From assembly GCF_000331995.1 (NCBI RefSeq), contig NC_020134.1:1-64000 (forward strand): 64,000 nt of DNA. Direction: 5' to 3'. Under the pieces are notes generated by a model. It was not told where the DNA came from and did not search any database. It saw only the letters and a program-made list of their open reading frames with translations. Origin of the DNA: Thermoclostridium stercorarium subsp. stercorarium DSM 8532. GTDB taxonomy: Bacteria > Bacillota > Clostridia > DSM-8532. Numbering within the stretch: position 1 is the first letter of the stretch; every line of letters begins with the position of its first letter. This document shows positions 1 to 64,000 of this stretch, piece after piece. A program made the translations under genes and the position numbers.

Positions 1-33
1 TTTTTACGACAATTTTTTAGGCCGATAGCTTTA

Positions 34-62
34 TTGAAACATAAGGTCAAGTTTGATATAGT
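34..62 (+). promoter_or_regulatory. Probable dnaA promoter
   Basis: TTGAAA at 34-39 and TATAGT at 57-62 are separated by 17 bases, a good sigma-A arrangement. The expected start lies near 69, about 30 bases before the dnaA start codon. Only 33 bases of upstream sequence are present, so other promoters or DnaA boxes further upstream cannot be judged. Confidence 0.55.
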
Positions 63-100
63 AAAAGATAACGGTTAATTTTTTGCCTGGAGGAATAAAA

Positions 101-1423
101 ATGTTATCAGCACAGGAAATTTGGAGCAAAGTTGAAAAGCTTTTGGAAACAGAACTGACCAGAATAAGTCTTGATACATGGATTAAAACCGCCAAACCTT
201 TAAGCATGACACAGGATACGTTTACCATAGAAGCTCCGTCAGAATTTAACAGGGACATACTGAAAACACGTTATATTCCTCTGATAACTAATGCAATAAA
301 AACCGTTACAAACAAAGAATACCATATTGAAGTAGTAGTGAAGGATTCTTACAATTCGACCTACGAGCAGAATTCCAATGAGGGTTCAAATTATTATTCC
401 TCACTATTAAATCCGAAATATACCTTTGATACATTTGTAAGGGGCAGCGGTAACCAGTTCGCTCATGCAGGCGCTGTTGCGGTGGCCGAATGCCCTGCAA
501 AAAGGTATAACCCTTTTTTCATTTACGGCGGAGTGGGTCTTGGCAAGACTCATCTTATGCACGCCATAGGCCACTATATTCTTGAACAGAACAAAAATGC
601 AAAGGTATTGTATGTAACATCTGAAAAATTTACCAATGAGCTTATTAACTCAATTAAAGATGATAAAAACGAAGAATTCAGAAACAAATACAGAAACATT
701 GATGTGCTTCTTATTGACGATATTCAGTTTATTGTCGGTAAGGAAAGAACACAGGAAGAATTTTTCCATACCTTTAACGCTTTATACGAAGCCCAGAAAC
801 AGATCATTATTTCAAGCGACAAACCGCCCAAGGAAATTGCAACCCTGGAGGACAGGCTCAGATCCCGGTTTGAATGGGGGCTTATCGCGGATATCCAGGC
901 ACCTGATTTTGAAACGAGGATTGCCATATTAAAGAAAAAAGCGCAAATGGAAAAATTTGAAGTTCCTGATGACGTTATGGCATATATTGCCGAAAACATA
1001 GTGTCAAACATACGGGAACTGGAAGGGGCACTGAACAGAGTTGTTGCCTATGCGTCGCTTACAAATAGTCCCCTTACCGTTGATTTGGCCAAAGAATGCC
1101 TTAAGCAGCTGATATCAAACAATAAAACAAAAGAGATAAATCCGTCGGTGATAATAAAAACGGTATCCCGTTATTTTGACATCAATCCTGAGTCGATTGT
1201 CGGAAAGAAAAGATCAAGGGATGTAAGTTACCCGAGGCAGATAGCCATGTATCTCTGCCGTGAACTGACCGATCTTTCTTTGCCGAAAATAGGACAGGCC
1301 TTTGGAGGAAGAGACCATACAACCGTTTTGCACGCCTATGAAAAAGTGCTGGAAGACATAGAAAGAAATTCTGAAATAAGAAGGGCAGTTATGGAAATGA
1401 AGAAAAATATTACCGGTGCTTAA
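101..1423 (+). CDS. dnaA: Chromosomal replication initiator protein DnaA
   Basis: DnaA is the AAA+ ATPase that binds DnaA boxes at oriC and opens the origin. The 440-aa product has the standard layout: N-terminal helicase-interaction domain, a variable linker near residues 85-105, Walker [10 protein letters not shown] near residue 143, Walker B LLIDDIQF near 203, and a C-terminal helix-turn-helix with the signature [15 protein letters not shown] near 401-415. The start is ATG 101, not the TTG at 83, because GGAGG at 89-93 sits eight bases before this ATG. It is the first gene of the window and is followed by an origin-like intergenic region and dnaN, the classic order. Confidence 0.98.
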
Positions 1424-1706
1424 TCTTATTTACATTTGGCCCTTATCCTGTATTTTTTTTGGCCTAAATTTTATCAACAAAATCCAGTGGATGATTTGTT
1501 TTTTTTATGTGGATAACATATATGTTCAACCGAAAATTTTGTTTCTGTGAATTAAAAAACAGGTTATCAACAGAAATTTCAACAGGCAATAACCGGGAAA
1601 TATCAGGGGAAAAAAGATTTTTCAACAAATTTCACAGCCCTTATTACTCCTAATACGGGATCAAGAAATCAATAATATGATATGAAGATAAATGGAGGTT
1701 TAGAAC
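1424..1706. other. oriC: Probable oriC region with DnaA boxes
   Basis: This 283-base AT-rich spacer between dnaA and dnaN has no credible ORF. It contains TTATCAACA at 1471-1479 and 1564-1572 on the plus strand, and TGTGGATAA at 1508-1516, which is a perfect TTATCCACA box on the minus strand. Looser boxes are ATTTCAACA at 1576-1584 and TTTTCAACA at 1619-1627. In Firmicutes the unwinding element normally lies between dnaA and dnaN, so this is the likely unwinding side of a bipartite origin. The dnaN promoter must also lie here. Confidence 0.8.
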
Positions 1707-2798
1707 ATGAATTTTTCCTGTAATAAACAAGATTTACTGGAAGCAATTACTACAGTGCAAAAAGCTGTTATGAGTAAAGCTACATTACCAATATTGGAAG
1801 GAATTTACATTGAAGCAGGGGATTCACTTAAGCTTGTAGGAAACTGTTTTGACATGGGCATTGAATACTACGTAAATGCGGACATAAAGGAAAAAGGATC
1901 CATTGTGCTTAATTCTAAAATGTTCAGTGACATCATAAGAGGCCTTCCGGATTCAGAAGTATTCATACATGAAAAGGAAAACTATGTTGTAGTCATAGAA
2001 TGCAGTAATTCATATTTTGAAATTAAAGGCCTTTCTCCGGAAGGATATCCCATGCTTCCGGAGATCGAAGAAAAGGATAAAATTACCGTTCAGCAGTCTG
2101 CTTTAAAGGATATGATAAGGAAAACAATATATGCAATCAGTAATGATGAGAAAAATAAAATTTTGACGGGTTCATTGATGGAAGCAAGTGACGGGGAAAT
2201 AACAATGGTTTCCCTTGACGGGTACAGGCTTGCTATAGCTAAGACCTTCATAAAGGAAGTTGTTTCGTTTAAAGCAATTATACCCGGAAAAAATCTTGGA
2301 GAAATATATAAGGTCCTGGAACAGTCTGATGAAAAGGTAAAGATAACCCTTTCAACTAATCAGGCTTTGTTTGAGTTTGAAAACTGCAGAATAATTTCAA
2401 AGCTTATAGACGGAGAGTATATGAATTACAGAAGCTTTATACCTGAGAAATTTGAAACTCAGGTAGAAGTAAATGTAAAGGAATTTACAAAAGGAATTGA
2501 GAGAGCTTCGGTTATAATGAGTGAAGAAAACAAATATCCTGTAAAGCTGATTATTGAAGGGGACAGTATGCTGATTACTTCAAGTACGAAGTTCGGGATT
2601 TCAAAGGAACAGATTGAAGTAAGCACGAACGGAAGCAATATGACAATAGGTTTCAATCCGAGGTTCCTGCTTGATTCGTTCAGAGTGATAGAGGATGAGA
2701 AAGTGGAGATTTATTTCAGTTCACCTGTGGGGCCATGTGTGGTTAAGCCGATAGAAAGTGATAAATTTACCTTTATGATTTTGCCGGTAAGGATTTGA
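1707..2798 (+). CDS. dnaN: DNA polymerase III beta subunit (sliding clamp)
   Basis: The product is the ring-shaped processivity clamp that holds DNA polymerase III and repair polymerases on DNA. At 363 aa it is the usual length for the three-domain beta subunit, starting MNFSCNKQDLLEAITTVQKAV and ending with the family-typical MILPVRI. GGAGG at 1693-1697 precedes ATG 1707. The gene lies immediately downstream of the origin spacer, and recF follows 24 bases after its stop, so the two are probably cotranscribed. The DinB-type polymerase at 34695 carries a matching clamp-binding motif. Confidence 0.98.
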   Translation: MNFSCNKQDLLEAITTVQKAVMSKATLPILEGIYIEAGDSLKLVGNCFDMGIEYYVNADIKEKGSIVLNSKMFSDIIRGLPDSEVFIHEKENYVVVIECSNSYFEIKGLSPEGYPMLPEIEEKDKITVQQSALKDMIRKTIYAISNDEKNKILTGSLMEASDGEITMVSLDGYRLAIAKTFIKEVVSFKAIIPGKNLGEIYKVLEQSDEKVKITLSTNQALFEFENCRIISKLIDGEYMNYRSFIPEKFETQVEVNVKEFTKGIERASVIMSEENKYPVKLIIEGDSMLITSSTKFGISKEQIEVSTNGSNMTIGFNPRFLLDSFRVIEDEKVEIYFSSPVGPCVVKPIESDKFTFMILPVRI

Positions 2799-2822
2799 CG
2801 GTCCGACTGGACGGTGTAATAG

Positions 2823-3905
2823 ATGGGAATAAAAAGAATCAGGCTTAAAAATTTCAGAAATTACATAGATGAAGAGATAAATTTCTCGGATAATATTACC
2901 CTTATTTACGGAGAAAACGCCCAGGGGAAAACAAATATAATTGAAGCATTATATTTGTTTTCCACCGGCAAATCTCACAGGACCGGCAATACAAACGAAC
3001 TTATAAGATATGGAGAAACTTTTTTTGATATCCTGCTTGAGTTTGAAGATAATAATTATTTACAGAGCATGGAAATAAAATATGAAAAAGGAGACAGGAA
3101 AAAACTGTTTATCAATGATGTAAAAAAAGAAAAAATGTCCGACCTCTTGGGTGTTGTTCCTTCAGTCCTTTTTTCTCCTGAAAGCCTTTCATGCATAAAA
3201 GGATCGCCGGGTGAAAGAAGAAAGGTTATAGATATTGTGTTATGTCAAATAAGTAAAAAGTATCTTTTCAATTTGCAAAAGTACAGTAAAATAGTTAAAA
3301 ATAAAAATGTATTATTAAAAAAAAAGCAATACAATTCACAGATAGATGTATGGAATGAAAGTCTGGCAAAGACCGGAGCCGATATTATACGGGAAAGAAG
3401 GAGACTGGTATCAAGCCTTGAAAAAAGAATGAAAAGGATTATGCTGGGGATATCAGAAGGTACCGAAGATGTGAGTTTGCGTTACAGAACCAGTATAGGT
3501 GAGGATGGGGAAGAATACCGGAGTTTAATGGATATACTGGCAAAAAATAAAGAAAAGGAAATTGAACACGGAATATGTTTATACGGCCCCCACAGGGATG
3601 AGATCGAAATACTGTTAAACAGCAAGAATTCCAGATATTACTGCTCTCAGGGACAGCAGAGATCTTTGGCCCTTGCATTGAACATTGCAGTTATGGAGGA
3701 AATAGAGGAAAAAACGCGAAAAACCCCTGTTTTACTCCTTGATGATGTTATGTCGGAACTGGATGAAAATCGCCGTAATTATTTGTATGATTTAATAAAG
3801 GATAAGCAGGCTGTTATAACTTCTACCGATAAGACCCAATTCCGGATTTCAGATGATAAGGTATCGTACGTAAAAATAAGAAATGGTACAGTGGTTAGAA
3901 TTTAA
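2823..3905 (+). CDS. recF: DNA replication and repair protein RecF
   Basis: RecF is an SMC-like ATPase that binds gapped DNA and helps RecOR load RecA. The 360-aa protein has Walker A GENAQGKTN near residue 30, the ABC-type signature region around CSQGQQRSLALALN, and Walker B VLLLDDVMSELD near residue 301, in the expected order and spacing. Many Firmicutes have a small S4-domain gene between dnaN and recF; here only 24 bases separate them and no such gene is present. RemB and gyrB follow in the same direction. Confidence 0.97.
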   Translation: MGIKRIRLKNFRNYIDEEINFSDNITLIYGENAQGKTNIIEALYLFSTGKSHRTGNTNELIRYGETFFDILLEFEDNNYLQSMEIKYEKGDRKKLFINDVKKEKMSDLLGVVPSVLFSPESLSCIKGSPGERRKVIDIVLCQISKKYLFNLQKYSKIVKNKNVLLKKKQYNSQIDVWNESLAKTGADIIRERRRLVSSLEKRMKRIMLGISEGTEDVSLRYRTSIGEDGEEYRSLMDILAKNKEKEIEHGICLYGPHRDEIEILLNSKNSRYYCSQGQQRSLALALNIAVMEEIEEKTRKTPVLLLDDVMSELDENRRNYLYDLIKDKQAVITSTDKTQFRISDDKVSYVKIRNGTVVRI

Positions 3906-3944
3906 ATTATTATTAAATATTACCAAATCTGATTGGGTGATATA

Positions 3945-4202
3945 ATGTTTTTGCATATTGGCGGAGATTATATGGTTTTTACTAAAGATATTGTAGCAAT
4001 AATTGATATGGAAAGATCAACCGTATCGCAGGATACACGAAATTTTTTGAAAACATCGGAGGAAGAAGGTTTCATTGTTAACGTGGATGAAAATGAACTT
4101 CCAAAATCAATTATAATAACACAGGGAAAATACAGTAATAAAGTTTACCTCTCTCCAATTTCAACAACCACTTTATATAAGCGGTTTATGAAAAAAGAGT
4201 AA
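3945..4202 (+). CDS. remB: Extracellular matrix regulator RemB (DUF370 family)
   Basis: The 85-aa protein begins MFLHIGGDYMVFTKDIVAIID and matches the small DUF370/RemB (YaaB) family that lies between recF and gyrB in many Firmicutes. RemA/RemB-type proteins are DNA-binding regulators of biofilm-matrix genes in Bacillus; the role in this organism is not shown by sequence. The start is ATG 3945, preceded by GGGTGA at 3935-3940, rather than the upstream TTG at 3933. It is 39 bases from recF and 27 from gyrB, so it is probably part of the same operon. Confidence 0.85.
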   Translation: MFLHIGGDYMVFTKDIVAIIDMERSTVSQDTRNFLKTSEEEGFIVNVDENELPKSIIITQGKYSNKVYLSPISTTTLYKRFMKKE

Positions 4203-4229
4203 TAAAAAAGAAATGGAGGAATAGTTTAA

Positions 4230-6161
<1,932 letters not shown>

Positions 6162-6162
6162 A

Positions 6163-6193
6163 GAAATGTTTCACGTGAAACATTTCTTTTTTT
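6163..6193 (+). terminator. Intrinsic terminator of the recF-remB-gyrB unit
   Basis: A 24-base perfect inverted repeat at 6163-6186 is followed by seven T residues at 6187-6193. It begins one base after the gyrB stop. The core of the hairpin is a perfect parS sequence, so one piece of DNA may serve as a transcription terminator and a ParB-binding site. Confidence 0.8.
6167..6182. promoter_or_regulatory. parS: parS centromere site 1
   Basis: TGTTTCACGTGAAACA is an exact match to the widespread bacterial parS consensus TGTTNCACGTGAAACA bound by Spo0J/ParB. It lies 2.96 kb upstream of parA and about 5 kb from the origin. A second identical copy is at 9026-9041. Confidence 0.93.
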
Positions 6194-6864
6194 ATCTTAA
6201 GTATTTGTAATGGAAATTTTTAATATGCAGTTGTTAAGCTGCTATTAAATAACCGGAGAGTCAGGCTTTTAACACAAACAAAAATGGCTGATATTGATAT
6301 TTAGCATCCACATAATTCGTCGATTATTTGACTTATCCTTATTGTTTTGAAATTCTGTAAATTGCCGTTTCATTAAAGCCAAAATTAATGATTTTTCGCT
6401 TTTCTGATACACAAAAACAATTCTATAGTAAATTTTCATTTAGAACGGCGATATTAAGCATGTTTTAAGAGTAAGTACGTACCGCTGCGATATTTTTTTA
6501 TGTGCGCGTAAGTTTCAACATGCATCAGTTATGTGTCCTGCGTCTGTAAAAATCTTAAGCATGGCTTCCATTAAACTGACAAAATTACTTCAAGCGTTCG
6601 TCTGTTAAGGTAATCTTATGTTTGACTTATTTAGATTACTCACTAATAGAATGTTTTTTCATAGCTCCTATTTTGACTGAGGAGTTTGCATATGGCTTAT
6701 GCGGACTCTATTAATGAAATACTGTACCATAACCATAAAATTTTTTTTTGCAGTATTATAATATTTTACAAAAAAGTGCTCTTCGACATAGTTTCTGCAG
6801 CAATTTTTTTATTTTTATATCTGCCAATCACTAAATATTACTATGCATACTTTTCCATAACTGT
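6194..6864. other. AT-rich spacer without a supported gene
   Basis: No ORF here has a credible start, ribosome site or recognisable family. The one open frame at 6686-6883 is Phe/Ile/Lys rich, low complexity and runs into the IS end. A 12-base sequence CATGGCTTCCAT at 6560-6571 recurs at 8578-8589 beyond the IS with some similarity around it. The stretch was probably continuous with 8280-9025 before the IS30-type element inserted. Confidence 0.6.
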
Positions 6865-6879
6865 ATTAAATAATTTTTT
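6865..6879. repeat. 15-bp direct repeat flanking the IS (left copy)
   Basis: ATTAAATAATTTTTT here is repeated exactly at 8265-8279, just outside the other end of the IS30-type element. The position suggests a long target-site duplication. The composition is low complexity, so chance identity is possible. Confidence 0.55.
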
Positions 6880-6991
6880 GTAAATTGCAATATTAAATGC
6901 AACACCTATAGTGGAAATCATCCATAATTTTAGGTGTTAAAGTACAACATCATCTTTTAGCCCTTCTTAACTACTATCTTGAGCGAGTGCA

Positions 6992-7048
6992 GAGGGTAGT
7001 CAAGGGTTATCGATAGATAAGACAAAGTCTTTACCCTTGACTACCCTC
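6992..7048 (-). terminator. Strong hairpin downstream of the transposase inside the IS
   Basis: GAGGGTAGTCAAGGGT at 6992-7007 and ACCCTTGACTACCCTC at 7033-7048 form a perfect 16-bp stem with a 25-base loop, 32 bases beyond the transposase stop. An outer 8-bp pair (AGCCCTTC about 6959, GAAGGGCT about 7074) encloses it. There is no T-run, so simple rho-independent termination is uncertain. It may block transcripts entering or leaving the IS. Confidence 0.4.
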
Positions 7049-7080
7049 AAATGAGCTTTAAAATATCTTGGATGAAGGGC

Positions 7081-8190
<1,110 letters not shown>

Positions 8191-8264
8191 TCATACATGA
8201 TTTCTCACTATGGTTGTCAATTATTTATTTCATTTTACTGTTGCATTTAATTTTACAACGAACC

Positions 8265-8279
8265 ATTAAATAATTTTTT
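8265..8279. repeat. 15-bp direct repeat flanking the IS (right copy)
   Basis: Exact second copy of ATTAAATAATTTTTT found at 6865-6879. See the left copy for interpretation. Confidence 0.55.
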
Positions 8280-8609
8280 ATTATTTTACACGTAATTATT
8301 AATTTTTGACAGATAATTATTTGAGAATATTTACATTTGAATATTAACCAAAATTTTGTCTTTAAAAATAATGAATTTCAGCTGCAATACATTAAGGTTT
8401 TTATCAGCCGGCTGATATTTAACACAAATTTTTTTGGTATCACGTTTTAATCTTAAATACAGTTTTATTTCTTAAAAAATGTTTTAATTAATTTTGATAA
8501 TTTATCTATAGGCCAATTTTATTAGTACAACATGAACAGAATTTTTAATTTAATTTTTTGCCTGAAAGGGCAGTAAACATGGCTTCCATAATACTGGTCT
8601 GAATTAAAA

Positions 8610-8855
8610 TTAGCTAAAGACAGTAAATTTATTTGCTCCAGCTGTGTAAGCCTTCATAATATTTCCTGAGCATGTAAACCGAGGATCTGTATCATTGCTT
8701 CCAGCAAAAACATCAGTTTTTCCTGTCAATGTTATGACTAAAGCATCATCAGTTAAAACATATTCTGTCCGTGTTTCATTAATTACCTGAACCCAAGTGT
8801 CAAAAGTTGTCATACTTAATAAGTAGTACATGAAATGTAAAGTTTTAAATATCAT
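8610..8855 (-). pseudogene. Possible gene remnant, 81-aa open frame of unknown family
   Basis: The frame has protein-like composition, especially over the last 60 residues (for example GKTDVFAGSNDTDPRF and IMKAYTAGANKFTVF), unlike the surrounding AT-rich sequence. No ribosome site precedes the ATG at 8855, and the first 14 residues look like translated spacer. I do not recognise a family. It may be the C-terminal scrap of a larger, perhaps secreted, protein left by decay. The rest of 8280-9025 holds no gene that I can support. Confidence 0.25.
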
Positions 8856-9025
8856 TATTATTGCAATTAAAATTTTTGTAAAGTGTTAAAATATAGCATT
8901 ATTTTTAAAAATAATCTATTTATAATTTTTTCGTTATAGACCGTTTCATTATTCCAATAAGTAAAGTCATATTTTATTAAGGAAATAATATCTCTTTATA
9001 AGACATAATTCGTTTGTATTAATAT

Positions 9026-9041
9026 TGTTTCACGTGAAACA
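9026..9041. promoter_or_regulatory. parS: parS centromere site 2
   Basis: TGTTTCACGTGAAACA, identical to the site at 6167-6182, lies 85 bases upstream of parA. It is the expected ParB-loading site next to the parAB operon. A ParB spreading complex from this site would cover the parA promoter, so autoregulation is plausible. Confidence 0.93.
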
Positions 9042-9076
9042 TTTTACTGTTTAAAGTTTATTTTCAAATATCTATA

Positions 9077-9085
9077 TGCTATAAT
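9077..9085 (+). promoter_or_regulatory. Extended -10 promoter for parAB
   Basis: TGCTATAAT is an extended -10 element located 40 bases before the parA ATG. No good -35 is seen (TTTATT at 9057), which is usual for extended -10 promoters. Confidence 0.5.
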
Positions 9086-9125
9086 GTTTTAAGTATTAGG
9101 TGGTATCAGGTGTGGGGTGTATGTA

Positions 9126-9893
9126 ATGTCAAAAATTATAGCAATCGCAAACCAGAAAGGTGGGGTAGGCAAAACCACAACTGCGGTAAATTTAAGTTCG
9201 TGTCTTGCTGTAAAAGGTAAAAAGGTACTTTTAATTGATATTGATCCGCAGGGAAATACTACAAGCGGACTTGGAATTGACAAGTCAAAAGTTGAAAAGT
9301 CAATTTACGATGTTATTATAAATGAAACTCCTATCGGGGAGACTTTTATAGAAACAAAGGTAAAAAATCTTACATTATCGCCGTCAAACATACAACTGGC
9401 AGGAGCAGAGGTTGAACTTGTATCTGTTATATCAAGAGAAACAAGGCTGAAACATGCTCTTAATGATATAAAAGAAGATTTTGACTTTATTATAATAGAC
9501 TGCCCACCGTCCCTTGGGCTTATTACAATCAACGCATTAACTGCCGCTGACACAATATTGGTCCCTATTCAGTGCGAATATTACGCACTTGAAGGACTGA
9601 GTCAGTTGATGAATACGGTAAAGTTGGTCCAGAAACATTTAAATCCCAATCTGAAAGTGGAAGGCGTAGTCTTGACGATGTTTGATGCGAGGACGAATTT
9701 ATCAATACAGGTAGTTGATGAAGTAAAGAAATATTTTGGAAATAAGGTTTACAAAACAATTATACCAAGAAATGTTCGGTTAAGCGAGGCGCCAAGTTAT
9801 GGACTTCCTATAATTCTTTATGACAGTAAGTCAAAAGGTGCTGAATGCTATATGGATCTGGCCGATGAAGTTATTGAATATTCGGGGGTATGA
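9126..9893 (+). CDS. parA: Chromosome partitioning ATPase ParA/Soj
   Basis: ParA is a Walker-type ATPase that drives origin segregation with ParB and, as Soj in Bacillus, modulates DnaA. The 255-aa product has the deviant Walker A KGGVGKTT at residues 11-18, the DIDPQGN motif, and IIDCPPSLG in Walker B position. The start is ATG 9126 with GGGGTG at 9114-9119. It overlaps parB by four bases (ATGA), indicating translational coupling. A parS site lies just upstream. Confidence 0.96.
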   Translation: MSKIIAIANQKGGVGKTTTAVNLSSCLAVKGKKVLLIDIDPQGNTTSGLGIDKSKVEKSIYDVIINETPIGETFIETKVKNLTLSPSNIQLAGAEVELVSVISRETRLKHALNDIKEDFDFIIIDCPPSLGLITINALTAADTILVPIQCEYYALEGLSQLMNTVKLVQKHLNPNLKVEGVVLTMFDARTNLSIQVVDEVKKYFGNKVYKTIIPRNVRLSEAPSYGLPIILYDSKSKGAECYMDLADEVIEYSGV

Positions 9894-10744
9894 AAATGAA
9901 AAAAGGACTCGGAAAAGGATTGGGGGCTCTTTTAGACACCGATAATATATTATCGGGTGATTCCGGTGTAATGGAGTTAAAAATCATTGATATAGAACCC
10001 AATAAGGAGCAGCCGAGAAAAAATTTTGATCAGGAAAAACTTCAGGCACTGGCGGAGTCTATAAAACAGCACGGTGTCGTTCAGCCTATTATAGTAAAAA
10101 AACAGGACAAAGGATATACAATTATTGCAGGGGAAAGAAGATGGCGTGCCGCAAAACTGGCGGGATTGAAAACAATTCCTGCGATAGTTAAGGATTTATC
10201 CTCAAGGGAAACTATGGAAATAGCGCTTATAGAAAATTTGCAAAGGGAGGATTTAAATCCGATTGAAGAAGCCGAAGCTTATCAGAAATTAATGGATGAG
10301 CATGGGCTTACACAGGAGGCGTTATCAAAACTAGTCGGAAAGAGCAGAGCAGCAATAGCCAATTCTGTAAGACTATTATCATTGCCAGATAAAATAAAGG
10401 ATATGCTGATTAACGAACAGTTGACGCCGGGCCATGCCAGGGCGCTTATAACGGTGGAAGATCCTGAGCGACAGATTAAACTGGCCGAGGAAATTATTGA
10501 AAAAGACTTAAGTGTGCGCGAAACCGAAAAGTTGGTGAATGAACGGAAAAATGAAAAGAAACAGAAAAGAAAGGCTGCAAAAGATCCAACTATACTTGAT
10601 ATTGAAGAAAAACTTAAAAGCATATTGGGAACAAAAGTGGAACTGCGTCATAACAAGAACAAAGGAAAAATCGTCATTGAATATTATTCAAATGATGAAT
10701 TTAACAGGATTATAGAATTTATAACTAAAGATGTAAATTTTTAG
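9890..10744 (+). CDS. parB: Chromosome partitioning protein ParB/Spo0J
   Basis: ParB is the CTPase and DNA clamp that loads at parS and spreads, recruiting condensin. The 284-aa protein has the N-terminal ParA-interaction motif KKGLGKGLGALL, the CTP-binding region with GERRWRAAKLAG, the ENLQREDLNPIEEA motif, a helix-turn-helix around LVGKSRAAIANSVRLL, and a C-terminal dimerisation region. ATG 9890 overlaps parA. ATG 9896, six bases later and better spaced from GGGGG at 9884-9888, may be the true start. Confidence 0.96.
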   Translation: MKMKKGLGKGLGALLDTDNILSGDSGVMELKIIDIEPNKEQPRKNFDQEKLQALAESIKQHGVVQPIIVKKQDKGYTIIAGERRWRAAKLAGLKTIPAIVKDLSSRETMEIALIENLQREDLNPIEEAEAYQKLMDEHGLTQEALSKLVGKSRAAIANSVRLLSLPDKIKDMLINEQLTPGHARALITVEDPERQIKLAEEIIEKDLSVRETEKLVNERKNEKKQKRKAAKDPTILDIEEKLKSILGTKVELRHNKNKGKIVIEYYSNDEFNRIIEFITKDVNF

Positions 10745-10944
10745 GATGCGTTTATTTTTGGTTGTATTGCATTTTTTATGTCATGGTAATATAATTTCAT
10801 TAAGTCCCAGCTTGTACTGTCTAAAGCTAAAATAAAGGCTTTTACTGATGTTGCTATAACATGGAAATTTAATTATAATATTCCTTCAGAATGCCTTTTT
10901 AAAATCAGCACAGGTTGGTTTCATTATCTTATGGAGGGATATTG

Positions 10945-11415
10945 GTGGAAAAATATATTTTATATGCGTCCTTAGCCATGTCGTCAGTTTCCGTTGTTTT
11001 TTTTCTCATACTTAACTTTAGAGTTAACCGAATGATAAAAAAATACAAACATTTTATGCATGGGTTGGGAGACAGCGATGTGGAAAATCTGATGATATCA
11101 TATCTTGATAATTTGGAAAAATTAAAGAATGAAGTACATAACGACGTAAATAAAAGGATTGAGAAATTGGAAAACAAGATTCCTGGGTGTTTGCAACATG
11201 TGGGAATGGTAAGTTATAATGCTTTTGATAATGTCGGCAACAATATGAGCTTTTCGGTGGCATTACTTGATGAAAACAGGGACGGATTTGTATTGACCGG
11301 CATATATACAAGGGAAAATTCCTACGTTTATGCGAAAGAGATTGTTAAGGGAGAACCACAGAGGAAATTGTCTTCTGAAGAATTCGAAGCAATTAATAAG
11401 GCTTTTGATAAATAG
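10945..11415 (+). CDS. DUF4446 family membrane-anchored protein
   Basis: The roughly 156-aa protein has an N-terminal transmembrane segment (YILYASLAMSSVSVVFFLIL), then a coiled-coil-like stretch near residues 40-75, and a conserved domain with VGMVSYNAFDNVGNNMSFSVALLDENRDG. This matches DUF4446, a Firmicutes family often placed near parB and serS. Its function is unknown. The start is GTG 10945 (or TTG 10942), chosen because GGAGG at 10933-10937 is spaced seven bases away. serS follows after 27 bases, so cotranscription is likely. Confidence 0.75.
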   Translation: MEKYILYASLAMSSVSVVFFLILNFRVNRMIKKYKHFMHGLGDSDVENLMISYLDNLEKLKNEVHNDVNKRIEKLENKIPGCLQHVGMVSYNAFDNVGNNMSFSVALLDENRDGFVLTGIYTRENSYVYAKEIVKGEPQRKLSSEEFEAINKAFDK

Positions 11416-11442
11416 AAATTATTAGTCAAAGAGGTGTTTCAA

Positions 11443-12738
11443 ATGCTTGATATTAACAGAATAAGAAATAATCCCGAAGAAGTAAGAAGGGCATTGTTAA
11501 AAAGGATGGACAATGTTGATTTTACCGAATTGCTTGAATGGGATAAGCAAAGAAGGCAATTAATAGCATCGAACGATGAGAAAAAGGCAAAGAGAAACAA
11601 GGTATCCGATGAAATACCCCGCCTGAAAAAAGAAGGTAAGGATATTTCCGGGTTGCTTTCGGAAATGAAATTATTGTCGGATGACATAAAGAAAGCAGAC
11701 GATGAAATAAAAGAACTGGAAAAGAAAATAAACAATTTTCTTTCATCTCTGCCGAACATACCCGCCGATGATGTTGAGCCGGGTGGAAAGGAAAACAATA
11801 AGGTTATAAGGACGTGGGGCGAGAAACCTGTTTTTAATTTTAAACCGAAAAATCATGTTGATCTTGCAACCGACCTTGGGCTGGTGGATTATGAGCGCGG
11901 CGCAAGGATTGGCGGCAGCGGCTACTGGGTCTATACAGGTTTGGGCGCAGTATTGGAATGGGCATTACTGAACTATTTTATTGAAGAACATTTAAAGGAT
12001 GGATATATATTCATGCTGCCGCCGCATATTCTGACGTATAAATGCGGTTACACCGCCGGTCAGTTTCCCAAATTTGTTGACGATGTTTTTAAGGTAGAAG
12101 CAAGTGAGCCCAGCGAAGACATGCATTTTCTCCTTCCGACCGCCGAGACGGCGCTTATAAATTTCCACAGGGATGAAATACTAAATGAAGAAGATTTACC
12201 GAGAAAATATTTTGCTTATACTCCATGTTACAGAAAGGAAGCAGGAAGCTACCGAGCTGAAGAACGCGGAATGATCAGGGGGCATCAGTTCAATAAGGTT
12301 GAAATGTTCCAGTATACAACACCTGAGACGTCGGAAAAGGCGCTGGAGGAACTTGTTAACAAAGCGGAAAGGCTTGTTCAGGGGTTAGGACTGCACCACA
12401 GGGTTACAAAGCTCGCTGCCAAAGACTGCAGTGCTTCGATGGGGAAGACGTTTGACATAGAAGTTTGGATACCAAGTATGAATGATTACAAAGAAGTAAG
12501 CTCGGCATCGAATGCTTACGATTATCAGGCAAGACGTGGAAATATCAGGTTCAGGCGTTCAGACACGGGAAAAACGGAGTTTGTTCACACCCTTAACGCT
12601 TCGGGGCTCGCAACTAGCAGAATTATCCCGGCAATCCTTGAACAGTTTCAGCAGGAAGACGGAAGCGTTGTAGTTCCTGAAGTACTGAGAAAATGGGTTG
12701 GTACCGACGTAATCAGAAAACCTGAAAAGAAAATTTAG
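11443..12738 (+). CDS. serS: Seryl-tRNA synthetase
   Basis: This class II synthetase charges tRNA-Ser and also serves selenocysteine tRNA where present. The 431-aa product has the N-terminal antiparallel coiled-coil arm (residues about 25-105, rich in Lys and Glu) and the class II core with motif 2 around CYRKEAGSYRAEERGMIRGH and motif 3 ending LNASGLATSRIIPAILEQ. The start is ATG 11443 with AGAGGTG at 11429-11435. No T-box leader is visible upstream, since the preceding gene ends only 27 bases away. Confidence 0.97.
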   Translation: MLDINRIRNNPEEVRRALLKRMDNVDFTELLEWDKQRRQLIASNDEKKAKRNKVSDEIPRLKKEGKDISGLLSEMKLLSDDIKKADDEIKELEKKINNFLSSLPNIPADDVEPGGKENNKVIRTWGEKPVFNFKPKNHVDLATDLGLVDYERGARIGGSGYWVYTGLGAVLEWALLNYFIEEHLKDGYIFMLPPHILTYKCGYTAGQFPKFVDDVFKVEASEPSEDMHFLLPTAETALINFHRDEILNEEDLPRKYFAYTPCYRKEAGSYRAEERGMIRGHQFNKVEMFQYTTPETSEKALEELVNKAERLVQGLGLHHRVTKLAAKDCSASMGKTFDIEVWIPSMNDYKEVSSASNAYDYQARRGNIRFRRSDTGKTEFVHTLNASGLATSRIIPAILEQFQQEDGSVVVPEVLRKWVGTDVIRKPEKKI

Positions 12739-12745
12739 TCTTGTT

Positions 12746-12775
12746 CACCGCTGCGGTATTAGTACTGCAGCGGTG
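12746..12775. terminator. Hairpin after serS
   Basis: CACCGCTGC at 12746-12754 pairs with GCAGCGGTG at 12767-12775, with extension into the loop. It lies eight bases after the serS stop. It is followed by GCAAAATAAAA rather than T residues, so it is a weak terminator candidate and may instead protect the 3' end. Confidence 0.4.
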
Positions 12776-12869
12776 GCAAAATAAAAAAATACATAAAACA
12801 ATGCGGAAATTTATAAAGCTATTTTTTGAAATTACCTTATAAATCCATAAAAATCTTTGCATTTATCTA

Positions 12870-12898
12870 TTGACATTGGTGAATAAGTGCCTTATAAT
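12870..12898 (+). promoter_or_regulatory. Consensus promoter for the tRNA unit
   Basis: TTGACA at 12870-12875 and TATAAT at 12893-12898 are both perfect and separated by 17 bases. The predicted start is about 12905, some 22 bases before tRNA-Leu. Strong sigma-A promoters of this kind are typical of stable-RNA genes. Confidence 0.85.
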
Positions 12899-12926
12899 GA
12901 TAGAGTCGTTTGGATGGAAGGTATAG

Positions 12927-13013
12927 GCCGGAGTGGCGGAATTGGCAGACGCACAGGACTTAAAATCCTGCGAGGCCTAAAACCTCGTACCGGTTCGATT
13001 CCGGTCTCCGGCA
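12927..13013 (+). tRNA. tRNA-Leu (anticodon TAA)
   Basis: The 87-base gene folds as a class II tRNA with acceptor GCCGGAG/CTCCGGC, anticodon loop ACTTAAAAT containing TAA, a long variable arm (CGAGGCCTAAAACCTCG), and T-loop GGTTCGATTCC. The discriminator base is A. CCA is not encoded. It is cotranscribed with the tRNA-fMet 26 bases downstream. Confidence 0.95.
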
Positions 13014-13039
13014 CTATGGGAAACGAGGAAATATAACGA

Positions 13040-13116
<77 letters not shown>

Positions 13117-13123
13117 GTGAGAA

Positions 13124-13154
13124 ACCCTGAAAGTAGAAGTCTTTCAGGGTTTTT
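13124..13154 (+). terminator. Intrinsic terminator of the tRNA unit
   Basis: ACCCTGAAAG at 13124-13133 pairs perfectly with CTTTCAGGGT at 13141-13150 around a 7-base loop and is followed by a T-run. Confidence 0.85.
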
Positions 13155-13347
13155 AATATATTACTGCATAACGCAAAAAGATTTATTTTGCTAACCTATT
13201 TGCCTACTGCTGATATGATAAGTTCCTTTTCCTACTGTCCTGAAAAGTTATTCCAAACAGCATGTAATTGAAACCGCGCTGTTAATTATGGCTCGGCCTT
13301 ACTATATTCAAGGGATTCACATCGGTTAAAAAATTATTTATGGCAGT

Positions 13348-13634
13348 ACTGTAACACCGGTCTGTGAAGAATTCTTTTCTAATGTATATTTTGAACAGGT
13401 TTAGACAAGTGACAACGAGTAAACTTAATATTTTTATTTGGAATATTGCCCTATTTCCGTCATGGCATCTTTAGTATATTATTTTAATGTAAAATGACAG
13501 GCAATTGGGACGTATTACAATTATCTAAAATTGCATCAGAAATAGGTTATGGGACAGCACTTGGATTTAACAGATTTAAAGCAAAGGACTGTTGGTCGAC
13601 GGTATTAGCGCACGGAATGACGAATTTTTTATGA
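13348..13634 (+). pseudogene. Decayed CPBP (CAAX protease/bacteriocin-processing) family gene
   Basis: Three overlapping fragments in different frames together spell the C-terminal half of a CPBP intramembrane metalloprotease. They are 13348-13407 with TVTPVCEEFFSN (the EE motif), 13382-13474 with LNIFIWNIALFPSWHL (the second His motif), and 13494-13634 with GTALGFNRF then STVLAHGMTNFL (the final His/Asn motif), followed by a stop. At least two frameshifts separate them, and no N-terminal half is seen. The order of motifs is correct for the family, so this is a real relic rather than chance. The rest of 13155-13867 shows no other gene. Confidence 0.6.
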
Positions 13635-13867
13635 TATTCAAAATTAATATATTTATGGCATGATAAGTGGAAAAGCTTCATTTTTAAATATAATACTTAC
13701 GTTGAATTGAAACCAACCGCAAAATAAAATTGTTTACTCGGTCAAGCTAATGCTCGACTGCTAAAAAAGCAATCATAATGATATAATAAATTAATAAATA
13801 AAGAACCGTCCGATTTTTATGGGTATAATAGAATAGAACCCTTTTTCATTGTAAAGGAGGGGAAATT

Positions 13868-15253
13868 ATGCCGATTAAAGCGGCCTTTATAGTTCCGCAT
13901 CCTCCGATTATTTTGCCGGAGATAGGACGGGGCGAGGAAAGGAAAATTCAGAAAACTACCGATGCCTATATGGAAATAGCCGAAAAAATTTCCGAGATTC
14001 GCCCCGAAACAATAATTGTCACTTCGCCGCATTCAATTCTTTATTCCGATTATTTTCATATATCACCGGGAAAAAAGGCAAAAGGTGACATGCGCCGTTT
14101 CGGAGTTAAAAATCTGACAATCGAAGCAATGTACGACAGTGAATTTGTTCAGGCATTGTCTGCCGAAGCTGAAAAAGATGACATTCCGGCAGGGACTTTA
14201 GGAGAGCGGAACCCGGAACTTGATCATGGAACTTTCATACCGCTGTATTTTATCAATAAGTTTTACAGGGAATACAAACTTGTGCGGATTGGCCTGTCGG
14301 GATTTAGCCATTTGGAACATTACCGTTTTGGAAAAGTAATCGCAAGAACGGTTGAAAAACTTGGCCGAAATGCTGTTTTTGTGGCAAGCGGCGATTTGTC
14401 GCACAAACTTTTGAGTGAAGGACCTTACGGATTTGCGAAGGAAGGTCCTGTATTTGACAGACAGGTTACCGAGGCAATGGAAAAAGCTGATTTTCTCACA
14501 TTTTTAAATTTTGATCCGTCATTTTGCGAGGCTGCTGCGGAATGCGGACTGAGATCCTTTATAATAATGGCCGGTGCACTGGACGGAAAAGAAGTAAAAT
14601 CAAAACTTTTGTCTTACGAAGGTCCGTTTGGTGTGGGGTATGCCGTGGCTTCATTTGAAGTCACGGGAGATGATCGCACAAGGCATTTTGATATTGCATA
14701 TGAGGAAGAACAGCGGAAAAGAATAAACGAAATTAAATCTGGCGAAGACGCTTACGTAAAACTCGCAAGACTTTCACTGGAAACTTACGTGAGAACGGGG
14801 AAATTCGCCGAGTTACCAAAGGATCTACCTGCCGAAATGCTTAATAGAAAAGCAGGTGTTTTCGTATCCATTAAAAAACATGGCCAATTACGAGGATGTA
14901 TAGGAACGATAAGTGCGGTAACAAAATGTATTGCGGAGGAAATATTAAGGAATGCCGTAAGTGCCGGTACAGAAGATCCGCGATTTCCTCCTGTTACCGA
15001 AAAAGAACTTGATGAACTTGTATACAGCGTAGATGTTCTTTCTGAACCCGAACCGATCTCGTCAATGGATCAGCTTGATGTAAAGAAATATGGAGTTATT
15101 GTCACCTGTGGTTACCGCAGAGGGCTTTTGCTTCCCGACCTTGAAGGTATAGACACTCCCGAACAGCAGGTTGAGATCGCCCTCAGAAAAGCTGGTATCA
15201 GGCCTGATGAACCATACACCATGCAGCGCTTTGAGGTGGTGAGACACCATTGA
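13868..15253 (+). CDS. LigB-like/AMMECR1 fusion, AmmeMemoRadiSam system
   Basis: The 461-aa protein is a fusion. Residues about 1-265 resemble class III extradiol dioxygenase (LigB/Memo-type) domains, starting [20 protein letters not shown] and including VTSPHS and ASGDLSHKL, with His and Glu residues suited to metal binding. Residues about 285-461 are an AMMECR1 domain with [19 protein letters not shown]. These families co-occur with a radical SAM enzyme as the so-called AmmeMemoRadiSam set, whose reaction is unknown. The radical SAM gene overlaps the 3' end by four bases. AAAGGAGGGG lies upstream of ATG 13868. Confidence 0.85.
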
Positions 15254-16077
15254 AAGCAGTCTGCGAAATTTGTCCCCACCACTGTTCCATTGATGAGGGA
15301 CAATTGGGTTTTTGCAGAGCCCGTACCAACAAAAACGGAGAAATAGTGTGTGAAAATTATGGTAAGATGACTTCAATAGCTCTTGATCCAATAGAAAAAA
15401 AACCGTTAAAGCGGTTTTTTCCCGGTAGTTTTATCCTTTCGGTAGGAAGTTACGGGTGCAATTTAAAATGTCCGTTCTGCCAGAATTATGAAATATCAAT
15501 GACCTGCGGGGGTAAAATCAGTACCGAAAAAGTGATGCCCGAGTTACTTGTCGGCATGGCTGAAAGCCTGGTGAGCAGAGGCAATATCGGTATTGCGTAT
15601 ACGTATAACGAACCACTTATCAGTTATGAGTATGTAATGGACTGCGCCAGGCTTGCAAAACGAAAAAGTTTGAAAAACGTGGTTGTTACAAACGGATATA
15701 TTTGTGAAAAGCCGCTTGAAGAACTTCTTCCGTATATAGACGCAATGAATATCGACCTGAAGTCTTTTTCAAATGAATTTTACAAAAATATAAAAGGGGA
15801 CCTGGAAACGGTTAAAAACACAATTACTTTAGCGGCGAAAAACTGTCATGTTGAAGTTACGACACTGATTATCCCCGGTGAAAATGACAGTGGAGAGGAA
15901 ATGGAAGAGCTTTCGGCGTGGCTTGCATCAATAAGTCCGGAAATACCGCTTCATGTAACCCGTTTTTTCCCAAGATACCTTATGACGGAAAAAAAGCCTA
16001 CGCCGGTTGACAAAATATTAAAGCTGGCCGACGTTGCAAGAAAGAATCTGCGTTATGTATATGAAGGCAACATCTGA
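15250..16077 (+). CDS. AmmeMemoRadiSam system radical SAM enzyme
   Basis: The 275-aa protein belongs to the PflA-like radical SAM group. It has an N-terminal Cys-rich motif CEICPHHC plus a nearby FCRAR, and the SAM-binding 4Fe-4S cluster motif [13 protein letters not shown] (CxxxCxxC) near residues 74-86. The TIM-barrel region includes [13 protein letters not shown] and NIDLKSF. Such enzymes act with AMMECR1 and Memo-type partners; the substrate is not established. The start is TTG 15250, overlapping the stop of the fusion gene, so translation is probably coupled. Confidence 0.85.
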
Positions 16078-16109
16078 CTTGAAGGTCTGAAAGGAAACGG
16101 AGTAATGGT

Positions 16110-16496
16110 ATGACAAAAGTGGCAGCGGCTATTATACGAAAGAATGGTAAAATTTTAATATGTAAAAGAGGTGCCGGCGGAAACTGCGGTCATCTGTGGG
16201 AATTCCCCGGCGGAAAGCAGGAAGACGGAGAAACATTAACTGAATGCCTTGAAAGGGAATTAAACGAAGAGCTTGGGGTGAAAATAAGAGTTAAAGGTGT
16301 TTTTGATACAGTTGTGTACAGATATCCCGACAGGGAAATATTCTTTACCTTTTTTAATGCCGAAATTGAAGAGGGGATACCTTGTCCGACGGTCCATGAG
16401 GAAATAAAATGGGTTACTCCGAAAGAACTTACAGAATATGAGTTTTGCCCGGCAGATATAGAAATAGTAAAAAAGCTTCATGAGGAAAGCGGGTAA
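16110..16496 (+). CDS. Nudix hydrolase, MutT-like (8-oxo-dGTP diphosphatase type)
   Basis: The 128-aa protein carries an exact Nudix box: G-x5-E then x7 then RELNEELGV, about residues 39-61, preceded by HLWEFPGGK. The overall size and the WEFPGGK context are typical of MutT-type enzymes that hydrolyse oxidised nucleotides, but Nudix specificity cannot be read from sequence alone. ACGGAG at 16097-16102 precedes ATG 16110. It lies in a same-strand run of small housekeeping genes. Confidence 0.85.
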   Translation: MTKVAAAIIRKNGKILICKRGAGGNCGHLWEFPGGKQEDGETLTECLERELNEELGVKIRVKGVFDTVVYRYPDREIFFTFFNAEIEEGIPCPTVHEEIKWVTPKELTEYEFCPADIEIVKKLHEESG

Positions 16497-16546
16497 ATAG
16501 ACAGAATTCAGATAAGAAATGCAATGATAAGAAAGGAATGATTTGG

Positions 16547-16942
16547 GTGGTGTTTAAATACAGCATCAGAACCGGAGCTGAAGGTTTTTACAATATAACA
16601 TCCCAGGTAAGCGAAGCAGTTGCGAAAAGCGGTATAAATAATGGGGTATGCGTGGTTTTTTGCCCACATACAACCGCAGGTCTTACCATTAATGAAAATG
16701 CCGATCCCGATGTTAAATCCGATATGCTTTTGGCTCTAAACAGATTGGTACCTCACCTTGCTGATTTCAGGCATTTTGAAGGCAATTCGCCTGCTCATGT
16801 AAAAGCAAGTCTTATGGGAAGCAGTGTTACGGTTATTGTTGAAAACCGCAGGCTTCTTCTCGGAACATGGCAGGGAATATATTTCTGCGAATTTGACGGG
16901 CCAAGAAACAGGAATTTTTACGTAAAAGTCCTTGAAGGGTAA
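16547..16942 (+). CDS. YjbQ family protein (UPF0047)
   Basis: The protein of about 131 aa has the family motifs VVFCPHTTAGLTINENADPD and HVKASLMGSS followed by LGTWQGIYFCEFDGPR, typical of YjbQ. Members have been linked to a minor thiamin-phosphate-synthase-like activity, but the physiological role is unclear. The ATG at 16538 directly abuts AAAGGA, too close to use it, so GTG 16547 (or GTG 16550) is preferred. The next gene, sfsA, starts 27 bases after the stop. Confidence 0.85.
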   Translation: MVFKYSIRTGAEGFYNITSQVSEAVAKSGINNGVCVVFCPHTTAGLTINENADPDVKSDMLLALNRLVPHLADFRHFEGNSPAHVKASLMGSSVTVIVENRRLLLGTWQGIYFCEFDGPRNRNFYVKVLEG

Positions 16943-16969
16943 ATTTATCAACATTTTAATGAAAGGACA

Positions 16970-17674
16970 GTGGCAGAACTGCAGTACTCAAATATTTGCG
17001 AGGGGAAATTCATAAAAAGGCTGAACCGGTTTTCGGCTGAGGTCATGATTGAAGGAAAAAAAACAATATGCCACGTTAAAAATACCGGAAGGCTGAAAGA
17101 ACTGCTTATTGAAGGGGCTACGGTTTACCTTGAAAAAAGCGGCAATTCAATGAGAAAGACGGGATACTCGCTGATATCGGTTAAAAAAGGGAAAAGTATT
17201 GTAAATATTGATTCGCAGGCTCCCAACGCAGTGTTTTATGAAGCTTTGGCTGAGAAAAAGTTAATCCTTCCGGGATTTGACGAAATCGGCCAAATAAAAC
17301 GGGAAAGTACATATGGTGCGTCAAGGTTTGATTTTTATATTGAAAATACAGTCCGTAAAGCTTACATTGAGGTAAAGGGTGTAACACTTGAAAATGACGG
17401 CATTGCAAAATTTCCTGACGCGCCTACCTTGAGGGGAGTAAAACACGTATATGAGCTGGTTAAGGCAAAAGAGGCCGGTTTTGACGCATATATAATTTTT
17501 ATTATTCAGATGAATAATATAAGATACTTTACACCAAATGACGAAACCCACCTGGAATTCGGAGAAGCTCTTAGGTATGCAAAAAAAAACGGTGTTTGCG
17601 TTAAGGCCTTTGAATGCGACGTGAAGCCGGATTTTATTGAAATCAACGGAAGGGAATGCAGGGTTTTGCTGTAG
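16970..17674 (+). CDS. sfsA: SfsA family protein, sugar fermentation stimulation/nuclease
   Basis: The 234-aa product matches SfsA across its length: EGKFIKRLNRFSAEV near the N-terminus, CHVKNTGRLKELL, and the catalytic-type motifs ASRFDFYIE and AYIEVKGVTLE followed by FPDAPTLRGVKHV. SfsA was named for a sugar-fermentation phenotype in E. coli. The PD-(D/E)xK-like residues support a nucleic-acid-binding or nuclease role. The start is GTG 16970; the nearest purine-rich sequence (AAAGGA, 16962-16967) is unusually close, so expression may be weak. Confidence 0.9.
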   Translation: MAELQYSNICEGKFIKRLNRFSAEVMIEGKKTICHVKNTGRLKELLIEGATVYLEKSGNSMRKTGYSLISVKKGKSIVNIDSQAPNAVFYEALAEKKLILPGFDEIGQIKRESTYGASRFDFYIENTVRKAYIEVKGVTLENDGIAKFPDAPTLRGVKHVYELVKAKEAGFDAYIIFIIQMNNIRYFTPNDETHLEFGEALRYAKKNGVCVKAFECDVKPDFIEINGRECRVLL

Positions 17675-17791
17675 TTTGAGCAAAACCTATATTATCGGCT
17701 TGAACGGCTTTTTATTGCATGATAATATTATTCTATAAACTTTGTTAAGCAGGTTATGGCCTATACTATTAAACAAGAAGGAGTGAAATAC

Positions 17792-19408
17792 ATGATTTTA
17801 AACAGTTCAGGGCTGAAAGACATGAAGCCTTGGCTTGAAGCCGGGTTTGAAATGCCCAGGTTTGATCGTGAAATGGTAAGGGAAAACACGCTTAAGAACC
17901 CCATATGGCTGCATTTTGGCGCAGGGAATATATTCAGGGCTTTTCCGGCTGCTCTCCAGCAGAAGCTTCTTGACGAAGGAAAAAGCGACAGGGGAATAAT
18001 CGTATGCGAAGGCTATGATTATGAGATTATTGAAAGGGCTTACAAACCGTATGATAATCTCAGTGTGCTGGTTGTTCTGAAGCACGACGGAAATATGGAT
18101 AAAAAGGTAATAGCTTCTGTTGTGGAAGCGCTTACAGCGGATACAGGCGATAAAAATAACTGGCAAACACTGAAAAATATCTTTTCAAATCCGTCACTGC
18201 AGATGGTAAGTTTTACGATAACAGAAAAGGGTTATAGCCTGAAAAACGCCAAGGGTGAATATTACCCTGATGTGGAAAGTGATTTTAAAGCCGGGCCCGA
18301 GTCTCCTAAAAGTTTTATCGCAAAACTTACAGCTTTGTGCTATGAAAGATATAAAAGCGGAAAGTATCCCGTTGCCCTTGTGAGTATGGACAACTGCTCT
18401 CATAACGGTTCAAGGCTTTATGAAGCGGTAAGCACATTTGCTAAGGAGTGGGCCAAGAATAAACTTGTTGACGAAGGATTTGTGGACTACATTGAAAATC
18501 CCGAAAAGGTATCGTTCCCATGGAGCATGATTGACAAAATCACACCGAGACCTGATATGGGCGTTAAGGAAATGCTTGAAAAATGTGGGCTTGAGAGCAC
18601 CGAACTTATTATAACCTCAAAAAATACCTATACTGCTCCGTTTGTAAATGCTGAAGAGCCGCAGTATCTTGTTATTGAAGACCTGTTTCCGAACGGCCGG
18701 CCGCCCCTCGAAGAAGCAGGCGTAATTTTCACCGACCGGGAAACGGTTGACAAGGTTGAAAAAATGAAGGTTTGTACCTGCCTGAATCCCCTTCATACCG
18801 CCCTTGCGGTATACGGATGCCTTCTCGGATATAATACAATTCACGATGAAATGAAAGATGAACAGCTTAAGGCACTGGTGGAAAAAGTGGGTTATGAAGA
18901 GGGACTGCCCGTGGTAATCAATCCCGGCATAATCAATCCTAAGGATTTTATAAAGGAAGTTGTTGAAGTAAGGTTACCCAACCCGTTTATGCCCGACACG
19001 CCTCAGAGAATTGCTACCGATACGTCCCAGAAGCTGGCGATCAGGTTCGGGGAAACCATAAAGGCTTATCAGAAGAGGGAAGATTTGAACGTAAAAGACT
19101 TAAAGTATATTCCTCTTGTTCTGGCGGGATGGTTAAGGTATTTGCTTGCCGTGGACGATGAAGGCAAGCCGTTTACTCTAAGCCCTGATCCGCTTATGGA
19201 GCACCTGAGGAAGGTAACCGAAGGGATTAAACTCGGTGATAAAGGGCCCTTTGATGAAAAATTAAGACCCATTCTTTCAGATACATCCATCTTCGGAGTA
19301 AATCTTTTTGAAGCAGGGCTTGCCGACAAAGTTCTTGGATATTTCGAAGAACTTGTACAGGGTCCGGGAGCCGTAAGGGCTACGCTTAAAAAATACCTGC
19401 AAAATTAA
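17792..19408 (+). CDS. Mannitol dehydrogenase/fructuronate reductase family protein
   Basis: The 538-aa protein belongs to the polyol-specific long-chain dehydrogenase family (mannitol dehydrogenase, fructuronate reductase UxuB). Visible are the N-terminal dinucleotide-binding motif WLHFGAGNIFRAF, SMDNCSHNG, the catalytic-lysine motif SMIDKITPRPD, and LNPLHTALAVYG. Fructuronate reductase would fit hexuronate catabolism beside the plant-polysaccharide genes downstream, but no other hexuronate gene is present, so substrate is unresolved. GAAGGAGTG at 17777-17785 sets the ATG at 17792. A strong terminator follows, making it a single-gene unit. Confidence 0.85.
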   Translation: MILNSSGLKDMKPWLEAGFEMPRFDREMVRENTLKNPIWLHFGAGNIFRAFPAALQQKLLDEGKSDRGIIVCEGYDYEIIERAYKPYDNLSVLVVLKHDGNMDKKVIASVVEALTADTGDKNNWQTLKNIFSNPSLQMVSFTITEKGYSLKNAKGEYYPDVESDFKAGPESPKSFIAKLTALCYERYKSGKYPVALVSMDNCSHNGSRLYEAVSTFAKEWAKNKLVDEGFVDYIENPEKVSFPWSMIDKITPRPDMGVKEMLEKCGLESTELIITSKNTYTAPFVNAEEPQYLVIEDLFPNGRPPLEEAGVIFTDRETVDKVEKMKVCTCLNPLHTALAVYGCLLGYNTIHDEMKDEQLKALVEKVGYEEGLPVVINPGIINPKDFIKEVVEVRLPNPFMPDTPQRIATDTSQKLAIRFGETIKAYQKREDLNVKDLKYIPLVLAGWLRYLLAVDDEGKPFTLSPDPLMEHLRKVTEGIKLGDKGPFDEKLRPILSDTSIFGVNLFEAGLADKVLGYFEELVQGPGAVRATLKKYLQN

Positions 19409-19428
19409 AATGGTACGGAATAACAGTT

Positions 19429-19467
19429 ACGGCATGCGGTAATGAATACCGTGTGCCGTTTTGTTTT
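19429..19467 (+). terminator. Intrinsic terminator after the mannitol dehydrogenase family gene
   Basis: ACGGCATGCGGTA at 19429-19441 pairs along its full length, with two G-T wobbles, with TACCGTGTGCCGT at 19447-19459, then TTTGTTTT. Confidence 0.85.
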
Positions 19468-19590
19468 ATTTCCTTATCCTAAACTTTTAATAAAAAATCC
19501 TAATGACAATCTTTCCTATTTACAGTATTCTTAAATCATCGGGAATTTTTTTAAACTGATTCTTCCAAAAGCTCTTTGAGGAGGATTGTT

Positions 19591-21540
19591 GTGAAAATTA
19601 TGGAGCATGTATCAAAGAAGAATGTCACAATTGATGATGGCTTCTTCGGATTTTATACCCGGCTTGTAAGAGATACGATGATTCCTTACCAGTGGGAAGT
19701 GTTGAATGACAGAGTTCCCGAAGCTGAGCCAAGCCATGCGGTTAAAAATTTTAAAATAGCTGCGGGACTTGAAAAAGGAGATTTTCATGGATTTGTGTTT
19801 CAGGACAGTGATGTGGCAAAATGGCTTGAGGCGGTAGGTCACAGCCTTATGACTCACCCCGATCCGGAGCTTGAGAAAACGGCCGACGAAATGATAGATT
19901 TAATTGAAAAGGCTCAATGCTCTGATGGTTACCTGGATACATACTTCATAATAAACAAAAACGAAAAGCGCTGGACAAATCTGTGTGAATGCCATGAACT
20001 GTACTGCGCTGGTCATTTGATTGAAGCTGCGGTGGCATATTATGAAGCTACCGGAAAGGATAAGCTCCTTAAAGTTGCCTGCAGGTTTGCCGATTTAATT
20101 GATTCTATTTTCGGTTCTGAGGAAGGGAAAATAAAAGGCTATCCCGGTCATCAGGAAATTGAGCTGGCACTGGTTAAGCTGTATAAAGCAACGGGAGACC
20201 CGAAATATTTGAAGTTAAGTTCGTACTTCATCAACGAACGGGGAAAGGAACCGAATTATTTCCTGTATGAATGGGAAAACGTGAGGAACAGGATATCCCA
20301 CTGGACAAAAAGGGAAGAACCTGCGCCAAACCTTGAATACAACCAGGCACACAGACCTGTGCGTCAGCAGGACAAAGCGGTAGGTCATGCGGTTCGTGCC
20401 GTTTATATGTACAGTGCAATGGCCGACATTGCTTATGAAACCTCCGACAGAGAGCTGTTTGAAGTATGCAGAAAGTTATGGGAAAATATAACCACGCGCC
20501 GAATGTATATAACAGGCGGTATAGGTTCCACGCGTCATGGCGAAGCTTTTACTTTTGATTATGATCTTCCGAATGATACGGTATACGCGGAAACCTGCGC
20601 GTCAATAGGGCTTGTTTTCTTTTCCCACAGAATGCTGAAAATGGATCCGTCCGGCGAATACGGGGATGTGATGGAAAAAATTCTTTATAATTTAGTTCCC
20701 GGTTCAATGTCCCGAAACGGAAAGGAATTTTTCTATGTCAATCCTCTTGAAGTATGGCCCGAAGCCTGTAAAAAAGATCCGGGCAAACATCATGTGAAGG
20801 CAAAGCGGCAGAAATGGTTCAGCTGTGCGTGCTGCCCTCCGAATATAGCAAGACTTCTGGCATCCCTCGGCGATTATATTTATTCCGTGAACAATGATAC
20901 CTTGTTCACCCATTTGTATATAGGGGGAACCGTTGAGGCAAATATCCGCAATCAGAAAGTTTTAATCAGTCAAAATTCAAAATATCCGTATGACGGGGAA
21001 ATTGAGTTTTCAATAAGTTTAAACCAGCCTATGAATTTTAAGTTCGCCGTACGGGTGCCATCCTGGTGCAGGAAATTTGAAATATACATAAACAATCAGA
21101 AAGCGGGGTATGAAATTAAAAAAGGATATGCATACATAAACAGGACATGGCATAACGGCGAAAGTATCAGGATATTTTTCGAAATGCCCGTTGAGATAAT
21201 CGCGTCAAATCCAAAAGTTAGGGAAAACGCAGGAAAGGTCTGCATTATGCGTGGTCCGCTTGTATACTGCCTTGAGGAAATTGATAACGGTCCGAATCTC
21301 TCAGCAATAAGCCTTTGTGTTGACAAGGAATTTAAAACCGGAAATGCAAATGATCTTCCCGAGGGCACGGTAATAATAACCGGTGAAGGGTTCAGAACCG
21401 TTGAAGAAGGATGGAATGACGAACTTTACAAACCGTATCGGAGCGTCGAAACCAGACCGGTAAAAATAAAGGCCATTCCGTATTATCTGTGGGGTAATCG
21501 TGGTGAAGGCGAAATGCTGGTATGGATACGAGCCAGATAA
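19591..21540 (+). CDS. GH127 beta-L-arabinofuranosidase family protein
   Basis: The 649-aa protein matches GH127 (former DUF1680). It has an (alpha/alpha)6-barrel with CSDGYLDTYF, YCAGHLIEAAVAYYEATG and GYPGHQEIELALVKLY. The Cys-rich zinc/catalytic motif CACCPPNIARLL lies near residue 412, where GH127 uses a zinc-bound cysteine as nucleophile. Members remove beta-L-arabinofuranose from plant glycans. No signal peptide is seen, so it acts inside the cell on imported oligosaccharides. GAGGAGG at 19578-19584 sets GTG 19591 as the start. GH112 follows after 59 bases in the same transcript. Confidence 0.9.
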   Translation: MKIMEHVSKKNVTIDDGFFGFYTRLVRDTMIPYQWEVLNDRVPEAEPSHAVKNFKIAAGLEKGDFHGFVFQDSDVAKWLEAVGHSLMTHPDPELEKTADEMIDLIEKAQCSDGYLDTYFIINKNEKRWTNLCECHELYCAGHLIEAAVAYYEATGKDKLLKVACRFADLIDSIFGSEEGKIKGYPGHQEIELALVKLYKATGDPKYLKLSSYFINERGKEPNYFLYEWENVRNRISHWTKREEPAPNLEYNQAHRPVRQQDKAVGHAVRAVYMYSAMADIAYETSDRELFEVCRKLWENITTRRMYITGGIGSTRHGEAFTFDYDLPNDTVYAETCASIGLVFFSHRMLKMDPSGEYGDVMEKILYNLVPGSMSRNGKEFFYVNPLEVWPEACKKDPGKHHVKAKRQKWFSCACCPPNIARLLASLGDYIYSVNNDTLFTHLYIGGTVEANIRNQKVLISQNSKYPYDGEIEFSISLNQPMNFKFAVRVPSWCRKFEIYINNQKAGYEIKKGYAYINRTWHNGESIRIFFEMPVEIIASNPKVRENAGKVCIMRGPLVYCLEEIDNGPNLSAISLCVDKEFKTGNANDLPEGTVIITGEGFRTVEEGWNDELYKPYRSVETRPVKIKAIPYYLWGNRGEGEMLVWIRAR

Positions 21541-21599
21541 TATTAAGAAATGCTGAATTGTCTGCGGAATAGGAAGAATAAAGTGAAGGAGGCATATTT

Positions 21600-23786
21600 A
21601 TGACAGATAAAAGCAAAGGATTTTTTACTTTACCCGGAGAAGCGGGATATGAAGATTTGACCCTTGAACTTGCTGAAAAGTGGGGAGCCGATGTAATAAG
21701 GGACAGCGACGGTACTGTTCTGTCTCCACGAATTTTGACATCCGGTTATGAGATATATTCCACTTTATGCCTTATACGCGGTGTCAATGACTGGGCAAAG
21801 GCACACAGGGACAAACTTCAGCAAAATTTCCTCATGTCGGATCCGGTAATAGCGTCAGAAAGCACTGTTACGATAGATCTGCTCAAAGGGTATTTCAGAG
21901 AGCAGTTTGAAATTAACTGCAACGACGATCCGAAAAAGTGGTGGCAGGTTTTTGACAGGACTACGGGGGAAGAGGTACCGAAGGACAACTGGGAATTCAA
22001 CAGAGAGACGGGTACCGTTGTTATAAAGAACGCAAAAAAGTGGCATAAGTATACTGTAAATTTTCTTGCATACAGGATATGGGAAGCCATATCAATGTAC
22101 AATCATATTACGAACAACTGGGGTGACAGGGAACATCTCATGCCGATAGATCCAATTTACCCCGAAACCCAGGAGTTCATATTAAGTCACCTGGAAAAAT
22201 GGTTGCAGGAACACCCGCACACAAATGTTGTAAGGTTTACGTCCATGTTTTATAACTTCTGCTGGTTATGGGGCGATGATCCTGAACATTTCAGGTACCG
22301 TTATTCCGACTGGGGCTCTTATGATTTTTCGGTCAGTCCTTACGCAATGACAAAATTTGAAGAGAAGACCGGTATTAAGCTTACTTCGGAAGATTTTATC
22401 AACAAAGGGCTGCTGAACAATACCCATAATGTCCCTTCGCCCAAAATAAGGGCATGGATGGATTTTATAAATGAATTCGTGGTTACTTTCGGAAGAAAAT
22501 GCGTAGACCTGGTCCATAAGTACGGAAAGAAAGCTTATGTGTTCTATGACGATCATTGGATTGGCGTGGAACCATACAGCCCAAGATTTAAGGATTTTAA
22601 TTTCGACGGAATTATAAAGTGCGTGTTTAACGCCTTTGAGGCAAGAAAATGCGCAGGCGTAACCGGGGTCGAAACTCACGAACTGCGTCTTCATCCGTAT
22701 CTTTTTCCGACGGGTTTGAAAGGCGAGCCGACGTTCAAGGAAGGCGGAAACCCAACCAAAGATGCGAAAAATTTCTGGATGAAGGTTCGCCGTGCTCTTT
22801 TGCGTGCACCGGTACAGAGAATAGGCCTTGGAGGGTATTTGCATCTGGTTAAGGATTTCCCCGATTTTATTGATTATATAGAAGAGCTCGCAAATGAGTT
22901 CAGAACTTTAAAAAGCCTGCATGAAAATGATAAGCCTTATACCGTTCCGGGCAAAGTTGCGGTTTTAACCTGCTGGGGCAGACTCAGGTCATGGATTTGC
23001 AGCGGGCACATGCATGAGCAGCCTCAACTGGACCTGAACCACGTTAACGAGGCTTTGGCCGGACTGCCGCTGGATGTGGAATATATCAGCTTTGACGATA
23101 TAAGGGAAAAAGGAATCCCCGATGACGTTAAAATTATCATCAACTGCGGCAGACTGGACAGTGCATGGAGTGGCGGCGATAACTGGAAAGATCCTGAGAT
23201 TGTTGCGAAAATTACCGAGTGGGTTGCAGCGGGAGGGGGATTTATAGGAATTGCCGAACCAACTGCAACGATATTCAGCAGCCAGTATTTCCAGCTTTCA
23301 CATATACTTGGCGTTGACAGGGAGATTGGACGCACGCTGTCGAGGAACAAATACAAATATACCCTGACAGAAAAGCATTTCATTACTGATGAAGTAAAAG
23401 AAGATACCGATTTCGGCACCGAAGTTGACAATGTATATGCAATTGACGGTGAAACGGATGTTTTGGCTGAAAAAGGCGGAAATGTTAGAATAGCGGCAAG
23501 AAAATTTGCTGACGGCAGAGGTGTTTATTTCTCAGGATTCAGGTTTAACGCGCAGAATACAAGACTGCTGTTCAGAGCAATACTCTGGGCTATGGGAAGG
23601 GAAGAGTATATTAACCGCTGGACATGCGGCAACTTTAACACCGAATGTGCTTACTTCCCGAACAGCCGAAGGCTTGTGGTGATAAATAACGGGGAGAACC
23701 GTGAGACAACTGTAATTAACGACGATAAAGGAAACAGGATTGAAGTAAGCCTTGAGCCTTATGCGGTAAAAATACTTGAAATATAA
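21600..23786 (+). CDS. GH112 beta-galactoside phosphorylase
   Basis: The 728-aa cytoplasmic protein is full length for GH112 and contains the family signatures GGWLWGDDPEHFRY-like (CWLWGDDPEHFRYRYSDWGS) and FYDDHWIGVEPYS, AWMDFINEFVV and the C-terminal beta-sheet domains. GH112 enzymes phosphorolyse lacto-N-biose, galacto-N-biose or D-galactosyl-beta-1,4-L-rhamnose, giving galactose 1-phosphate. Next to an arabinofuranosidase, the galactosyl-rhamnose type (from rhamnogalacturonan side chains) is an attractive guess, but specificity is not readable here. AAGGAGG precedes ATG 21600. Confidence 0.9.
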   Translation: MTDKSKGFFTLPGEAGYEDLTLELAEKWGADVIRDSDGTVLSPRILTSGYEIYSTLCLIRGVNDWAKAHRDKLQQNFLMSDPVIASESTVTIDLLKGYFREQFEINCNDDPKKWWQVFDRTTGEEVPKDNWEFNRETGTVVIKNAKKWHKYTVNFLAYRIWEAISMYNHITNNWGDREHLMPIDPIYPETQEFILSHLEKWLQEHPHTNVVRFTSMFYNFCWLWGDDPEHFRYRYSDWGSYDFSVSPYAMTKFEEKTGIKLTSEDFINKGLLNNTHNVPSPKIRAWMDFINEFVVTFGRKCVDLVHKYGKKAYVFYDDHWIGVEPYSPRFKDFNFDGIIKCVFNAFEARKCAGVTGVETHELRLHPYLFPTGLKGEPTFKEGGNPTKDAKNFWMKVRRALLRAPVQRIGLGGYLHLVKDFPDFIDYIEELANEFRTLKSLHENDKPYTVPGKVAVLTCWGRLRSWICSGHMHEQPQLDLNHVNEALAGLPLDVEYISFDDIREKGIPDDVKIIINCGRLDSAWSGGDNWKDPEIVAKITEWVAAGGGFIGIAEPTATIFSSQYFQLSHILGVDREIGRTLSRNKYKYTLTEKHFITDEVKEDTDFGTEVDNVYAIDGETDVLAEKGGNVRIAARKFADGRGVYFSGFRFNAQNTRLLFRAILWAMGREEYINRWTCGNFNTECAYFPNSRRLVVINNGENRETTVINDDKGNRIEVSLEPYAVKILEI

Positions 23787-23832
23787 AAATGTGATATCGT
23801 TTGCATAATTTCACAACACCGGAATACATCCG

Positions 23833-23863
23833 AACAGTCCGCTTTTTTGCGGACTGTTTTTTT
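23833..23863 (+). terminator. Intrinsic terminator after GH112
   Basis: AACAGTCCGC at 23833-23842 pairs with GCGGACTGTT at 23849-23858, followed by a T-run to 23863. Confidence 0.9.
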
Positions 23864-23932
23864 GGGCTTGAGTTATTAAGTTTATTAGTTTATCATTTTA
23901 AGGTAGTCTTTAAAGAAGGCAGGTGACCCGAA

Positions 23933-24874
23933 ATGATTCAGATTTTTAAAACGATGGAAACCAATAATGAGCTTGTACGTATTGATACCATTGAAAAAGG
24001 ATGCTGGATTAATATAACTGATCCGACCGAAGAAGAGCTTAATATGATTCAGGAAGCGCTGAATATTAACCCGAAACTTCTGCGGGACCCGCTTGATGAA
24101 GAAGAGAAGCCGAGAATTGACGTTGAAGATGATCAGATATTGATAATTGTAGATATTCCGTATGCCTATCAGGACGAAGAAACGTTAAAGTTTGAAACGA
24201 TACCGCTGGGGCTTCTTGTTATAAGGGACGATTATTTTATTTCAATATGCGCCCATGAAGCACAGGTACTGAAACCATTTATCAATAAGCAGGTAAAGGA
24301 GCTTTACACTTATAAGAAAACAAGGTTTATTTTTCAGATTCTGTATAATAATGCAAGGGATTATTTAAAATATCTGAGACAGATAGACAAAAGAACCGAA
24401 TACCTTGAAGGCAGTCTTCACAAGTCGATGAGGAATAAAGAGCTTTTTAAGCTTCTGGAGCTCGAAAAAAGCCTTGTGTTTTTCACCACTTCGCTGAAAT
24501 CCAACGATGTGGTGCTGGAAAGACTTCTGCGCGGAAAATATATCAAGCTTTATGAGGAAGATCAGGACCTTTTGGAAGACGCAATCATAGAAAACAAACA
24601 GGCTATTGAAATGGCAAGTATATACAGTACCATTATGAATGGTATGATGGATGCCTTTTCATCGGTTATTTCCAACAACCTGAACATTGTAATGAAGTTT
24701 TTAACATCGGTGACTATAGTGCTTTCCATACCCACCATTGTTTTCAGCTTTTACGGAATGAACATGCAATTACCTTTCGCAAACAGTCCCTTAAGCTGGG
24801 TTCTGGTACTTGTAGGAACTGTGCTGCTGTCTTTGGTGGTTGTAATCATTTTAAACCGCAAGGAACTTCTTTAG
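23933..24874 (+). CDS. corA: CorA-type magnesium/divalent cation transporter
   Basis: The 313-aa protein has the large cytoplasmic N-terminal domain and two C-terminal membrane helices. The first is followed by the selectivity motif YGMN (FYGMNMQLPF, near residue 273) and the second ends with the basic tail NRKELL. CorA channels form pentamers that admit Mg2+ and sometimes Co2+ or Ni2+. No M-box fits in the 70-base upstream gap. AGGTGA at 23920-23925 precedes ATG 23933. A small convergent gene ends 28 bases beyond its stop. Confidence 0.92.
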   Translation: MIQIFKTMETNNELVRIDTIEKGCWINITDPTEEELNMIQEALNINPKLLRDPLDEEEKPRIDVEDDQILIIVDIPYAYQDEETLKFETIPLGLLVIRDDYFISICAHEAQVLKPFINKQVKELYTYKKTRFIFQILYNNARDYLKYLRQIDKRTEYLEGSLHKSMRNKELFKLLELEKSLVFFTTSLKSNDVVLERLLRGKYIKLYEEDQDLLEDAIIENKQAIEMASIYSTIMNGMMDAFSSVISNNLNIVMKFLTSVTIVLSIPTIVFSFYGMNMQLPFANSPLSWVLVLVGTVLLSLVVVIILNRKELL

Positions 24875-24902
24875 CCAAAAGAGCCGCGGAAAACATGAGG
24901 CC

Positions 24903-25067
24903 CTATGATTCCAACCATTCACTTATATATGGTATGTGAACGTTGGTAAACATTAATAAAAATAATATAACAACCAGCGCAACAGCAATTATAATGAGCA
25001 GTATCGAAAGCAGCTTTGGAAGCCATCTTTTTTTCCGTTTTACGTATGTTATACCGGAAATCCGCAT
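24903..25067 (-). CDS. Small membrane protein, 54 aa, unknown family
   Basis: This short frame encodes MRISGITYVKRKKRWLPKLL followed by a strongly hydrophobic stretch (SILLIIIAVALVVILFLLMF) and a short tail ending YISEWLES. The layout is a positively charged N-terminus, one transmembrane helix, then a small outside tail. GGAGG ends seven bases before the ATG, an excellent ribosome site, which supports real translation. It is convergent with corA. No family is recognised; a role with the neighbouring transporter is only a possibility. Confidence 0.6.
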   Translation of the reverse strand: MRISGITYVKRKKRWLPKLLSILLIIIAVALVVILFLLMFTNVHIPYISEWLES

Positions 25068-25215
25068 TATGAGCCTCCATTAACCATGACCTGTATTAAC
25101 TATATTATATTTTTTGTTATTGGAAATGTAAAGGCATGAATGCTCTTTTTTACATTCCTGTTCAATAACCTGCACTAATTGTAATATATTTACATTAATT
25201 ATTTTTAATCCATGG

Positions 25216-25244
25216 TTGATTTTTTTGAAGGTTTATATTATTAT
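25216..25244 (+). promoter_or_regulatory. Promoter of tRNA-Arg
   Basis: TTGATT at 25216-25221 and TATTAT at 25239-25244 with a 17-base spacer, ending 21 bases before the tRNA. Confidence 0.65.
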
Positions 25245-25265
25245 ATATATTGCACGTTAAAAAAC

Positions 25266-25342
25266 GCGCCTATAGCTCAACTGGATAGAGCGTCTGGCTA
25301 CGGACCAGAAGGTTGTGGGTTCGATTCCTGCTGGGCGCACCA
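25266..25342 (+). tRNA. tRNA-Arg (anticodon ACG)
   Basis: A 77-base cloverleaf with acceptor GCGCCTA/TGGGCGC (one T-G pair), anticodon stem TCTGG/CCAGA enclosing CTACGGA, T-loop GGTTCGATTCC and encoded CCA at 25340-25342. Anticodon ACG is read as ICG after deamination. Confidence 0.95.
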
Positions 25343-25776
25343 AAGTTTGGAACGTGTAAGGAGTGCTCTGACTACGGATTGACTGCGCTGAATAAGCGTT
25401 GGATTTGCCGGTCGGGGCCCCTTTTTTTTGTCAGCATGTGTGTAATTTCAAGTATGGTTTATATGCCGGTGAACAAGTAAATATACCAAGCCTGTACGAA
25501 ATCCAAAGTGCGTTTGCCGGTTTCCCGGCAAACGGAAAAATATCGAGACCGGAGCATTTTTTTATTTTACGTTTCTTGATTATTTCCTCAGAATACGATT
25601 TTGATATGTATATCACTTTTACTGATTTAAAGGTCAGTTAAATATACCGTCATAATTCGGTACATGTCTTTAAAACTCTGCTTTAGCATGTTTCTTATTA
25701 AAAATCGTTACTTCAGATAAAAATAGGAGTATAAAGTATATGAAGACAAAAGTATGAGTTTTTTGGGTGTGGTGTA
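25343..25776. other. Spacer between tRNA-Arg and the ECF sigma gene
   Basis: No supported gene. GGGGCCCC followed by eight T residues (about 25416-25431) may help end the tRNA transcript. A perfect hairpin, TTTGCCGG with CCGGCAAA around TTTC, lies at about 25513-25532 without a T-run. The sigma-factor promoter should be in the last 100 bases, but I see no confident sigma-A or ECF-type pair. Confidence 0.5.
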
Positions 25777-26334
25777 ATGCAGGAGGACCTGACGCAAATA
25801 AGAAGAATACGGGATGGGGATATAGAAGCATTCGGAGAACTGGTGGACAAATATAAAAACAGGTTATTTTCCTTTCTTGTAAAGCTGACCGGTTCAAGGC
25901 ATGACTCCGAAGAGATACTTCAGGAGGTTTTTATCCGTGCCTTCAGCAATATTAACAAATATGATGACAGATGGATGTTTTCCACGTGGATATACCGCAT
26001 TGCTGTGAACACCTATAAAAGCTATATGAGGAAAGAAAAACGGAATAAAACAATACCAATTGATGACGCGATGGTGAGTGAAAACCCCGCAGTTTACGGG
26101 AATCCCGAGAATGTTTATGAAAAAAACGAGCGGAGGCGGGAAATTATTTCACTTATAAGAAATTTAAAGGACAAACAGAGAATTCCGTTGATACTGAAAT
26201 ATGTAAAAAATTGTTCCTATGCGGAGATAGGAGATATTCTGGGAATCTCCGAAGAGGCCGCAAAAATGCGGGTTTTCAGGGCAAAAAAGACTATATGCGA
26301 AAAATATATGGAAAGGCACGGGGGTGAATTTTGA
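25777..26334 (+). CDS. ECF-type RNA polymerase sigma factor
   Basis: The 185-aa protein has sigma region 2 (AFGELVDKYKNRLFSFLVKL, then SEEILQEVFIRAFSNINKYD and FSTWIYRIAVN) and region 4 (LKDKQRIPLILKYVKNCSYAEIGDILGISEEAAKMRVFRAKK), with no region 1 or 3, as in ECF sigma factors. It directs polymerase to a small regulon and is normally held by a membrane anti-sigma factor. The next gene, overlapping its stop by one base, encodes such a protein. Confidence 0.93.
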   Translation: MQEDLTQIRRIRDGDIEAFGELVDKYKNRLFSFLVKLTGSRHDSEEILQEVFIRAFSNINKYDDRWMFSTWIYRIAVNTYKSYMRKEKRNKTIPIDDAMVSENPAVYGNPENVYEKNERRREIISLIRNLKDKQRIPLILKYVKNCSYAEIGDILGISEEAAKMRVFRAKKTICEKYMERHGGEF

Positions 26335-27701
26335 TGAGAATTCATTTATCGGTGAAAGATTTGGATGCGTTCATCGAAGGAAATGTATCAGCCAGGGAAA
26401 GGGAAAAAATAAAGCTGCATTTAAACGAATGCAGTATATGCCGGGCAAAATACGGCATATTGCTGGATACCGAAAATTACCTCGCGGAAGAGGATTATAT
26501 AGATGATATGTTTACAGAAAGGGTGATGAATTCGTTGAAAAAAGGCGAATATAAAAGTGCTGGAAATAAAACATTAATCAAAAGGAGAAGTATTCTAAAA
26601 CCTGTGTTATCATTAATTTTAGTATGCGCGTTTGTCGGGACGGCTTTCTATTTCGGAACGAAATACGATTCGCTTAAGCGCAATACAGCCACCCAACCTG
26701 ACCGATCTCAGGAGACTCAGATAACCAAAACTCCTGCAGACACTCCTGTACCCACCGTGAGAATTGAAACCGTCAATCTTACGCTGTATTTTCCAAATCA
26801 GAGTGCAGAATTTGTAGTTCCGGTTCAGCGCAGGGTTGAAATAAAAAACGGCGAAAAGATTGAAGAAGTTGTATTCAGAGAACTTCAGAAAGGTCCGGAA
26901 GGAGACGGAAGGAATACGGTTATACCCGAGGGAACAAAGCTTTTATCGTCCGAAGTAAGGGACGGCGTTTGTTACCTTAATCTTTCAAAGGAATTTGTTG
27001 AAAACAATCCTGGCGGAAGCGCCTTTGAAAATGTTCTTATAAATTCGGTGGTAAACTCCCTTACAGAACTTCCAGAAATTAAAAAGGTCCAGTTTCTGAT
27101 CGAGGGGGAGAAAAGGGAGGTTTATAGTCATATGGTTTTTGACGAGCCTTTTGAAAGAAATGAAAGCATTATAAGAACAGCCGAGAATACTCCCGAAGCA
27201 ATTGAAAGGAGTATTCGTGAACTGGGATTTAAAGTGCTTACTGCTTTTAGGGATAAAGACATGCAGACTCTTTCGCAGTATGTCCATCCCGATAAAGGAG
27301 TACGTTTCTCCCCATACACGTATGTGGAATTGGAAAGGGATGTTGTAATTTCAAAAGAAGAAATTAAGACATTGCTGGAAAGTGATAAGGTGTATACATG
27401 GGGACTTTATGACGGCTCGGGTGAGCCAATAGAGCTTACTTTTTCAGAATACCTTAGCAGATTTGTGTATGACAGGGATTTCATAAATGCCGACGAAATT
27501 ATCTATGATGTACGATATGACAGGGGAAACACAATAAACAACGTATTTGAGGTTTATAAGGGAAGTCACGTAATTGAATACTATTTCAGCGGAAACGAGG
27601 AATACGGAGGAATGGACTGGAAAAGCCTCAAGCTTGTATTTGAGGAAAAGGAAGGAAAATGGTATCTTGTCGGTGTGGTACATGACGAATGGACAATATA
27701 A
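26334..27701 (+). CDS. Zinc-finger anti-sigma factor with GerMN domain
   Basis: The 455-aa protein begins with a zf-HC2-like anti-sigma domain containing HLNECSICRAKY (H-x3-C-x2-C) near residues 29-40. A transmembrane helix follows near residues 87-108 (PVLSLILVCAFVGTAFYFG), then a Thr/Pro-rich linker. A GerMN domain spans about 145-260 with VVFRELQKGPEG, VIPEGTKLLSSEVRDGVCYLNLS and SVVNSLTELPEIKKVQFLIEG. The C-terminal 180 residues are an uncharacterised extracytoplasmic domain. ATG 26334 (GGGGGTG eight bases upstream) overlaps the sigma gene. The likely job is to hold the sigma factor until an envelope signal is sensed. Confidence 0.85.
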   Translation: MRIHLSVKDLDAFIEGNVSAREREKIKLHLNECSICRAKYGILLDTENYLAEEDYIDDMFTERVMNSLKKGEYKSAGNKTLIKRRSILKPVLSLILVCAFVGTAFYFGTKYDSLKRNTATQPDRSQETQITKTPADTPVPTVRIETVNLTLYFPNQSAEFVVPVQRRVEIKNGEKIEEVVFRELQKGPEGDGRNTVIPEGTKLLSSEVRDGVCYLNLSKEFVENNPGGSAFENVLINSVVNSLTELPEIKKVQFLIEGEKREVYSHMVFDEPFERNESIIRTAENTPEAIERSIRELGFKVLTAFRDKDMQTLSQYVHPDKGVRFSPYTYVELERDVVISKEEIKTLLESDKVYTWGLYDGSGEPIELTFSEYLSRFVYDRDFINADEIIYDVRYDRGNTINNVFEVYKGSHVIEYYFSGNEEYGGMDWKSLKLVFEEKEGKWYLVGVVHDEWTI

Positions 27702-27716
27702 AAAACGGGAATTATT

Positions 27717-27745
27717 AAAAGCCTCTGGAAATTCAGAGGCTTTTT
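27717..27745. terminator. Bidirectional intrinsic terminator
   Basis: AAAAGCCTCTG at 27717-27727 pairs with CAGAGGCTTTT around six bases, with T-runs on both strands. It separates the anti-sigma gene from the convergent LURP-one gene. Confidence 0.85.
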
Positions 27746-28229
27746 AAGTGTTGTTTTCTCCGTCATGATAAACCTGATCGAGAACAATGACCAAGGCGAG
27801 AATGAATGCTGCGTCTTCGCTGTCGTCCACTGAGACGCCGTAAGTGTCAGAGAAAGTAAACCATTTTTTCGATACAATTGCCACAGGCGCGCCGTTTTTA
27901 AAAACGGTGAAATCATAAGCCCAGAAATTGCCTTCTATGCTGTATTCTCCGAATACACTGGTTATAGTGAAACTTGGTCTGAACAGAGTGAAGTTCTTTT
28001 TTACCTGGGCCACCGGAACGCCGTTCCGGTAAATGGTGTATTCGGGCAACAGACGGAAAATACGCTGCTCAATGTAGAAAAGTTCCCTTCCCTGCATGTC
28101 GGTTAGGTGCAGCTTATCACCCAGTGAAAAAATCCTGCCGTAAACAATGAAGCAGTCTTCTCCGAATTCATTTTTAATTGTGTAGCTGTCTCTCAGCGAA
28201 AAAATTTTTTGTCTGATCAAATATTTCAT
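27744..28229 (-). CDS. LURP-one-related (YxjI-like) family protein
   Basis: The 161-aa protein starts MKYLIRQKIFSLRDSYTIKN and continues in short beta-strands such as VYGRIFSLGDKLHLTD, FYIEQRIFRLLPEYTIYRNG and FTITSVFGEYSIEGNFWAYDFTVF. This is the LURP-one/Tubby-like barrel pattern. Bacterial members have no firm function; a role at membranes or in lipid binding has been suggested for the fold. It stands alone, convergent with the anti-sigma gene. Confidence 0.8.
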   Translation of the reverse strand: MKYLIRQKIFSLRDSYTIKNEFGEDCFIVYGRIFSLGDKLHLTDMQGRELFYIEQRIFRLLPEYTIYRNGVPVAQVKKNFTLFRPSFTITSVFGEYSIEGNFWAYDFTVFKNGAPVAIVSKKWFTFSDTYGVSVDDSEDAAFILALVIVLDQVYHDGENNT

Positions 28230-28389
28230 TTCCCGAACCTCACACTGTTTTTTTCATTATATCATGCCGTCGTTATATGCACAATCAAAGACAATGCTTT
28301 TTATACTTTTAGGTAATTATTTTTATTTCTGAAAAGAATCAGGAAATAATAAAGAATCAAAGGGAATTTCAGATATAAGGAGGATTTAA

Positions 28390-29040
28390 ATGGAAAAGGA
28401 AAAATACCGGCATTACAAATACCTTCTGGAACAATTGAAGGAAAACCATATGGAAGTTCTTGACAATATGCATGAAGGGCTTCCTTCAGGATACGAAGTA
28501 ACAGAGGACAGTGAACTGTCTCGTTATGACAACCATCCGGCCGACGCAGCTACAGAACTTTTTGATGCCGAGATGCAGTCGGCGTTGAAAAGCGGGCAGA
28601 AGTATATAATAAAGGAAATAGACGACGCGCTGAACAGAATTGAAGCGGGAAACTACGGGATTTGTAAAACATGCGGAAACAGTATAGAACCTGAACGGCT
28701 TGAAATAATACCCTACGCGAGAAACTGTGTAAAATGCGAAAGTCTGAAAGAACAGGAACTTAAATACGACATGGTAAGCAAATCGGGGCACAGGCCCGTG
28801 GAAGAGGATGTACTGGAAAAGGAGATAAGAGGTGATTACATTCATGACATTGAAGGCGATGAGCCTTACGACGGAGAACAGGCCCTTGAGGAGGTATTGT
28901 CCTTCGGTTCATCCGATTCACCACAGGACGGCGCTCCGCTGGGGAACAGGCAGGATGCAAAGGAAAATGACAGATCGGTTCATGAAATTACCGATGTAGA
29001 CCAGATAAGCAATGAAATGTATAAAAAACAGTTAACATAA
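28390..29040 (+). CDS. YteA-type TraR/DksA zinc-finger protein
   Basis: The 216-aa protein has an N-terminal coiled-coil region (KYRHYKYLLEQLKENHMEVL), the ELSRYDNHPADAATELFD motif typical of YteA, and a C4 zinc finger CKTCGNSIEPERLEIIPYARNCVKC near residues 95-119, split here as CKTCG and CVKC. YteA proteins are sporulation-associated members of the DksA/TraR superfamily, which bind RNA polymerase. The Asp/Glu-rich C-terminal third is unusual in length but seen in YteA-like proteins. AAGGAGG precedes ATG 28390. Confidence 0.85.
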   Translation: MEKEKYRHYKYLLEQLKENHMEVLDNMHEGLPSGYEVTEDSELSRYDNHPADAATELFDAEMQSALKSGQKYIIKEIDDALNRIEAGNYGICKTCGNSIEPERLEIIPYARNCVKCESLKEQELKYDMVSKSGHRPVEEDVLEKEIRGDYIHDIEGDEPYDGEQALEEVLSFGSSDSPQDGAPLGNRQDAKENDRSVHEITDVDQISNEMYKKQLT

Positions 29041-29044
29041 TTGT

Positions 29045-29067
29045 GCCTGCTTTCACGCAGGCTTTTT
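29045..29067 (+). terminator. Intrinsic terminator after the YteA gene
   Basis: GCCTGC at 29045-29050 pairs with GCAGGC at 29057-29062 and is followed by TTTTT. Confidence 0.75.
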
Positions 29068-29153
29068 CAATTTATTCCGAATGTTATTGAAGGCACGGCC
29101 ATATATTTTTTATATGAACAAACTATAACTCAAAATATTTGTTCCGGGGGTCT

Positions 29154-30710
29154 ATGAGAAAAAAATCTCTTAAGCAAAATACGTTTATCCTCACCGTTGC
29201 AGGTTTTGTTGTAAAACTTCTTGGCTTTTTCTACAGAATTTTTGTCGCAAATTCCATTGGCGCCGAAGGAATGGGACTTTTTCAGCTCGTGCTTCCGGTT
29301 TATAATTTTATTCTGCTGGGTCTGACTGCAGGTCTGGGTATTGCAATATCAAGGCTCGTCGCTGAAGAGACGGCACTGGGCAATCACAGGAATGCGAAAA
29401 GAATCACCGTTGTCTCAGGGGTTGCGGTATTCATTGCAGGAACCGTAATTGTGTCTGTTTTACTGCTTAACCTTGACTTTGTAGTAGATGTTTTTGTAGG
29501 GGATGTTCGTACAAAAAGCGCAATATATTACCTGCTGCCTACCATTCCTTTCATCGCAGCATTATCGACGTTAAAGGGGTATTTTTACGGAAGACAGGAA
29601 GTAATACCCAATGCCGTGTCCCAGGTCGCAGAGCAGGTTACAAAACTCGTTGTGGTATACTTAATTGCCGGCTTTTTTATTAACGGCGATCTGGAACAAA
29701 AATGCCTTTTTGCGACAATCGGCCTTATTACAGGTGAGATTGCAAACGTCCTGACGGTGTTTATTGCGTATAAATTCCGTAAATCCGACAAACATACACC
29801 ACGTCAGAGAATTATGCGAAAAAGGGATATTGCCGTCGCGCTTTTGCGTATTTCGTTGCCGATAACGGCAAACAGGCTGGTATTATCACTTCTTGGGACG
29901 GTGGAATTTCTTTGGATTCCGCAGAGATTATCGGTTTACGGAATGACCCATGAGGAAGCCCTTACCCAGTACGGCAAACTGACGGGTATGGCATCCCCTG
30001 TTATTTCATTTCCTTCAATGCTTACCGCCGCACTGGCCACGGCGCTTGTCCCCGCAATAGCGGAAGCGGTGGCAACAAGGAGAATGAACATAGCAAACAG
30101 ACAGATTTCAAGGTCAGTGCGCGTTACCCTTGTGCTGGGGTTTTTGTTCACAAGTCTCTTTATATGTTTCGCATACGAAATTTCCGATCTGATATATCCC
30201 GGTCAGAACGTCGGACATATGTTGTATCTTCTGTCATTTACCGCTGTGTTTTTCTATCTCCAGCAGACTCTGCTCGGCATACTGAACGGGCTTGGAAAAG
30301 AGACCGCCACGCTGAAGCATTCCATGATAACAAGCCTGATCCGGCTTGGTTTTGTATGGTTCGGAATCCCGTACTTAGGACTGAATGCGTATATTGCGAG
30401 CCTGATAGTAAGCAATTTTGCCGGAGCGATGCTTAATATGAGGACGGTAATAAAAACCACAGGCATGTCCCTTGAGATAGGTGATTGGATTATAAAACCA
30501 CTTGTTGCCTCAATTTCAGGGATCATTGCGGCACCGGTCATAAAAATGGCGGTATCCTCGGTTTTAAACTCACAGTTGTTAATACTTTTAGTATCAGCCG
30601 GCATTTGCGGGGGAATGATGATTGCAATGCTTATATTCATGGGCGTTTTTGAAATAAGGGATATGCGGCATATGATCCCGTTTAATATTGACAAATACCG
30701 AAAACTTTAG
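29154..30710 (+). CDS. spoVB: SpoVB/MurJ-like polysaccharide flippase family protein
   Basis: The 518-aa protein has about 14 predicted membrane helices and the SpoVB-type start KQNTFILTVAGFVVKLLGFFYR, then RIFVANSIGAEGMGLFQL and GLGIAISRLVAEE. The MOP/MATE-like flippase superfamily includes MurJ (lipid II), SpoVB and RfbX-type exporters. The resemblance is closest to the stage V sporulation protein B group, needed for spore cortex synthesis in Bacillus. ATG 29154 follows CGGGGG closely; TTG 29139 is an alternative start. Confidence 0.85.
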   Translation: MRKKSLKQNTFILTVAGFVVKLLGFFYRIFVANSIGAEGMGLFQLVLPVYNFILLGLTAGLGIAISRLVAEETALGNHRNAKRITVVSGVAVFIAGTVIVSVLLLNLDFVVDVFVGDVRTKSAIYYLLPTIPFIAALSTLKGYFYGRQEVIPNAVSQVAEQVTKLVVVYLIAGFFINGDLEQKCLFATIGLITGEIANVLTVFIAYKFRKSDKHTPRQRIMRKRDIAVALLRISLPITANRLVLSLLGTVEFLWIPQRLSVYGMTHEEALTQYGKLTGMASPVISFPSMLTAALATALVPAIAEAVATRRMNIANRQISRSVRVTLVLGFLFTSLFICFAYEISDLIYPGQNVGHMLYLLSFTAVFFYLQQTLLGILNGLGKETATLKHSMITSLIRLGFVWFGIPYLGLNAYIASLIVSNFAGAMLNMRTVIKTTGMSLEIGDWIIKPLVASISGIIAAPVIKMAVSSVLNSQLLILLVSAGICGGMMIAMLIFMGVFEIRDMRHMIPFNIDKYRKL

Positions 30711-30855
30711 GATATTTATATGTAGCATTGCTTTTTCCCAATGAAACTTTTCTGATAAGTTTTTACCCGAAAATTTTTTATGCGGATGAGAAATTAAAAG
30801 AATTACCTTGCGTTTTAATGAAAGTTAAATCTATTTTTTTATAATGGCTGTAATT

Positions 30856-30872
30856 AGTCAAAGTTAGTCAAA
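30856..30872. promoter_or_regulatory. CtsR operator, distal
   Basis: AGTCAAAGTTAGTCAAA matches the CtsR direct-repeat operator (RGTCAAANNNRGTCAAA). It ends eight bases before the -35 of the hsp20 promoter. Confidence 0.8.
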
Positions 30873-30880
30873 ATCAAAAG

Positions 30881-30909
30881 TTGTATTTTTTTATATCAGA
30901 AATTAAAAT
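30881..30909 (+). promoter_or_regulatory. hsp20 promoter between two CtsR operators
   Basis: TTGTAT at 30881-30886 and TAAAAT at 30904-30909, 17-base spacer. The promoter sits exactly between the two heptad repeats, so CtsR at either would block it. Confidence 0.6.
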
Positions 30910-30920
30910 GTAAGCAGAAA

Positions 30921-30937
30921 GGTCAAAGAAAGTCAAA
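30921..30937. promoter_or_regulatory. CtsR operator, proximal
   Basis: GGTCAAAGAAAGTCAAA is a near-perfect CtsR box and lies just after the predicted transcription start, the best position for repression. CtsR itself is not in this window. Confidence 0.85.
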
Positions 30938-30974
30938 GTTAAATAAAAGAGTGATATTTATGGAGGTGTTATAA

Positions 30975-31421
30975 ATGTTCGGTATGGTACCGTTCTCAAA
31001 AAGATTTGGAAACCCGGTAAGAAGGGATGACTTCTTCGGGATTGACAGATTCTTTGATGAATTTTTCAACGATCCGTTTTTTGCAAGATGGGGCTCGCCG
31101 TTCAAGGCAGACATACGTGAGACCGACAAGGAATGGATAATAGACGCCGAACTTCCCGGAGTTGATAAAAATAACATAAACATAGAAGTCGATGACGGTT
31201 ATCTGACCATTTCGGTTGAACAGAATGAGGAAATAAACGAAGAAAGAGAAAATTATGTGAGAAGAGAAAGATCATACGGTAGCTTCAGAAGATCTTTCTT
31301 CCTCAACAATGTGAAGGAGGACGACATTAAAGCCGTATATAAAAACGGAATACTTACCATTACGCTGCCAAAGGCAAAACCCGACAACAAACGCAAAATC
31401 CAAATCGATGTTCAGAACTGA
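30975..31421 (+). CDS. Hsp20/alpha-crystallin small heat-shock protein
   Basis: The 148-aa protein has a Phe-rich N-terminal arm (DDFFGIDRFFDEFFNDPFF) and an alpha-crystallin domain with FKADIRETDKEWIIDAELPGV, then YGSFRRSFFL, then YKNGILTITLPK, and a short basic C-terminal tail with the I-x-I-like KIQIDV. It is an ATP-independent holdase that binds unfolding proteins. Tandem CtsR operators upstream indicate heat and protein-stress control. GGAGGTG precedes ATG 30975. It is a single-gene unit. Confidence 0.95.
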   Translation: MFGMVPFSKRFGNPVRRDDFFGIDRFFDEFFNDPFFARWGSPFKADIRETDKEWIIDAELPGVDKNNINIEVDDGYLTISVEQNEEINEERENYVRRERSYGSFRRSFFLNNVKEDDIKAVYKNGILTITLPKAKPDNKRKIQIDVQN

Positions 31422-31486
31422 CTTGACTTCATATAAAGATTACATTACAACATAACAAATGTCAACTGCCATTGTTTATATAAATT

Positions 31487-31492
31487 TATAAT
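31487..31492 (+). promoter_or_regulatory. -10 element of the candidate ncRNA
   Basis: A perfect TATAAT whose predicted start (about 31498-31500) coincides with the first base of the RNA's closing stem. No good -35 is seen at 16-18 bases (sequence AACTGC), so the promoter call rests on position. Confidence 0.45.
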
Positions 31493-31498
31493 CAGGTA

Positions 31499-31650
31499 CA
31501 CCCCCTAAGCTCCCGCACGTTTTAAAGCTTGTCCCGCTTTAACGGCTTGGGGGTGCCCGATTAAAGGGCAGCTAAAAAGAGAAATATCCGGCCTTGCGAG
31601 GGCCTTTACATAGATTGGGCTGAATCGGATTTAGATTCAGCCTTTTTTTT
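31499..31650 (+). ncRNA. Candidate stand-alone structured RNA of about 150 nt
   Basis: The segment has no ORF but dense pairing. P1 is 31499-31510 with 31545-31555 (11 bp, one bulged T: CACCCCC, AAGC against GCTTGGGGGTG). P2 nests directly inside at 31518-31528 with 31536-31544. GCCC/GGGC at 31555-31558 and 31566-31569 and GGCC/GGCC at 31590-31593 and 31601-31604 form further hairpins. It ends in an intrinsic terminator at 31618-31650. A TATAAT lies just upstream. It is GC-rich within AT-rich spacer, with the next gene 220 bases away, so an independent transcript is more likely than a riboswitch. I cannot assign a family; clostridial classes such as raiA or a divergent 6S RNA should be compared. 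Confidence 0.6.
31618..31650 (+). terminator. Intrinsic terminator of the candidate ncRNA
   Basis: GGCTGAATC at 31618-31626 pairs perfectly with GATTCAGCC at 31634-31642, followed by eight T residues. Confidence 0.9.
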
Positions 31651-31871
31651 ATTTAAATAAATTTTTATTTTGCCTTTTTTACTTTATTGCAACGTTAAAG
31701 CAGAATATTGTTTTCCGGCAAACCGAAAGAGGTGTTATTATAAATTTACAAAACCAGGTTCATATTGAAAATTCATTTTAATATAAATATAATTATGTAT
31801 TACATTTACATATTTTTCTTTTGCGAGAACGTTATGCTTTTGCTGCGCTTAGGAATTGGAGTAGTAATGTA

Positions 31872-32702
31872 ATGAAAGACAGGATTACAAAAAAAGAAAA
31901 TAAGCCGCCGCGGGTTTTTAAAACGGTTATAATGACTACATATAAAGAAAATTTCGCATACAGAAGCCAGATGGCCGTTTCAATCTTCTCTCAGCCTGTC
32001 TATTTTTTGGTCCATTATTTTATATGGAGAGCGATCTACCAAAGCAGGGACCAGGTTTCGGGATTTAGTTTTGATCAGATGATACTTTATTTCGCCGTAT
32101 CTTCACTGATTGAATTTTTGAATTGGGATAACTCGGAGAATATCCTGCAAAGGCTGATACAGACAGGCCAGTTTATTACTTTCCAGCTAAGGCCTGTATC
32201 CCATATATATTTTTCGTTTTTACAGAAGATAGGTCAGAGGTTACTTGCTTTTTTGATAGAAGTTATTCCGGTGATGTGTTTTTACATACTGTTCGGCGTA
32301 AGACTGATTCCTGCCGAACCGTTTTGGGCTTTGATTTCATTGATTCTCGGGTTCATTTTGTCGTTCCTGATACGATATACAATCGGAACTTTAGCTTTCT
32401 GGTTTGTAAAAACCGCCGGGATCAGCAGGGCGGTGGTTGTGTTAACAAGCATTTGTTCGGGCGCGTTTCTGCCGCTTAATTTGTATCCTTACGGTTTTCA
32501 GAAATTTCTTTTTTTCCTGCCTTTCCAGTTTGTCTCCTACGTGCCGGTAAGAGTTTTTATCGGAAAATACGAACTGGCGGGAATAAGCATGCCCATCCCG
32601 CATATAGTGTTTATCCAGGCGGTAATGGTTATTGTCATGTTTCTGTTTAACCGTATCTTGTGGTATTTCGGCATAAAACGTTTTACGGGGGTGGGAGCAT
32701 GA
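31872..32702 (+). CDS. ABC-2 type transporter permease
   Basis: The protein of about 276 aa has six predicted membrane helices and no other domain. It belongs to the ABC-2 permease group of the daunorubicin-exporter type (paired permeases with one ATPase). The start is placed at ATG 31872 (MKDRITKK); the open frame reaches further upstream but has no ribosome site there, and GGAG at 31857 is 11 bases away, so this start is uncertain. It overlaps the second permease gene by four bases. Substrate unknown; such three-gene sets export lipids, antibiotics or glycans. Confidence 0.8.
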   Translation: MKDRITKKENKPPRVFKTVIMTTYKENFAYRSQMAVSIFSQPVYFLVHYFIWRAIYQSRDQVSGFSFDQMILYFAVSSLIEFLNWDNSENILQRLIQTGQFITFQLRPVSHIYFSFLQKIGQRLLAFLIEVIPVMCFYILFGVRLIPAEPFWALISLILGFILSFLIRYTIGTLAFWFVKTAGISRAVVVLTSICSGAFLPLNLYPYGFQKFLFFLPFQFVSYVPVRVFIGKYELAGISMPIPHIVFIQAVMVIVMFLFNRILWYFGIKRFTGVGA

Positions 32703-33520
32703 CAAAACAGAAAAATGCTTCCGGAATAAGAAGTCTGCGTTTTTCCGCGCTGGGCGTGTATCTGCAGGGCATGAAAACGGCGTTGGCATCCCGTATGGCA
32801 TACCGCGGCGATTTTATCATGAGTATGTTTATTATGATGGTGGTTGAGTTTGCAGGGCCAGTTATTACGCTGATAATATATAAAAACGGGGCGTCTTTCC
32901 CTGGATGGAGCCAATATGAAGTTTTGCTTCTCCAGGGCATATTTCTGCTTTCCCGTGGAATTTCATTTCCTTTTTTCATGGGAATGGTATGGAATACAAT
33001 AGGGCGGGTACAGGAAGGAACCTTTGATTTGCTGCTTATAAAACCTCGCTCAATACTTCTTATGACTCTGGCAACTTCCTTCGACAGTGAGGATTTGGGA
33101 AAACTGATAGGCGGGATTCTGCTTTTCAGATTTGCCCTTAAAAAACTGCCTCCCCAGCCCCTGTCTCACTGGATTTCTTTTTTCATACTGTTTCTGTTTT
33201 CCCTTATACTTATGTTCGCTTTCGGATTGTTTATGGCGGGGCTCGGAATAATTTGGGTCGGAAACTACAGAATATACGACATATTTATGTCGGTGATGGA
33301 GTTTGGTATGTATCCTAAGTCCATATTCACAAAATCATTTCAGTCGGTTCTGACTTATATAATTCCGGTAAGCCTTTTGGCGTCATACCCTGCATCGGCG
33401 CTGCTGGGGAGTGTGGACAAGACCGTTATTTTGGCCTTGGTGTCTTCAATTGTTTTTTTACTGCTGGGTTTTCTTTTTTATTACAGGATGGTAAAAAATT
33501 ATACCAGCGCTGGTGGCTGA
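32699..33520 (+). CDS. ABC-2 type transporter permease, second subunit
   Basis: The 273-aa protein has six hydrophobic segments and the ABC-2 pattern seen in the YbhR/COG3694-like permeases. ATG 32699 overlaps the stop of the first permease (ATGA), with GGGGGTGGGAG upstream, so the two are translationally coupled. Together with the ATPase that starts 55 bases downstream they form one heterodimeric exporter. Confidence 0.8.
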   Translation: MTKQKNASGIRSLRFSALGVYLQGMKTALASRMAYRGDFIMSMFIMMVVEFAGPVITLIIYKNGASFPGWSQYEVLLLQGIFLLSRGISFPFFMGMVWNTIGRVQEGTFDLLLIKPRSILLMTLATSFDSEDLGKLIGGILLFRFALKKLPPQPLSHWISFFILFLFSLILMFAFGLFMAGLGIIWVGNYRIYDIFMSVMEFGMYPKSIFTKSFQSVLTYIIPVSLLASYPASALLGSVDKTVILALVSSIVFLLLGFLFYYRMVKNYTSAGG

Positions 33521-33575
33521 TACAGAACACCTGTTATTTTCGAAAACGCGACATTTGTAGCTTCAGGTGATCATT

Positions 33576-34544
33576 ATGATACATGTATCCGAACTTAAAA
33601 AGACATTTGTCTCGTATGAGCGCGGGAGCAGCTTCACAGAAGCATTGTTAAGCCTTTTTGTGAGGAAGAAAAAGATTGTGGAAGCGGTAAAAGGCATATC
33701 CTTTGACATTGAGGAGGGTGAACTGGTTGGTTTTTTGGGGCCGAATGGCGCGGGAAAGTCAACAACAATAAAGATTTTGACGGGCATTTTGCACCCCACG
33801 TCGGGAACCGTGAATGTTATGGGGTTCACGCCATGGAAGGAAAGAAAAAAATATGTCCGGCACATAGGTGCGGTTTTTGGGCAGAAGTCCCAGCTTCTGT
33901 GGGATATCCCTCCCCTCGATGCCTTTTATCTGAATCAGGCCATTTACAGGATCCCGGACGATGAATTCAAAAAGACCGTTGATGAAATGGTGGAAATGCT
34001 CGATCTGAAAGATCTGGTCAAAAAGCCAACCCGCCAGCTGTCCCTTGGCGAACGCATGAAATGCGAATTCATAATGGCAATGCTGCATAAGCCGCCTATA
34101 ATTTTCCTTGATGAACCTACCATAGGTCTGGATGTCATAGCCAAGGAAAAAATCCGGGATTTTATCCGGGAACAGAACAAAAAGGGTACTACTTTTATAT
34201 TGACAACCCATGACCTTGAAGATGTGGAGAGGCTTGCAAAACGTGTCATTGTCATCAATCACGGCGAGATTGTATTTGACGGCAGCATGGATAAGCTCAA
34301 AAAACATTTGGGAGAAAAACGGACCTTGCGTATTGCAACGTGGGAAAAAATAAATCTTGCAGGCGGGGACGGAATTGACATTAGGAAACGGCCGTCGGAG
34401 TGGGATGTGGAAGTGGAGCTTGACCTTTCAAAAATAAACCTTAATGAGTTCATACAGCAAATAAACGAGAAAAGTAAAATCAGGGATATGTCCATAGAAG
34501 GGCCTGAACTGGAAGAAATAATAAAAAAATTATATACCGCTTGA
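33576..34544 (+). CDS. ABC transporter ATP-binding protein
   Basis: The 322-aa ATPase has Walker A GPNGAGKSTT, a Q-loop at FGQKSQLLWD, signature LSLGERMK (a variant of LSGGQ with Leu-Gly-Glu), Walker B IIFLDEPTIGLD, and the His switch TTHDLEDVE. A C-terminal extension of about 80 residues follows, as in COG4586-type ATPases. An insertion after the first strand (YERGSSFTEALLSLFVRKKK) is also typical of that group. ATG 33576 follows AGGTGA. It ends the ABC operon and a strong terminator follows. Confidence 0.9.
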   Translation: MIHVSELKKTFVSYERGSSFTEALLSLFVRKKKIVEAVKGISFDIEEGELVGFLGPNGAGKSTTIKILTGILHPTSGTVNVMGFTPWKERKKYVRHIGAVFGQKSQLLWDIPPLDAFYLNQAIYRIPDDEFKKTVDEMVEMLDLKDLVKKPTRQLSLGERMKCEFIMAMLHKPPIIFLDEPTIGLDVIAKEKIRDFIREQNKKGTTFILTTHDLEDVERLAKRVIVINHGEIVFDGSMDKLKKHLGEKRTLRIATWEKINLAGGDGIDIRKRPSEWDVEVELDLSKINLNEFIQQINEKSKIRDMSIEGPELEEIIKKLYTA

Positions 34545-34582
34545 ATTTTTGGGAAATTCCCCTCTATTGCCCGGTTTGTTAT

Positions 34583-34636
34583 TCCTGTATTCCGTCGGGA
34601 TATGATTTTGCAGACGGAATACAGGATTTTGTATTT
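34583..34636 (+). terminator. Intrinsic terminator of the ABC operon
   Basis: TCCTGTATTCCGTC at 34583-34596 pairs perfectly over 14 bp with GACGGAATACAGGA at 34613-34626, then TTTTGTATTTT. Confidence 0.85.
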
Positions 34637-34694
34637 TATTTATGCTATAATTTTTACTGTATTGGGGGTTATCCAAACGGTTTAAGTGGTTTTT

Positions 34695-35918
34695 ATGATA
34701 TCGGACAGAGTAATATTTCATATTGACGTAAATTCGGCTTTTTTAAGTTGGGAAGCTCTGGAACGGTTGAAAAGAGGAAGTGATATCGATCTTCGGACAG
34801 TGCCGGCGATTGTGGCGGGCGATCCCGAAAAAAGGCATGGCGTGGTTCTGGCCAAGTCCATTCCTGCAAAAAAATACGGCATAGTTACCGGTGAACCCGT
34901 TGTCAGCGCGTTGAAAAAGTGTCCCGGTCTGATTATCGTTCCGCCAAGCCATGCCGCCTATGCCGAATATTCAAAGGCCATGACCGATCTGCTTCAGACC
35001 TTTACTCCTGACATAGAGAAGTACAGTATTGACGAATGCTTCATGGATGTCACGGGACTTAAGTTAAAATACGGGAATGATTTTATTTCACTGGCTTATT
35101 TAATAAAAGATCAGATAAGGGACAGGCTGGGCTTTACGGTCAACATAGGCATATCGGAGAACAAGCTGCTGGCGAAAATGGCGTCGGACCTGAAAAAGCC
35201 CGATCAGATTCATACGCTTTTCAAGGAAGAAATACCGGAAAAAATGTGGCCCCTTCCGGTTTCAGAGCTTTTTATGGTAGGTAGGGCTACATGCGGCAAA
35301 CTGCACGCGTTGGGTGTTAAAACAATAGGTGATTTGGCAAAATACGACGTTTCGTTATTGGAACAGAAGTTCGGAAAATACGGGAGAATGATATGGGAAT
35401 ATGCCAACGGCATAGACTATTCCAAAGTACAGACCGAGGAAAGCGAGGCAAAGGATTTAAGCAACGAAACCACCGTGGAATTTGACATTACCGACAGGGA
35501 GACGGCAAGGATGTATATTCTGTCCTTATGCGAAACTGTCGGTACTCGTCTCAGGAAAGCAGGCCTGTATGCCGGAGTGGTGGCCGTTAATATTAAGAAC
35601 AGCAGTTTTGAAACCTACTCCCGAAGAAAAAAGCTGAACGTTCCGACTCAGGATACAAATGTAATATTTGAAACTGCCACCGAATTGTTTGATCTGGCCT
35701 GGAGGAAAGATCCCATCCGCCTTATAGGCGTTGCGACGTCCGACCTTGTAAAGGAGCCCGTAATACAGTTAAGCATGTTTGACAGCCTGCCGGAAAAAAT
35801 ATATCAAAGGAAAAAGCTTAATGAAAGTATAGACAGGATAAGGGAAAAATACGGAAGCAAATATATTGTCAGAGCATCCTTGCTGAATTTTAACAAAGAC
35901 TTCGGCAAAAACATGTAG
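34695..35918 (+). CDS. dinB: Y-family DNA polymerase (DinB/Pol IV-like)
   Basis: The 407-aa protein has the Y-family catalytic motifs FHIDVNSAFLSWEA (first metal Asp) and YSIDECFMDVTG (SIDE motif), thumb HhH region VGRATCGKLHALGVKTIGDL, and little-finger domain. The C-terminus has a clamp-binding motif QLSMFD. It performs error-prone translesion synthesis. The DUF/UvrX-like group cannot be excluded. ATG 34695 lacks a clear ribosome site; no LexA box (GAAC-N4-GTTC) was seen upstream, so SOS control is not supported by sequence. Confidence 0.9.
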   Translation: MISDRVIFHIDVNSAFLSWEALERLKRGSDIDLRTVPAIVAGDPEKRHGVVLAKSIPAKKYGIVTGEPVVSALKKCPGLIIVPPSHAAYAEYSKAMTDLLQTFTPDIEKYSIDECFMDVTGLKLKYGNDFISLAYLIKDQIRDRLGFTVNIGISENKLLAKMASDLKKPDQIHTLFKEEIPEKMWPLPVSELFMVGRATCGKLHALGVKTIGDLAKYDVSLLEQKFGKYGRMIWEYANGIDYSKVQTEESEAKDLSNETTVEFDITDRETARMYILSLCETVGTRLRKAGLYAGVVAVNIKNSSFETYSRRKKLNVPTQDTNVIFETATELFDLAWRKDPIRLIGVATSDLVKEPVIQLSMFDSLPEKIYQRKKLNESIDRIREKYGSKYIVRASLLNFNKDFGKNM

Positions 35919-36548
35919 TTGTATTCCTGCGCCTTTTTTTTACGCCTTTTTATTTCCCGGATTATTTTGAAAAAAGCAGGAATTTAATAAATAGGCTGGT
36001 ATACCACATTTTCACCTGTCACGGCATTGCCGCCGTTGATTGAATGTTTCCGGAAAAATATCCGGAAATCATTGCTAACCAAATATGCGATTAAAAGGAG
36101 AAAGCACATATTGACAATTAACTAAAGGTGTTGTACCAAAATACAACACCTTTAGTTTAAATATAACTGATATTGAAATTTCCGCAGTAAAATTTGAGAA
36201 TACCGGCGGCGATTAAGGCAGGAAGTTTGCCTTTTTTTGAAAGCAACAAAATCTTAAAAATTTTTTTATAATTACGTTTGTCCGGGTAAATAAATAATAG
36301 AAAAAATAAAAATAAAGGGATTAAAAAATCCAAACACTTCAAGAAAATTTTTTCCGGTGTTGTGCCGATGATTCCGCGCTATATTTAATAAAACCGGATA
36401 TCCGGGTAGAAAGGCTGAAAACCGTATTTGAAAGGGTGTTCGGCGGGGCATCTGTGCTTTTGAAGTTCTCTTATATTTGTAGCCGAACAGCCGATTATAT
36501 ATATAAAATATTACAGGATATTATAAATTTTAATGACAGGGGATAGTT
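35919..36548. other. Spacer with a perfect 15-bp inverted repeat
   Basis: A 630-base spacer. ACTAAAGGTGTTGTA at 36121-36135 and TACAACACCTTTAGT at 36142-36156 form a perfect hairpin with loop CCAAAA and no nearby gene. A frame open from 36325 to 36546 has protein-like composition but no start or ribosome site. GGGGATAG before 36549 serves the next gene. Confidence 0.5.
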
Positions 36549-37487
36549 ATGGAAGTAAACATTAAGGCTCAAAGTTGCATTGAGTTGCTTGAAAATTTTG
36601 AAAAAACGCAGCTTATGGCAAAGGGCGAAAAAATTAAGTTTGCCAATGTGGAAGGCAGAGATGTTTATAACATAACTGCTCCCTTTGATGTTGACGGGAA
36701 AAAAGTAATAGCTGCAAGAGTGGAAAAACGGGACTCTGAATTCTCGCAAGTGATGTTTTTTGTAAACGACGGTGAAACCTGGATTCCTATGAAAGGTACG
36801 CCGGTATTTGATCTTCAGGATCCGTTTGTAACCAAAATCAATGATGAAATTATTTTCGGCGGCGTAGATGTTTTCCAAAATGAAAACGCTCCGCACCAGC
36901 TGCTGTGGAGAACTTTTTTCTACCGTGGAAAAAGCATTTATGATCTGAAATTTTTTGCAAAAGGCCCGTTGGGAATGAAAGACATCAGACTGGTGGAACT
37001 GGCCGATAAAAAAATCGGGATATTTACAAGACCACAGGGAAAAATCGGGGGAAGAGGAAAGATAGGCTTTACTGTCATAAATACTTTGGAGGAACTCAAC
37101 GAAGAAGTAATTGAACGGGCGCCGCTTATCGAGAACCAGTTTATAGACGAAGAGTGGGGAGGAGTTAATGAGCTTCATCTCCTGAAAAACGGCAAAATAG
37201 GAGTATTGGGGCATATCGCCCGCTTTGACGATGAGGGCAACAGGCATTATTATCCCATGGTGTTTATGTTTGATCCTGTAACTAAAAAGGCTTCGCCTCT
37301 GAAAATCATTGCGGCGAGGAAAAACTTTGAAGAAGGTGAATTCAAAAGAAGCGATTTAAAAAACGTGGTTTTCAGCGGAGGCCTTATCAGACGGGAAGAC
37401 GGATACGCAGAGCTTTATGTTGGTGTAAGCGATGCAGAAGCGCACAAAATAGTAATTCCCGATCCGTTTATTCAATATGAAAATTAA
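36549..37487 (+). CDS. DUF1861/MTP-like protein (GT108-type beta-propeller)
   Basis: The 312-aa protein matches DUF1861, a five-bladed beta-propeller family shared with Leishmania mannosyltransferase/phosphorylases (CAZy GT108) and related to GH130. Visible features are FGGVDVFQNE, the repeated Asp-containing strands DLQDPFVTKIND and LRWRTFFYRG-like (LLWRTFFYRGK), KDIRLVELADKKIGIFTRPQG, and WGGVNELHLLKNGKIGVLGHIAR. Known relatives make or phosphorolyse beta-1,2-mannan. The bacterial members are less studied, so mannoside phosphorylase or transferase activity is inferred. It is a single gene ahead of RidA and the GH106-like enzyme. Confidence 0.75.
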   Translation: MEVNIKAQSCIELLENFEKTQLMAKGEKIKFANVEGRDVYNITAPFDVDGKKVIAARVEKRDSEFSQVMFFVNDGETWIPMKGTPVFDLQDPFVTKINDEIIFGGVDVFQNENAPHQLLWRTFFYRGKSIYDLKFFAKGPLGMKDIRLVELADKKIGIFTRPQGKIGGRGKIGFTVINTLEELNEEVIERAPLIENQFIDEEWGGVNELHLLKNGKIGVLGHIARFDDEGNRHYYPMVFMFDPVTKKASPLKIIAARKNFEEGEFKRSDLKNVVFSGGLIRREDGYAELYVGVSDAEAHKIVIPDPFIQYEN

Positions 37488-37692
37488 ATCGGAAAAAGAT
37501 TGGTTCTGCTTACAAAACTGCGGAAAACAGAAAGGAGCTGAAAGGCTTCTGCTGTTTTTTTATTTTTTGGAAATTGGGAAAATGGGTTTTTTATTGACAG
37601 CTAAAAAAAAATAACAATATACTGTACTTAAATATCCGCATTTCTTAACTTTTTGATATTATGCCGTCAAACAAAAATCCGGAGGGATGGTT

Positions 37693-38151
37693 ATGAGGAT
37701 AGAAAACAAAATATCCGAACTCGGATATACACTTCCAGAGGTATCTTCCGCAGGATTATACAAACCAGTGAGAAGAGTGGGGAATGTTCTTTATGTTTCA
37801 GGGCAAATACCCTGGGTCAACGGAGAAGTGAAATACTGGGGCAGGGCAGGTAAGGAACGTGATATTGAATATGCCCAGGATGCGGCACGCCTTTGTGTAT
37901 TAAATATGTTGGCCGCCGTTAAAAGTGAAGTGGGAGATTTGGACAAAATTAAACAGATAGTGAAGATTACCGTTATGGTTAACAGCGACGCCGATTTTGA
38001 CAAACAGCATATTGTTGCAAACGGTGCGTCCCAACTGTTAATAGACATATTCGGAGAGGAGGGACGGGCGGCAAGGTCCGCAATTGGCGTAAGCCAGCTT
38101 CCGCTTAATGTTACGGTTGAGGTAGAGGGAATAATTGAAATTGAAGAATGA
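37693..38151 (+). CDS. RidA family protein, copy 1
   Basis: The 152-aa protein belongs to the RidA/YjgF/UK114 superfamily, in the longer (about 150 aa) subgroup. Motifs are RRVGNVLYVSGQIPWVNGE, CVLNMLAAVKSEVGDLDKI and AIGVSQLPLNVTVEVEGI. Canonical RidA deaminates reactive 2-aminoacrylate and related imines; the catalytic Arg of that group lies near the C-terminus, which is SQLPLN here, so this subgroup may act on something else. ATG 37693 fits GGAGGG at 37681. It is 18 bases from the GH106-like gene. It is about three-quarters identical, by eye, to the copy at 61363. Confidence 0.85.
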   Translation: MRIENKISELGYTLPEVSSAGLYKPVRRVGNVLYVSGQIPWVNGEVKYWGRAGKERDIEYAQDAARLCVLNMLAAVKSEVGDLDKIKQIVKITVMVNSDADFDKQHIVANGASQLLIDIFGEEGRAARSAIGVSQLPLNVTVEVEGIIEIEE

Positions 38152-38169
38152 CATCAGGAGGCATCTGAC

Positions 38170-41100
38170 ATGTTTTTTAAAAATAGCCGGGAAGAATTTG
38201 ACGAGTCTCTTTTCCGCAACCCCACTTCGGAATATCGCTGTGCTCCGTTTTGGGCCTGGAATAAAAAACTGGACTGGGAAGACATGGAGAGGCATATAGA
38301 AATTTTTAAGGAAATGGGGATGGGCGGCTTTCATATCCACTCCAGAATAGGTCTTAACACTCCGTATTTAAGCGATGAATTCCTCGATTACGTCAAAAAA
38401 TGCAATGCCAAAGCCAAAGAACTGGGAATGTTGACCTGGCTCTACGATGAAGACAAATGGCCGTCGGGATTTGGAGGAGGCTTTGTCACGAAAGACCACA
38501 ATTTCAGGAGCAGGTATTTGCTGTTCTCACCGTTCTATCATCAGAGCGGTTATTATGAACGGCATATTCCCCGGGAAAACCGCCTTGGCATAGACGGGTA
38601 TCTTTCGTTAATCGCCGAGTATAAAGTGGTGCTTAAAAACGGATACCTAAGCTCGTATAAGAGAATTGAATCCGGTGATAATGATAGTGCGGAAGGTGAA
38701 ACCTGGTATGCCTACCGGGTGATATCAGGGGATTTACCATGGTTTAACAACCAGGCCTACGTAGATACGCTTAATAAAAAGGCTGTAGAGAAATTCATTG
38801 AAGTCACCCATGAAAAGTATTTTGAAATTTTGGGCGGGGAATTTTCAAAATCGGTACCCGCTGTTTTTACCGATGAACCTCAGTTTGTTCTGAAACAAAA
38901 CCTGCCTGAACCCGACAGCAGACAGGAAGTGGGAATTCCGTATACAGACTTGTTTGAGGAATCCTTCAGGCAAAGATTCGGATGCAGTTTTCTTGATAGT
39001 CTGCCCGAAATATTCTGGGAACTTGAGGGAGGTAAATTTTCCCGTATAAGATACTGGTACCATGAACACATAGCCGAATTATTTGCTTCTTCCTTTGCAG
39101 ATACCGTGGGCAGATGGTGCAGGGAACACAATCTCATGCTGACAGGCCATATGATGGCTGAAAGCACTCTGGAATCCCAAACCAGAGCGTTGGGCGAAGC
39201 CATGAGATCCTATCGCAGCTTTGATCTTCCCGGCGTTGATATATTGGCAAACAAATACGAATACAGCACGGTAAAACAGGCTCAGAGTGTGGCCAGGCAG
39301 TTTGGAAAGGCGGGGGTTTTAAGCGAGTTGTACGGGGTTACGAACTGGGATTTTGATTTTCGCGGGCATAAACTTCAGGGCGACTGGCAGGCCGCAATGG
39401 GAGTGAGCGTAAGGGTGCCGCATCTGAGCTGGCTCGGCATGGGCGGAGAATCCAAAAGGGATTATCCCGCGCCGGTTGATTATCATTCTCCATGGTACAA
39501 AAAATACCATATCATAGAAGATCATTTTTCAAGGGTAAATGTCTGCATGACCAGGGGTGTACCTTGCGTCAATATCGCCGTTATCCATCCGATAGAAAGC
39601 TATTGGCTCCTGTGGGGGCCCGACAGTCAGACAAAACAGAAACGGCTTAAACTCCAGCAGGAGTTCGAAAGCATAATTGACTGGCTTCTGTTTTCAAATC
39701 TGGATTTTGATTTTATTGCCGAGTCAATGGTAAAAGAATTGTACAGGGGTTCCGGAAACAGGCATACTCAATTCGGAGATATGAAATATGAAGTACTGAT
39801 TGTACCCGAGCTGATTACAATTCGTTCCGAGACGGTGAAAATGCTGATAAACCATTTGGAAAACGGCGGAAAGGTCATAATACTCGGAAACCTTCCGAAA
39901 ATAATCGACGGGGATTCAGACAGAAAATTTGACATAGAATGTTTGGGAGAATGTGTTATTAACAATTCCAAGTACGATTTGCTGGACGCGCTGGAGCCTT
40001 TCAGACAGATAGACATTGTCAACCGTGACAGTTCAAGGAATGAAAATTACCTGTACCAGTTACGGGATGAAGCCGAATGCAAATGGCTGTTCATTGCCCC
40101 GGGCAAACCGGTGGAGGCATTGAAACTGCCTGAAGAAAAGGTTTTGACCGTAAAGGTCAGGGGAAGCTATGAGGTATGGCGTTACGACACTTTTACCGGA
40201 GAAAAACAGAAAATACAGGCGCGCGGAAAAGACGGGTGGACATATTTTGAACAGACGGCATATGAGCATGACAGTTTCCTTTACCGGCTTTTGAAAACCG
40301 GGACGAACGATACGACCGAAAAATCCGTAAGCTCCGGCGTCGGTAGACAAGTCAATAAAGGCGTGAAATATATCAAATATTTAAACGGCCCGTGGGAATA
40401 CAGGCTTTCAGAAAAGAACGTACTGTTGCTGGACATGGCCAGGTACAGCCTTGATAACGGCGAAATTTCTGAAAGGGAAGAAGTACTCAGGATTGACGAC
40501 AAAATAAGAACAAAACTCGGCTACCCTCTCAGGACCGACAGTTTTCCGCAGCCATGGCTTTCACCGGCTGAGGCCGAATGCCCGCATACGGTAAAACTGT
40601 ATTTCGAAATCGAGTCGGAAACCGATGTGCATGAAGCGGAGCTCGCCTTTGAGGGGAAAGGAGTCACCGCGGAATGGAATAACGTGGCTGTAACAGACCG
40701 GGCGGACGGCTTTTTCATCGATAAATGCTTTAATGTTATGAAATTACCGGGGATAAAAAAGGGCGTAAATCAGCTTGTATTGACCGTTCCGTTCGGGGAA
40801 AAAACCGACCTGGAGTGGTGTTTTATCACAGGCAATTTCGGAACGTGCGTAAAAGGTGATAAAGTCATTATTACGAATCCTCCGGAACGCTTGTTTTTCG
40901 GTGACGTGACAAGGCAGGGACTGAGTTTTTACGGAGGCAATATTACGTATATTGTAAATATTGACGTCCCTGAGGGGGAAATGACAGTAGAAATCCCGCA
41001 GTACAGGGGTGCCCTTGTGGAAGTTGCGCTGGATAATGCCAAAAAAGGGGATATTATATTCTCGCCGTACAGGCTGAATTTGGGTTACGTATCGCAGGGA

Positions 41101-41286
41101 GAGCATACGATTGAGATAACCCTTTACGGCAACAGGTTTAACATGTTCGGCCAGCTGCACAACTGTAACAGGGTTGAAAAATACTACGGCCCTAATACCT
41201 GGCGTACGAAAGGGAACGCTTTCGCCTACGAATACCAGCTTCGTGAATTTGGAATTATAGCCGCCCCGCTTATATATATTGAATAA
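38170..41286 (+). CDS. Large GH106-like glycoside hydrolase
   Basis: The 1038-aa cytoplasmic protein has no signal peptide. The N-terminus (NPTSEYRCAPFWAWNKKLD, FKEMGMGGFHIHSR, LTWLYDEDKWPSGFGGG) matches GH106 alpha-L-rhamnosidase-like enzymes, as does FTDEPQF near residue 233. A middle Rossmann-like region (ITIRSETVKMLINHLENGGKVIILG) and a C-terminal galactose-binding-like domain with PHTVKLYFEIES follow. GH106 enzymes cleave alpha-L-rhamnose from pectin or flavonoid glycosides, but many relatives are untested, so substrate is open. AGGAGG sets ATG 38170. It is coupled to RidA upstream. Confidence 0.75.
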   Translation: MFFKNSREEFDESLFRNPTSEYRCAPFWAWNKKLDWEDMERHIEIFKEMGMGGFHIHSRIGLNTPYLSDEFLDYVKKCNAKAKELGMLTWLYDEDKWPSGFGGGFVTKDHNFRSRYLLFSPFYHQSGYYERHIPRENRLGIDGYLSLIAEYKVVLKNGYLSSYKRIESGDNDSAEGETWYAYRVISGDLPWFNNQAYVDTLNKKAVEKFIEVTHEKYFEILGGEFSKSVPAVFTDEPQFVLKQNLPEPDSRQEVGIPYTDLFEESFRQRFGCSFLDSLPEIFWELEGGKFSRIRYWYHEHIAELFASSFADTVGRWCREHNLMLTGHMMAESTLESQTRALGEAMRSYRSFDLPGVDILANKYEYSTVKQAQSVARQFGKAGVLSELYGVTNWDFDFRGHKLQGDWQAAMGVSVRVPHLSWLGMGGESKRDYPAPVDYHSPWYKKYHIIEDHFSRVNVCMTRGVPCVNIAVIHPIESYWLLWGPDSQTKQKRLKLQQEFESIIDWLLFSNLDFDFIAESMVKELYRGSGNRHTQFGDMKYEVLIVPELITIRSETVKMLINHLENGGKVIILGNLPKIIDGDSDRKFDIECLGECVINNSKYDLLDALEPFRQIDIVNRDSSRNENYLYQLRDEAECKWLFIAPGKPVEALKLPEEKVLTVKVRGSYEVWRYDTFTGEKQKIQARGKDGWTYFEQTAYEHDSFLYRLLKTGTNDTTEKSVSSGVGRQVNKGVKYIKYLNGPWEYRLSEKNVLLLDMARYSLDNGEISEREEVLRIDDKIRTKLGYPLRTDSFPQPWLSPAEAECPHTVKLYFEIESETDVHEAELAFEGKGVTAEWNNVAVTDRADGFFIDKCFNVMKLPGIKKGVNQLVLTVPFGEKTDLEWCFITGNFGTCVKGDKVIITNPPERLFFGDVTRQGLSFYGGNITYIVNIDVPEGEMTVEIPQYRGALVEVALDNAKKGDIIFSPYRLNLGYVSQGEHTIEITLYGNRFNMFGQLHNCNRVEKYYGPNTWRTKGNAFAYEYQLREFGIIAAPLIYIE

Positions 41287-41328
41287 ATGAAAAGGCGGTA
41301 TAGAAGGCAGCCTGACCCGGATGCCTTT

Positions 41329-42657
41329 TTACTGTTTCATGCAGTATTTTCTGTATAGCGGGGCATATATTTCCGCGTCGCGGACAACACAGCCCGTAGT
41401 TCCTCCAGCGCGCATTATTTCCACACACTTTCCGCATGTAATACAGCATTTGTTCCTATCAAGGCCTTTGCCCGATAGGATGTCTTTTGCAAAATCGGGA
41501 TATGCGAAAGACTGGCGACCGAAACCTATAATCTTTGCAAGGCCTTTTTCCAGCACTCCCGCCGCAATAAACGGAGCAAATTCCCTTGGCCAGCTGTAGC
41601 CTGTACCGACAACGGCAATATCGGGAACATTTTTCTGTATCTCCCCTATGCCCGATATCAGCCTGCAAATACCCTCAAGAGGATGTTCGGGGGGAATATA
41701 ACTTCCCCTGTCGTAAGGCCTGTTCACATGAGGATTGTAGTATGGTGTTCCCATAGTAATGTTAATAAGAGGCATTCCTGATTCCTTTAAGATTTTAACC
41801 AGCCGAACGGGTTCTGAAAAATCAGGTTTTAAATAATCCTCCTTATCCACTCCGAATCCGTACGGATACGGAATTCCGTCATAAATGTTCAAACGGGTGG
41901 TTATGATAAAATCATCACCCAGCCTGTCCCTGATTTTTTTCACGGTATTAAGAAGAAACCTTGTCCTTCCTTCAAATGTTTCGCCGTATTTGCCTTTGCG
42001 GGTGAATGCCGAAAGAAGCTCGGAATTAAGGTACCTGTGGCAGCATTTGACGTCCACGCCGTGAAAACCTGCTTCTTTTGCAAGTACCGCCGCTTCAACA
42101 AACTTGTCTTCCAGTTGTTCAAGCTCTGTGTCACTGATTACCGGATAATTTTCGTCAATGTCAAGCATGGGATCCAGGTAGGGGTTATGAGCCGCTATCA
42201 CCGGCGCAGGCCTGCCGTCGGGCTTGCTGAACCTTCCCGAATGGGTAAGCTGCATAATCAGTAACGGGGTAAAACCAAATTCTTTATTGGAATTTTCAAT
42301 TATATTGCCGCACAGTTTCCGGAATGACGAGACATTATTCCGGTGAATCCACAACTGGCGAGGGTTTGTCCTTCCTTCGGGCACGACGGCCACTGCTTCA
42401 AACCAAATCAGTGCGGCCCCGCTTCGGGAAAACCGTTCATATCTTCTGAACGTAAGTTCGTCAGGACTTCCGTCATATTTCCCGTCACAGCCCTCCATCG
42501 GGTTTATTGCCAGCGAGTTCGCCAATGTGAAACCGCCGATTTTGACTTTTCTTGATAAGTATTCCGTGTTAAGGGAAAGAGGGATATCCAGTCGGTTTTC
42601 TGAAATGTCGTTTTTGAACTCTTCGATATTGCGATAACTGAAAGGTCTAAATTCCAT
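41329..42657 (-). CDS. NADH:flavin oxidoreductase, Old Yellow Enzyme-like, with C-terminal Cys cluster
   Basis: The 442-aa protein has the FMN-binding TIM-barrel of the OYE/2,4-dienoyl-CoA-reductase group: FTLANSLAINPMEG near the N-terminus, LIMQLTHSGRFS, AGFHGVDVKCCHRYLNSELLS, and an FMN-phosphate site near VVGTGYSWPREF. The C-terminus ends with a Cys-rich stretch, CCITCGKCVEIM then TTGC, resembling the 4Fe-4S ligands of the larger reductases, but the FAD/NAD domain is missing. It could reduce enoates or unsaturated rings. Convergent with the GH106-like gene and divergent from the Gfo/Idh gene. Confidence 0.85.
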   Translation of the reverse strand: MEFRPFSYRNIEEFKNDISENRLDIPLSLNTEYLSRKVKIGGFTLANSLAINPMEGCDGKYDGSPDELTFRRYERFSRSGAALIWFEAVAVVPEGRTNPRQLWIHRNNVSSFRKLCGNIIENSNKEFGFTPLLIMQLTHSGRFSKPDGRPAPVIAAHNPYLDPMLDIDENYPVISDTELEQLEDKFVEAAVLAKEAGFHGVDVKCCHRYLNSELLSAFTRKGKYGETFEGRTRFLLNTVKKIRDRLGDDFIITTRLNIYDGIPYPYGFGVDKEDYLKPDFSEPVRLVKILKESGMPLINITMGTPYYNPHVNRPYDRGSYIPPEHPLEGICRLISGIGEIQKNVPDIAVVGTGYSWPREFAPFIAAGVLEKGLAKIIGFGRQSFAYPDFAKDILSGKGLDRNKCCITCGKCVEIMRAGGTTGCVVRDAEIYAPLYRKYCMKQ

Positions 42658-42866
42658 TATGATTTCACCCTGTTCTTTTTAAATATAAAAAATTACCGCA
42701 AAAATTTTACTTCCTGTTATTGTGGAGAAAGTTGTGATAAGATGAAATTAGTTAATAGGTCATGCCTTTAAAGATAGTATATATTATCATTGCCTGAAAT
42801 TCTACAACATACTTGCTTATTAATTTGCTTTTTTTATGCCGGATACAAAACGGGGGGGATTTATCA
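42658..42866. promoter_or_regulatory. Divergent promoter region between the OYE-like and Gfo/Idh-like genes
   Basis: The 209-base gap separates two outward-facing genes and must carry both promoters. GGGTGA and GGGGGGGAT ribosome sites lie at either end. I see no confident operator; ATATTATCAT-like AT tracts near 42780 are not specific. Confidence 0.4.
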
Positions 42867-44090
42867 ATGGAAAGGTCGGTTTCGGTTGTTGTTGTCGGAA
42901 TCGGAGGGTTTGGTTACAGTTATCTCAAAGGAATATTCCATAACGGGGACAGATGCAAGATAAACATAGCGGGGGTTGTCGAGCCGTATCCGGAAAACTG
43001 CGCATGCATTGCCGAAATAAAAAACAGAAACATACCCGTTTTCAGAAGTCTTCAGGAATTTTATTCAAGCAGTTTTGCAGATTTTGCAGTTATCGTCTCA
43101 CCAATTCAGTTCCACAGTGATCAGGTCTGTTACGCTTTGGAAATGGGGAGCCATGTTTTATGCGAAAAACCTATCAGTGCAACGGTGCAGGACGCAAGAA
43201 AAATGATGAAAGCAAGGGACAAATCGGGAAAAATTCTCGCAATAGGCTATCAGTGGTCGTTCAGTGATGAAATTCAGCAGCTGAAAAAGAATATACTTTC
43301 GGGGCTTTACGGCCGGCCGAAGAGACTGAAAACAATTGTTTTGTGGTCCAGGGGCGTTAAATATTACAGCAGAAGCTGGGCAGGCAAGTTAAGGGACGCG
43401 TCGGGCAGATGGATCCTTGACAGTATTGCCAACAACGCCGCAGCACATTATCTTCATAACATGTTTTTTGTAACCGGAAAAAGCAAATACATCAGTGCGG
43501 TTCCGAAAACCGTTCAGGCTGAATTGTACCGGGCGAACGACATTGAAAACTTTGACACCGTGGCGGCAAGAATTTTTACTGATGATAACACCGAAATGAT
43601 GTTTTTTGCCTCCCATGCCCATGCAGCTGAAGGGAAAATACTGAAATTCTGCTATGAATTCACCGAAGGCACGATTTACTATTCCGATGAGAGAGGAAAC
43701 ATTTCCTTTGAAGCCCGTCTGAAAAATGGTTCGGTAATTCGTTATAATAATCCGTCTCTTGACAGCTATTCAAAATTTTGCAGATTTATTGAACAGGTAG
43801 GGAACAATGAACCGGTCTCCTGCGGCCCTGAAGCGGCTTATTCCCACATTTTGTGCGTTAACGGCATGCAGGAATCAATGCCCGGGATTGTAACTTTCCC
43901 GGATAATCTGATTAAGAGGGAAAAACTCTCTGACGGGGATGAGGTAATTTTCGTCGAAGGTCTTGAGAATACCCTGACCGAATGCTATGAGCTTTGGAAG
44001 TTACCAAGCGAAAAGGGTATTGCGTGGGCAAAAGCCGGAAAGGAAATAAACCTGACGGGTTATTCATTCTTTCCTGCGCAGACTCTTTAG
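42867..44090 (+). CDS. Gfo/Idh/MocA family oxidoreductase
   Basis: The 407-aa protein starts with a Rossmann motif (VVVVGIGGFGYSYLKGI), followed by the family lysine motif LCEKPISATVQDARKMM and the C-terminal alpha/beta domain with WILDSIANNAAAHYLHNMF, near where the catalytic His lies. Members oxidise or reduce sugars and inositols with NAD(P), and some start C-glycoside breakdown by oxidising C3. The substrate here is unknown. ATG 42867 follows GGGGGGGAT, well before the long upstream frame. It begins a three-gene operon with the SDR and FAD genes. Confidence 0.85.
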   Translation: MERSVSVVVVGIGGFGYSYLKGIFHNGDRCKINIAGVVEPYPENCACIAEIKNRNIPVFRSLQEFYSSSFADFAVIVSPIQFHSDQVCYALEMGSHVLCEKPISATVQDARKMMKARDKSGKILAIGYQWSFSDEIQQLKKNILSGLYGRPKRLKTIVLWSRGVKYYSRSWAGKLRDASGRWILDSIANNAAAHYLHNMFFVTGKSKYISAVPKTVQAELYRANDIENFDTVAARIFTDDNTEMMFFASHAHAAEGKILKFCYEFTEGTIYYSDERGNISFEARLKNGSVIRYNNPSLDSYSKFCRFIEQVGNNEPVSCGPEAAYSHILCVNGMQESMPGIVTFPDNLIKREKLSDGDEVIFVEGLENTLTECYELWKLPSEKGIAWAKAGKEINLTGYSFFPAQTL

Positions 44091-44137
44091 CTCAGAAGAA
44101 AATTATACTTTTACCGGATGAAAAGGAGGGATAGGCT

Positions 44138-44905
44138 GTGAAAAAAACGGCGGTAGTCACCGGGGGAAGCCGCGGAATAGGGCTGGGAATTGTCAAGCAG
44201 CTTGGGGCCGACGGCTTTTCAGTGGTTATAATGTCGTCAGGACCGGAGGAAAAATACAGGGGAACGCTTGATGAACTGAAAAAAAGAAATGTGGATTATT
44301 TATATGTTCAGGGTGATATAGCCAAACACAGTGACAGAGTAAAATGTGTTGACATGGCGGTTGCAAGGTATGGCAGAATAGACGTACTTGTCAACAATGC
44401 CGGCGTTGCTCCGAAAGAACGCGTAGACATTCTTGACATGACCGAAGAAAGCTATGACTACGTTATGAATATAAACACCAAAGGTACGATGTTTATGACT
44501 CAGTACGCGGCCAAGAGAATGATGATTCAGGAGCCTGTAAACGGAGTCCGCGGGATAATAATAAATATATCCTCTATTTCGGCCGAAGTCTCTTCGGTAA
44601 ACAGGGGGGAATACTGTATTTCGAAGGCCGGAATATCAATGCTCACGAAGCTTTATGCCGACAGGCTTGCGCCCGAGGGCATTTATGTTTATGAAATCCG
44701 GCCGGGTATAATTGAAACAGATATGACGGCTAAAGTCAAGGACAAATATGATCGGATGTTTCAGGAAGGAATATGTCCCATAAACAGGTGGGGAACCCCT
44801 GAAGATGTAGGTCTTGCGGTTTCGGCTCTGTGTTCTGGCAAATTCAGGTATACCACCGGACAATGCATTTACGTGGACGGAGGTTTCCATATCCGCCGGC
44901 TTTAA
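44138..44905 (+). CDS. Short-chain dehydrogenase/reductase
   Basis: The 255-aa protein has the SDR cofactor motif TGGSRGIG, NNAG (VNNAGVAP), the catalytic Ser (NISSISAEVSS), YCISK (YxxxK), and PGIIETDM. The C-terminus YTTGQCIYVDGGFHI is typical of classical SDRs of the FabG type, but many sugar and steroid dehydrogenases share it. GTG 44138 with AAGGAGGG upstream. It lies 47 bases after the Gfo/Idh gene and 39 before the FAD gene. Confidence 0.88.
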   Translation: MKKTAVVTGGSRGIGLGIVKQLGADGFSVVIMSSGPEEKYRGTLDELKKRNVDYLYVQGDIAKHSDRVKCVDMAVARYGRIDVLVNNAGVAPKERVDILDMTEESYDYVMNINTKGTMFMTQYAAKRMMIQEPVNGVRGIIINISSISAEVSSVNRGEYCISKAGISMLTKLYADRLAPEGIYVYEIRPGIIETDMTAKVKDKYDRMFQEGICPINRWGTPEDVGLAVSALCSGKFRYTTGQCIYVDGGFHIRRL

Positions 44906-44944
44906 GTGTGTGAAACGATTATGGAATAAAAGGGGGATAATCCG

Positions 44945-46900
44945 GTGAGATTTTGTAAAATCACCGTCGGAGACTATGAGATACCCGTGTATTCCTGCAA
45001 CACCGTTATTGCAGGAAGCGGTGCCGCAGGCCTGAGTGCCGCGGTCAGGCTTTATGATTTCGGTCAGAAGGATATCGCAATAGTGACCGAGGACATTTCA
45101 GCCGGCACATCCCGGAATACCGGCTCGGATAAGCAGACGTATTACAAGCTTTCGCTTGAAGGCTCTGAACCCGATTCGGTAAGGGAAATGGCTGAAACTT
45201 TGTTTGAAGGACAGTGTGTGGACGGAGACATAGCTTTGGTGGAGGCCGCATTGTCGGTTCAATGTTTTATGAAACTGGTGGATATGGGCGTTCCGTTTCC
45301 TGTGAACAGATACGGGGAATTTATCGGCTACAAGACCGATCACGACCCGCGGAAACGGGCAACCTCTGCAGGTCCCCTTACGTCCAGGCTGATGACCGAG
45401 GCTTTGGAAAGAGAAGTCCGCGAAAAAAACATACCTGTTTTTGAGCACCTCCTTATTGTTAAAATCCTGAAAGAGAACGATAAAGTTGCCGGATTACTGT
45501 GCCTGAATCTGACGCCCGGCTGTGACAGGGAAAAGATGTTTACCGCGTTCTGCTGCAAAAACATTGTTTACGCCACAGGCGGCCCGGCGGGCATGTATGC
45601 CCATTCAGTGTACCCCGAAAGCCAGCACGGCGCAACCGGGGTGGCTTTTCTGGCGGGAGTGAGGGGCAAAAACCTTACCGAATGGCAGTATGGCCTGTCG
45701 TCGGTAAAGCCGAGGTGGAATGTGTCGGGAACATATATGCAGTGCCTACCGTGCTTTTTTTCCACAAGGCAGGACGGTTCCGACAGGAAAGAATTCTTAA
45801 GGGAATATTTTAAAAATGACGGGGAACTTCTTTCAAAAACCTTTTTGAAGGGATATCAGTGGCCGTTTGACGTGAGAAAGGCCAGAAAAGGGTCGTCGGT
45901 AATAGATATTCTTGTTTATATTGAGCTGTTTTTAAAAAACCGGCGTGTTTTTCTTGATTTCACAAAAAATCCTGTTCAGAATATTGATTTTTCGGTATTG
46001 AATGATGAAGCATACAATTACCTTAAAAAAGCAGGGGCACTGTTTGGCACCCCGGTGGAGAGGCTTCTTCATATGAACGCTCCGGCGGTGGAGTTTTATA
46101 AAAACCACGGCATTGATCTGTCAAAGGAGCCACTTGAAATAGCCCTCTGTGCGCAGCATAACAACGGTGGGCTTGATGTTGACATCTGGTGGCGGACCAA
46201 TATTGAAGGCTTGTTTGCCGTCGGAGAGGTTGCGGCGACCCATGGCGTATACCGGCCCGGCGGCAGTGCGTTGAACGCGGGTCAGGTAGGGGCTTTCAGG
46301 GCCGCAAGGTTCATTGCGTCAAAACGCACAGGTGATCCTGCGGATATTGCATCCTTTGAGGAAATAAGCCGTCCTCAGATTGAAGAAATAACGGGGCTCG
46401 CCGCAAAGGTTTTTAAAAACCGTTCCAATGTGAATGAATTGCTGGATTATACCCGCAGGAGGATGAGTGAGGTTGCTGCAGCCGTGCGGGATATCCACAG
46501 AATTGAGGAATATATCCGGTATGTTGCAGGCCTGATTGAAAATTTTGCCGAAAAGGTTTGCATCAGCGACAGGCGGGAACTTAAAGATGTATTCATCCTT
46601 TACGACACGCTGATAAGCCAGTATGTGTATTTAAACGCAATGAAAGATTACATCGAGCGCGGGGGAAAAAGCAGGGGTTCTGCGCTGTATTATGATCCCG
46701 ACGGGGAATTAATCGGAAATCTGCCTGAAATGTTCAGGTTTAAACCCGATGATCAAGGCATGAGCAACATGGTGCAGGAAGTAACCCTCACCAGAACAGG
46801 TGTAAAGTTTAACTGGCGTCCGGTAAGACCGATCCCTGCCGAAGACGGCTTCTTTGAGAATATATGGCGGCTTTTCAGGGAGAACGGTAGTGTTTATTAG
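44945..46900 (+). CDS. FAD-dependent oxidoreductase (fumarate reductase/L-aspartate oxidase-like)
   Basis: The 651-aa flavoprotein has the FAD-binding GxGxxG motif TVIAGSGAAGLSAAVRL at about residues 20-36, followed by TEDISAGTSRNTGSDKQ and, near the end of the FAD domain, FAVGEVAATHGVYRPGGSALNAGQVG. The C-terminal helical region matches the succinate dehydrogenase/aspartate oxidase superfamily. Substrate cannot be inferred; the canonical HXXR-type catalytic Arg context differs. GTG 44945 follows GGGGG at 44931. It closes the operon before the metNIQ promoter. Confidence 0.82.
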   Translation: MRFCKITVGDYEIPVYSCNTVIAGSGAAGLSAAVRLYDFGQKDIAIVTEDISAGTSRNTGSDKQTYYKLSLEGSEPDSVREMAETLFEGQCVDGDIALVEAALSVQCFMKLVDMGVPFPVNRYGEFIGYKTDHDPRKRATSAGPLTSRLMTEALEREVREKNIPVFEHLLIVKILKENDKVAGLLCLNLTPGCDREKMFTAFCCKNIVYATGGPAGMYAHSVYPESQHGATGVAFLAGVRGKNLTEWQYGLSSVKPRWNVSGTYMQCLPCFFSTRQDGSDRKEFLREYFKNDGELLSKTFLKGYQWPFDVRKARKGSSVIDILVYIELFLKNRRVFLDFTKNPVQNIDFSVLNDEAYNYLKKAGALFGTPVERLLHMNAPAVEFYKNHGIDLSKEPLEIALCAQHNNGGLDVDIWWRTNIEGLFAVGEVAATHGVYRPGGSALNAGQVGAFRAARFIASKRTGDPADIASFEEISRPQIEEITGLAAKVFKNRSNVNELLDYTRRRMSEVAAAVRDIHRIEEYIRYVAGLIENFAEKVCISDRRELKDVFILYDTLISQYVYLNAMKDYIERGGKSRGSALYYDPDGELIGNLPEMFRFKPDDQGMSNMVQEVTLTRTGVKFNWRPVRPIPAEDGFFENIWRLFRENGSVY

Positions 46901-46920
46901 GTAAAAATTCCAAAACCCTA

Positions 46921-46949
46921 TTGACATATAAGAAAAACTGTTATATTAT
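46921..46949 (+). promoter_or_regulatory. Promoter of the metNIQ leader transcript
   Basis: A perfect TTGACA at 46921-46926 and TATTAT at 46944-46949 are separated by 17 bases. The predicted start is about 46956, giving roughly 240 nt of leader before the attenuator terminator ends. The -35 lies only 21 bases after the stop of the FAD gene. Confidence 0.8.
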
Positions 46950-46993
46950 CACACTAATCAGTTCTTATTTTATTTTGAGGTAAGGAGTGCATT

Positions 46994-47119
46994 ATGAGAA
47001 CCAACGTATCGGCATATTTGAATATGAATGCTTCCGATATGTGTCTTTCAGATATGTACATGTGTATGTGCATGTCCATGCCGTGCTGTTCTCATATTGC
47101 TTTCTGCTCCTATCTTTAG
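46994..47119 (+). CDS. Met/Cys-rich leader peptide of metNIQ, 41 aa
   Basis: The 41-codon frame has an excellent ribosome site (AAGGAG ending seven bases before the ATG). It contains 8 Met and 6 Cys residues, clustered at codons 16-32: MCLSDMYMCMCMSMPCC. The flanking peptide is unremarkable (starting MRTNVSAYLNMNASD), so it has no function as an ordinary protein. Its promoter and terminator leave no other product. Met codons are 46994, 47024, 47039, 47054, 47060, 47066, 47072, 47078; Cys codons are 47042, 47063, 47069, 47084, 47087, 47105. The final codons (47099-47113) form the antiterminator strand. A leader peptide of attenuation, analogous to TrpL, is the best call. Confidence 0.75.
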   Translation: MRTNVSAYLNMNASDMCLSDMYMCMCMSMPCCSHIAFCSYL

Positions 47120-47184
47120 TATCACTGTACATATAGAAAGATCTTATGAATGATTTATCATAGAAAAAGTAGGAAGCAGAAAGC
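47099..47184 (+). promoter_or_regulatory. Antiterminator pairing of the metNIQ attenuator
   Basis: GCTTTCTGCT at 47099-47108 is exactly complementary to AGCAGAAAGC at 47175-47184. CCTA at 47109-47112 then pairs with TAGG at 47170-47173, leaving A47174 bulged, and T47113 can wobble with G47169. The 14-15 bp helix uses the 5' arm and loop of the terminator, so the two folds exclude each other. The upstream strand lies in codons 36-40 of the leader peptide, where a ribosome finishing translation at the stop codon (47117-47119) would cover it. Confidence 0.7.
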
Positions 47185-47199
47185 TTCCTACTTTTTTTT
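47166..47199 (+). terminator. Attenuator terminator ahead of metN
   Basis: AAAGTAGGAAGC at 47166-47177 pairs perfectly with GCTTCCTACTTT at 47183-47194 around AGAAA, and a run of eight T residues ends at 47199. It stands 20 bases before metN, in a position where it would stop the metNIQ transcript unless antiterminated. Confidence 0.9.
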
Positions 47200-47218
47200 G
47201 GTTTGAGGGGGATATTAA

Positions 47219-48217
47219 TTGATAAGCCTGAGAAATCTGTGCAAGACCTTTGAAACGGCCAATGGGCCAGTGGAGGTTCTGAAAAATATCGATCTGGATA
47301 TAAAAAAAGGTGAAGTCTTTGGCATTATAGGGCTGAGCGGTGCGGGAAAAAGTACGCTGGTCCGATGTATCAACCTTCTGGAAAAGCCCACTTCAGGAGA
47401 AATAATTTTCGACGGAATGAATCTGATGAAATTAAGCAGGAAGGAACTTCTTAAAGTAAGGCAGTCCATGGGCATGGTATTTCAGAGTTTTAACCTTTTA
47501 CAGCAGCGGACGGCGTTAAAAAACGTGTGTTATCCACTGGAAATTGCCCATGTTCCGAAAGACAGGGCAAGGAAAAAGGCTGTTGAGTTGCTGGAGATGG
47601 TCGGGCTGGCGGATAAACTGAACGCTTACCCGTCCCAGTTATCGGGCGGGCAGAAGCAAAGGGTTGCAATTGCGCGGGCTCTGGCAACCGATCCAAAAGT
47701 CCTGCTGTGTGACGAAATCACCAGCGCGCTTGATCCGAACACAACCCGCTCTATTTTGGAGTTATTGCAAAACATAAACCGTACCATGGGAGTCACGATA
47801 GTGATGATAACTCATGAAATGGAGGTTATTGAGCAAATATGCCATCGTGTTGCGGTAATCAACGGTGGCAGGATTGTGGAGATGGGTGACGTTAAGGAGG
47901 TTTTCCTCAGACCCCGTTCCGAAACCGCAAAGCAGCTTATCCTGCCAAAGAGCGGCGAAATACACAGAATGACCGGGAAAAAATGCCTGCGCATAATTTT
48001 CGACGGCAATTCCGCCTTTGAACCCATTATTTCAAACATGACCCTTGAGTGCAGGGCGGTTGTGAACATATTGTATGCAAACACGAAAAGTATTGAAGGA
48101 AAAGCCTACGGCGAAATGCTTCTGCAGCTTCCCGACGATGAAACGTCAATAAAGCGGATACTTGCGTACCTCGACGAAAAAGGAATTTATTACAGGGAGG
48201 AAGAGATAAATGTTTGA
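47219..48217 (+). CDS. metN: Methionine ABC transporter ATP-binding protein
   Basis: The 332-aa ATPase has Walker A GLSGAGKSTL, Q-loop FQSFNLLQQRTALKNV, signature LSGGQKQR, Walker B LLCDEITSALDP, and the MetN-type sequence PTSGEIIFDGMNLM. A C-terminal NIL domain (about residues 255-332) binds methionine and inhibits transport when Met is high. The start is TTG 47219, with GAGGGGG at 47205-47211 seven bases upstream, and lies after the attenuator. It overlaps metI by eight bases. Confidence 0.93.
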   Translation: MISLRNLCKTFETANGPVEVLKNIDLDIKKGEVFGIIGLSGAGKSTLVRCINLLEKPTSGEIIFDGMNLMKLSRKELLKVRQSMGMVFQSFNLLQQRTALKNVCYPLEIAHVPKDRARKKAVELLEMVGLADKLNAYPSQLSGGQKQRVAIARALATDPKVLLCDEITSALDPNTTRSILELLQNINRTMGVTIVMITHEMEVIEQICHRVAVINGGRIVEMGDVKEVFLRPRSETAKQLILPKSGEIHRMTGKKCLRIIFDGNSAFEPIISNMTLECRAVVNILYANTKSIEGKAYGEMLLQLPDDETSIKRILAYLDEKGIYYREEEINV

Positions 48218-48872
48218 CAGGGGAATGCTTGAATTACTGGGAATGGGAATTCTGGAAACGCTGTATATGACGGTGGGTTCCACGGCGCTGGCATATGCAT
48301 TCGGCCTGCCCCTCGGTGTACTGTTATACGTGACCGACAAGGACGGTATTTATCCGATACCGGCTGTAAATAAAATACTGGGATTTATAATCAACTTTCT
48401 TCGCTCGGTTCCTTTTCTGATTTTGCTTGTGTTCCTTATTCCGCTTACACGGGCGATTGTGGGAACGACAATAGGTTCCACCGCAACGATTGTACCGCTT
48501 GTAATTGCCGCTTCGCCGTTTGTGGCAAGGATGGTTGAGTCTTCACTGAAAGAGGTGGACGGAGGAGTCATCGAAGCGGCTCAGTCAATGGGAAGCACCA
48601 CGTTTCAGATAATATACAAGGTTCTTCTTCCCGAAGCCAAGCCTTCGCTCATAATAGGAGCCGCAATTACGATAACCACGATACTTGGATATTCGGCAAT
48701 GGCGGGTTTTGTCGGGGGCGGAGGCCTTGGTACGATAGCGGTGAATTACGGATATTACAGGTATCAGCGTGATGTTATGGCTGTTACGGTGGTTTTGCTT
48801 GTAATCATTGTTCAGATATTTCAGGAAGTCGGTATGCGAATTGCAAAGCATTCGGACAAAAGGATTAAGTAA
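48210..48872 (+). CDS. metI: Methionine ABC transporter permease
   Basis: The 220-aa integral membrane protein has five hydrophobic segments and the MetI pattern: LETLYMTVGSTALAYAFGLPLG, then NFLRSVPFLILLVFLIPLTR and IEAAQSMGSTTFQIIYKVLLPEA, the EAA loop that contacts MetN. ATG 48210 overlaps the end of metN, with AGGGAGG in the metN coding end. metQ follows after 33 bases. Confidence 0.93.
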   Translation: MFDRGMLELLGMGILETLYMTVGSTALAYAFGLPLGVLLYVTDKDGIYPIPAVNKILGFIINFLRSVPFLILLVFLIPLTRAIVGTTIGSTATIVPLVIAASPFVARMVESSLKEVDGGVIEAAQSMGSTTFQIIYKVLLPEAKPSLIIGAAITITTILGYSAMAGFVGGGGLGTIAVNYGYYRYQRDVMAVTVVLLVIIVQIFQEVGMRIAKHSDKRIK

Positions 48873-48905
48873 ATTTATTAAATAAAATATAAAAGGAGGA
48901 TGAAT

Positions 48906-49715
48906 ATGAAAAAATTTTTAAGTGTACTTATTTTTCTTACATTGTTTGCTTCTTTGCTGACAGGCTGCAACAAAACCGAAAAGAACACCACCATCAAGGT
49001 AGGCGCAAGTGTTACACCCCACGCCGAAATTCTTCAGGTTGCAAAAGAAATTCTGGCTGAGAAGGGATATAATCTTGAAATTATAGAGTATAACGACTAT
49101 GTACTCCCCAATATTGCCACCGACACCGGAGAACTTGACGCCAATTATTTCCAGCACCTTCCGTACTTACAGAATTTTAATGAGGAAAACGGAACAAAGC
49201 TTGTTTCGGTTGCAGCCATTCACTATGAACCCTTCGGGATTTACCCCGGAAAAACAAAGTCCCTTGATGAGCTTAAGGACGGAGCGGTTATAGCAATTCC
49301 TAACGACGGTACAAATGAGGCAAGGGCGCTGAAACTTTTGGAGGCTCAGGGATTAATCAAGTTAAAAGAGGATGTGGGCTTTACCGCAACGGTGCTTGAT
49401 ATCGAGTCGAATCCGAAAAAACTTGTGATTAAGGAAATGGAAGCCGCTCAGCTTGCAAGGGCATTACAGGATGTGGATCTTGCGGTTATTAACGGGAACT
49501 ATGCCATTGAAGCCGGACTGCACGTCAACAGGGACGCACTTGCAATTGAAGACAAAGAATCCGAAGCCGCTCAGACATATGCGAACATAGTGGCCGTAAA
49601 GGAAGGAAATGAAAACAACGAAGCAATTAAGGCGCTGATAGAAGCACTTAAGAGCGAGAAAGTAAAAGAATTCATAAATAAAAAGTATGAAGGTGCGGTT
49701 ATACCGGTATTCTAA
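48906..49715 (+). CDS. metQ: Methionine-binding lipoprotein
   Basis: The 269-aa protein has a lipoprotein signal MKKFLSVLIFLTLFASLLTG with the lipid-modified Cys at residue 21. The remainder fits the NlpA/MetQ family: VGASVTPHAEIL, YNDYVLPNIATDTGELDANYFQHLPYL and VAAIHYEPFGIYPGK. It captures L- or D-methionine outside the cell for MetNI. AAAGGAGG sets ATG 48906; ATG 48900 is an alternative but overlaps the ribosome site. An 11-bp terminator follows, so the operon is metNIQ only. Confidence 0.94.
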   Translation: MKKFLSVLIFLTLFASLLTGCNKTEKNTTIKVGASVTPHAEILQVAKEILAEKGYNLEIIEYNDYVLPNIATDTGELDANYFQHLPYLQNFNEENGTKLVSVAAIHYEPFGIYPGKTKSLDELKDGAVIAIPNDGTNEARALKLLEAQGLIKLKEDVGFTATVLDIESNPKKLVIKEMEAAQLARALQDVDLAVINGNYAIEAGLHVNRDALAIEDKESEAAQTYANIVAVKEGNENNEAIKALIEALKSEKVKEFINKKYEGAVIPVF

Positions 49716-49749
49716 AATGGCTTAAATTAATATCCCCCAAATATTTAAA

Positions 49750-49796
49750 AACAATGCCGGGTTAACTTTGAAAAAAACCGGCATTGTTTTTTTTTT
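49750..49796 (+). terminator. Intrinsic terminator after metQ
   Basis: AACAATGCCGG at 49750-49760 pairs perfectly with CCGGCATTGTT at 49778-49788, followed by a run of T residues. Confidence 0.92.
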
Positions 49797-49921
49797 GCTG
49801 CAAGTTTATATGACTTTTTGTCTTCTTCAGAAAACTTCGGTTCATTGTCAAATTAATCGCCCGGACCAAAAGAGGTTGTATTTGTAAAAGTTATTCAGGA
49901 TTAAGAAATTGACTGATTAAG

Positions 49922-49951
49922 TTGACAAACAGCTCAAAACGGCAATATACT
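49922..49951 (+). promoter_or_regulatory. Promoter of tldD-tldE
   Basis: TTGACA at 49922-49927 and TATACT at 49946-49951, spacer 18 bases. The predicted start is about 49958, 38 bases before the tldD start. Confidence 0.65.
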
Positions 49952-49995
49952 ATTTTTAAACTATTCACTGAACATTTTAGTTAGGGGGCTTCACA

Positions 49996-51381
49996 TTGTT
50001 AACGACGGGTGAAATGGAAAAAATCCTTCAGACTGCTCTTTCGGGCGGCGGAGATTTTGCAGAGCTTTTCTTCGAAGACAAGGACGAGTTAAATATAAAA
50101 TGTTCCCAGCAGGTTTTGAAGGGCGTAACCAGCGTGCACATCTTTGGAGCTGGAATTTATGTGCTTTCGGGAACACGGAGTGTGTATGTTTACACGAATA
50201 ATTTATCCTATTCAGGACTTCTGGACGCCGCAAGAAGAGCAGCGGAACTGCTGGATTCCTGCGAAAGGCTGGACAGAGGGCAAATTATTTTTTCAATGCA
50301 ACGTGTGAAGAACCCTAACTCGGTAACCGAATATCCCGGAACTGTACCCATTTTGAAAAAAATTCAGGTGGTAAGGGAAACCGATGCCGCCGCAAGGAGC
50401 ACAGGGCACACCGTAAGGCAGCTGAATGTTGATTATTTCGATACCGATCAGCGAATCCTTATAGTGAACAGCGAGGGATTATACGCCGAAGACAGGCGGA
50501 TAACAACCCGGTTGCGTATACAGGCCACTGTAGAGGATGGAAACAACAGCCATTACGAATGGGCCGACTTTCCAAGCCCGCACGGTTTTGAAACATTCAG
50601 AGACAAAAATGATTATATTTCCTTTGCAAGGAATTTCATTAATGATATGGCCGACAGTCTCCATGCCGTAACCGTTCCGTCCTGCGTCGTTCCTGTCGTC
50701 TTTGAAGCCGGCTCATGCGGGGTATTATGGCATGAAGCCTGCGGGCATCCGCTGGAGGCGACTGCAATTGCGGCGAATAACAGCGATTTTGTCGGAAAAC
50801 TGGGCCAGAAGGTTGCTTCTACAAAAGTCACGATTATTGACGACGGTTCGATACCGGGGATGTATGGTTCGGCCGCCATTGATGATGAGGGGCATCCGAC
50901 ACAAAAAAACGTACTGATTGAAAACGGGATCCTGAAGGGGTATTTGTGTGACAGACTGGGCGGCAGAAAACTGAACATGCCGTCTACGGGCAGCGGAAGA
51001 CGTCAGGGGTATATGTTCCCTCCCGCCGCAAGGATGACCAACACATACCTGGCTCCGGGCACCGATGATGAGGATGAGATGATCAGGACAATTGACGAGG
51101 GGCTTTTTGTAAAACGTTTGGGCGGCGGTGACAGCGGAAGGGAATTCTCGGTAGCGGTGACCGAAGGCTACTGGATAAAGGACGGAAAAATAGGCCCCCG
51201 GGTAAAAGGTCTGACACTTAATGCAAGAGGCATTGACCTGATAAACAAGGTGGATCGGGTAGGAAGCAAGTTAAAACCCGACAGCGGAGGTTTTTGCGGT
51301 TCTGTTTCGGGGCTCGTTACTACAACAAGCTTTCAGCCGAGAATACGCGTTTCGTCGATGACTGTAGGCGGGGAGGGATAA
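49996..51381 (+). CDS. tldD: Metalloprotease TldD
   Basis: The 461-aa protein has the zinc motif HEACGHPLEA (HExxxH) near residue 246, with GDSGREFSVAVTEGYWI and TTTSFQPRIRVSSM-like C-terminal features. TldD forms a heterodimer with TldE; only TldD carries the catalytic metal. The complex degrades small, partly unfolded peptides and matures microcins in Enterobacteria. The start is TTG 49996, after TTAGGGGG. TldE begins two bases after the stop. Confidence 0.9.
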   Translation: MLTTGEMEKILQTALSGGGDFAELFFEDKDELNIKCSQQVLKGVTSVHIFGAGIYVLSGTRSVYVYTNNLSYSGLLDAARRAAELLDSCERLDRGQIIFSMQRVKNPNSVTEYPGTVPILKKIQVVRETDAAARSTGHTVRQLNVDYFDTDQRILIVNSEGLYAEDRRITTRLRIQATVEDGNNSHYEWADFPSPHGFETFRDKNDYISFARNFINDMADSLHAVTVPSCVVPVVFEAGSCGVLWHEACGHPLEATAIAANNSDFVGKLGQKVASTKVTIIDDGSIPGMYGSAAIDDEGHPTQKNVLIENGILKGYLCDRLGGRKLNMPSTGSGRRQGYMFPPAARMTNTYLAPGTDDEDEMIRTIDEGLFVKRLGGGDSGREFSVAVTEGYWIKDGKIGPRVKGLTLNARGIDLINKVDRVGSKLKPDSGGFCGSVSGLVTTTSFQPRIRVSSMTVGGEG

Positions 51382-51383
51382 AC

Positions 51384-52757
51384 ATGGACTTTATTGACAG
51401 ATATAAGAAAGCGGTTAGTAATTTACCTGAAAACATAAAGGAAGCTGAGGTTGACATAGAACGAAAAAAGAGCATACTTATCGGCGTAAGCGGCGGACAG
51501 ATTGTAAAAAGCGCCGATTCGGACGTTACATCGGTATATGTGCGCGCGTCGTCGGAAAAAACAGGTTATGCATATACCGAAGATCTTGATGAAGAACCGG
51601 ATAAAGTGATTTTAAAGGCTTACAATAACGGCATTGTTTCGGACGTCAGCAAAAGGGACGTAATAAACGCGCCTGAAACCGCATTTAATTCCGGTAACGC
51701 CCCAAAGTTTGAAAAGTATTTCGGGGAATCCGGCGTAAAATATTCCGGTATCATTGAAAAGGCGTTATTACTTGAAAAAATTGTCCGTGACGCGGTTCCG
51801 TCCTTAAGAAGTTCCTACGCGGGTATAAGGGTGGATACCTTTTCGTCCAGAGTTATTAATTCAAAGGGCGTTGATGTGTTTTTTGAAAGAAATGTTTATT
51901 ATGCCCAGATAAAAATTACCGCCGAGCTGCATGGGGAAAATGTGGATGCCGAGGCATCGGTTTCGTCCGGCTCTCTTGAAAGGCTTGATTTTGATTCTCT
52001 GACGGACAGAGTTAAAGATTTCCTCAGAACCAAAATGGAACCCGGCACTTTCAGGCCGGGGGAATATCCCGTCGTATTAAGCCCGAATGTCGGCGTAAAC
52101 ATCATGATGACAGCGTGGCAGCTGTTCAGCGGTTTTAAATACTGTGACGGCTCAACCGCACTGAAGGGAAGGCTTGGCGAGGTTATTGGCTCACCGGCGT
52201 TAAGTATTATTGACACACCTTTCCACAACAGTACCGGTTACTGCTTTCCATTTGACTGTGAAGGCACGCCGGGAAGGGAAACAATACTGGTGGACAATGG
52301 GAAATTCACAGGCCTTATGCATAATTTGTTCAGTGCGTCGCAGTTAAATGCCGAGCCCACCGGGAATGCCGGGAGGGTTGCACTGCTGACGGGCAATATA
52401 CCGACGGAAATAATTGTAACTCCGAAAATATGCTATATAAAGCCGGGCACCCGTCCGGCCGGGGAAATGCTTCAGAGCATGGGTGACGGTGTATATATAA
52501 CCGAATCTTATGATATATTCCATTCAATAAATATCGGTTCAGGGGATTTTGCAATTCCGTGCAGGGGCATTGTCATAAAAGACGGGAAGCCTTACCGTTC
52601 CGTTTCAGCTTTAACCATATGCGGGAACCTTACAGAGCTGTTCGGAAATGTGGAGGAGACGGGCAATGATCTGCTTATAGACGAATTTTTACTCAGAAGT
52701 TACTGCGTCGGATCGCCGAGTATCCGCCTAACGAAGCTGCAGGTAAACGGGAAATAG
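51384..52757 (+). CDS. tldE: TldE/PmbA-like partner protein
   Basis: The 457-aa protein aligns with TldE/PmbA: YVRASSEKTGYAYTEDLDEEP, then GEYPVVLSPNVGVNIMMTAW and STGYCFPFDCEGTPGRETILVDNG, with GDFAIPCRGIVIKDGK near the end. It lacks the HExxxH motif, as expected for the non-catalytic half. ATG 51384 follows GGAGGGAT two bases after the tldD stop, so the two subunits are cotranslated. Unlike many genomes the pair is not next to a bacteriocin gene here. Confidence 0.87.
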   Translation: MDFIDRYKKAVSNLPENIKEAEVDIERKKSILIGVSGGQIVKSADSDVTSVYVRASSEKTGYAYTEDLDEEPDKVILKAYNNGIVSDVSKRDVINAPETAFNSGNAPKFEKYFGESGVKYSGIIEKALLLEKIVRDAVPSLRSSYAGIRVDTFSSRVINSKGVDVFFERNVYYAQIKITAELHGENVDAEASVSSGSLERLDFDSLTDRVKDFLRTKMEPGTFRPGEYPVVLSPNVGVNIMMTAWQLFSGFKYCDGSTALKGRLGEVIGSPALSIIDTPFHNSTGYCFPFDCEGTPGRETILVDNGKFTGLMHNLFSASQLNAEPTGNAGRVALLTGNIPTEIIVTPKICYIKPGTRPAGEMLQSMGDGVYITESYDIFHSINIGSGDFAIPCRGIVIKDGKPYRSVSALTICGNLTELFGNVEETGNDLLIDEFLLRSYCVGSPSIRLTKLQVNGK

Positions 52758-52770
52758 GAGAAAGCAGAAA

Positions 52771-53373
52771 TCATATTTCATCCTCGTCAAGCTGCAGATC
52801 CAGGCGCAGGAAGTTCAATGCGGCGTTAATGTCGTTATTTTCAAGGGAAAATACAATTTCCCGGTGGAAATTGTTCTCGGGCGAAAAACGCCCGCGTTCT
52901 ATGCTTGTTATCGCGTAACGGGCAACATATCCCAGATACGGGTAAAGTACGTCGTATATGTACTCGTTACCCGACAGTTTTGCAAGGGCAAGATGAAACC
53001 TGGTGTTGATGGTTTGGTACGGATCCTTGGAATCATCCTGTTGTTCCAGAATTTCTTTAAGCGTTGCCAGGCCTTTGCCGGGATTCTGCCTTGCAATTAA
53101 ACGAAGGGCCAGTGCTTCAATCTGATACCGAAGCTGCTGGATTTTCCGGCATTGTTCCGGAGTAATCTCGTTAACAAGGTAGCCTTTCCTTGGGTAACAA
53201 ATCAGGTATTTTTCGTGGCAAAGTTTTTGCAGAATTCCACGCGCCGTTATTTTACTGATTCCGTATTCATCGGCTATGGACTGTTCGAGAAGCACTTCTC
53301 TGTTGGATATTTTCCCAGTAATAATGCTGTCCCGTAAAATTTCATAAACCTTATCCGAAACAGACTGGCTCAT
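52771..53373 (-). CDS. GntR-family transcriptional regulator (FadR-like), copy 1
   Basis: The 200-aa protein has an N-terminal winged helix (SVSDKVYEILRDSIITGKIS, LLEQSIADEYGISKITARGILQKLC) and a short all-helical FCD-type effector domain. The N-terminal helix resembles the second copy at 53571 (NLSDKVYRAIKDDI), suggesting a paralog pair. The HTH position is KITARGILQKL rather than the more usual APVREAL, so operator specificity probably differs. AAAGGATGAG precedes the ATG. It is convergent with tldE and divergent from copy 2. Confidence 0.82.
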   Translation of the reverse strand: MSQSVSDKVYEILRDSIITGKISNREVLLEQSIADEYGISKITARGILQKLCHEKYLICYPRKGYLVNEITPEQCRKIQQLRYQIEALALRLIARQNPGKGLATLKEILEQQDDSKDPYQTINTRFHLALAKLSGNEYIYDVLYPYLGYVARYAITSIERGRFSPENNFHREIVFSLENNDINAALNFLRLDLQLDEDEI

Positions 53374-53467
53374 ATGTCTCGCTCATCCTTTCCGGCACGC
53401 AGAAGATTATATCAGTTTTTCAGCCTTTGATCAAACACTTATTTGATTATTGAAGTTATAGCCGTTA

Positions 53468-53480
53468 TAAGTTAAACTTA
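53468..53480. promoter_or_regulatory. Candidate operator between the two GntR genes
   Basis: TAAGTTAAACTTA is a palindrome with 5-base arms and a 3-base centre. FadR-type GntR proteins bind small palindromes of this size in intergenic spacers. A weaker TTATAGCCGTTATAA lies just upstream. The assignment is by position only. Confidence 0.3.
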
Positions 53481-53570
53481 ATTTATCCTGTAGAAAGATT
53501 TTATTTATTATACAAAAAAATTAATAAAGCCAAAGAAAGGTTTATATGCTTTCAAAACGGGTGGAGTTAC

Positions 53571-54158
53571 ATGAGGGAAACTTTGAGCGATAAAGTGTAC
53601 AGGGCGATAAAAGATGATATAAACAATTTCAGGTTAAACCCGGACGAGTTTATCGTGGAACGGGAAATGGCGGAGCGTTATGGCGTAAGCAAGGCTCCGG
53701 TGCGCGAAGCGCTTCACCGTTTATGCAGGGAAGGGCGCCTTATAAGCTATCCGAGAAAAGGCTATCTTATTGTTTCGCTGAATGAAATGGAATTTTACCA
53801 AACCCAGCAACTGCGTTTAATTAACGAAGGGTTTGCTGTGAGAATCCTCGTGAGGGAGGCCGGCCCTGAAGATATAAAAATACTCAGGGCGATGGCTGAT
53901 AAAAGTGACTGTGTGTCAAACACCGAATTTCACTGTAAAATGGCCGAACTTACGGGAAATAAATTTTTAAGGGACATTGTAGCAAATCTTCTTGATATTT
54001 CAACGCGTACCCTTAACTTAAAAAACCGTTTAAACGGCAGTAATCTGAAAACCTATCATCTCGAAATTGTTGACGCGATTGAAGCCCGTGACGAAGAAAA
54101 GGCCCTTAAATTTCTGGAGATGGATTTGAAACTCGGAAACTCAAGTTTTGGAAAATAA
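53571..54158 (+). CDS. GntR-family transcriptional regulator (FadR-like), copy 2
   Basis: The 195-aa protein has the winged-helix motif SDKVYRAIKDDINNFRLNPDE then ERYGVSKAPVREALHRLCREG, and an FCD domain with FHCKMAELTGNKFLRDIVANLL. The FCD metal ligands in the usual DxxxH/H pattern are only partly evident. It lies directly upstream of the malY-opp genes, with the 54185 promoter in between, so it is the best candidate regulator. ATG 53571 follows GGGTGG. Confidence 0.82.
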   Translation: MRETLSDKVYRAIKDDINNFRLNPDEFIVEREMAERYGVSKAPVREALHRLCREGRLISYPRKGYLIVSLNEMEFYQTQQLRLINEGFAVRILVREAGPEDIKILRAMADKSDCVSNTEFHCKMAELTGNKFLRDIVANLLDISTRTLNLKNRLNGSNLKTYHLEIVDAIEARDEEKALKFLEMDLKLGNSSFGK

Positions 54159-54184
54159 TCTTTCAGATTTTCTTAAAAAGTGCA

Positions 54185-54214
54185 TTGACAATTAATCGGT
54201 TGGAACAATATAAT
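54185..54214 (+). promoter_or_regulatory. Promoter of the malY-opp cluster
   Basis: A perfect TTGACA at 54185-54190 and a perfect TATAAT at 54209-54214, spacer 18 bases. Start about 54221; 54 bases of leader before GTG 54275. Confidence 0.78.
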
Positions 54215-54274
54215 GTAACTAATTAACTCACTGAAATGTTCAGTAAATAATCCAGAAAAGAGGCAGCGTTTAAA

Positions 54275-55447
54275 GTGAGGAATTTCGACTTTGAAACATT
54301 GGCTGATGCACAGGACGTTGATTTAGGCACTGACTATAATCCTGATTTAATTGTTTTGTCAGGGGCGCAGTTACATTTGAAAACAGCCCCGTGCGTGATA
54401 GAGGCTCTTATAAAAAGAGCTGCGTCGGGGCTTTACGGATGGACGGCTTCGGATCGTCCGGCTTATATAAATGCCGTTAAAAACTGGATGAAAGAAGTAA
54501 GGGCTTATGAAATAAAAAAAGAGTGGATAGTTCCTTCCTATGGGACACTGAAAGCAATAAGCACATCGATAAGGGCTTTTACGGATGAAAATGACGGTAT
54601 AATTGTGCAGCCGCCCGTTTATGTGCTGTACAGCCGCGTAATAACTAATGCAAGGCGCAGGATTGTCTATAATCCGTTGATATACAGGAACGGTTATTAT
54701 GAAATGGACTTTGAAAACCTCGAATATTTAATGGCCAGGCCTGAAAACAAAATGATGATACTTTGCAATCCTCATAACCCGATTATGGATATCTGGGAAG
54801 AGGAGGAACTGAAAACGGTAGCCAGGCTTGCGAAGAAATACAATGTGTTGGTTGTGGCTGACGAAATCTATGCGGAACATGTATTTTACGGAAACAGGGT
54901 TACACCTTATTCCACAATACCCGAAGCGGCGGATAATTGTATTGTATGTACGTCAATCGGAAAATCCTTCAATTTTACCGGGACAAGCCATTCCAACATA
55001 ATAATTCCCAATGAGGAAATTCGCAAAAAATACGTCACTCAAAGGGATGCCGAACACTACGGAAGCCTGGATCCGTTCATGTATACCGCCGTTGTCGCCG
55101 CTTATTCCAGGGAGGGCAAGGAATGGATCGACGCCTTGATAAATTTTGTCACTGAAAACATAGAAAAAGTTAAGGATTTTTTCAGCAGATATTTGCCCGA
55201 CGTGACAATATGCAGGCACAGGGCCGGGACTCTTTTGTGGGCTGACTTTAACAAACTTGGCCTTACCGAGGAGCAGCTTCACGATTTCTTAACCAATGAC
55301 GCCGGAATTTTAATGGATCGCGGCAGTCAATACGGCCCGGGGGGCGAGGGGTTTTGCCGTTTTCAGGTCGGCATACCGCGCAGTGAACTTGAAACTGCCC
55401 TGGAAAGGCTTCTGGAAGCAGGAAAAAGGCGCGGTATTATTAAGTAA
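54275..55447 (+). CDS. MalY/PatB-family PLP enzyme, probable C-S beta-lyase
   Basis: The 390-aa fold-type I aminotransferase has the MalY/PatB motifs YGWTASDRPAYINAVKNW, MMILCNPHNPIMDIW, VVADEIYAEHVF, and SIGKSFNFTG with the PLP Lys at residue 230. It ends with FCRFQVGIPRSELETALERL, where the substrate Arg usually lies. PatB enzymes cleave cystathionine, cysteine or cysteine S-conjugates, releasing a thiol, ammonia and pyruvate by way of 2-aminoacrylate. GTG 54275 with AAAAGAGG 11 bases upstream is slightly long spaced. The Opp genes follow in the same direction. Confidence 0.85.
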   Translation: MRNFDFETLADAQDVDLGTDYNPDLIVLSGAQLHLKTAPCVIEALIKRAASGLYGWTASDRPAYINAVKNWMKEVRAYEIKKEWIVPSYGTLKAISTSIRAFTDENDGIIVQPPVYVLYSRVITNARRRIVYNPLIYRNGYYEMDFENLEYLMARPENKMMILCNPHNPIMDIWEEEELKTVARLAKKYNVLVVADEIYAEHVFYGNRVTPYSTIPEAADNCIVCTSIGKSFNFTGTSHSNIIIPNEEIRKKYVTQRDAEHYGSLDPFMYTAVVAAYSREGKEWIDALINFVTENIEKVKDFFSRYLPDVTICRHRAGTLLWADFNKLGLTEEQLHDFLTNDAGILMDRGSQYGPGGEGFCRFQVGIPRSELETALERLLEAGKRRGIIK

Positions 55448-55550
55448 TATCGGGGTTGTAAAGCGCTTCCTGACTATGCCGTTATTTAAGGATTTGTGCC
55501 GGTATGCAGGGAAGCTCAATATATCCGGAGTATTGTAAGGAGGAGAGAAA

Positions 55551-57251
55551 ATGATAAGAAAGCTGTCCGCATTATTTTTGGTACTTGCCGTTATTTGTGG
55601 TGTCCTTGCCGGTTGTACCACCACGGGGAATAAAAAAGATTCCGGGGGTGTAAAAACCGAAACCGGTGCTATCGAAGGAGAAAAGGACGCTTCTTCAACC
55701 GAATCACGGCTGGCGGATGAGCAGATTCTTACTTTTGTCGGACATAATGATATGATTACCCTTGACGTAAGTCTGATGAACGACGAGATGTCTGCGCTGG
55801 TTATGTACGCTGTAAATGAAGCGCTTATACGTTACAGCAAAGGGAAAATAATCCCGGGTATTGCCGAGAGGTATGAAGTTTCGGATGACGGCACTGTTTA
55901 CACATTCCATTTGCACGATGCGAAATGGTCCGACGGTGAGCCTGTAACGGCTTATGATTTCGAGTATGCGTATCTGCGTCTTCTGAGTCCTGACACCGGC
56001 TCTTCCCAGATTGAATCCTTCAGTTCGGTGTTGAATGCAATGGCATATGCCAACGGTGAGATAACCGATCCGTCTGAGGTTGGTATTAAGGCCGCAGATG
56101 AAAAAACGCTGGTTATTACCCTTGCCAAACCCGATCCATTTTTCCTTGAGGAAATGGCACAGGGGATAAATTTCTATCCCATCCGGAAGGATTATGTGGA
56201 AAAGTACGGGAAAAATTACGGTTCAAGTCCTGAAACCTTTATCGGATGCGGGCCTTTTGTTCTTACGGAATGGTCTCAGGGGTCGAAAATCGTTATGGAG
56301 AAGAACCCCCTGTACTGGGATGCAGACAATATAGTTCTTGAAAAAGTGGTTGAGTATATTGTCGGTGATGAAAACACCCGTGTCGGCATGTATGACCTGG
56401 GTGAAGTCGACGGTATCTACAGTATTTCCGCCGTTCAGACGGTAAAATACAGCGGCGAGTACGGAACCCGCGCAGGAGGCACGCTGCAGCATCTGGTGTT
56501 CATGTCTAAGGAAGGGGCTGTGCTGTCGAACAAAAACCTTCGTCTGGCATTAAGCTATGCAATAGATCGTGAATCCATCGTAAAAGCGATATCACCGCCG
56601 GGAACCGTTGTCGCAGACAGCATGATTGATCCCGAAATATCTTTGAACGGTGAATCAATAATTGAAAAGTATCCTGCTTCCAGTCATGTTCCGCCGAACG
56701 GAGATCCCGAAAAGGCAAAGGAATATCTGAATGCTGCTTTGTCAGAAATGGGCCTTTCTTCACCTTCGGAGCTTCCGGAAATAAATTACGTATGTCTGGA
56801 TTCCCCGACCCACAGAGCATATGCCGAGGCCCTTCAGGCACAGTGGAAAGATGTGCTGGGAGTGAATGTAAACATCAATATCATGCCCGTGCCGCAGGCC
56901 ATTGGAAGCCTTCTGGCCGGCGAGTTTGACATATTCCTTAACGGTATGAGCACCGGAGTGTCTCCCGATACGCTTCTGGACAATTATACAAAAGACAATC
57001 CGAACAACTACGCCAAATGGTCCAATGACAAATATACCGAGCTGATGAATGCTTCAACAAATGCAGATAGCCTTGAAGAACGTTTTACCAAGCTGCAGCA
57101 GGCTCACCAGCTGATTTTGGACGAATGCCCCGTTGCGCCGCTGTGGCTACCGGGCACGGCATACCTGTTTAGAGATTATGTAGACGGACTCTATTACGGG
57201 CGTGAGACGGGTTCAATAGAATTTATATATGCAAGGATTTTGGCTCATTAA
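55551..57251 (+). CDS. Oligopeptide/dipeptide ABC transporter substrate-binding lipoprotein
   Basis: The 566-aa protein has lipoprotein signal MIRKLSALFLVLAVICGVLA with Cys at residue 22. It then has the SBP_bac_5 signatures YTFHLHDAKWSDGEPVTAYDFEYAYLR, FIGCGPFVLTEWSQGSKIVMEKNPLYW and RLALSYAIDRESIVKAI. These are characteristic of OppA/DppA, which deliver peptides to the membrane permeases. No specific ligand can be assigned. ATG 55551 follows AAGGAGGAG. It is separated from the first permease by 217 bases with two large hairpins. Confidence 0.9.
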   Translation: MIRKLSALFLVLAVICGVLAGCTTTGNKKDSGGVKTETGAIEGEKDASSTESRLADEQILTFVGHNDMITLDVSLMNDEMSALVMYAVNEALIRYSKGKIIPGIAERYEVSDDGTVYTFHLHDAKWSDGEPVTAYDFEYAYLRLLSPDTGSSQIESFSSVLNAMAYANGEITDPSEVGIKAADEKTLVITLAKPDPFFLEEMAQGINFYPIRKDYVEKYGKNYGSSPETFIGCGPFVLTEWSQGSKIVMEKNPLYWDADNIVLEKVVEYIVGDENTRVGMYDLGEVDGIYSISAVQTVKYSGEYGTRAGGTLQHLVFMSKEGAVLSNKNLRLALSYAIDRESIVKAISPPGTVVADSMIDPEISLNGESIIEKYPASSHVPPNGDPEKAKEYLNAALSEMGLSSPSELPEINYVCLDSPTHRAYAEALQAQWKDVLGVNVNINIMPVPQAIGSLLAGEFDIFLNGMSTGVSPDTLLDNYTKDNPNNYAKWSNDKYTELMNASTNADSLEERFTKLQQAHQLILDECPVAPLWLPGTAYLFRDYVDGLYYGRETGSIEFIYARILAH

Positions 57252-57287
57252 AATTTTAAATAATGTTGCTTTTTAACAGGGGGGGAA

Positions 57288-57338
57288 TGGCAAATTAAGC
57301 CCGGAGCCTGTGTCAGGGCTCTGGGCGACAATTTGCCA
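57288..57338 (+). promoter_or_regulatory. Large intercistronic hairpin after the binding-protein gene
   Basis: Outer arms TGGCAAATT at 57288-57296 and AATTTGCCA at 57330-57338 enclose an inner 10-bp stem, GCCCGGAGCC at 57299-57308 with GGCTCTGGGC at 57317-57326. No T-run follows. Such hairpins often protect the binding-protein message from decay and give it an excess over the permeases. Confidence 0.6.
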
Positions 57339-57372
57339 TAAAAATCATTTGAATTTCATCAAATGGGGGTCT

Positions 57373-57427
57373 ATTATAACAGATAAGAAAACTGAAAAGG
57401 CAAATCAGTTTTTTCATCTGTTATAAT
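57373..57427 (+). promoter_or_regulatory. Nested hairpin before the permease genes
   Basis: ATTATAACAGAT at 57373-57384 pairs with ATCTGTTATAAT at 57416-57427. Inside it AAACTG at 57389-57394 and CAGTTT at 57406-57411 form a second stem followed by a T-run, which on its own resembles a weak terminator. The alternative folds suggest partial termination or processing between the binding protein and the permeases. Confidence 0.45.
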
Positions 57428-57468
57428 CTGAATTTCCTTAAAATGTAATTAAACAGAAGGGACTTAAA

Positions 57469-58389
57469 ATGGTAAAGTACATAATTAAACGGTTAATCAT
57501 TTCAATACTGACAATATGGCTCCTCGCAACAATAACTTTTTTTCTTTTGCGCGTGCTGCCCGGTAACCCGTTTCAGACCGAAAAGCTTATATCCGTTGAA
57601 GTGCAGGAACGAATGATGGCTTATTACGGCCTGGACAGGCCGTTGATAGAACAGTACTTTACCTATATGAAAAACTTGCTTCGCGGAAATATGGGTTATT
57701 CGCTGAAATATACAAACCGCACGGTAAACAGCATAATCGCGTCCACTTTCCCCGTTTCCGCCGAACTCGGACTTAGGGCTCTTGCCGTGGCATTGCCCTT
57801 GGGGCTTGCGTTGGGAGTGGCGTCGGCGCGGAAACGCGGAAAGGCCGTGGATTACGCATGCGTGGTCGTAGCCGTAATCGGGGTTTCGATACCCAGCTTC
57901 ATTATGGGATCTTTTCTACAGTATATTTTCGCAATAAGGCTTAAAATCCTGCCGGTTTCACAATGGGAATCAACAGCGCATACAATTCTGCCGACGGCGG
58001 CGCTGGCGCTGTCGCTTATGGCGACACTGACCCGTGTTATGCGCGCCAGCATGCTTGAAGTGGTAATGCAGGACTATATAAAAACAGCAAAGGCTAAAGG
58101 ACTGAGTGAAGGAAAGATTGTCTGGAGCCACCAGATTAGGAATGCGATGATCCCTGTTTTAACAATGCTTGGCCCAATGGTTGCGAGCGTGCTGATGGGA
58201 ACGTTTGTTATAGAAAAAATATTTGCCATTCCGGGGCTTGGCCAGCATTTTGTCAACTCAATTACAGGGCTGGATTATACTATGACAATGGGTTTGACGG
58301 TATTTTACGGAACTTTTCTTGTGTTTGCAAACTTCATTGTTGATCTTGTCTATGGAATTGTAGATCCCCGGATTAGGATTACCAAATAG
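57469..58389 (+). CDS. Peptide ABC transporter permease, OppB/DppB type
   Basis: The 306-aa protein starts MVKYIIKRLIISILTIWLLATITFFLLRVLPGNPF-like with the family PGNPF motif and has six membrane helices. The EAA loop is DYIKTAKAKGLSEGKIVWSHQIRNAMIPVL, and YGIVDPRIRI ends the protein. It pairs with the OppC protein, whose gene starts 12 bases after its stop. Confidence 0.92.
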   Translation: MVKYIIKRLIISILTIWLLATITFFLLRVLPGNPFQTEKLISVEVQERMMAYYGLDRPLIEQYFTYMKNLLRGNMGYSLKYTNRTVNSIIASTFPVSAELGLRALAVALPLGLALGVASARKRGKAVDYACVVVAVIGVSIPSFIMGSFLQYIFAIRLKILPVSQWESTAHTILPTAALALSLMATLTRVMRASMLEVVMQDYIKTAKAKGLSEGKIVWSHQIRNAMIPVLTMLGPMVASVLMGTFVIEKIFAIPGLGQHFVNSITGLDYTMTMGLTVFYGTFLVFANFIVDLVYGIVDPRIRITK

Positions 58390-58401
58390 AAGGAGGCAAA
58401 T

Positions 58402-59334
58402 ATGAGTAACAACATATCGGTTAATCTGCCGGAAGATGCCTTTATACATATAGATACAACTCAAAGGCAAAGCGAAATCATTACGCGGCCGGGTATTACG
58501 TTTTGGGCCGACGCACGCCGCAGGTTATTCAGAAACAGGGTTGCGATGACCGGCCTTGCGGTTATTGTTATTATAACATTGCTGGCCATATTTGTTCCCA
58601 TTTTTTCGGAATATACATATGACAAGCAGGATCTTTCCAATACCAACGCACCGCCGTCGCTGAAGCACCCCTTTGGTACTGATTCTCACGGGCGTGACCT
58701 GTGGGTTCGTGTATGGGTGGGTGCAAGGGTATCACTGGCGGTCGGAATTTTCGGTTCAATAATACCGGGGATTATAGGTGTCATAATCGGCGGAATTTCC
58801 GGGTACTTCGGCGGAAAAGTCGACATGATTATAATGCGGTTTATAGATATAGTAATGTGCGTGCCTAATATGATTTACATTATCCTTATAACCATATATA
58901 TAGGCACAGGGCCGGTTGCAATGGTTATAGCATTTGCATTAACGGGCTGGATGGGTATCGCAAGGAATGTTCGCGGCATGATACTTCAGCTGAAGGAACA
59001 GGAGTTTGTCCTGGCATCCCGTGCTCTCGGCGCATCGCCGGCAAGGCTTATTTTTCAGCATCTGATACCTAACACCCTTGGAATTGTTGTGGTAAGCATG
59101 ACTATGGGCGTACCTTCTGCTATATTCCAGGAAGCCTTTTTAAGTTTTATCGGCCTTGGAATATCGCCGCCCATTCCAAGCTGGGGACAGCTTGCCAATT
59201 TAGGGATTTCTGTGTTCCGCATATATCCTTACCAGCTTTTGATACCTGCGGCTTTAATATCAGTTACGATGCTGTCTTTCAATCTTTTCGGCGACGGGTT
59301 GAGAGACGCCCTGGATCCGAAGCTGCGTATGTAG
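58402..59334 (+). CDS. Peptide ABC transporter permease, OppC/DppC type
   Basis: The 310-aa protein has an N-terminal cytoplasmic segment, then the OppC motifs HPFGTDSHGRDLWVRVWVGARVSLAVG and EFVLASRALGASPARLIFQHLIPN (EAA loop), with LFGDGLRDALDPKLR at the end. It forms the transport channel together with the OppB homologue. AGGAGGC precedes ATG 58402. The ATPase genes follow directly. Confidence 0.92.
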   Translation: MSNNISVNLPEDAFIHIDTTQRQSEIITRPGITFWADARRRLFRNRVAMTGLAVIVIITLLAIFVPIFSEYTYDKQDLSNTNAPPSLKHPFGTDSHGRDLWVRVWVGARVSLAVGIFGSIIPGIIGVIIGGISGYFGGKVDMIIMRFIDIVMCVPNMIYIILITIYIGTGPVAMVIAFALTGWMGIARNVRGMILQLKEQEFVLASRALGASPARLIFQHLIPNTLGIVVVSMTMGVPSAIFQEAFLSFIGLGISPPIPSWGQLANLGISVFRIYPYQLLIPAALISVTMLSFNLFGDGLRDALDPKLRM

Positions 59335-59352
59335 AAAGGAGTATTTGCAGTT

Positions 59353-60393
59353 ATGAAGGAAAGAATCTTGGAAATAAAGGATTTGTATTTTTCCTTTGAT
59401 ACATATGCAGGAGAGGTCCAGGCGGTAAGGGGTGTTTCGCTGTATGTGAACAGGGGTGAAACCCTGGCCATTGTCGGAGAGTCGGGCTGTGGCAAGAGCG
59501 TTACATGTCAGAGCGTTATGAAGCTGATTCCCACACCCCCGGGCAGGTATAAAAGCGGGGATATTTATTATTGCGGTGAAAATATAACCAACTACTCCGA
59601 AAAGCAGATGCAAAAGCTCAGGGGCCGCGAAATGTCGATGATTTTTCAGGATCCCATGACAAGCCTTAATCCGACGATGCGCATAGGAAGACAAATAGAG
59701 GAAGGAATTCTCAAACACGAGAAAATATCCAGAACCGAAGCGAAACAAAGGGCAGTTCAAATGCTTAGGAAAGTGGGCATTCCCGATCCCGAAAAGAGCT
59801 GCAGGAGATATCCCCATGAGTTCTCGGGAGGAATGCGCCAGCGTGTTATGATTGCAATGGCGCTGGTGTGCAATCCGAAGATTCTGTTCGCCGACGAACC
59901 GACAACCGCCCTTGATGTTACAACACAGGCACAAATTCTGGAGTTGATTAACGGGTTAAAAAAAGAACTTGGGACATCAGTGGTTATAATAACCCATGAC
60001 CTGGGTGTTGTTGCCCGCACTGCCGAACGCATTGCCGTAATGTACGCGGGAAAGGTGGTTGAAACGGGTTTTGCGCGGGATATTTTTTATAATCCGATGC
60101 ATCCGTATACATCGGGATTACTGGAAAGCATGCCGTCGGGCAACGGAAACGGAAAAACCTTGACATCAATCCCCGGTTCCCCGCCCGATCTGTTTGCACC
60201 GCCCGAAGGATGCGCCTTTGCCCCACGGTGCAGGTACTGCATGAAAATCTGTACCGAGATGCAGCCCGAAATCACCGATCTGGGCAACGGCCGAAGTGTT
60301 TCATGCTGGCTTATGCATCCTAAGGCGCCGAAATATAAACTGCCCGGAAGAAAGAGAAAACTTGATACGCCGGACTTAAAGGAGGATTTGTAA
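59353..60393 (+). CDS. Peptide ABC transporter ATP-binding protein, OppD/DppD type
   Basis: The 346-aa ATPase has Walker A GESGCGKSVT, Q-loop FQDPMTSLNP, signature FSGGMRQR, Walker B LFADEPTTALD, and the H-loop ITHDLG. The C-terminal oligopeptide region with a Cys motif (CAFAPRCRYCMKIC) marks it as the OppD type. AGAAAGGAG lies upstream of ATG 59353; it is 18 bases from the OppC stop and immediately before the OppF gene. Confidence 0.93.
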   Translation: MKERILEIKDLYFSFDTYAGEVQAVRGVSLYVNRGETLAIVGESGCGKSVTCQSVMKLIPTPPGRYKSGDIYYCGENITNYSEKQMQKLRGREMSMIFQDPMTSLNPTMRIGRQIEEGILKHEKISRTEAKQRAVQMLRKVGIPDPEKSCRRYPHEFSGGMRQRVMIAMALVCNPKILFADEPTTALDVTTQAQILELINGLKKELGTSVVIITHDLGVVARTAERIAVMYAGKVVETGFARDIFYNPMHPYTSGLLESMPSGNGNGKTLTSIPGSPPDLFAPPEGCAFAPRCRYCMKICTEMQPEITDLGNGRSVSCWLMHPKAPKYKLPGRKRKLDTPDLKEDL

Positions 60394-61359
60394 GTGTCGG
60401 GGCATTTGCTTGAAGTAAAGGGATTAAAAAAATATTTCCGCGTGGGGCGAAATCAGTGGCTGCATGCCGTTGATGACGTGAGTTTTTACGTGGATGAGGG
60501 AAGGACCTTTGGTCTGGTGGGAGAATCAGGCTGTGGCAAAACCACCGTCGGGAGAACCATTATCAGGCTTTATGAAGCAGATGCGGGGCAGGTTTTGTTT
60601 GAAGGTGTCGATGTCCATAAATTAAAGGGAAAGGAATACAAACAGTTTACAAGAAAAATCCAGATGATTTTCCAGGACCCGTACGCAAGCCTGGATCCGA
60701 GGAAAACCGTTGGTGCGATAGTGGGAGAGGGCCTGAAAATACACAAACTGTGCAGAACAAGACAGGAATATACCGAGCGCGTTTATGAACTGCTGGAAAC
60801 TGTCGGACTGTCGAGAGAGCATGCCAGCCGTTTTCCTCATGAGTTTTCGGGAGGTCAGCGCCAGCGGGTGGGTATTGCCCGTGCATTGGCCGTGAATCCG
60901 AAATTCGTTATTTGCGATGAGGCGATTTCGGCGCTGGATGTTTCAATACAGGCGCAGATAATAAATTTGCTTATAGAACTTCAGGAAAAATTCGGGCTGA
61001 CGTATTTATTTATCGCCCATGATCTGAACGTGGTAAGGCATATTTGTGACGATACCGCGGTTATGTATCTGGGGCAGATAGTTGAAATGGCCGCAACCGG
61101 TGAACTTTTTAACAACCCGATGCATCCTTACACCGTAGGCCTGCTTGCGGCGGCGCCGGAGCCCGATCCGGACTATGAAAAAAGCCGTCCGCACATGCTT
61201 ATGTCCGGTGAGGTTCCAAGTCCGATAAATCCTCCGCCCGGATGCAGGTTTGTATCCCGCTGCCCGTATGCCATGCCCAAATGCGCTGAAAAAACCCCGA
61301 AACTTACGGATATCGGTAATAAACACTATGTAGCATGTTTCAAGGCACAGGAGGGATGA
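60394..61359 (+). CDS. Peptide ABC transporter ATP-binding protein, OppF/DppF type
   Basis: The 321-aa ATPase has the OppF-type start HLLEVKGLKKYFRVG, Walker A GESGCGKTTV, signature FSGGQRQR, Walker B VICDEAISALDVS, IAHDLN, and a C-terminal Cys-rich motif CRFVSRCPYAMPKC. The start is GTG 60394 immediately after the OppD stop, with AAGGAGG at the end of the OppD gene. With OppD it powers the permease pair. RidA begins three bases beyond its stop. Confidence 0.92.
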   Translation: MSGHLLEVKGLKKYFRVGRNQWLHAVDDVSFYVDEGRTFGLVGESGCGKTTVGRTIIRLYEADAGQVLFEGVDVHKLKGKEYKQFTRKIQMIFQDPYASLDPRKTVGAIVGEGLKIHKLCRTRQEYTERVYELLETVGLSREHASRFPHEFSGGQRQRVGIARALAVNPKFVICDEAISALDVSIQAQIINLLIELQEKFGLTYLFIAHDLNVVRHICDDTAVMYLGQIVEMAATGELFNNPMHPYTVGLLAAAPEPDPDYEKSRPHMLMSGEVPSPINPPPGCRFVSRCPYAMPKCAEKTPKLTDIGNKHYVACFKAQEG

Positions 61360-61362
61360 AAT

Positions 61363-61824
61363 TTGAGAATTGAAAACAAAATCCGGGAACTTGGATATAA
61401 CCTTCCCGAATCCTCGCCTGCCGGAGGAATATATACACCGGTGAGAAGAGTAGGAAACGTGCTCTATGTTTCAGGGCAAATACCCTGGCTGAACGGAGAG
61501 GTTAAATACACCGGTAAAGTGGGGACGGAACGGAATATCGAATATGCCCAGGAGGCAGCACGGCTGTGTATATTAAATATGCTGGCTGCGATTAGAAATG
61601 CAGTAGGCGACTTGGATAAAATCAGGCAGATAGTGAAACTTACCGTTATGGTCAGCAGTGAACCGGGTTTTGACAAACAGCATATAGTTGCCAATGCTGC
61701 GTCCCAGTTACTGGTGAACATATTCGGGCAGGAAGGATGTGCCGCGAGGACCGCAATAGGCGTAAACCAGCTGCCTTTGAATGTCCCTGTTGAAATAGAA
61801 GGGATTGTTGAAGTGGAAGAATAA
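61363..61824 (+). CDS. RidA family protein, copy 2
   Basis: The 153-aa protein is close to copy 1 at 37693 (about three-quarters identical by eye) and has the same motifs RRVGNVLYVSGQIPW and CILNMLAAIRNAVGDLDKI. It starts at TTG 61363, three bases after the OppF stop, with GGAGGG upstream. A canonical RidA in this position could consume 2-aminoacrylate released by the MalY/PatB-like lyase, but this long subgroup has NQLPLN where RidA has its catalytic Arg, so activity is uncertain. Confidence 0.85.
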   Translation: MRIENKIRELGYNLPESSPAGGIYTPVRRVGNVLYVSGQIPWLNGEVKYTGKVGTERNIEYAQEAARLCILNMLAAIRNAVGDLDKIRQIVKLTVMVSSEPGFDKQHIVANAASQLLVNIFGQEGCAARTAIGVNQLPLNVPVEIEGIVEVEE

Positions 61825-61844
61825 TTTTTGCAGGAGGTAAGCAA

Positions 61845-63059
61845 ATGGCCTGTTATGCTTTAAAAGGAAGGGTAATAGACGCTGTATCCGACGCGGCGAT
61901 AGAAAACGGGCTTGTCGTTGTTGAAGGTGACAAGATTAAATACGCAGGTATTTATAATGAAAAGGAAATACCCGGGAACGCTGAAATTATAGACGCCGGA
62001 AAAGGAACTATTCTGCCGGGGTTTATTGACTGTCATGTCCATCTTTGCGGCGAGGCTACCGCTGGTGAAAAGAGTACAAGGTACGAAAAGCTTCTGGGGG
62101 CGGCGTATGAGATCGGAATCCTGCTTGACGCGGGATTCACAGGCCTCAGGGACATGAGTGCTTTCGGGTTTGCGCTGCAGCGCGCGGTTGATGCCGGTTA
62201 TCTTAGAGGACCCAGAATTATGCCAGGCGGGAGAATTTTAAGCATAACAAGCGGGCATTGTGACATTGCCGGGGATTTGACAAAGGAAGAAGTAAATGCG
62301 ACAAATCTGACCGGAAGGTTGTGCGACGGCGTTGATGAATGTATACTGGCGGTACGCGAGAATTTCAGACAGGGAGCAAAGTTTATAAAGGTAAGCGCAA
62401 CAGGAGGCGTTTCGTCAATTGCTGATAATGTCAATGATGTTCAGTTCTCCTTCGAGGAATTAAAAGCAATTGTGGATGAGACGAAAAGGCACGGAACGTA
62501 TGTGGCAGCCCACTGCACCGGGAACGCCGGGGCATTTCAGGCAGTAAAGGCAGGAGTCAAATCCATTGAGCATGGGGTAATGCTGGAGCAGGAAACCATT
62601 GATCTGATGGCGGAAAACGGTGTCGCCCTCGTTACAACGCTGTATATATCCTTAAACGTCGCCGGTTTTCCGGGTTTGCATCCTGTAGTCAGAGAGAAGG
62701 CGAAACTTTGCGCGGAAGCAAACATAAAAACCATTGAAATGGCAAGAAAGGCGGGCATACGCATTGCCCTCGGAACAGATTTCAGCAATTCCGCAAACAC
62801 TCCATACGCAAAAAACGGCATGGAGTTTGTAGCGATGGTTCAGGCGGGAATGACCCCGATGGAGGCCATTAAAGCAGGAACCATTAACGGGGCGTATCTG
62901 ATGAAAAGCGAGGACAAACTGGGAAGTCTTGAGTCAGGCAAACTTGCAGATATAGTAATAACCGACGGCAACCCTCTTGAAAACATAAGCTGCCTTGCCG
63001 ATAAGGAACATATAAAGCTCGTAATGAAAAACGGCGTAATAGAGAAATTTACTCTCTAA
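61845..63059 (+). CDS. Metal-dependent amidohydrolase (COG1228-like)
   Basis: The 404-aa TIM-barrel amidohydrolase has HVH (GFIDCHVHLCG near residue 63), the carboxylated-Lys region KFIKVSATGGVSS, metal His in AAHCTGN and SIEHGVML, and the catalytic Asp in ALGTDFSN. COG1228 includes imidazolonepropionase-like and Xaa-Pro dipeptidase-type enzymes that hydrolyse cyclic amides or dipeptides. After a peptide importer, a peptidase or N-acyl amino acid hydrolase role is plausible but unproven. GGAGG at 61832 sets ATG 61845. Confidence 0.85.
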   Translation: MACYALKGRVIDAVSDAAIENGLVVVEGDKIKYAGIYNEKEIPGNAEIIDAGKGTILPGFIDCHVHLCGEATAGEKSTRYEKLLGAAYEIGILLDAGFTGLRDMSAFGFALQRAVDAGYLRGPRIMPGGRILSITSGHCDIAGDLTKEEVNATNLTGRLCDGVDECILAVRENFRQGAKFIKVSATGGVSSIADNVNDVQFSFEELKAIVDETKRHGTYVAAHCTGNAGAFQAVKAGVKSIEHGVMLEQETIDLMAENGVALVTTLYISLNVAGFPGLHPVVREKAKLCAEANIKTIEMARKAGIRIALGTDFSNSANTPYAKNGMEFVAMVQAGMTPMEAIKAGTINGAYLMKSEDKLGSLESGKLADIVITDGNPLENISCLADKEHIKLVMKNGVIEKFTL

Positions 63060-63096
63060 AGATCAAATAATTTTTTGCGGTTTTTTATTTTATCTG

Positions 63097-63128
63097 AAAT
63101 GCCGGATACAAATCCCGGCATTTTTTTT
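63097..63128 (+). terminator. Intrinsic terminator after the amidohydrolase
   Basis: AAATGCCGG at 63097-63105 pairs with CCGGCATTT at 63115-63123, then a T-run. It ends the malY-opp-ridA unit. The remaining spacer to 63289 shows no gene. Confidence 0.85.
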
Positions 63129-63289
63129 AAGGCCGGAGTTTTGTTTTCGGGCCGTATACAGACCTGATCGTTCCTTTTTGTGAAGGCAACAGGGAAGTTG
63201 ACATGTAAAATGCATTATAAGAAAATATTATCGGAAAACCTGCTTGTCCTAAAGACGGTTTTTAATAAGCGGCTTAAGGAGAATGGGCC

Positions 63290-64000
63290 GTGAAAAGGCT
63301 GATACGGTATTTTTCGGATATTAGCGTAAGCTGGAAGTTTGTCCTGGCGTATTTCTCAATCCTTATCATTCCTGTGATACTTGCGGGATTTTACCTGTAT
63401 TATCAGGTTTCTGAGTCAACAATTGCCCAGGCCTCACTGGTCATGGAACAAAACCTGCTCCAGACCAAAGCAAGTATTCTTCAGAATGAAAAGGTAATAG
63501 AAAACATTTCGGGCATTTTGGCGCTAAATTCCGATTTTATGAATTTCCTCGAATATGAATACCCCGATTTGAATAAGAAGATTGAAGAATACCAGTTCAG
63601 TTACTCCCCTCTGATTGAAAACATTCTAATCCAGAACAACAGCATCCATTCAATTCGCATATATCTTGAAAATATCATCATAAGCGAAATGCTGAACAGC
63701 TATTACAGCATCACCGTTACGAAGTCAAGCGAACGCTTTCTGGAGATGGCAAGGGATAAGCCGCAGAAAAAAGGATGGGTAAGCTCACATTCGGCTAAAA
63801 CCCATGTTTTCAGAAATATTGCAGACAATACACAGGTGTTTTCATATAACAGGGAGCTTTTTTCACAGCGGCAGAAATATCTGGGCATGCTGGAAATAGA
63901 GGTCAGGGAGGAAGTCCTGTTCAGTATGCTCAGGGATCCGGTGATTAACGAGATGGGGAATGTTTTCATAGTGGACGCTGAAAACAAAATAGTGTCGGGC
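63290..64000 (+). CDS. Partial sensor histidine kinase-like gene, runs off the window
   Basis: The 237 codons visible are open to the last base. GTG 63290 follows AAGGAG eight bases upstream. The protein starts MKRLIRYFSDISVSWKFVLA with a membrane helix (WKFVLAYFSILIIPVILAGFYLYY) and a predicted extracytoplasmic Cache-like sensor region (NSIHSIRIYLENIII, WVSSHSAKTHVFRNI). This is the layout of the YesM/LytS-type histidine kinases that pair with AraC-type regulators of sugar uptake. The second helix, HAMP, and kinase domains lie beyond the window, so the assignment is provisional. Confidence 0.7.
   Translation, partial: MKRLIRYFSDISVSWKFVLAYFSILIIPVILAGFYLYYQVSESTIAQASLVMEQNLLQTKASILQNEKVIENISGILALNSDFMNFLEYEYPDLNKKIEEYQFSYSPLIENILIQNNSIHSIRIYLENIIISEMLNSYYSITVTKSSERFLEMARDKPQKKGWVSSHSAKTHVFRNIADNTQVFSYNRELFSQRQKYLGMLEIEVREEVLFSMLRDPVINEMGNVFIVDAENKIVSG

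Follow-up and report, generated by a model that had tools for sequence, protein, structure and literature searches.

A methionine- and cysteine-rich leader peptide and putative ribosome-mediated attenuator ahead of metNIQ in Clostridia

In ribosome-mediated attenuators of the trp, his and leu type, translation of a leader selects between an antiterminator and a terminator. S-box or T-box RNAs are the usual explanation for methionine control in Firmicutes.

Several described leaders resemble the one reported here. The 29-residue leader metL of Streptomyces lividans TK24, which ends CMCRRMCAF, is located before metNIQ; its transcript is leaderless, and no typical intrinsic terminator was found by the authors, as far as the accessible part of the paper tells (PMC8079986). 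Examples of ribosome-mediated attenuators have been described in Actinobacteria, and the Mycobacterium cys-operon leaders contain Cys codons without an obvious terminator in the available portion of that source (PMC1262725). A Cys-codon uORF, uORFC-8-2, precedes cysS of Rhodobacterales (PMC8632094). In bacilli, His leader peptides replace T-boxes before hisS and hisZ, and a T-box has been reported ahead of a methionine transporter gene in Lactobacillus sakei (PMC2965389). Methionine is unmentioned in the main text of two structured-RNA surveys, to the extent that this text was available (PMC6429828, PMC8632094). A full-text literature search, outside which most subscription papers lay, yielded no methionine leader peptide described in Firmicutes. 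An earlier note on this DNA, made from the sequence alone, had known of no described example in the group; this holds for Clostridia in the literature searched and has to be qualified by the metNIQ leader of S. lividans (PMC8079986).

A leader peptide frame followed by an intrinsic terminator is located ahead of metNIQ in the window, which is the whole stretch of 64,000 nucleotides that was analysed (Table 1). Direct reading confirmed the promoter, the AAGGAG ribosome site, the 41-codon frame with 8 Met and 6 Cys codons and the cluster at codons 16-32 reported in the earlier note. The promoter is tied best among 12 promoter-like sites in 46000-51000, for which shuffles average 8.6 sites. Judged by its letters the frame is translated-looking, and the first feature of a trp-type attenuator, a short ribosome-site-led frame with a codon cluster for the relevant amino acid, is present. 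Two TldD/PmbA-like genes (49996-52757, below the NCBIfam cut-offs) follow metQ, and a promoter-like site, TTGACA-18-TATACT, is found between metQ and these genes at 49922-49951. The genome contains one match to PF02574 (homocysteine methyltransferase family), in an 801-aa frame, and because of this match the organism perhaps makes methionine besides importing it.

Table 1. Features of the metNIQ leader region and the genes behind it (positions in the window)
Feature	Position	Strand	Basis and remarks
Sigma-70-type promoter TTGACA-17-TATTAT	46921-46949	+	11/12 consensus; four relatives have comparable hexamers at this position, those of G019 being the weakest
Leader-frame ribosome site AAGGAG	46982-46987	+	Sequence; GGAG retained in 5/5 leaders
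Leader peptide frame MRTNVSAYLNMNASDMCLSDMYMCMCMSMPCCSHIAFCSYL	46994-47119	+	41 codons, 8 Met and 6 Cys; ATG at 46994, stop at 47117-47119
Start-codon stem, 5' strand	46994-47001	+	Pairs with 47088-47095; minimum-energy folds, all 5 leaders
Putative Met/Cys sensor codons 16-32	47039-47089	+	Sequence and relatives; stall positions compatible with antiterminator in modelled folding
Start-codon stem, 3' strand	47088-47095	+	Minimum-energy folds, all 5 leaders
Antiterminator, 5' strand	47097-47112	+	Last codons of leader frame; stronger register 47101-47112
Intrinsic terminator	47164-47199	+	Perfect 14-bp stem, AGAAA loop and T run; the 5 leaders share the same GTAGGAAGC arm
Antiterminator, 3' strand (terminator 5' arm and loop)	47169-47182	+	Computed pairing
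metN, methionine importer ATPase, TTG start	47219-48217	+	Best NCBIfam match MetN 353.8 bits, below curated cut-off 499.7
metI, permease	48210-48872	+	NCBIfam MetI 230.5 bits, above cut-off 212
metQ, binding lipoprotein	48900-49715	+	NCBIfam MetQ/NlpA 225.7 bits, just under cut-off 228.85

A terminator between the leader frame and the first gene, the second feature of a trp-type attenuator, is supported by the sequence, the folds and a lenient hairpin detector. Positions 47164-47177 pair with 47183-47196 around the loop 47178-47182, and the T run extends up to 47199. The terminator that had been noted before metN is present with a perfect stem, of 14 bp (47164-47199) and not of 12 bp (47166-47199) as first described. 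A consensus terminator scan does not list it, probably because bases of the T run take part in the stem; the folds show it clearly. The last codons of the frame are complementary to the terminator 5' arm and loop, as the earlier note had claimed: a duplex of 47101-47112 with 47170-47182, containing one bulge, was computed at -15.7 kcal/mol and is retained in relatives. This energy is equalled by 2.4% of the dinucleotide shuffles of the leader, so that the pairing in the window is persuasive through its conservation more than alone. The third feature, an antiterminator strand that is exclusive with the terminator and would be masked by a terminating ribosome, is met by computed pairing in five leaders (p 0.003-0.073), with p values of 0.024 in the window, 0.009 in G026, 0.025 in G024, 0.073 in G025 and 0.003 in G019. 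The predicted complementarity of any single leader is moderate, and the case for the antiterminator rests on its retention in the five.

The leader was present before metN in all four genus genomes examined, namely the window's genome, G026 (L003/L093), G024 (L004) and G025 (L005/L095); in G024, contig L004 ends inside the terminator and metN starts on another contig, L094. In genus g5 of the same family, one of three genomes carries the leader (G019; L006/L116), G021 has metN without a leader, and G020 has no metN above the cut-off. Alignment of the five leaders retains the frame, the ribosome site, the Met/Cys cluster, the strand TGCTTTCT and the arm GTAGGAAGC. The frames contain 41, 41, 39, 45 and 38 codons, and the stops lie 52, 44, 43, 41 and 51 nt from the terminators, respectively. 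Conservation in relatives, on which the earlier note had made its reading depend, was found for both elements: the frame is open in the window and the four other carriers (38-45 codons) with the Met/Cys cluster retained, and the antiterminator pairing is kept with loop and strand bases changed in two of them, G019 and G025, which pair in a register shifted 5'. Genes upstream of the leader look different by eye between home-clade genomes, and the leader therefore seems linked to metN. A long inverted repeat, CAAAAGGGCG ... CGCCCTTTTG, was seen by eye upstream of the leader promoter at about 1411-1475 of L004 and about 1785-1866 of L003.

A covariance model of the home leader detected the five known leaders at E 2e-30 or better in 33 genomes of the order. 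Four known leaders were detected in 391 class genomes, with no match for G019, which is not among the genomes listed. Among the weaker matches (E 7e-6 to 0.04), the middle portions of 23 loci (L133-L155) were inspected for Met-rich frames, and one turned up only in L142, where the reverse-strand match falls on the leader of the window itself. L143 is a reverse-strand match at the terminator of G019, whose leader went unreported, probably since the locus is off-centre; other off-centre loci could likewise be missed. Because the search adds no new leaders, the home leader is considered a narrow family, and the wider class came from codon content rather than from similarity.

The switch was modelled by masked folding, in which a ribosome was placed at each codon, the RNA was masked up to 16 nt beyond the first P-site base (an assumed size), and only the RNA from the mask edge to the end of the terminator loop was folded. 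In all five leaders, 11.8-13.5 antiterminator pairs are expected with any cluster Met in the A site, and zero or nearly zero from a few codons past the cluster through the stop. In the window, Met 29 and Cys 31 each give 13.2 expected pairs and Cys 32 gives 11.9; the value then falls to 5.3 for codon 34 and 0.1 for codon 36, and is 0 with the ribosome at the stop. Despite differing frame lengths, the cluster ends near the edge of the permissive zone in five of five leaders. In G025, which has a longer frame and cluster, the last Met (codon 34) is again at the zone edge. The cluster of G019 extends to Cys 26, where the zone also ends; that of G024 extends to Cys 30, with codon 25 as the last Met. 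Neither Met 31 of G019 nor Cys 38 of the window falls within the zone. Masked folding indicates compatibility and good placement of the cluster, not that Met is the signal, because every earlier codon is permissive too.

It is very probable, on sequence and modelled folding without expression data, that transcription of metNIQ is controlled by a ribosome-mediated attenuator of the trp type, with charged Met-tRNA, and probably also Cys-tRNA, as the sensed signal. The same reading in the earlier note gains support from the conservation, the lack of an S-box or T-box and the compatible masked folding. With enough Met and Cys, the ribosome would reach the stop and cover 47099-47112, the terminator would form, and metNIQ would be off. 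Under shortage of Met (or Cys), a ribosome stalled at codons 16-32 would leave this strand free to pair with 47170-47182, and RNA polymerase would read on into metNIQ. Initiation itself requires Met, which is a complication for any Met sensor.

In the minimum-energy folds of all five leaders, the ribosome site and start codon pair with a stretch just before and within the antiterminator strand; in that of the window, GGAG of the ribosome site (46984-46987) pairs also with CUCC at 47107-47110. The letters of the start-codon stem in G019 are UUUUGAAG with CUUCAAAA, replacing AUGAGAAC with GUUCUCAU (by eye). The stem could silence an untranslated leader. Its action as an anti-antiterminator was unsupported at equilibrium, as it coexists with the antiterminator in five of five leaders. 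Protector pairing is typical of trp and is arguably not required of every ribosome-mediated attenuator. Such pairing, forcing termination without translation, was not found by equilibrium folding without kinetics, in which the untranslated RNA still forms the antiterminator; because it does so beside the start-codon stem in all five leaders, no off state without translation is claimed.

The leader folds far better than its shuffles (z -5.7, 0/200), and this strong fold, together with a start-codon stem found in all five minimum-energy folds with a different sequence in G019, would also be compatible with a new metabolite-binding riboswitch, in which the stem closes a multi-branched fold that would bind a sulfur metabolite, the Met/Cys frame being incidental. 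This explanation is regarded as very improbable. Across the five-leader alignment the frame and the Met/Cys cluster are kept, while the inner hairpins differ and in several rows are disrupted. The covariation term of the consensus fold is unfavourable (+0.84, 5 rows), in part owing to a misalignment of G019 by one or two bases at the start-codon stem. Peptides from different families, surveyed below, are unlike by eye, and their leaders share codon content and no common fold. An Rfam scan of the leader region of the window detected no family at gathering score, and all matches at E up to 10 were far below the gathering scores. Neither the T-box covariance model (RF00230) nor the SAM riboswitch models (RF00162 and other Rfam) matched the leader at gathering score, and the earlier note had expected no hit from the Rfam SAM and T-box models.

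Arrest by the nascent peptide is held to be still less probable. In this explanation, the Met/Cys-rich peptide itself halts the ribosome in response to a metal or small molecule, and the terminator switch then operates as before; metal binding by such peptides is chemically possible, and the downstream switch would look identical. It is opposed by the variation of the peptides among families in which the downstream gene is still a Met importer, and by the absence of any NCBIfam match for the 10 leader peptides tested (10/10). The leader frames of the window's genome (G000) and G026 have 4, 6 and 11 differences at codon positions 1, 2 and 3, respectively, with 6 codons silently changed and a changed residue at 11 of 41, which indicates that the peptide drifts outside the cluster. 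Sensing of charged tRNA through leader translation remains the preferred reading.

Upstream regions of clostridial metN genes were surveyed in the family (32 genomes), a 391-genome class sample, 120 genomes of family f27 and 13 of f79 for a ribosome-site-led frame of 8-60 codons with at least 5 internal ATG in the last 450 nt before metN. A Met-rich leader frame was identified in 27 of 183 unique regions. The next codon reached 2 regions, the permuted codons AGT, GAT and GTA and the opposite-strand ATG 0, and the opposite-strand CAT (mirror of ATG) 3, and 100 dinucleotide shuffles gave a mean of 0.11 and a maximum of 1 region. A first count that included the named loci found 14 such regions among 196, against 2 for the next codon and a mean of 0.07 (maximum 2) for shuffles. 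A chance frame, or a microprotein acting elsewhere beside an ordinary terminator, is the least probable explanation, because about 1% of ribosome-site-led frames are Met-rich by chance (14/1,136 in 1.18 Mb of other locus sequence) whereas 27/167 are so before metN, the other-codon, opposite-strand and shuffle controls reach 3 regions at most, and the leader is conserved in the home clade.

Excluded from the 183 were the named loci L012-L091 (including L052, with a Met-rich leader present), L239 and L287 (no Walker A motif), L252 and L263 (metN start not located), the fragments L113 and L094, L004 (which has the leader but whose contig stops inside the terminator), regions shorter than 350 nt and identical duplicates; L281 was retained though its motif lies 219 nt off the expected point. 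The survey was made without G511 and without places ranked below G245:C1:4402804. Outside the 27 are L156, L250 and L261 (4 internal ATG each) and L276 (start near the limit of the scanned stretch).

The 27 leaders belong to 25 genomes and eight families (f1, f3, f18, f27, f43, f52, f54 and f79, tallied from tables). They are not 27 independent events, because f27 accounts for 16 of them and the home clade for 4, and several are closely related to one another. A hairpin with a T-rich tract lies between the frame and metN in 27/27 by a lenient detector, without a leaderless-region control, and some accepted T tracts are poor (L253, L281, L248). Among the 17 leaders tested for an antiterminator, 5 of them from the home clade, only 3 of the 12 outside it reached p<0.05, namely L220 and L248 (both p 0.003) and L052 (0.028); L156, L157, L160, L168, L177, L190, L247, L249 and L250 did not. 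No T-box or SAM element was detected at the 13 of 27 leaders scanned with Rfam, and the remaining leaders have no T-box within 2 kb among the matches listed (down to 96.8 bits). The survey suggests that Met-rich metN leaders are a class and not a single case.

L052 (Mageeibacillus UBA5436) contains, about 210 nt before metN, a very short Met-rich leader, MNKQNINMMMCMMFFIREGLLV, and a terminator, with the matching strand within the last codons (p 0.028). A homologous group of leaders, M-N-(H/Q)...MQMN..., is formed by L190, L257, L262, L266 and L267 (G265, G519, G440, G448 and G435, respectively); in the minimum-energy folds of this group, the stretch of early Met codons is paired with conserved sequence downstream of the stop, unlike the layout of the window.

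Enrichment of Cys was tested by comparing the 27 leaders, which were chosen by Met alone, with the other 140 ribosome-site-led frames from these regions. Cys makes up 91 of 758 non-Met residues (12%) vs 70 of 2,964 (2.4%), an odds ratio of 5.6 with p 4.6e-25, which is inflated by relatives. At least one Cys is present in 27/27 leaders and at least two in 25/27. The only other clear enrichment is that of Asn (odds ratio 2.3), and Glu and Leu are depleted. Since 58 of the 91 Cys codons adjoin a Met codon, a repeat-like ATG-TGY origin is not excluded. Joint sensing of Met and Cys is likely and not proved; the suggestion to this effect in the earlier note is strengthened by the enrichment and remains an inference.

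In other Clostridia a T-box or a SAM riboswitch can stand at the place of the leader. The window's genome contains 11 T-box matches, 8 of them above the cut-off and none at the metNIQ leader, and one S-box match, which precedes a metK-like gene (identified by eye). In the sister genus g2, a T-box above the Rfam cut-off precedes metN in 7 of 14 genomes; T-boxes also precede metN in 5 of the 9 named loci L012-L020 and in L174 and L186. Twelve aligned metN T-boxes keep ATG at the expected specifier position (by eye). SAM riboswitches were detected ahead of metN in L226, L233 and L234, those before metN of G137 being in tandem (L234:474-569 and 640-735). Many metN upstream regions have neither a T-box nor a SAM element at gathering score, e.g., 0/20 in one scan. 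G517 apparently contains two metN genes, C1 (L309) behind a Met-rich leader and C3 (L312) just downstream of a T-box. A home-made T-box pattern was discarded, as it missed every T-box found by Rfam.

The balance tips slightly towards a widespread, unrecognised class of metNIQ attenuators in Clostridia that reads Met and Cys as one sulfur-starvation signal and has arisen repeatedly, replacing T-boxes even between sister genera, with peptides that have common codon content and architecture and no ancestry between families. By the survey, leader translation seems to be the sensor in eight families of Clostridia and, in one family, occupies the place of a sister genus's T-box. The leaders offer a test case for the exchange of one tRNA-charging sensor for another, another for asking if a single leader integrates signals from two amino acids, and a simple annotation rule for the control of methionine uptake in Clostridia.

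The mechanism is known, and apparently the amino-acid pair and the group are new and the arrangement is recurrent. The trp, his and leu attenuators have in common a leader with codons of the sensed amino acid and an antiterminator opposed to a terminator, whereas the window leader combines Met with Cys, precedes a transporter operon, occurs in Clostridia and has a start-codon stem but no clear protector. The Rhodobacterales and Mycobacterium leaders are alike in having Cys codons as the proposed sensor and differ in using Cys alone before other genes. The His leaders of bacilli are likewise Firmicute leader peptides where relatives have a T-box, and differ in amino acid, gene and class. The T-box leaders before metN (RF00230) control the same gene with a tRNA-charging input and a terminator output, but bind tRNA directly without leader translation. 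The metL leader of S. lividans differs in its phylum, leaderless transcript, lack of a typical terminator according to its authors and a peptide unlike the clostridial ones by eye; like the window leader, it is short, lies before metNIQ and has Met and Cys codons together near its end.
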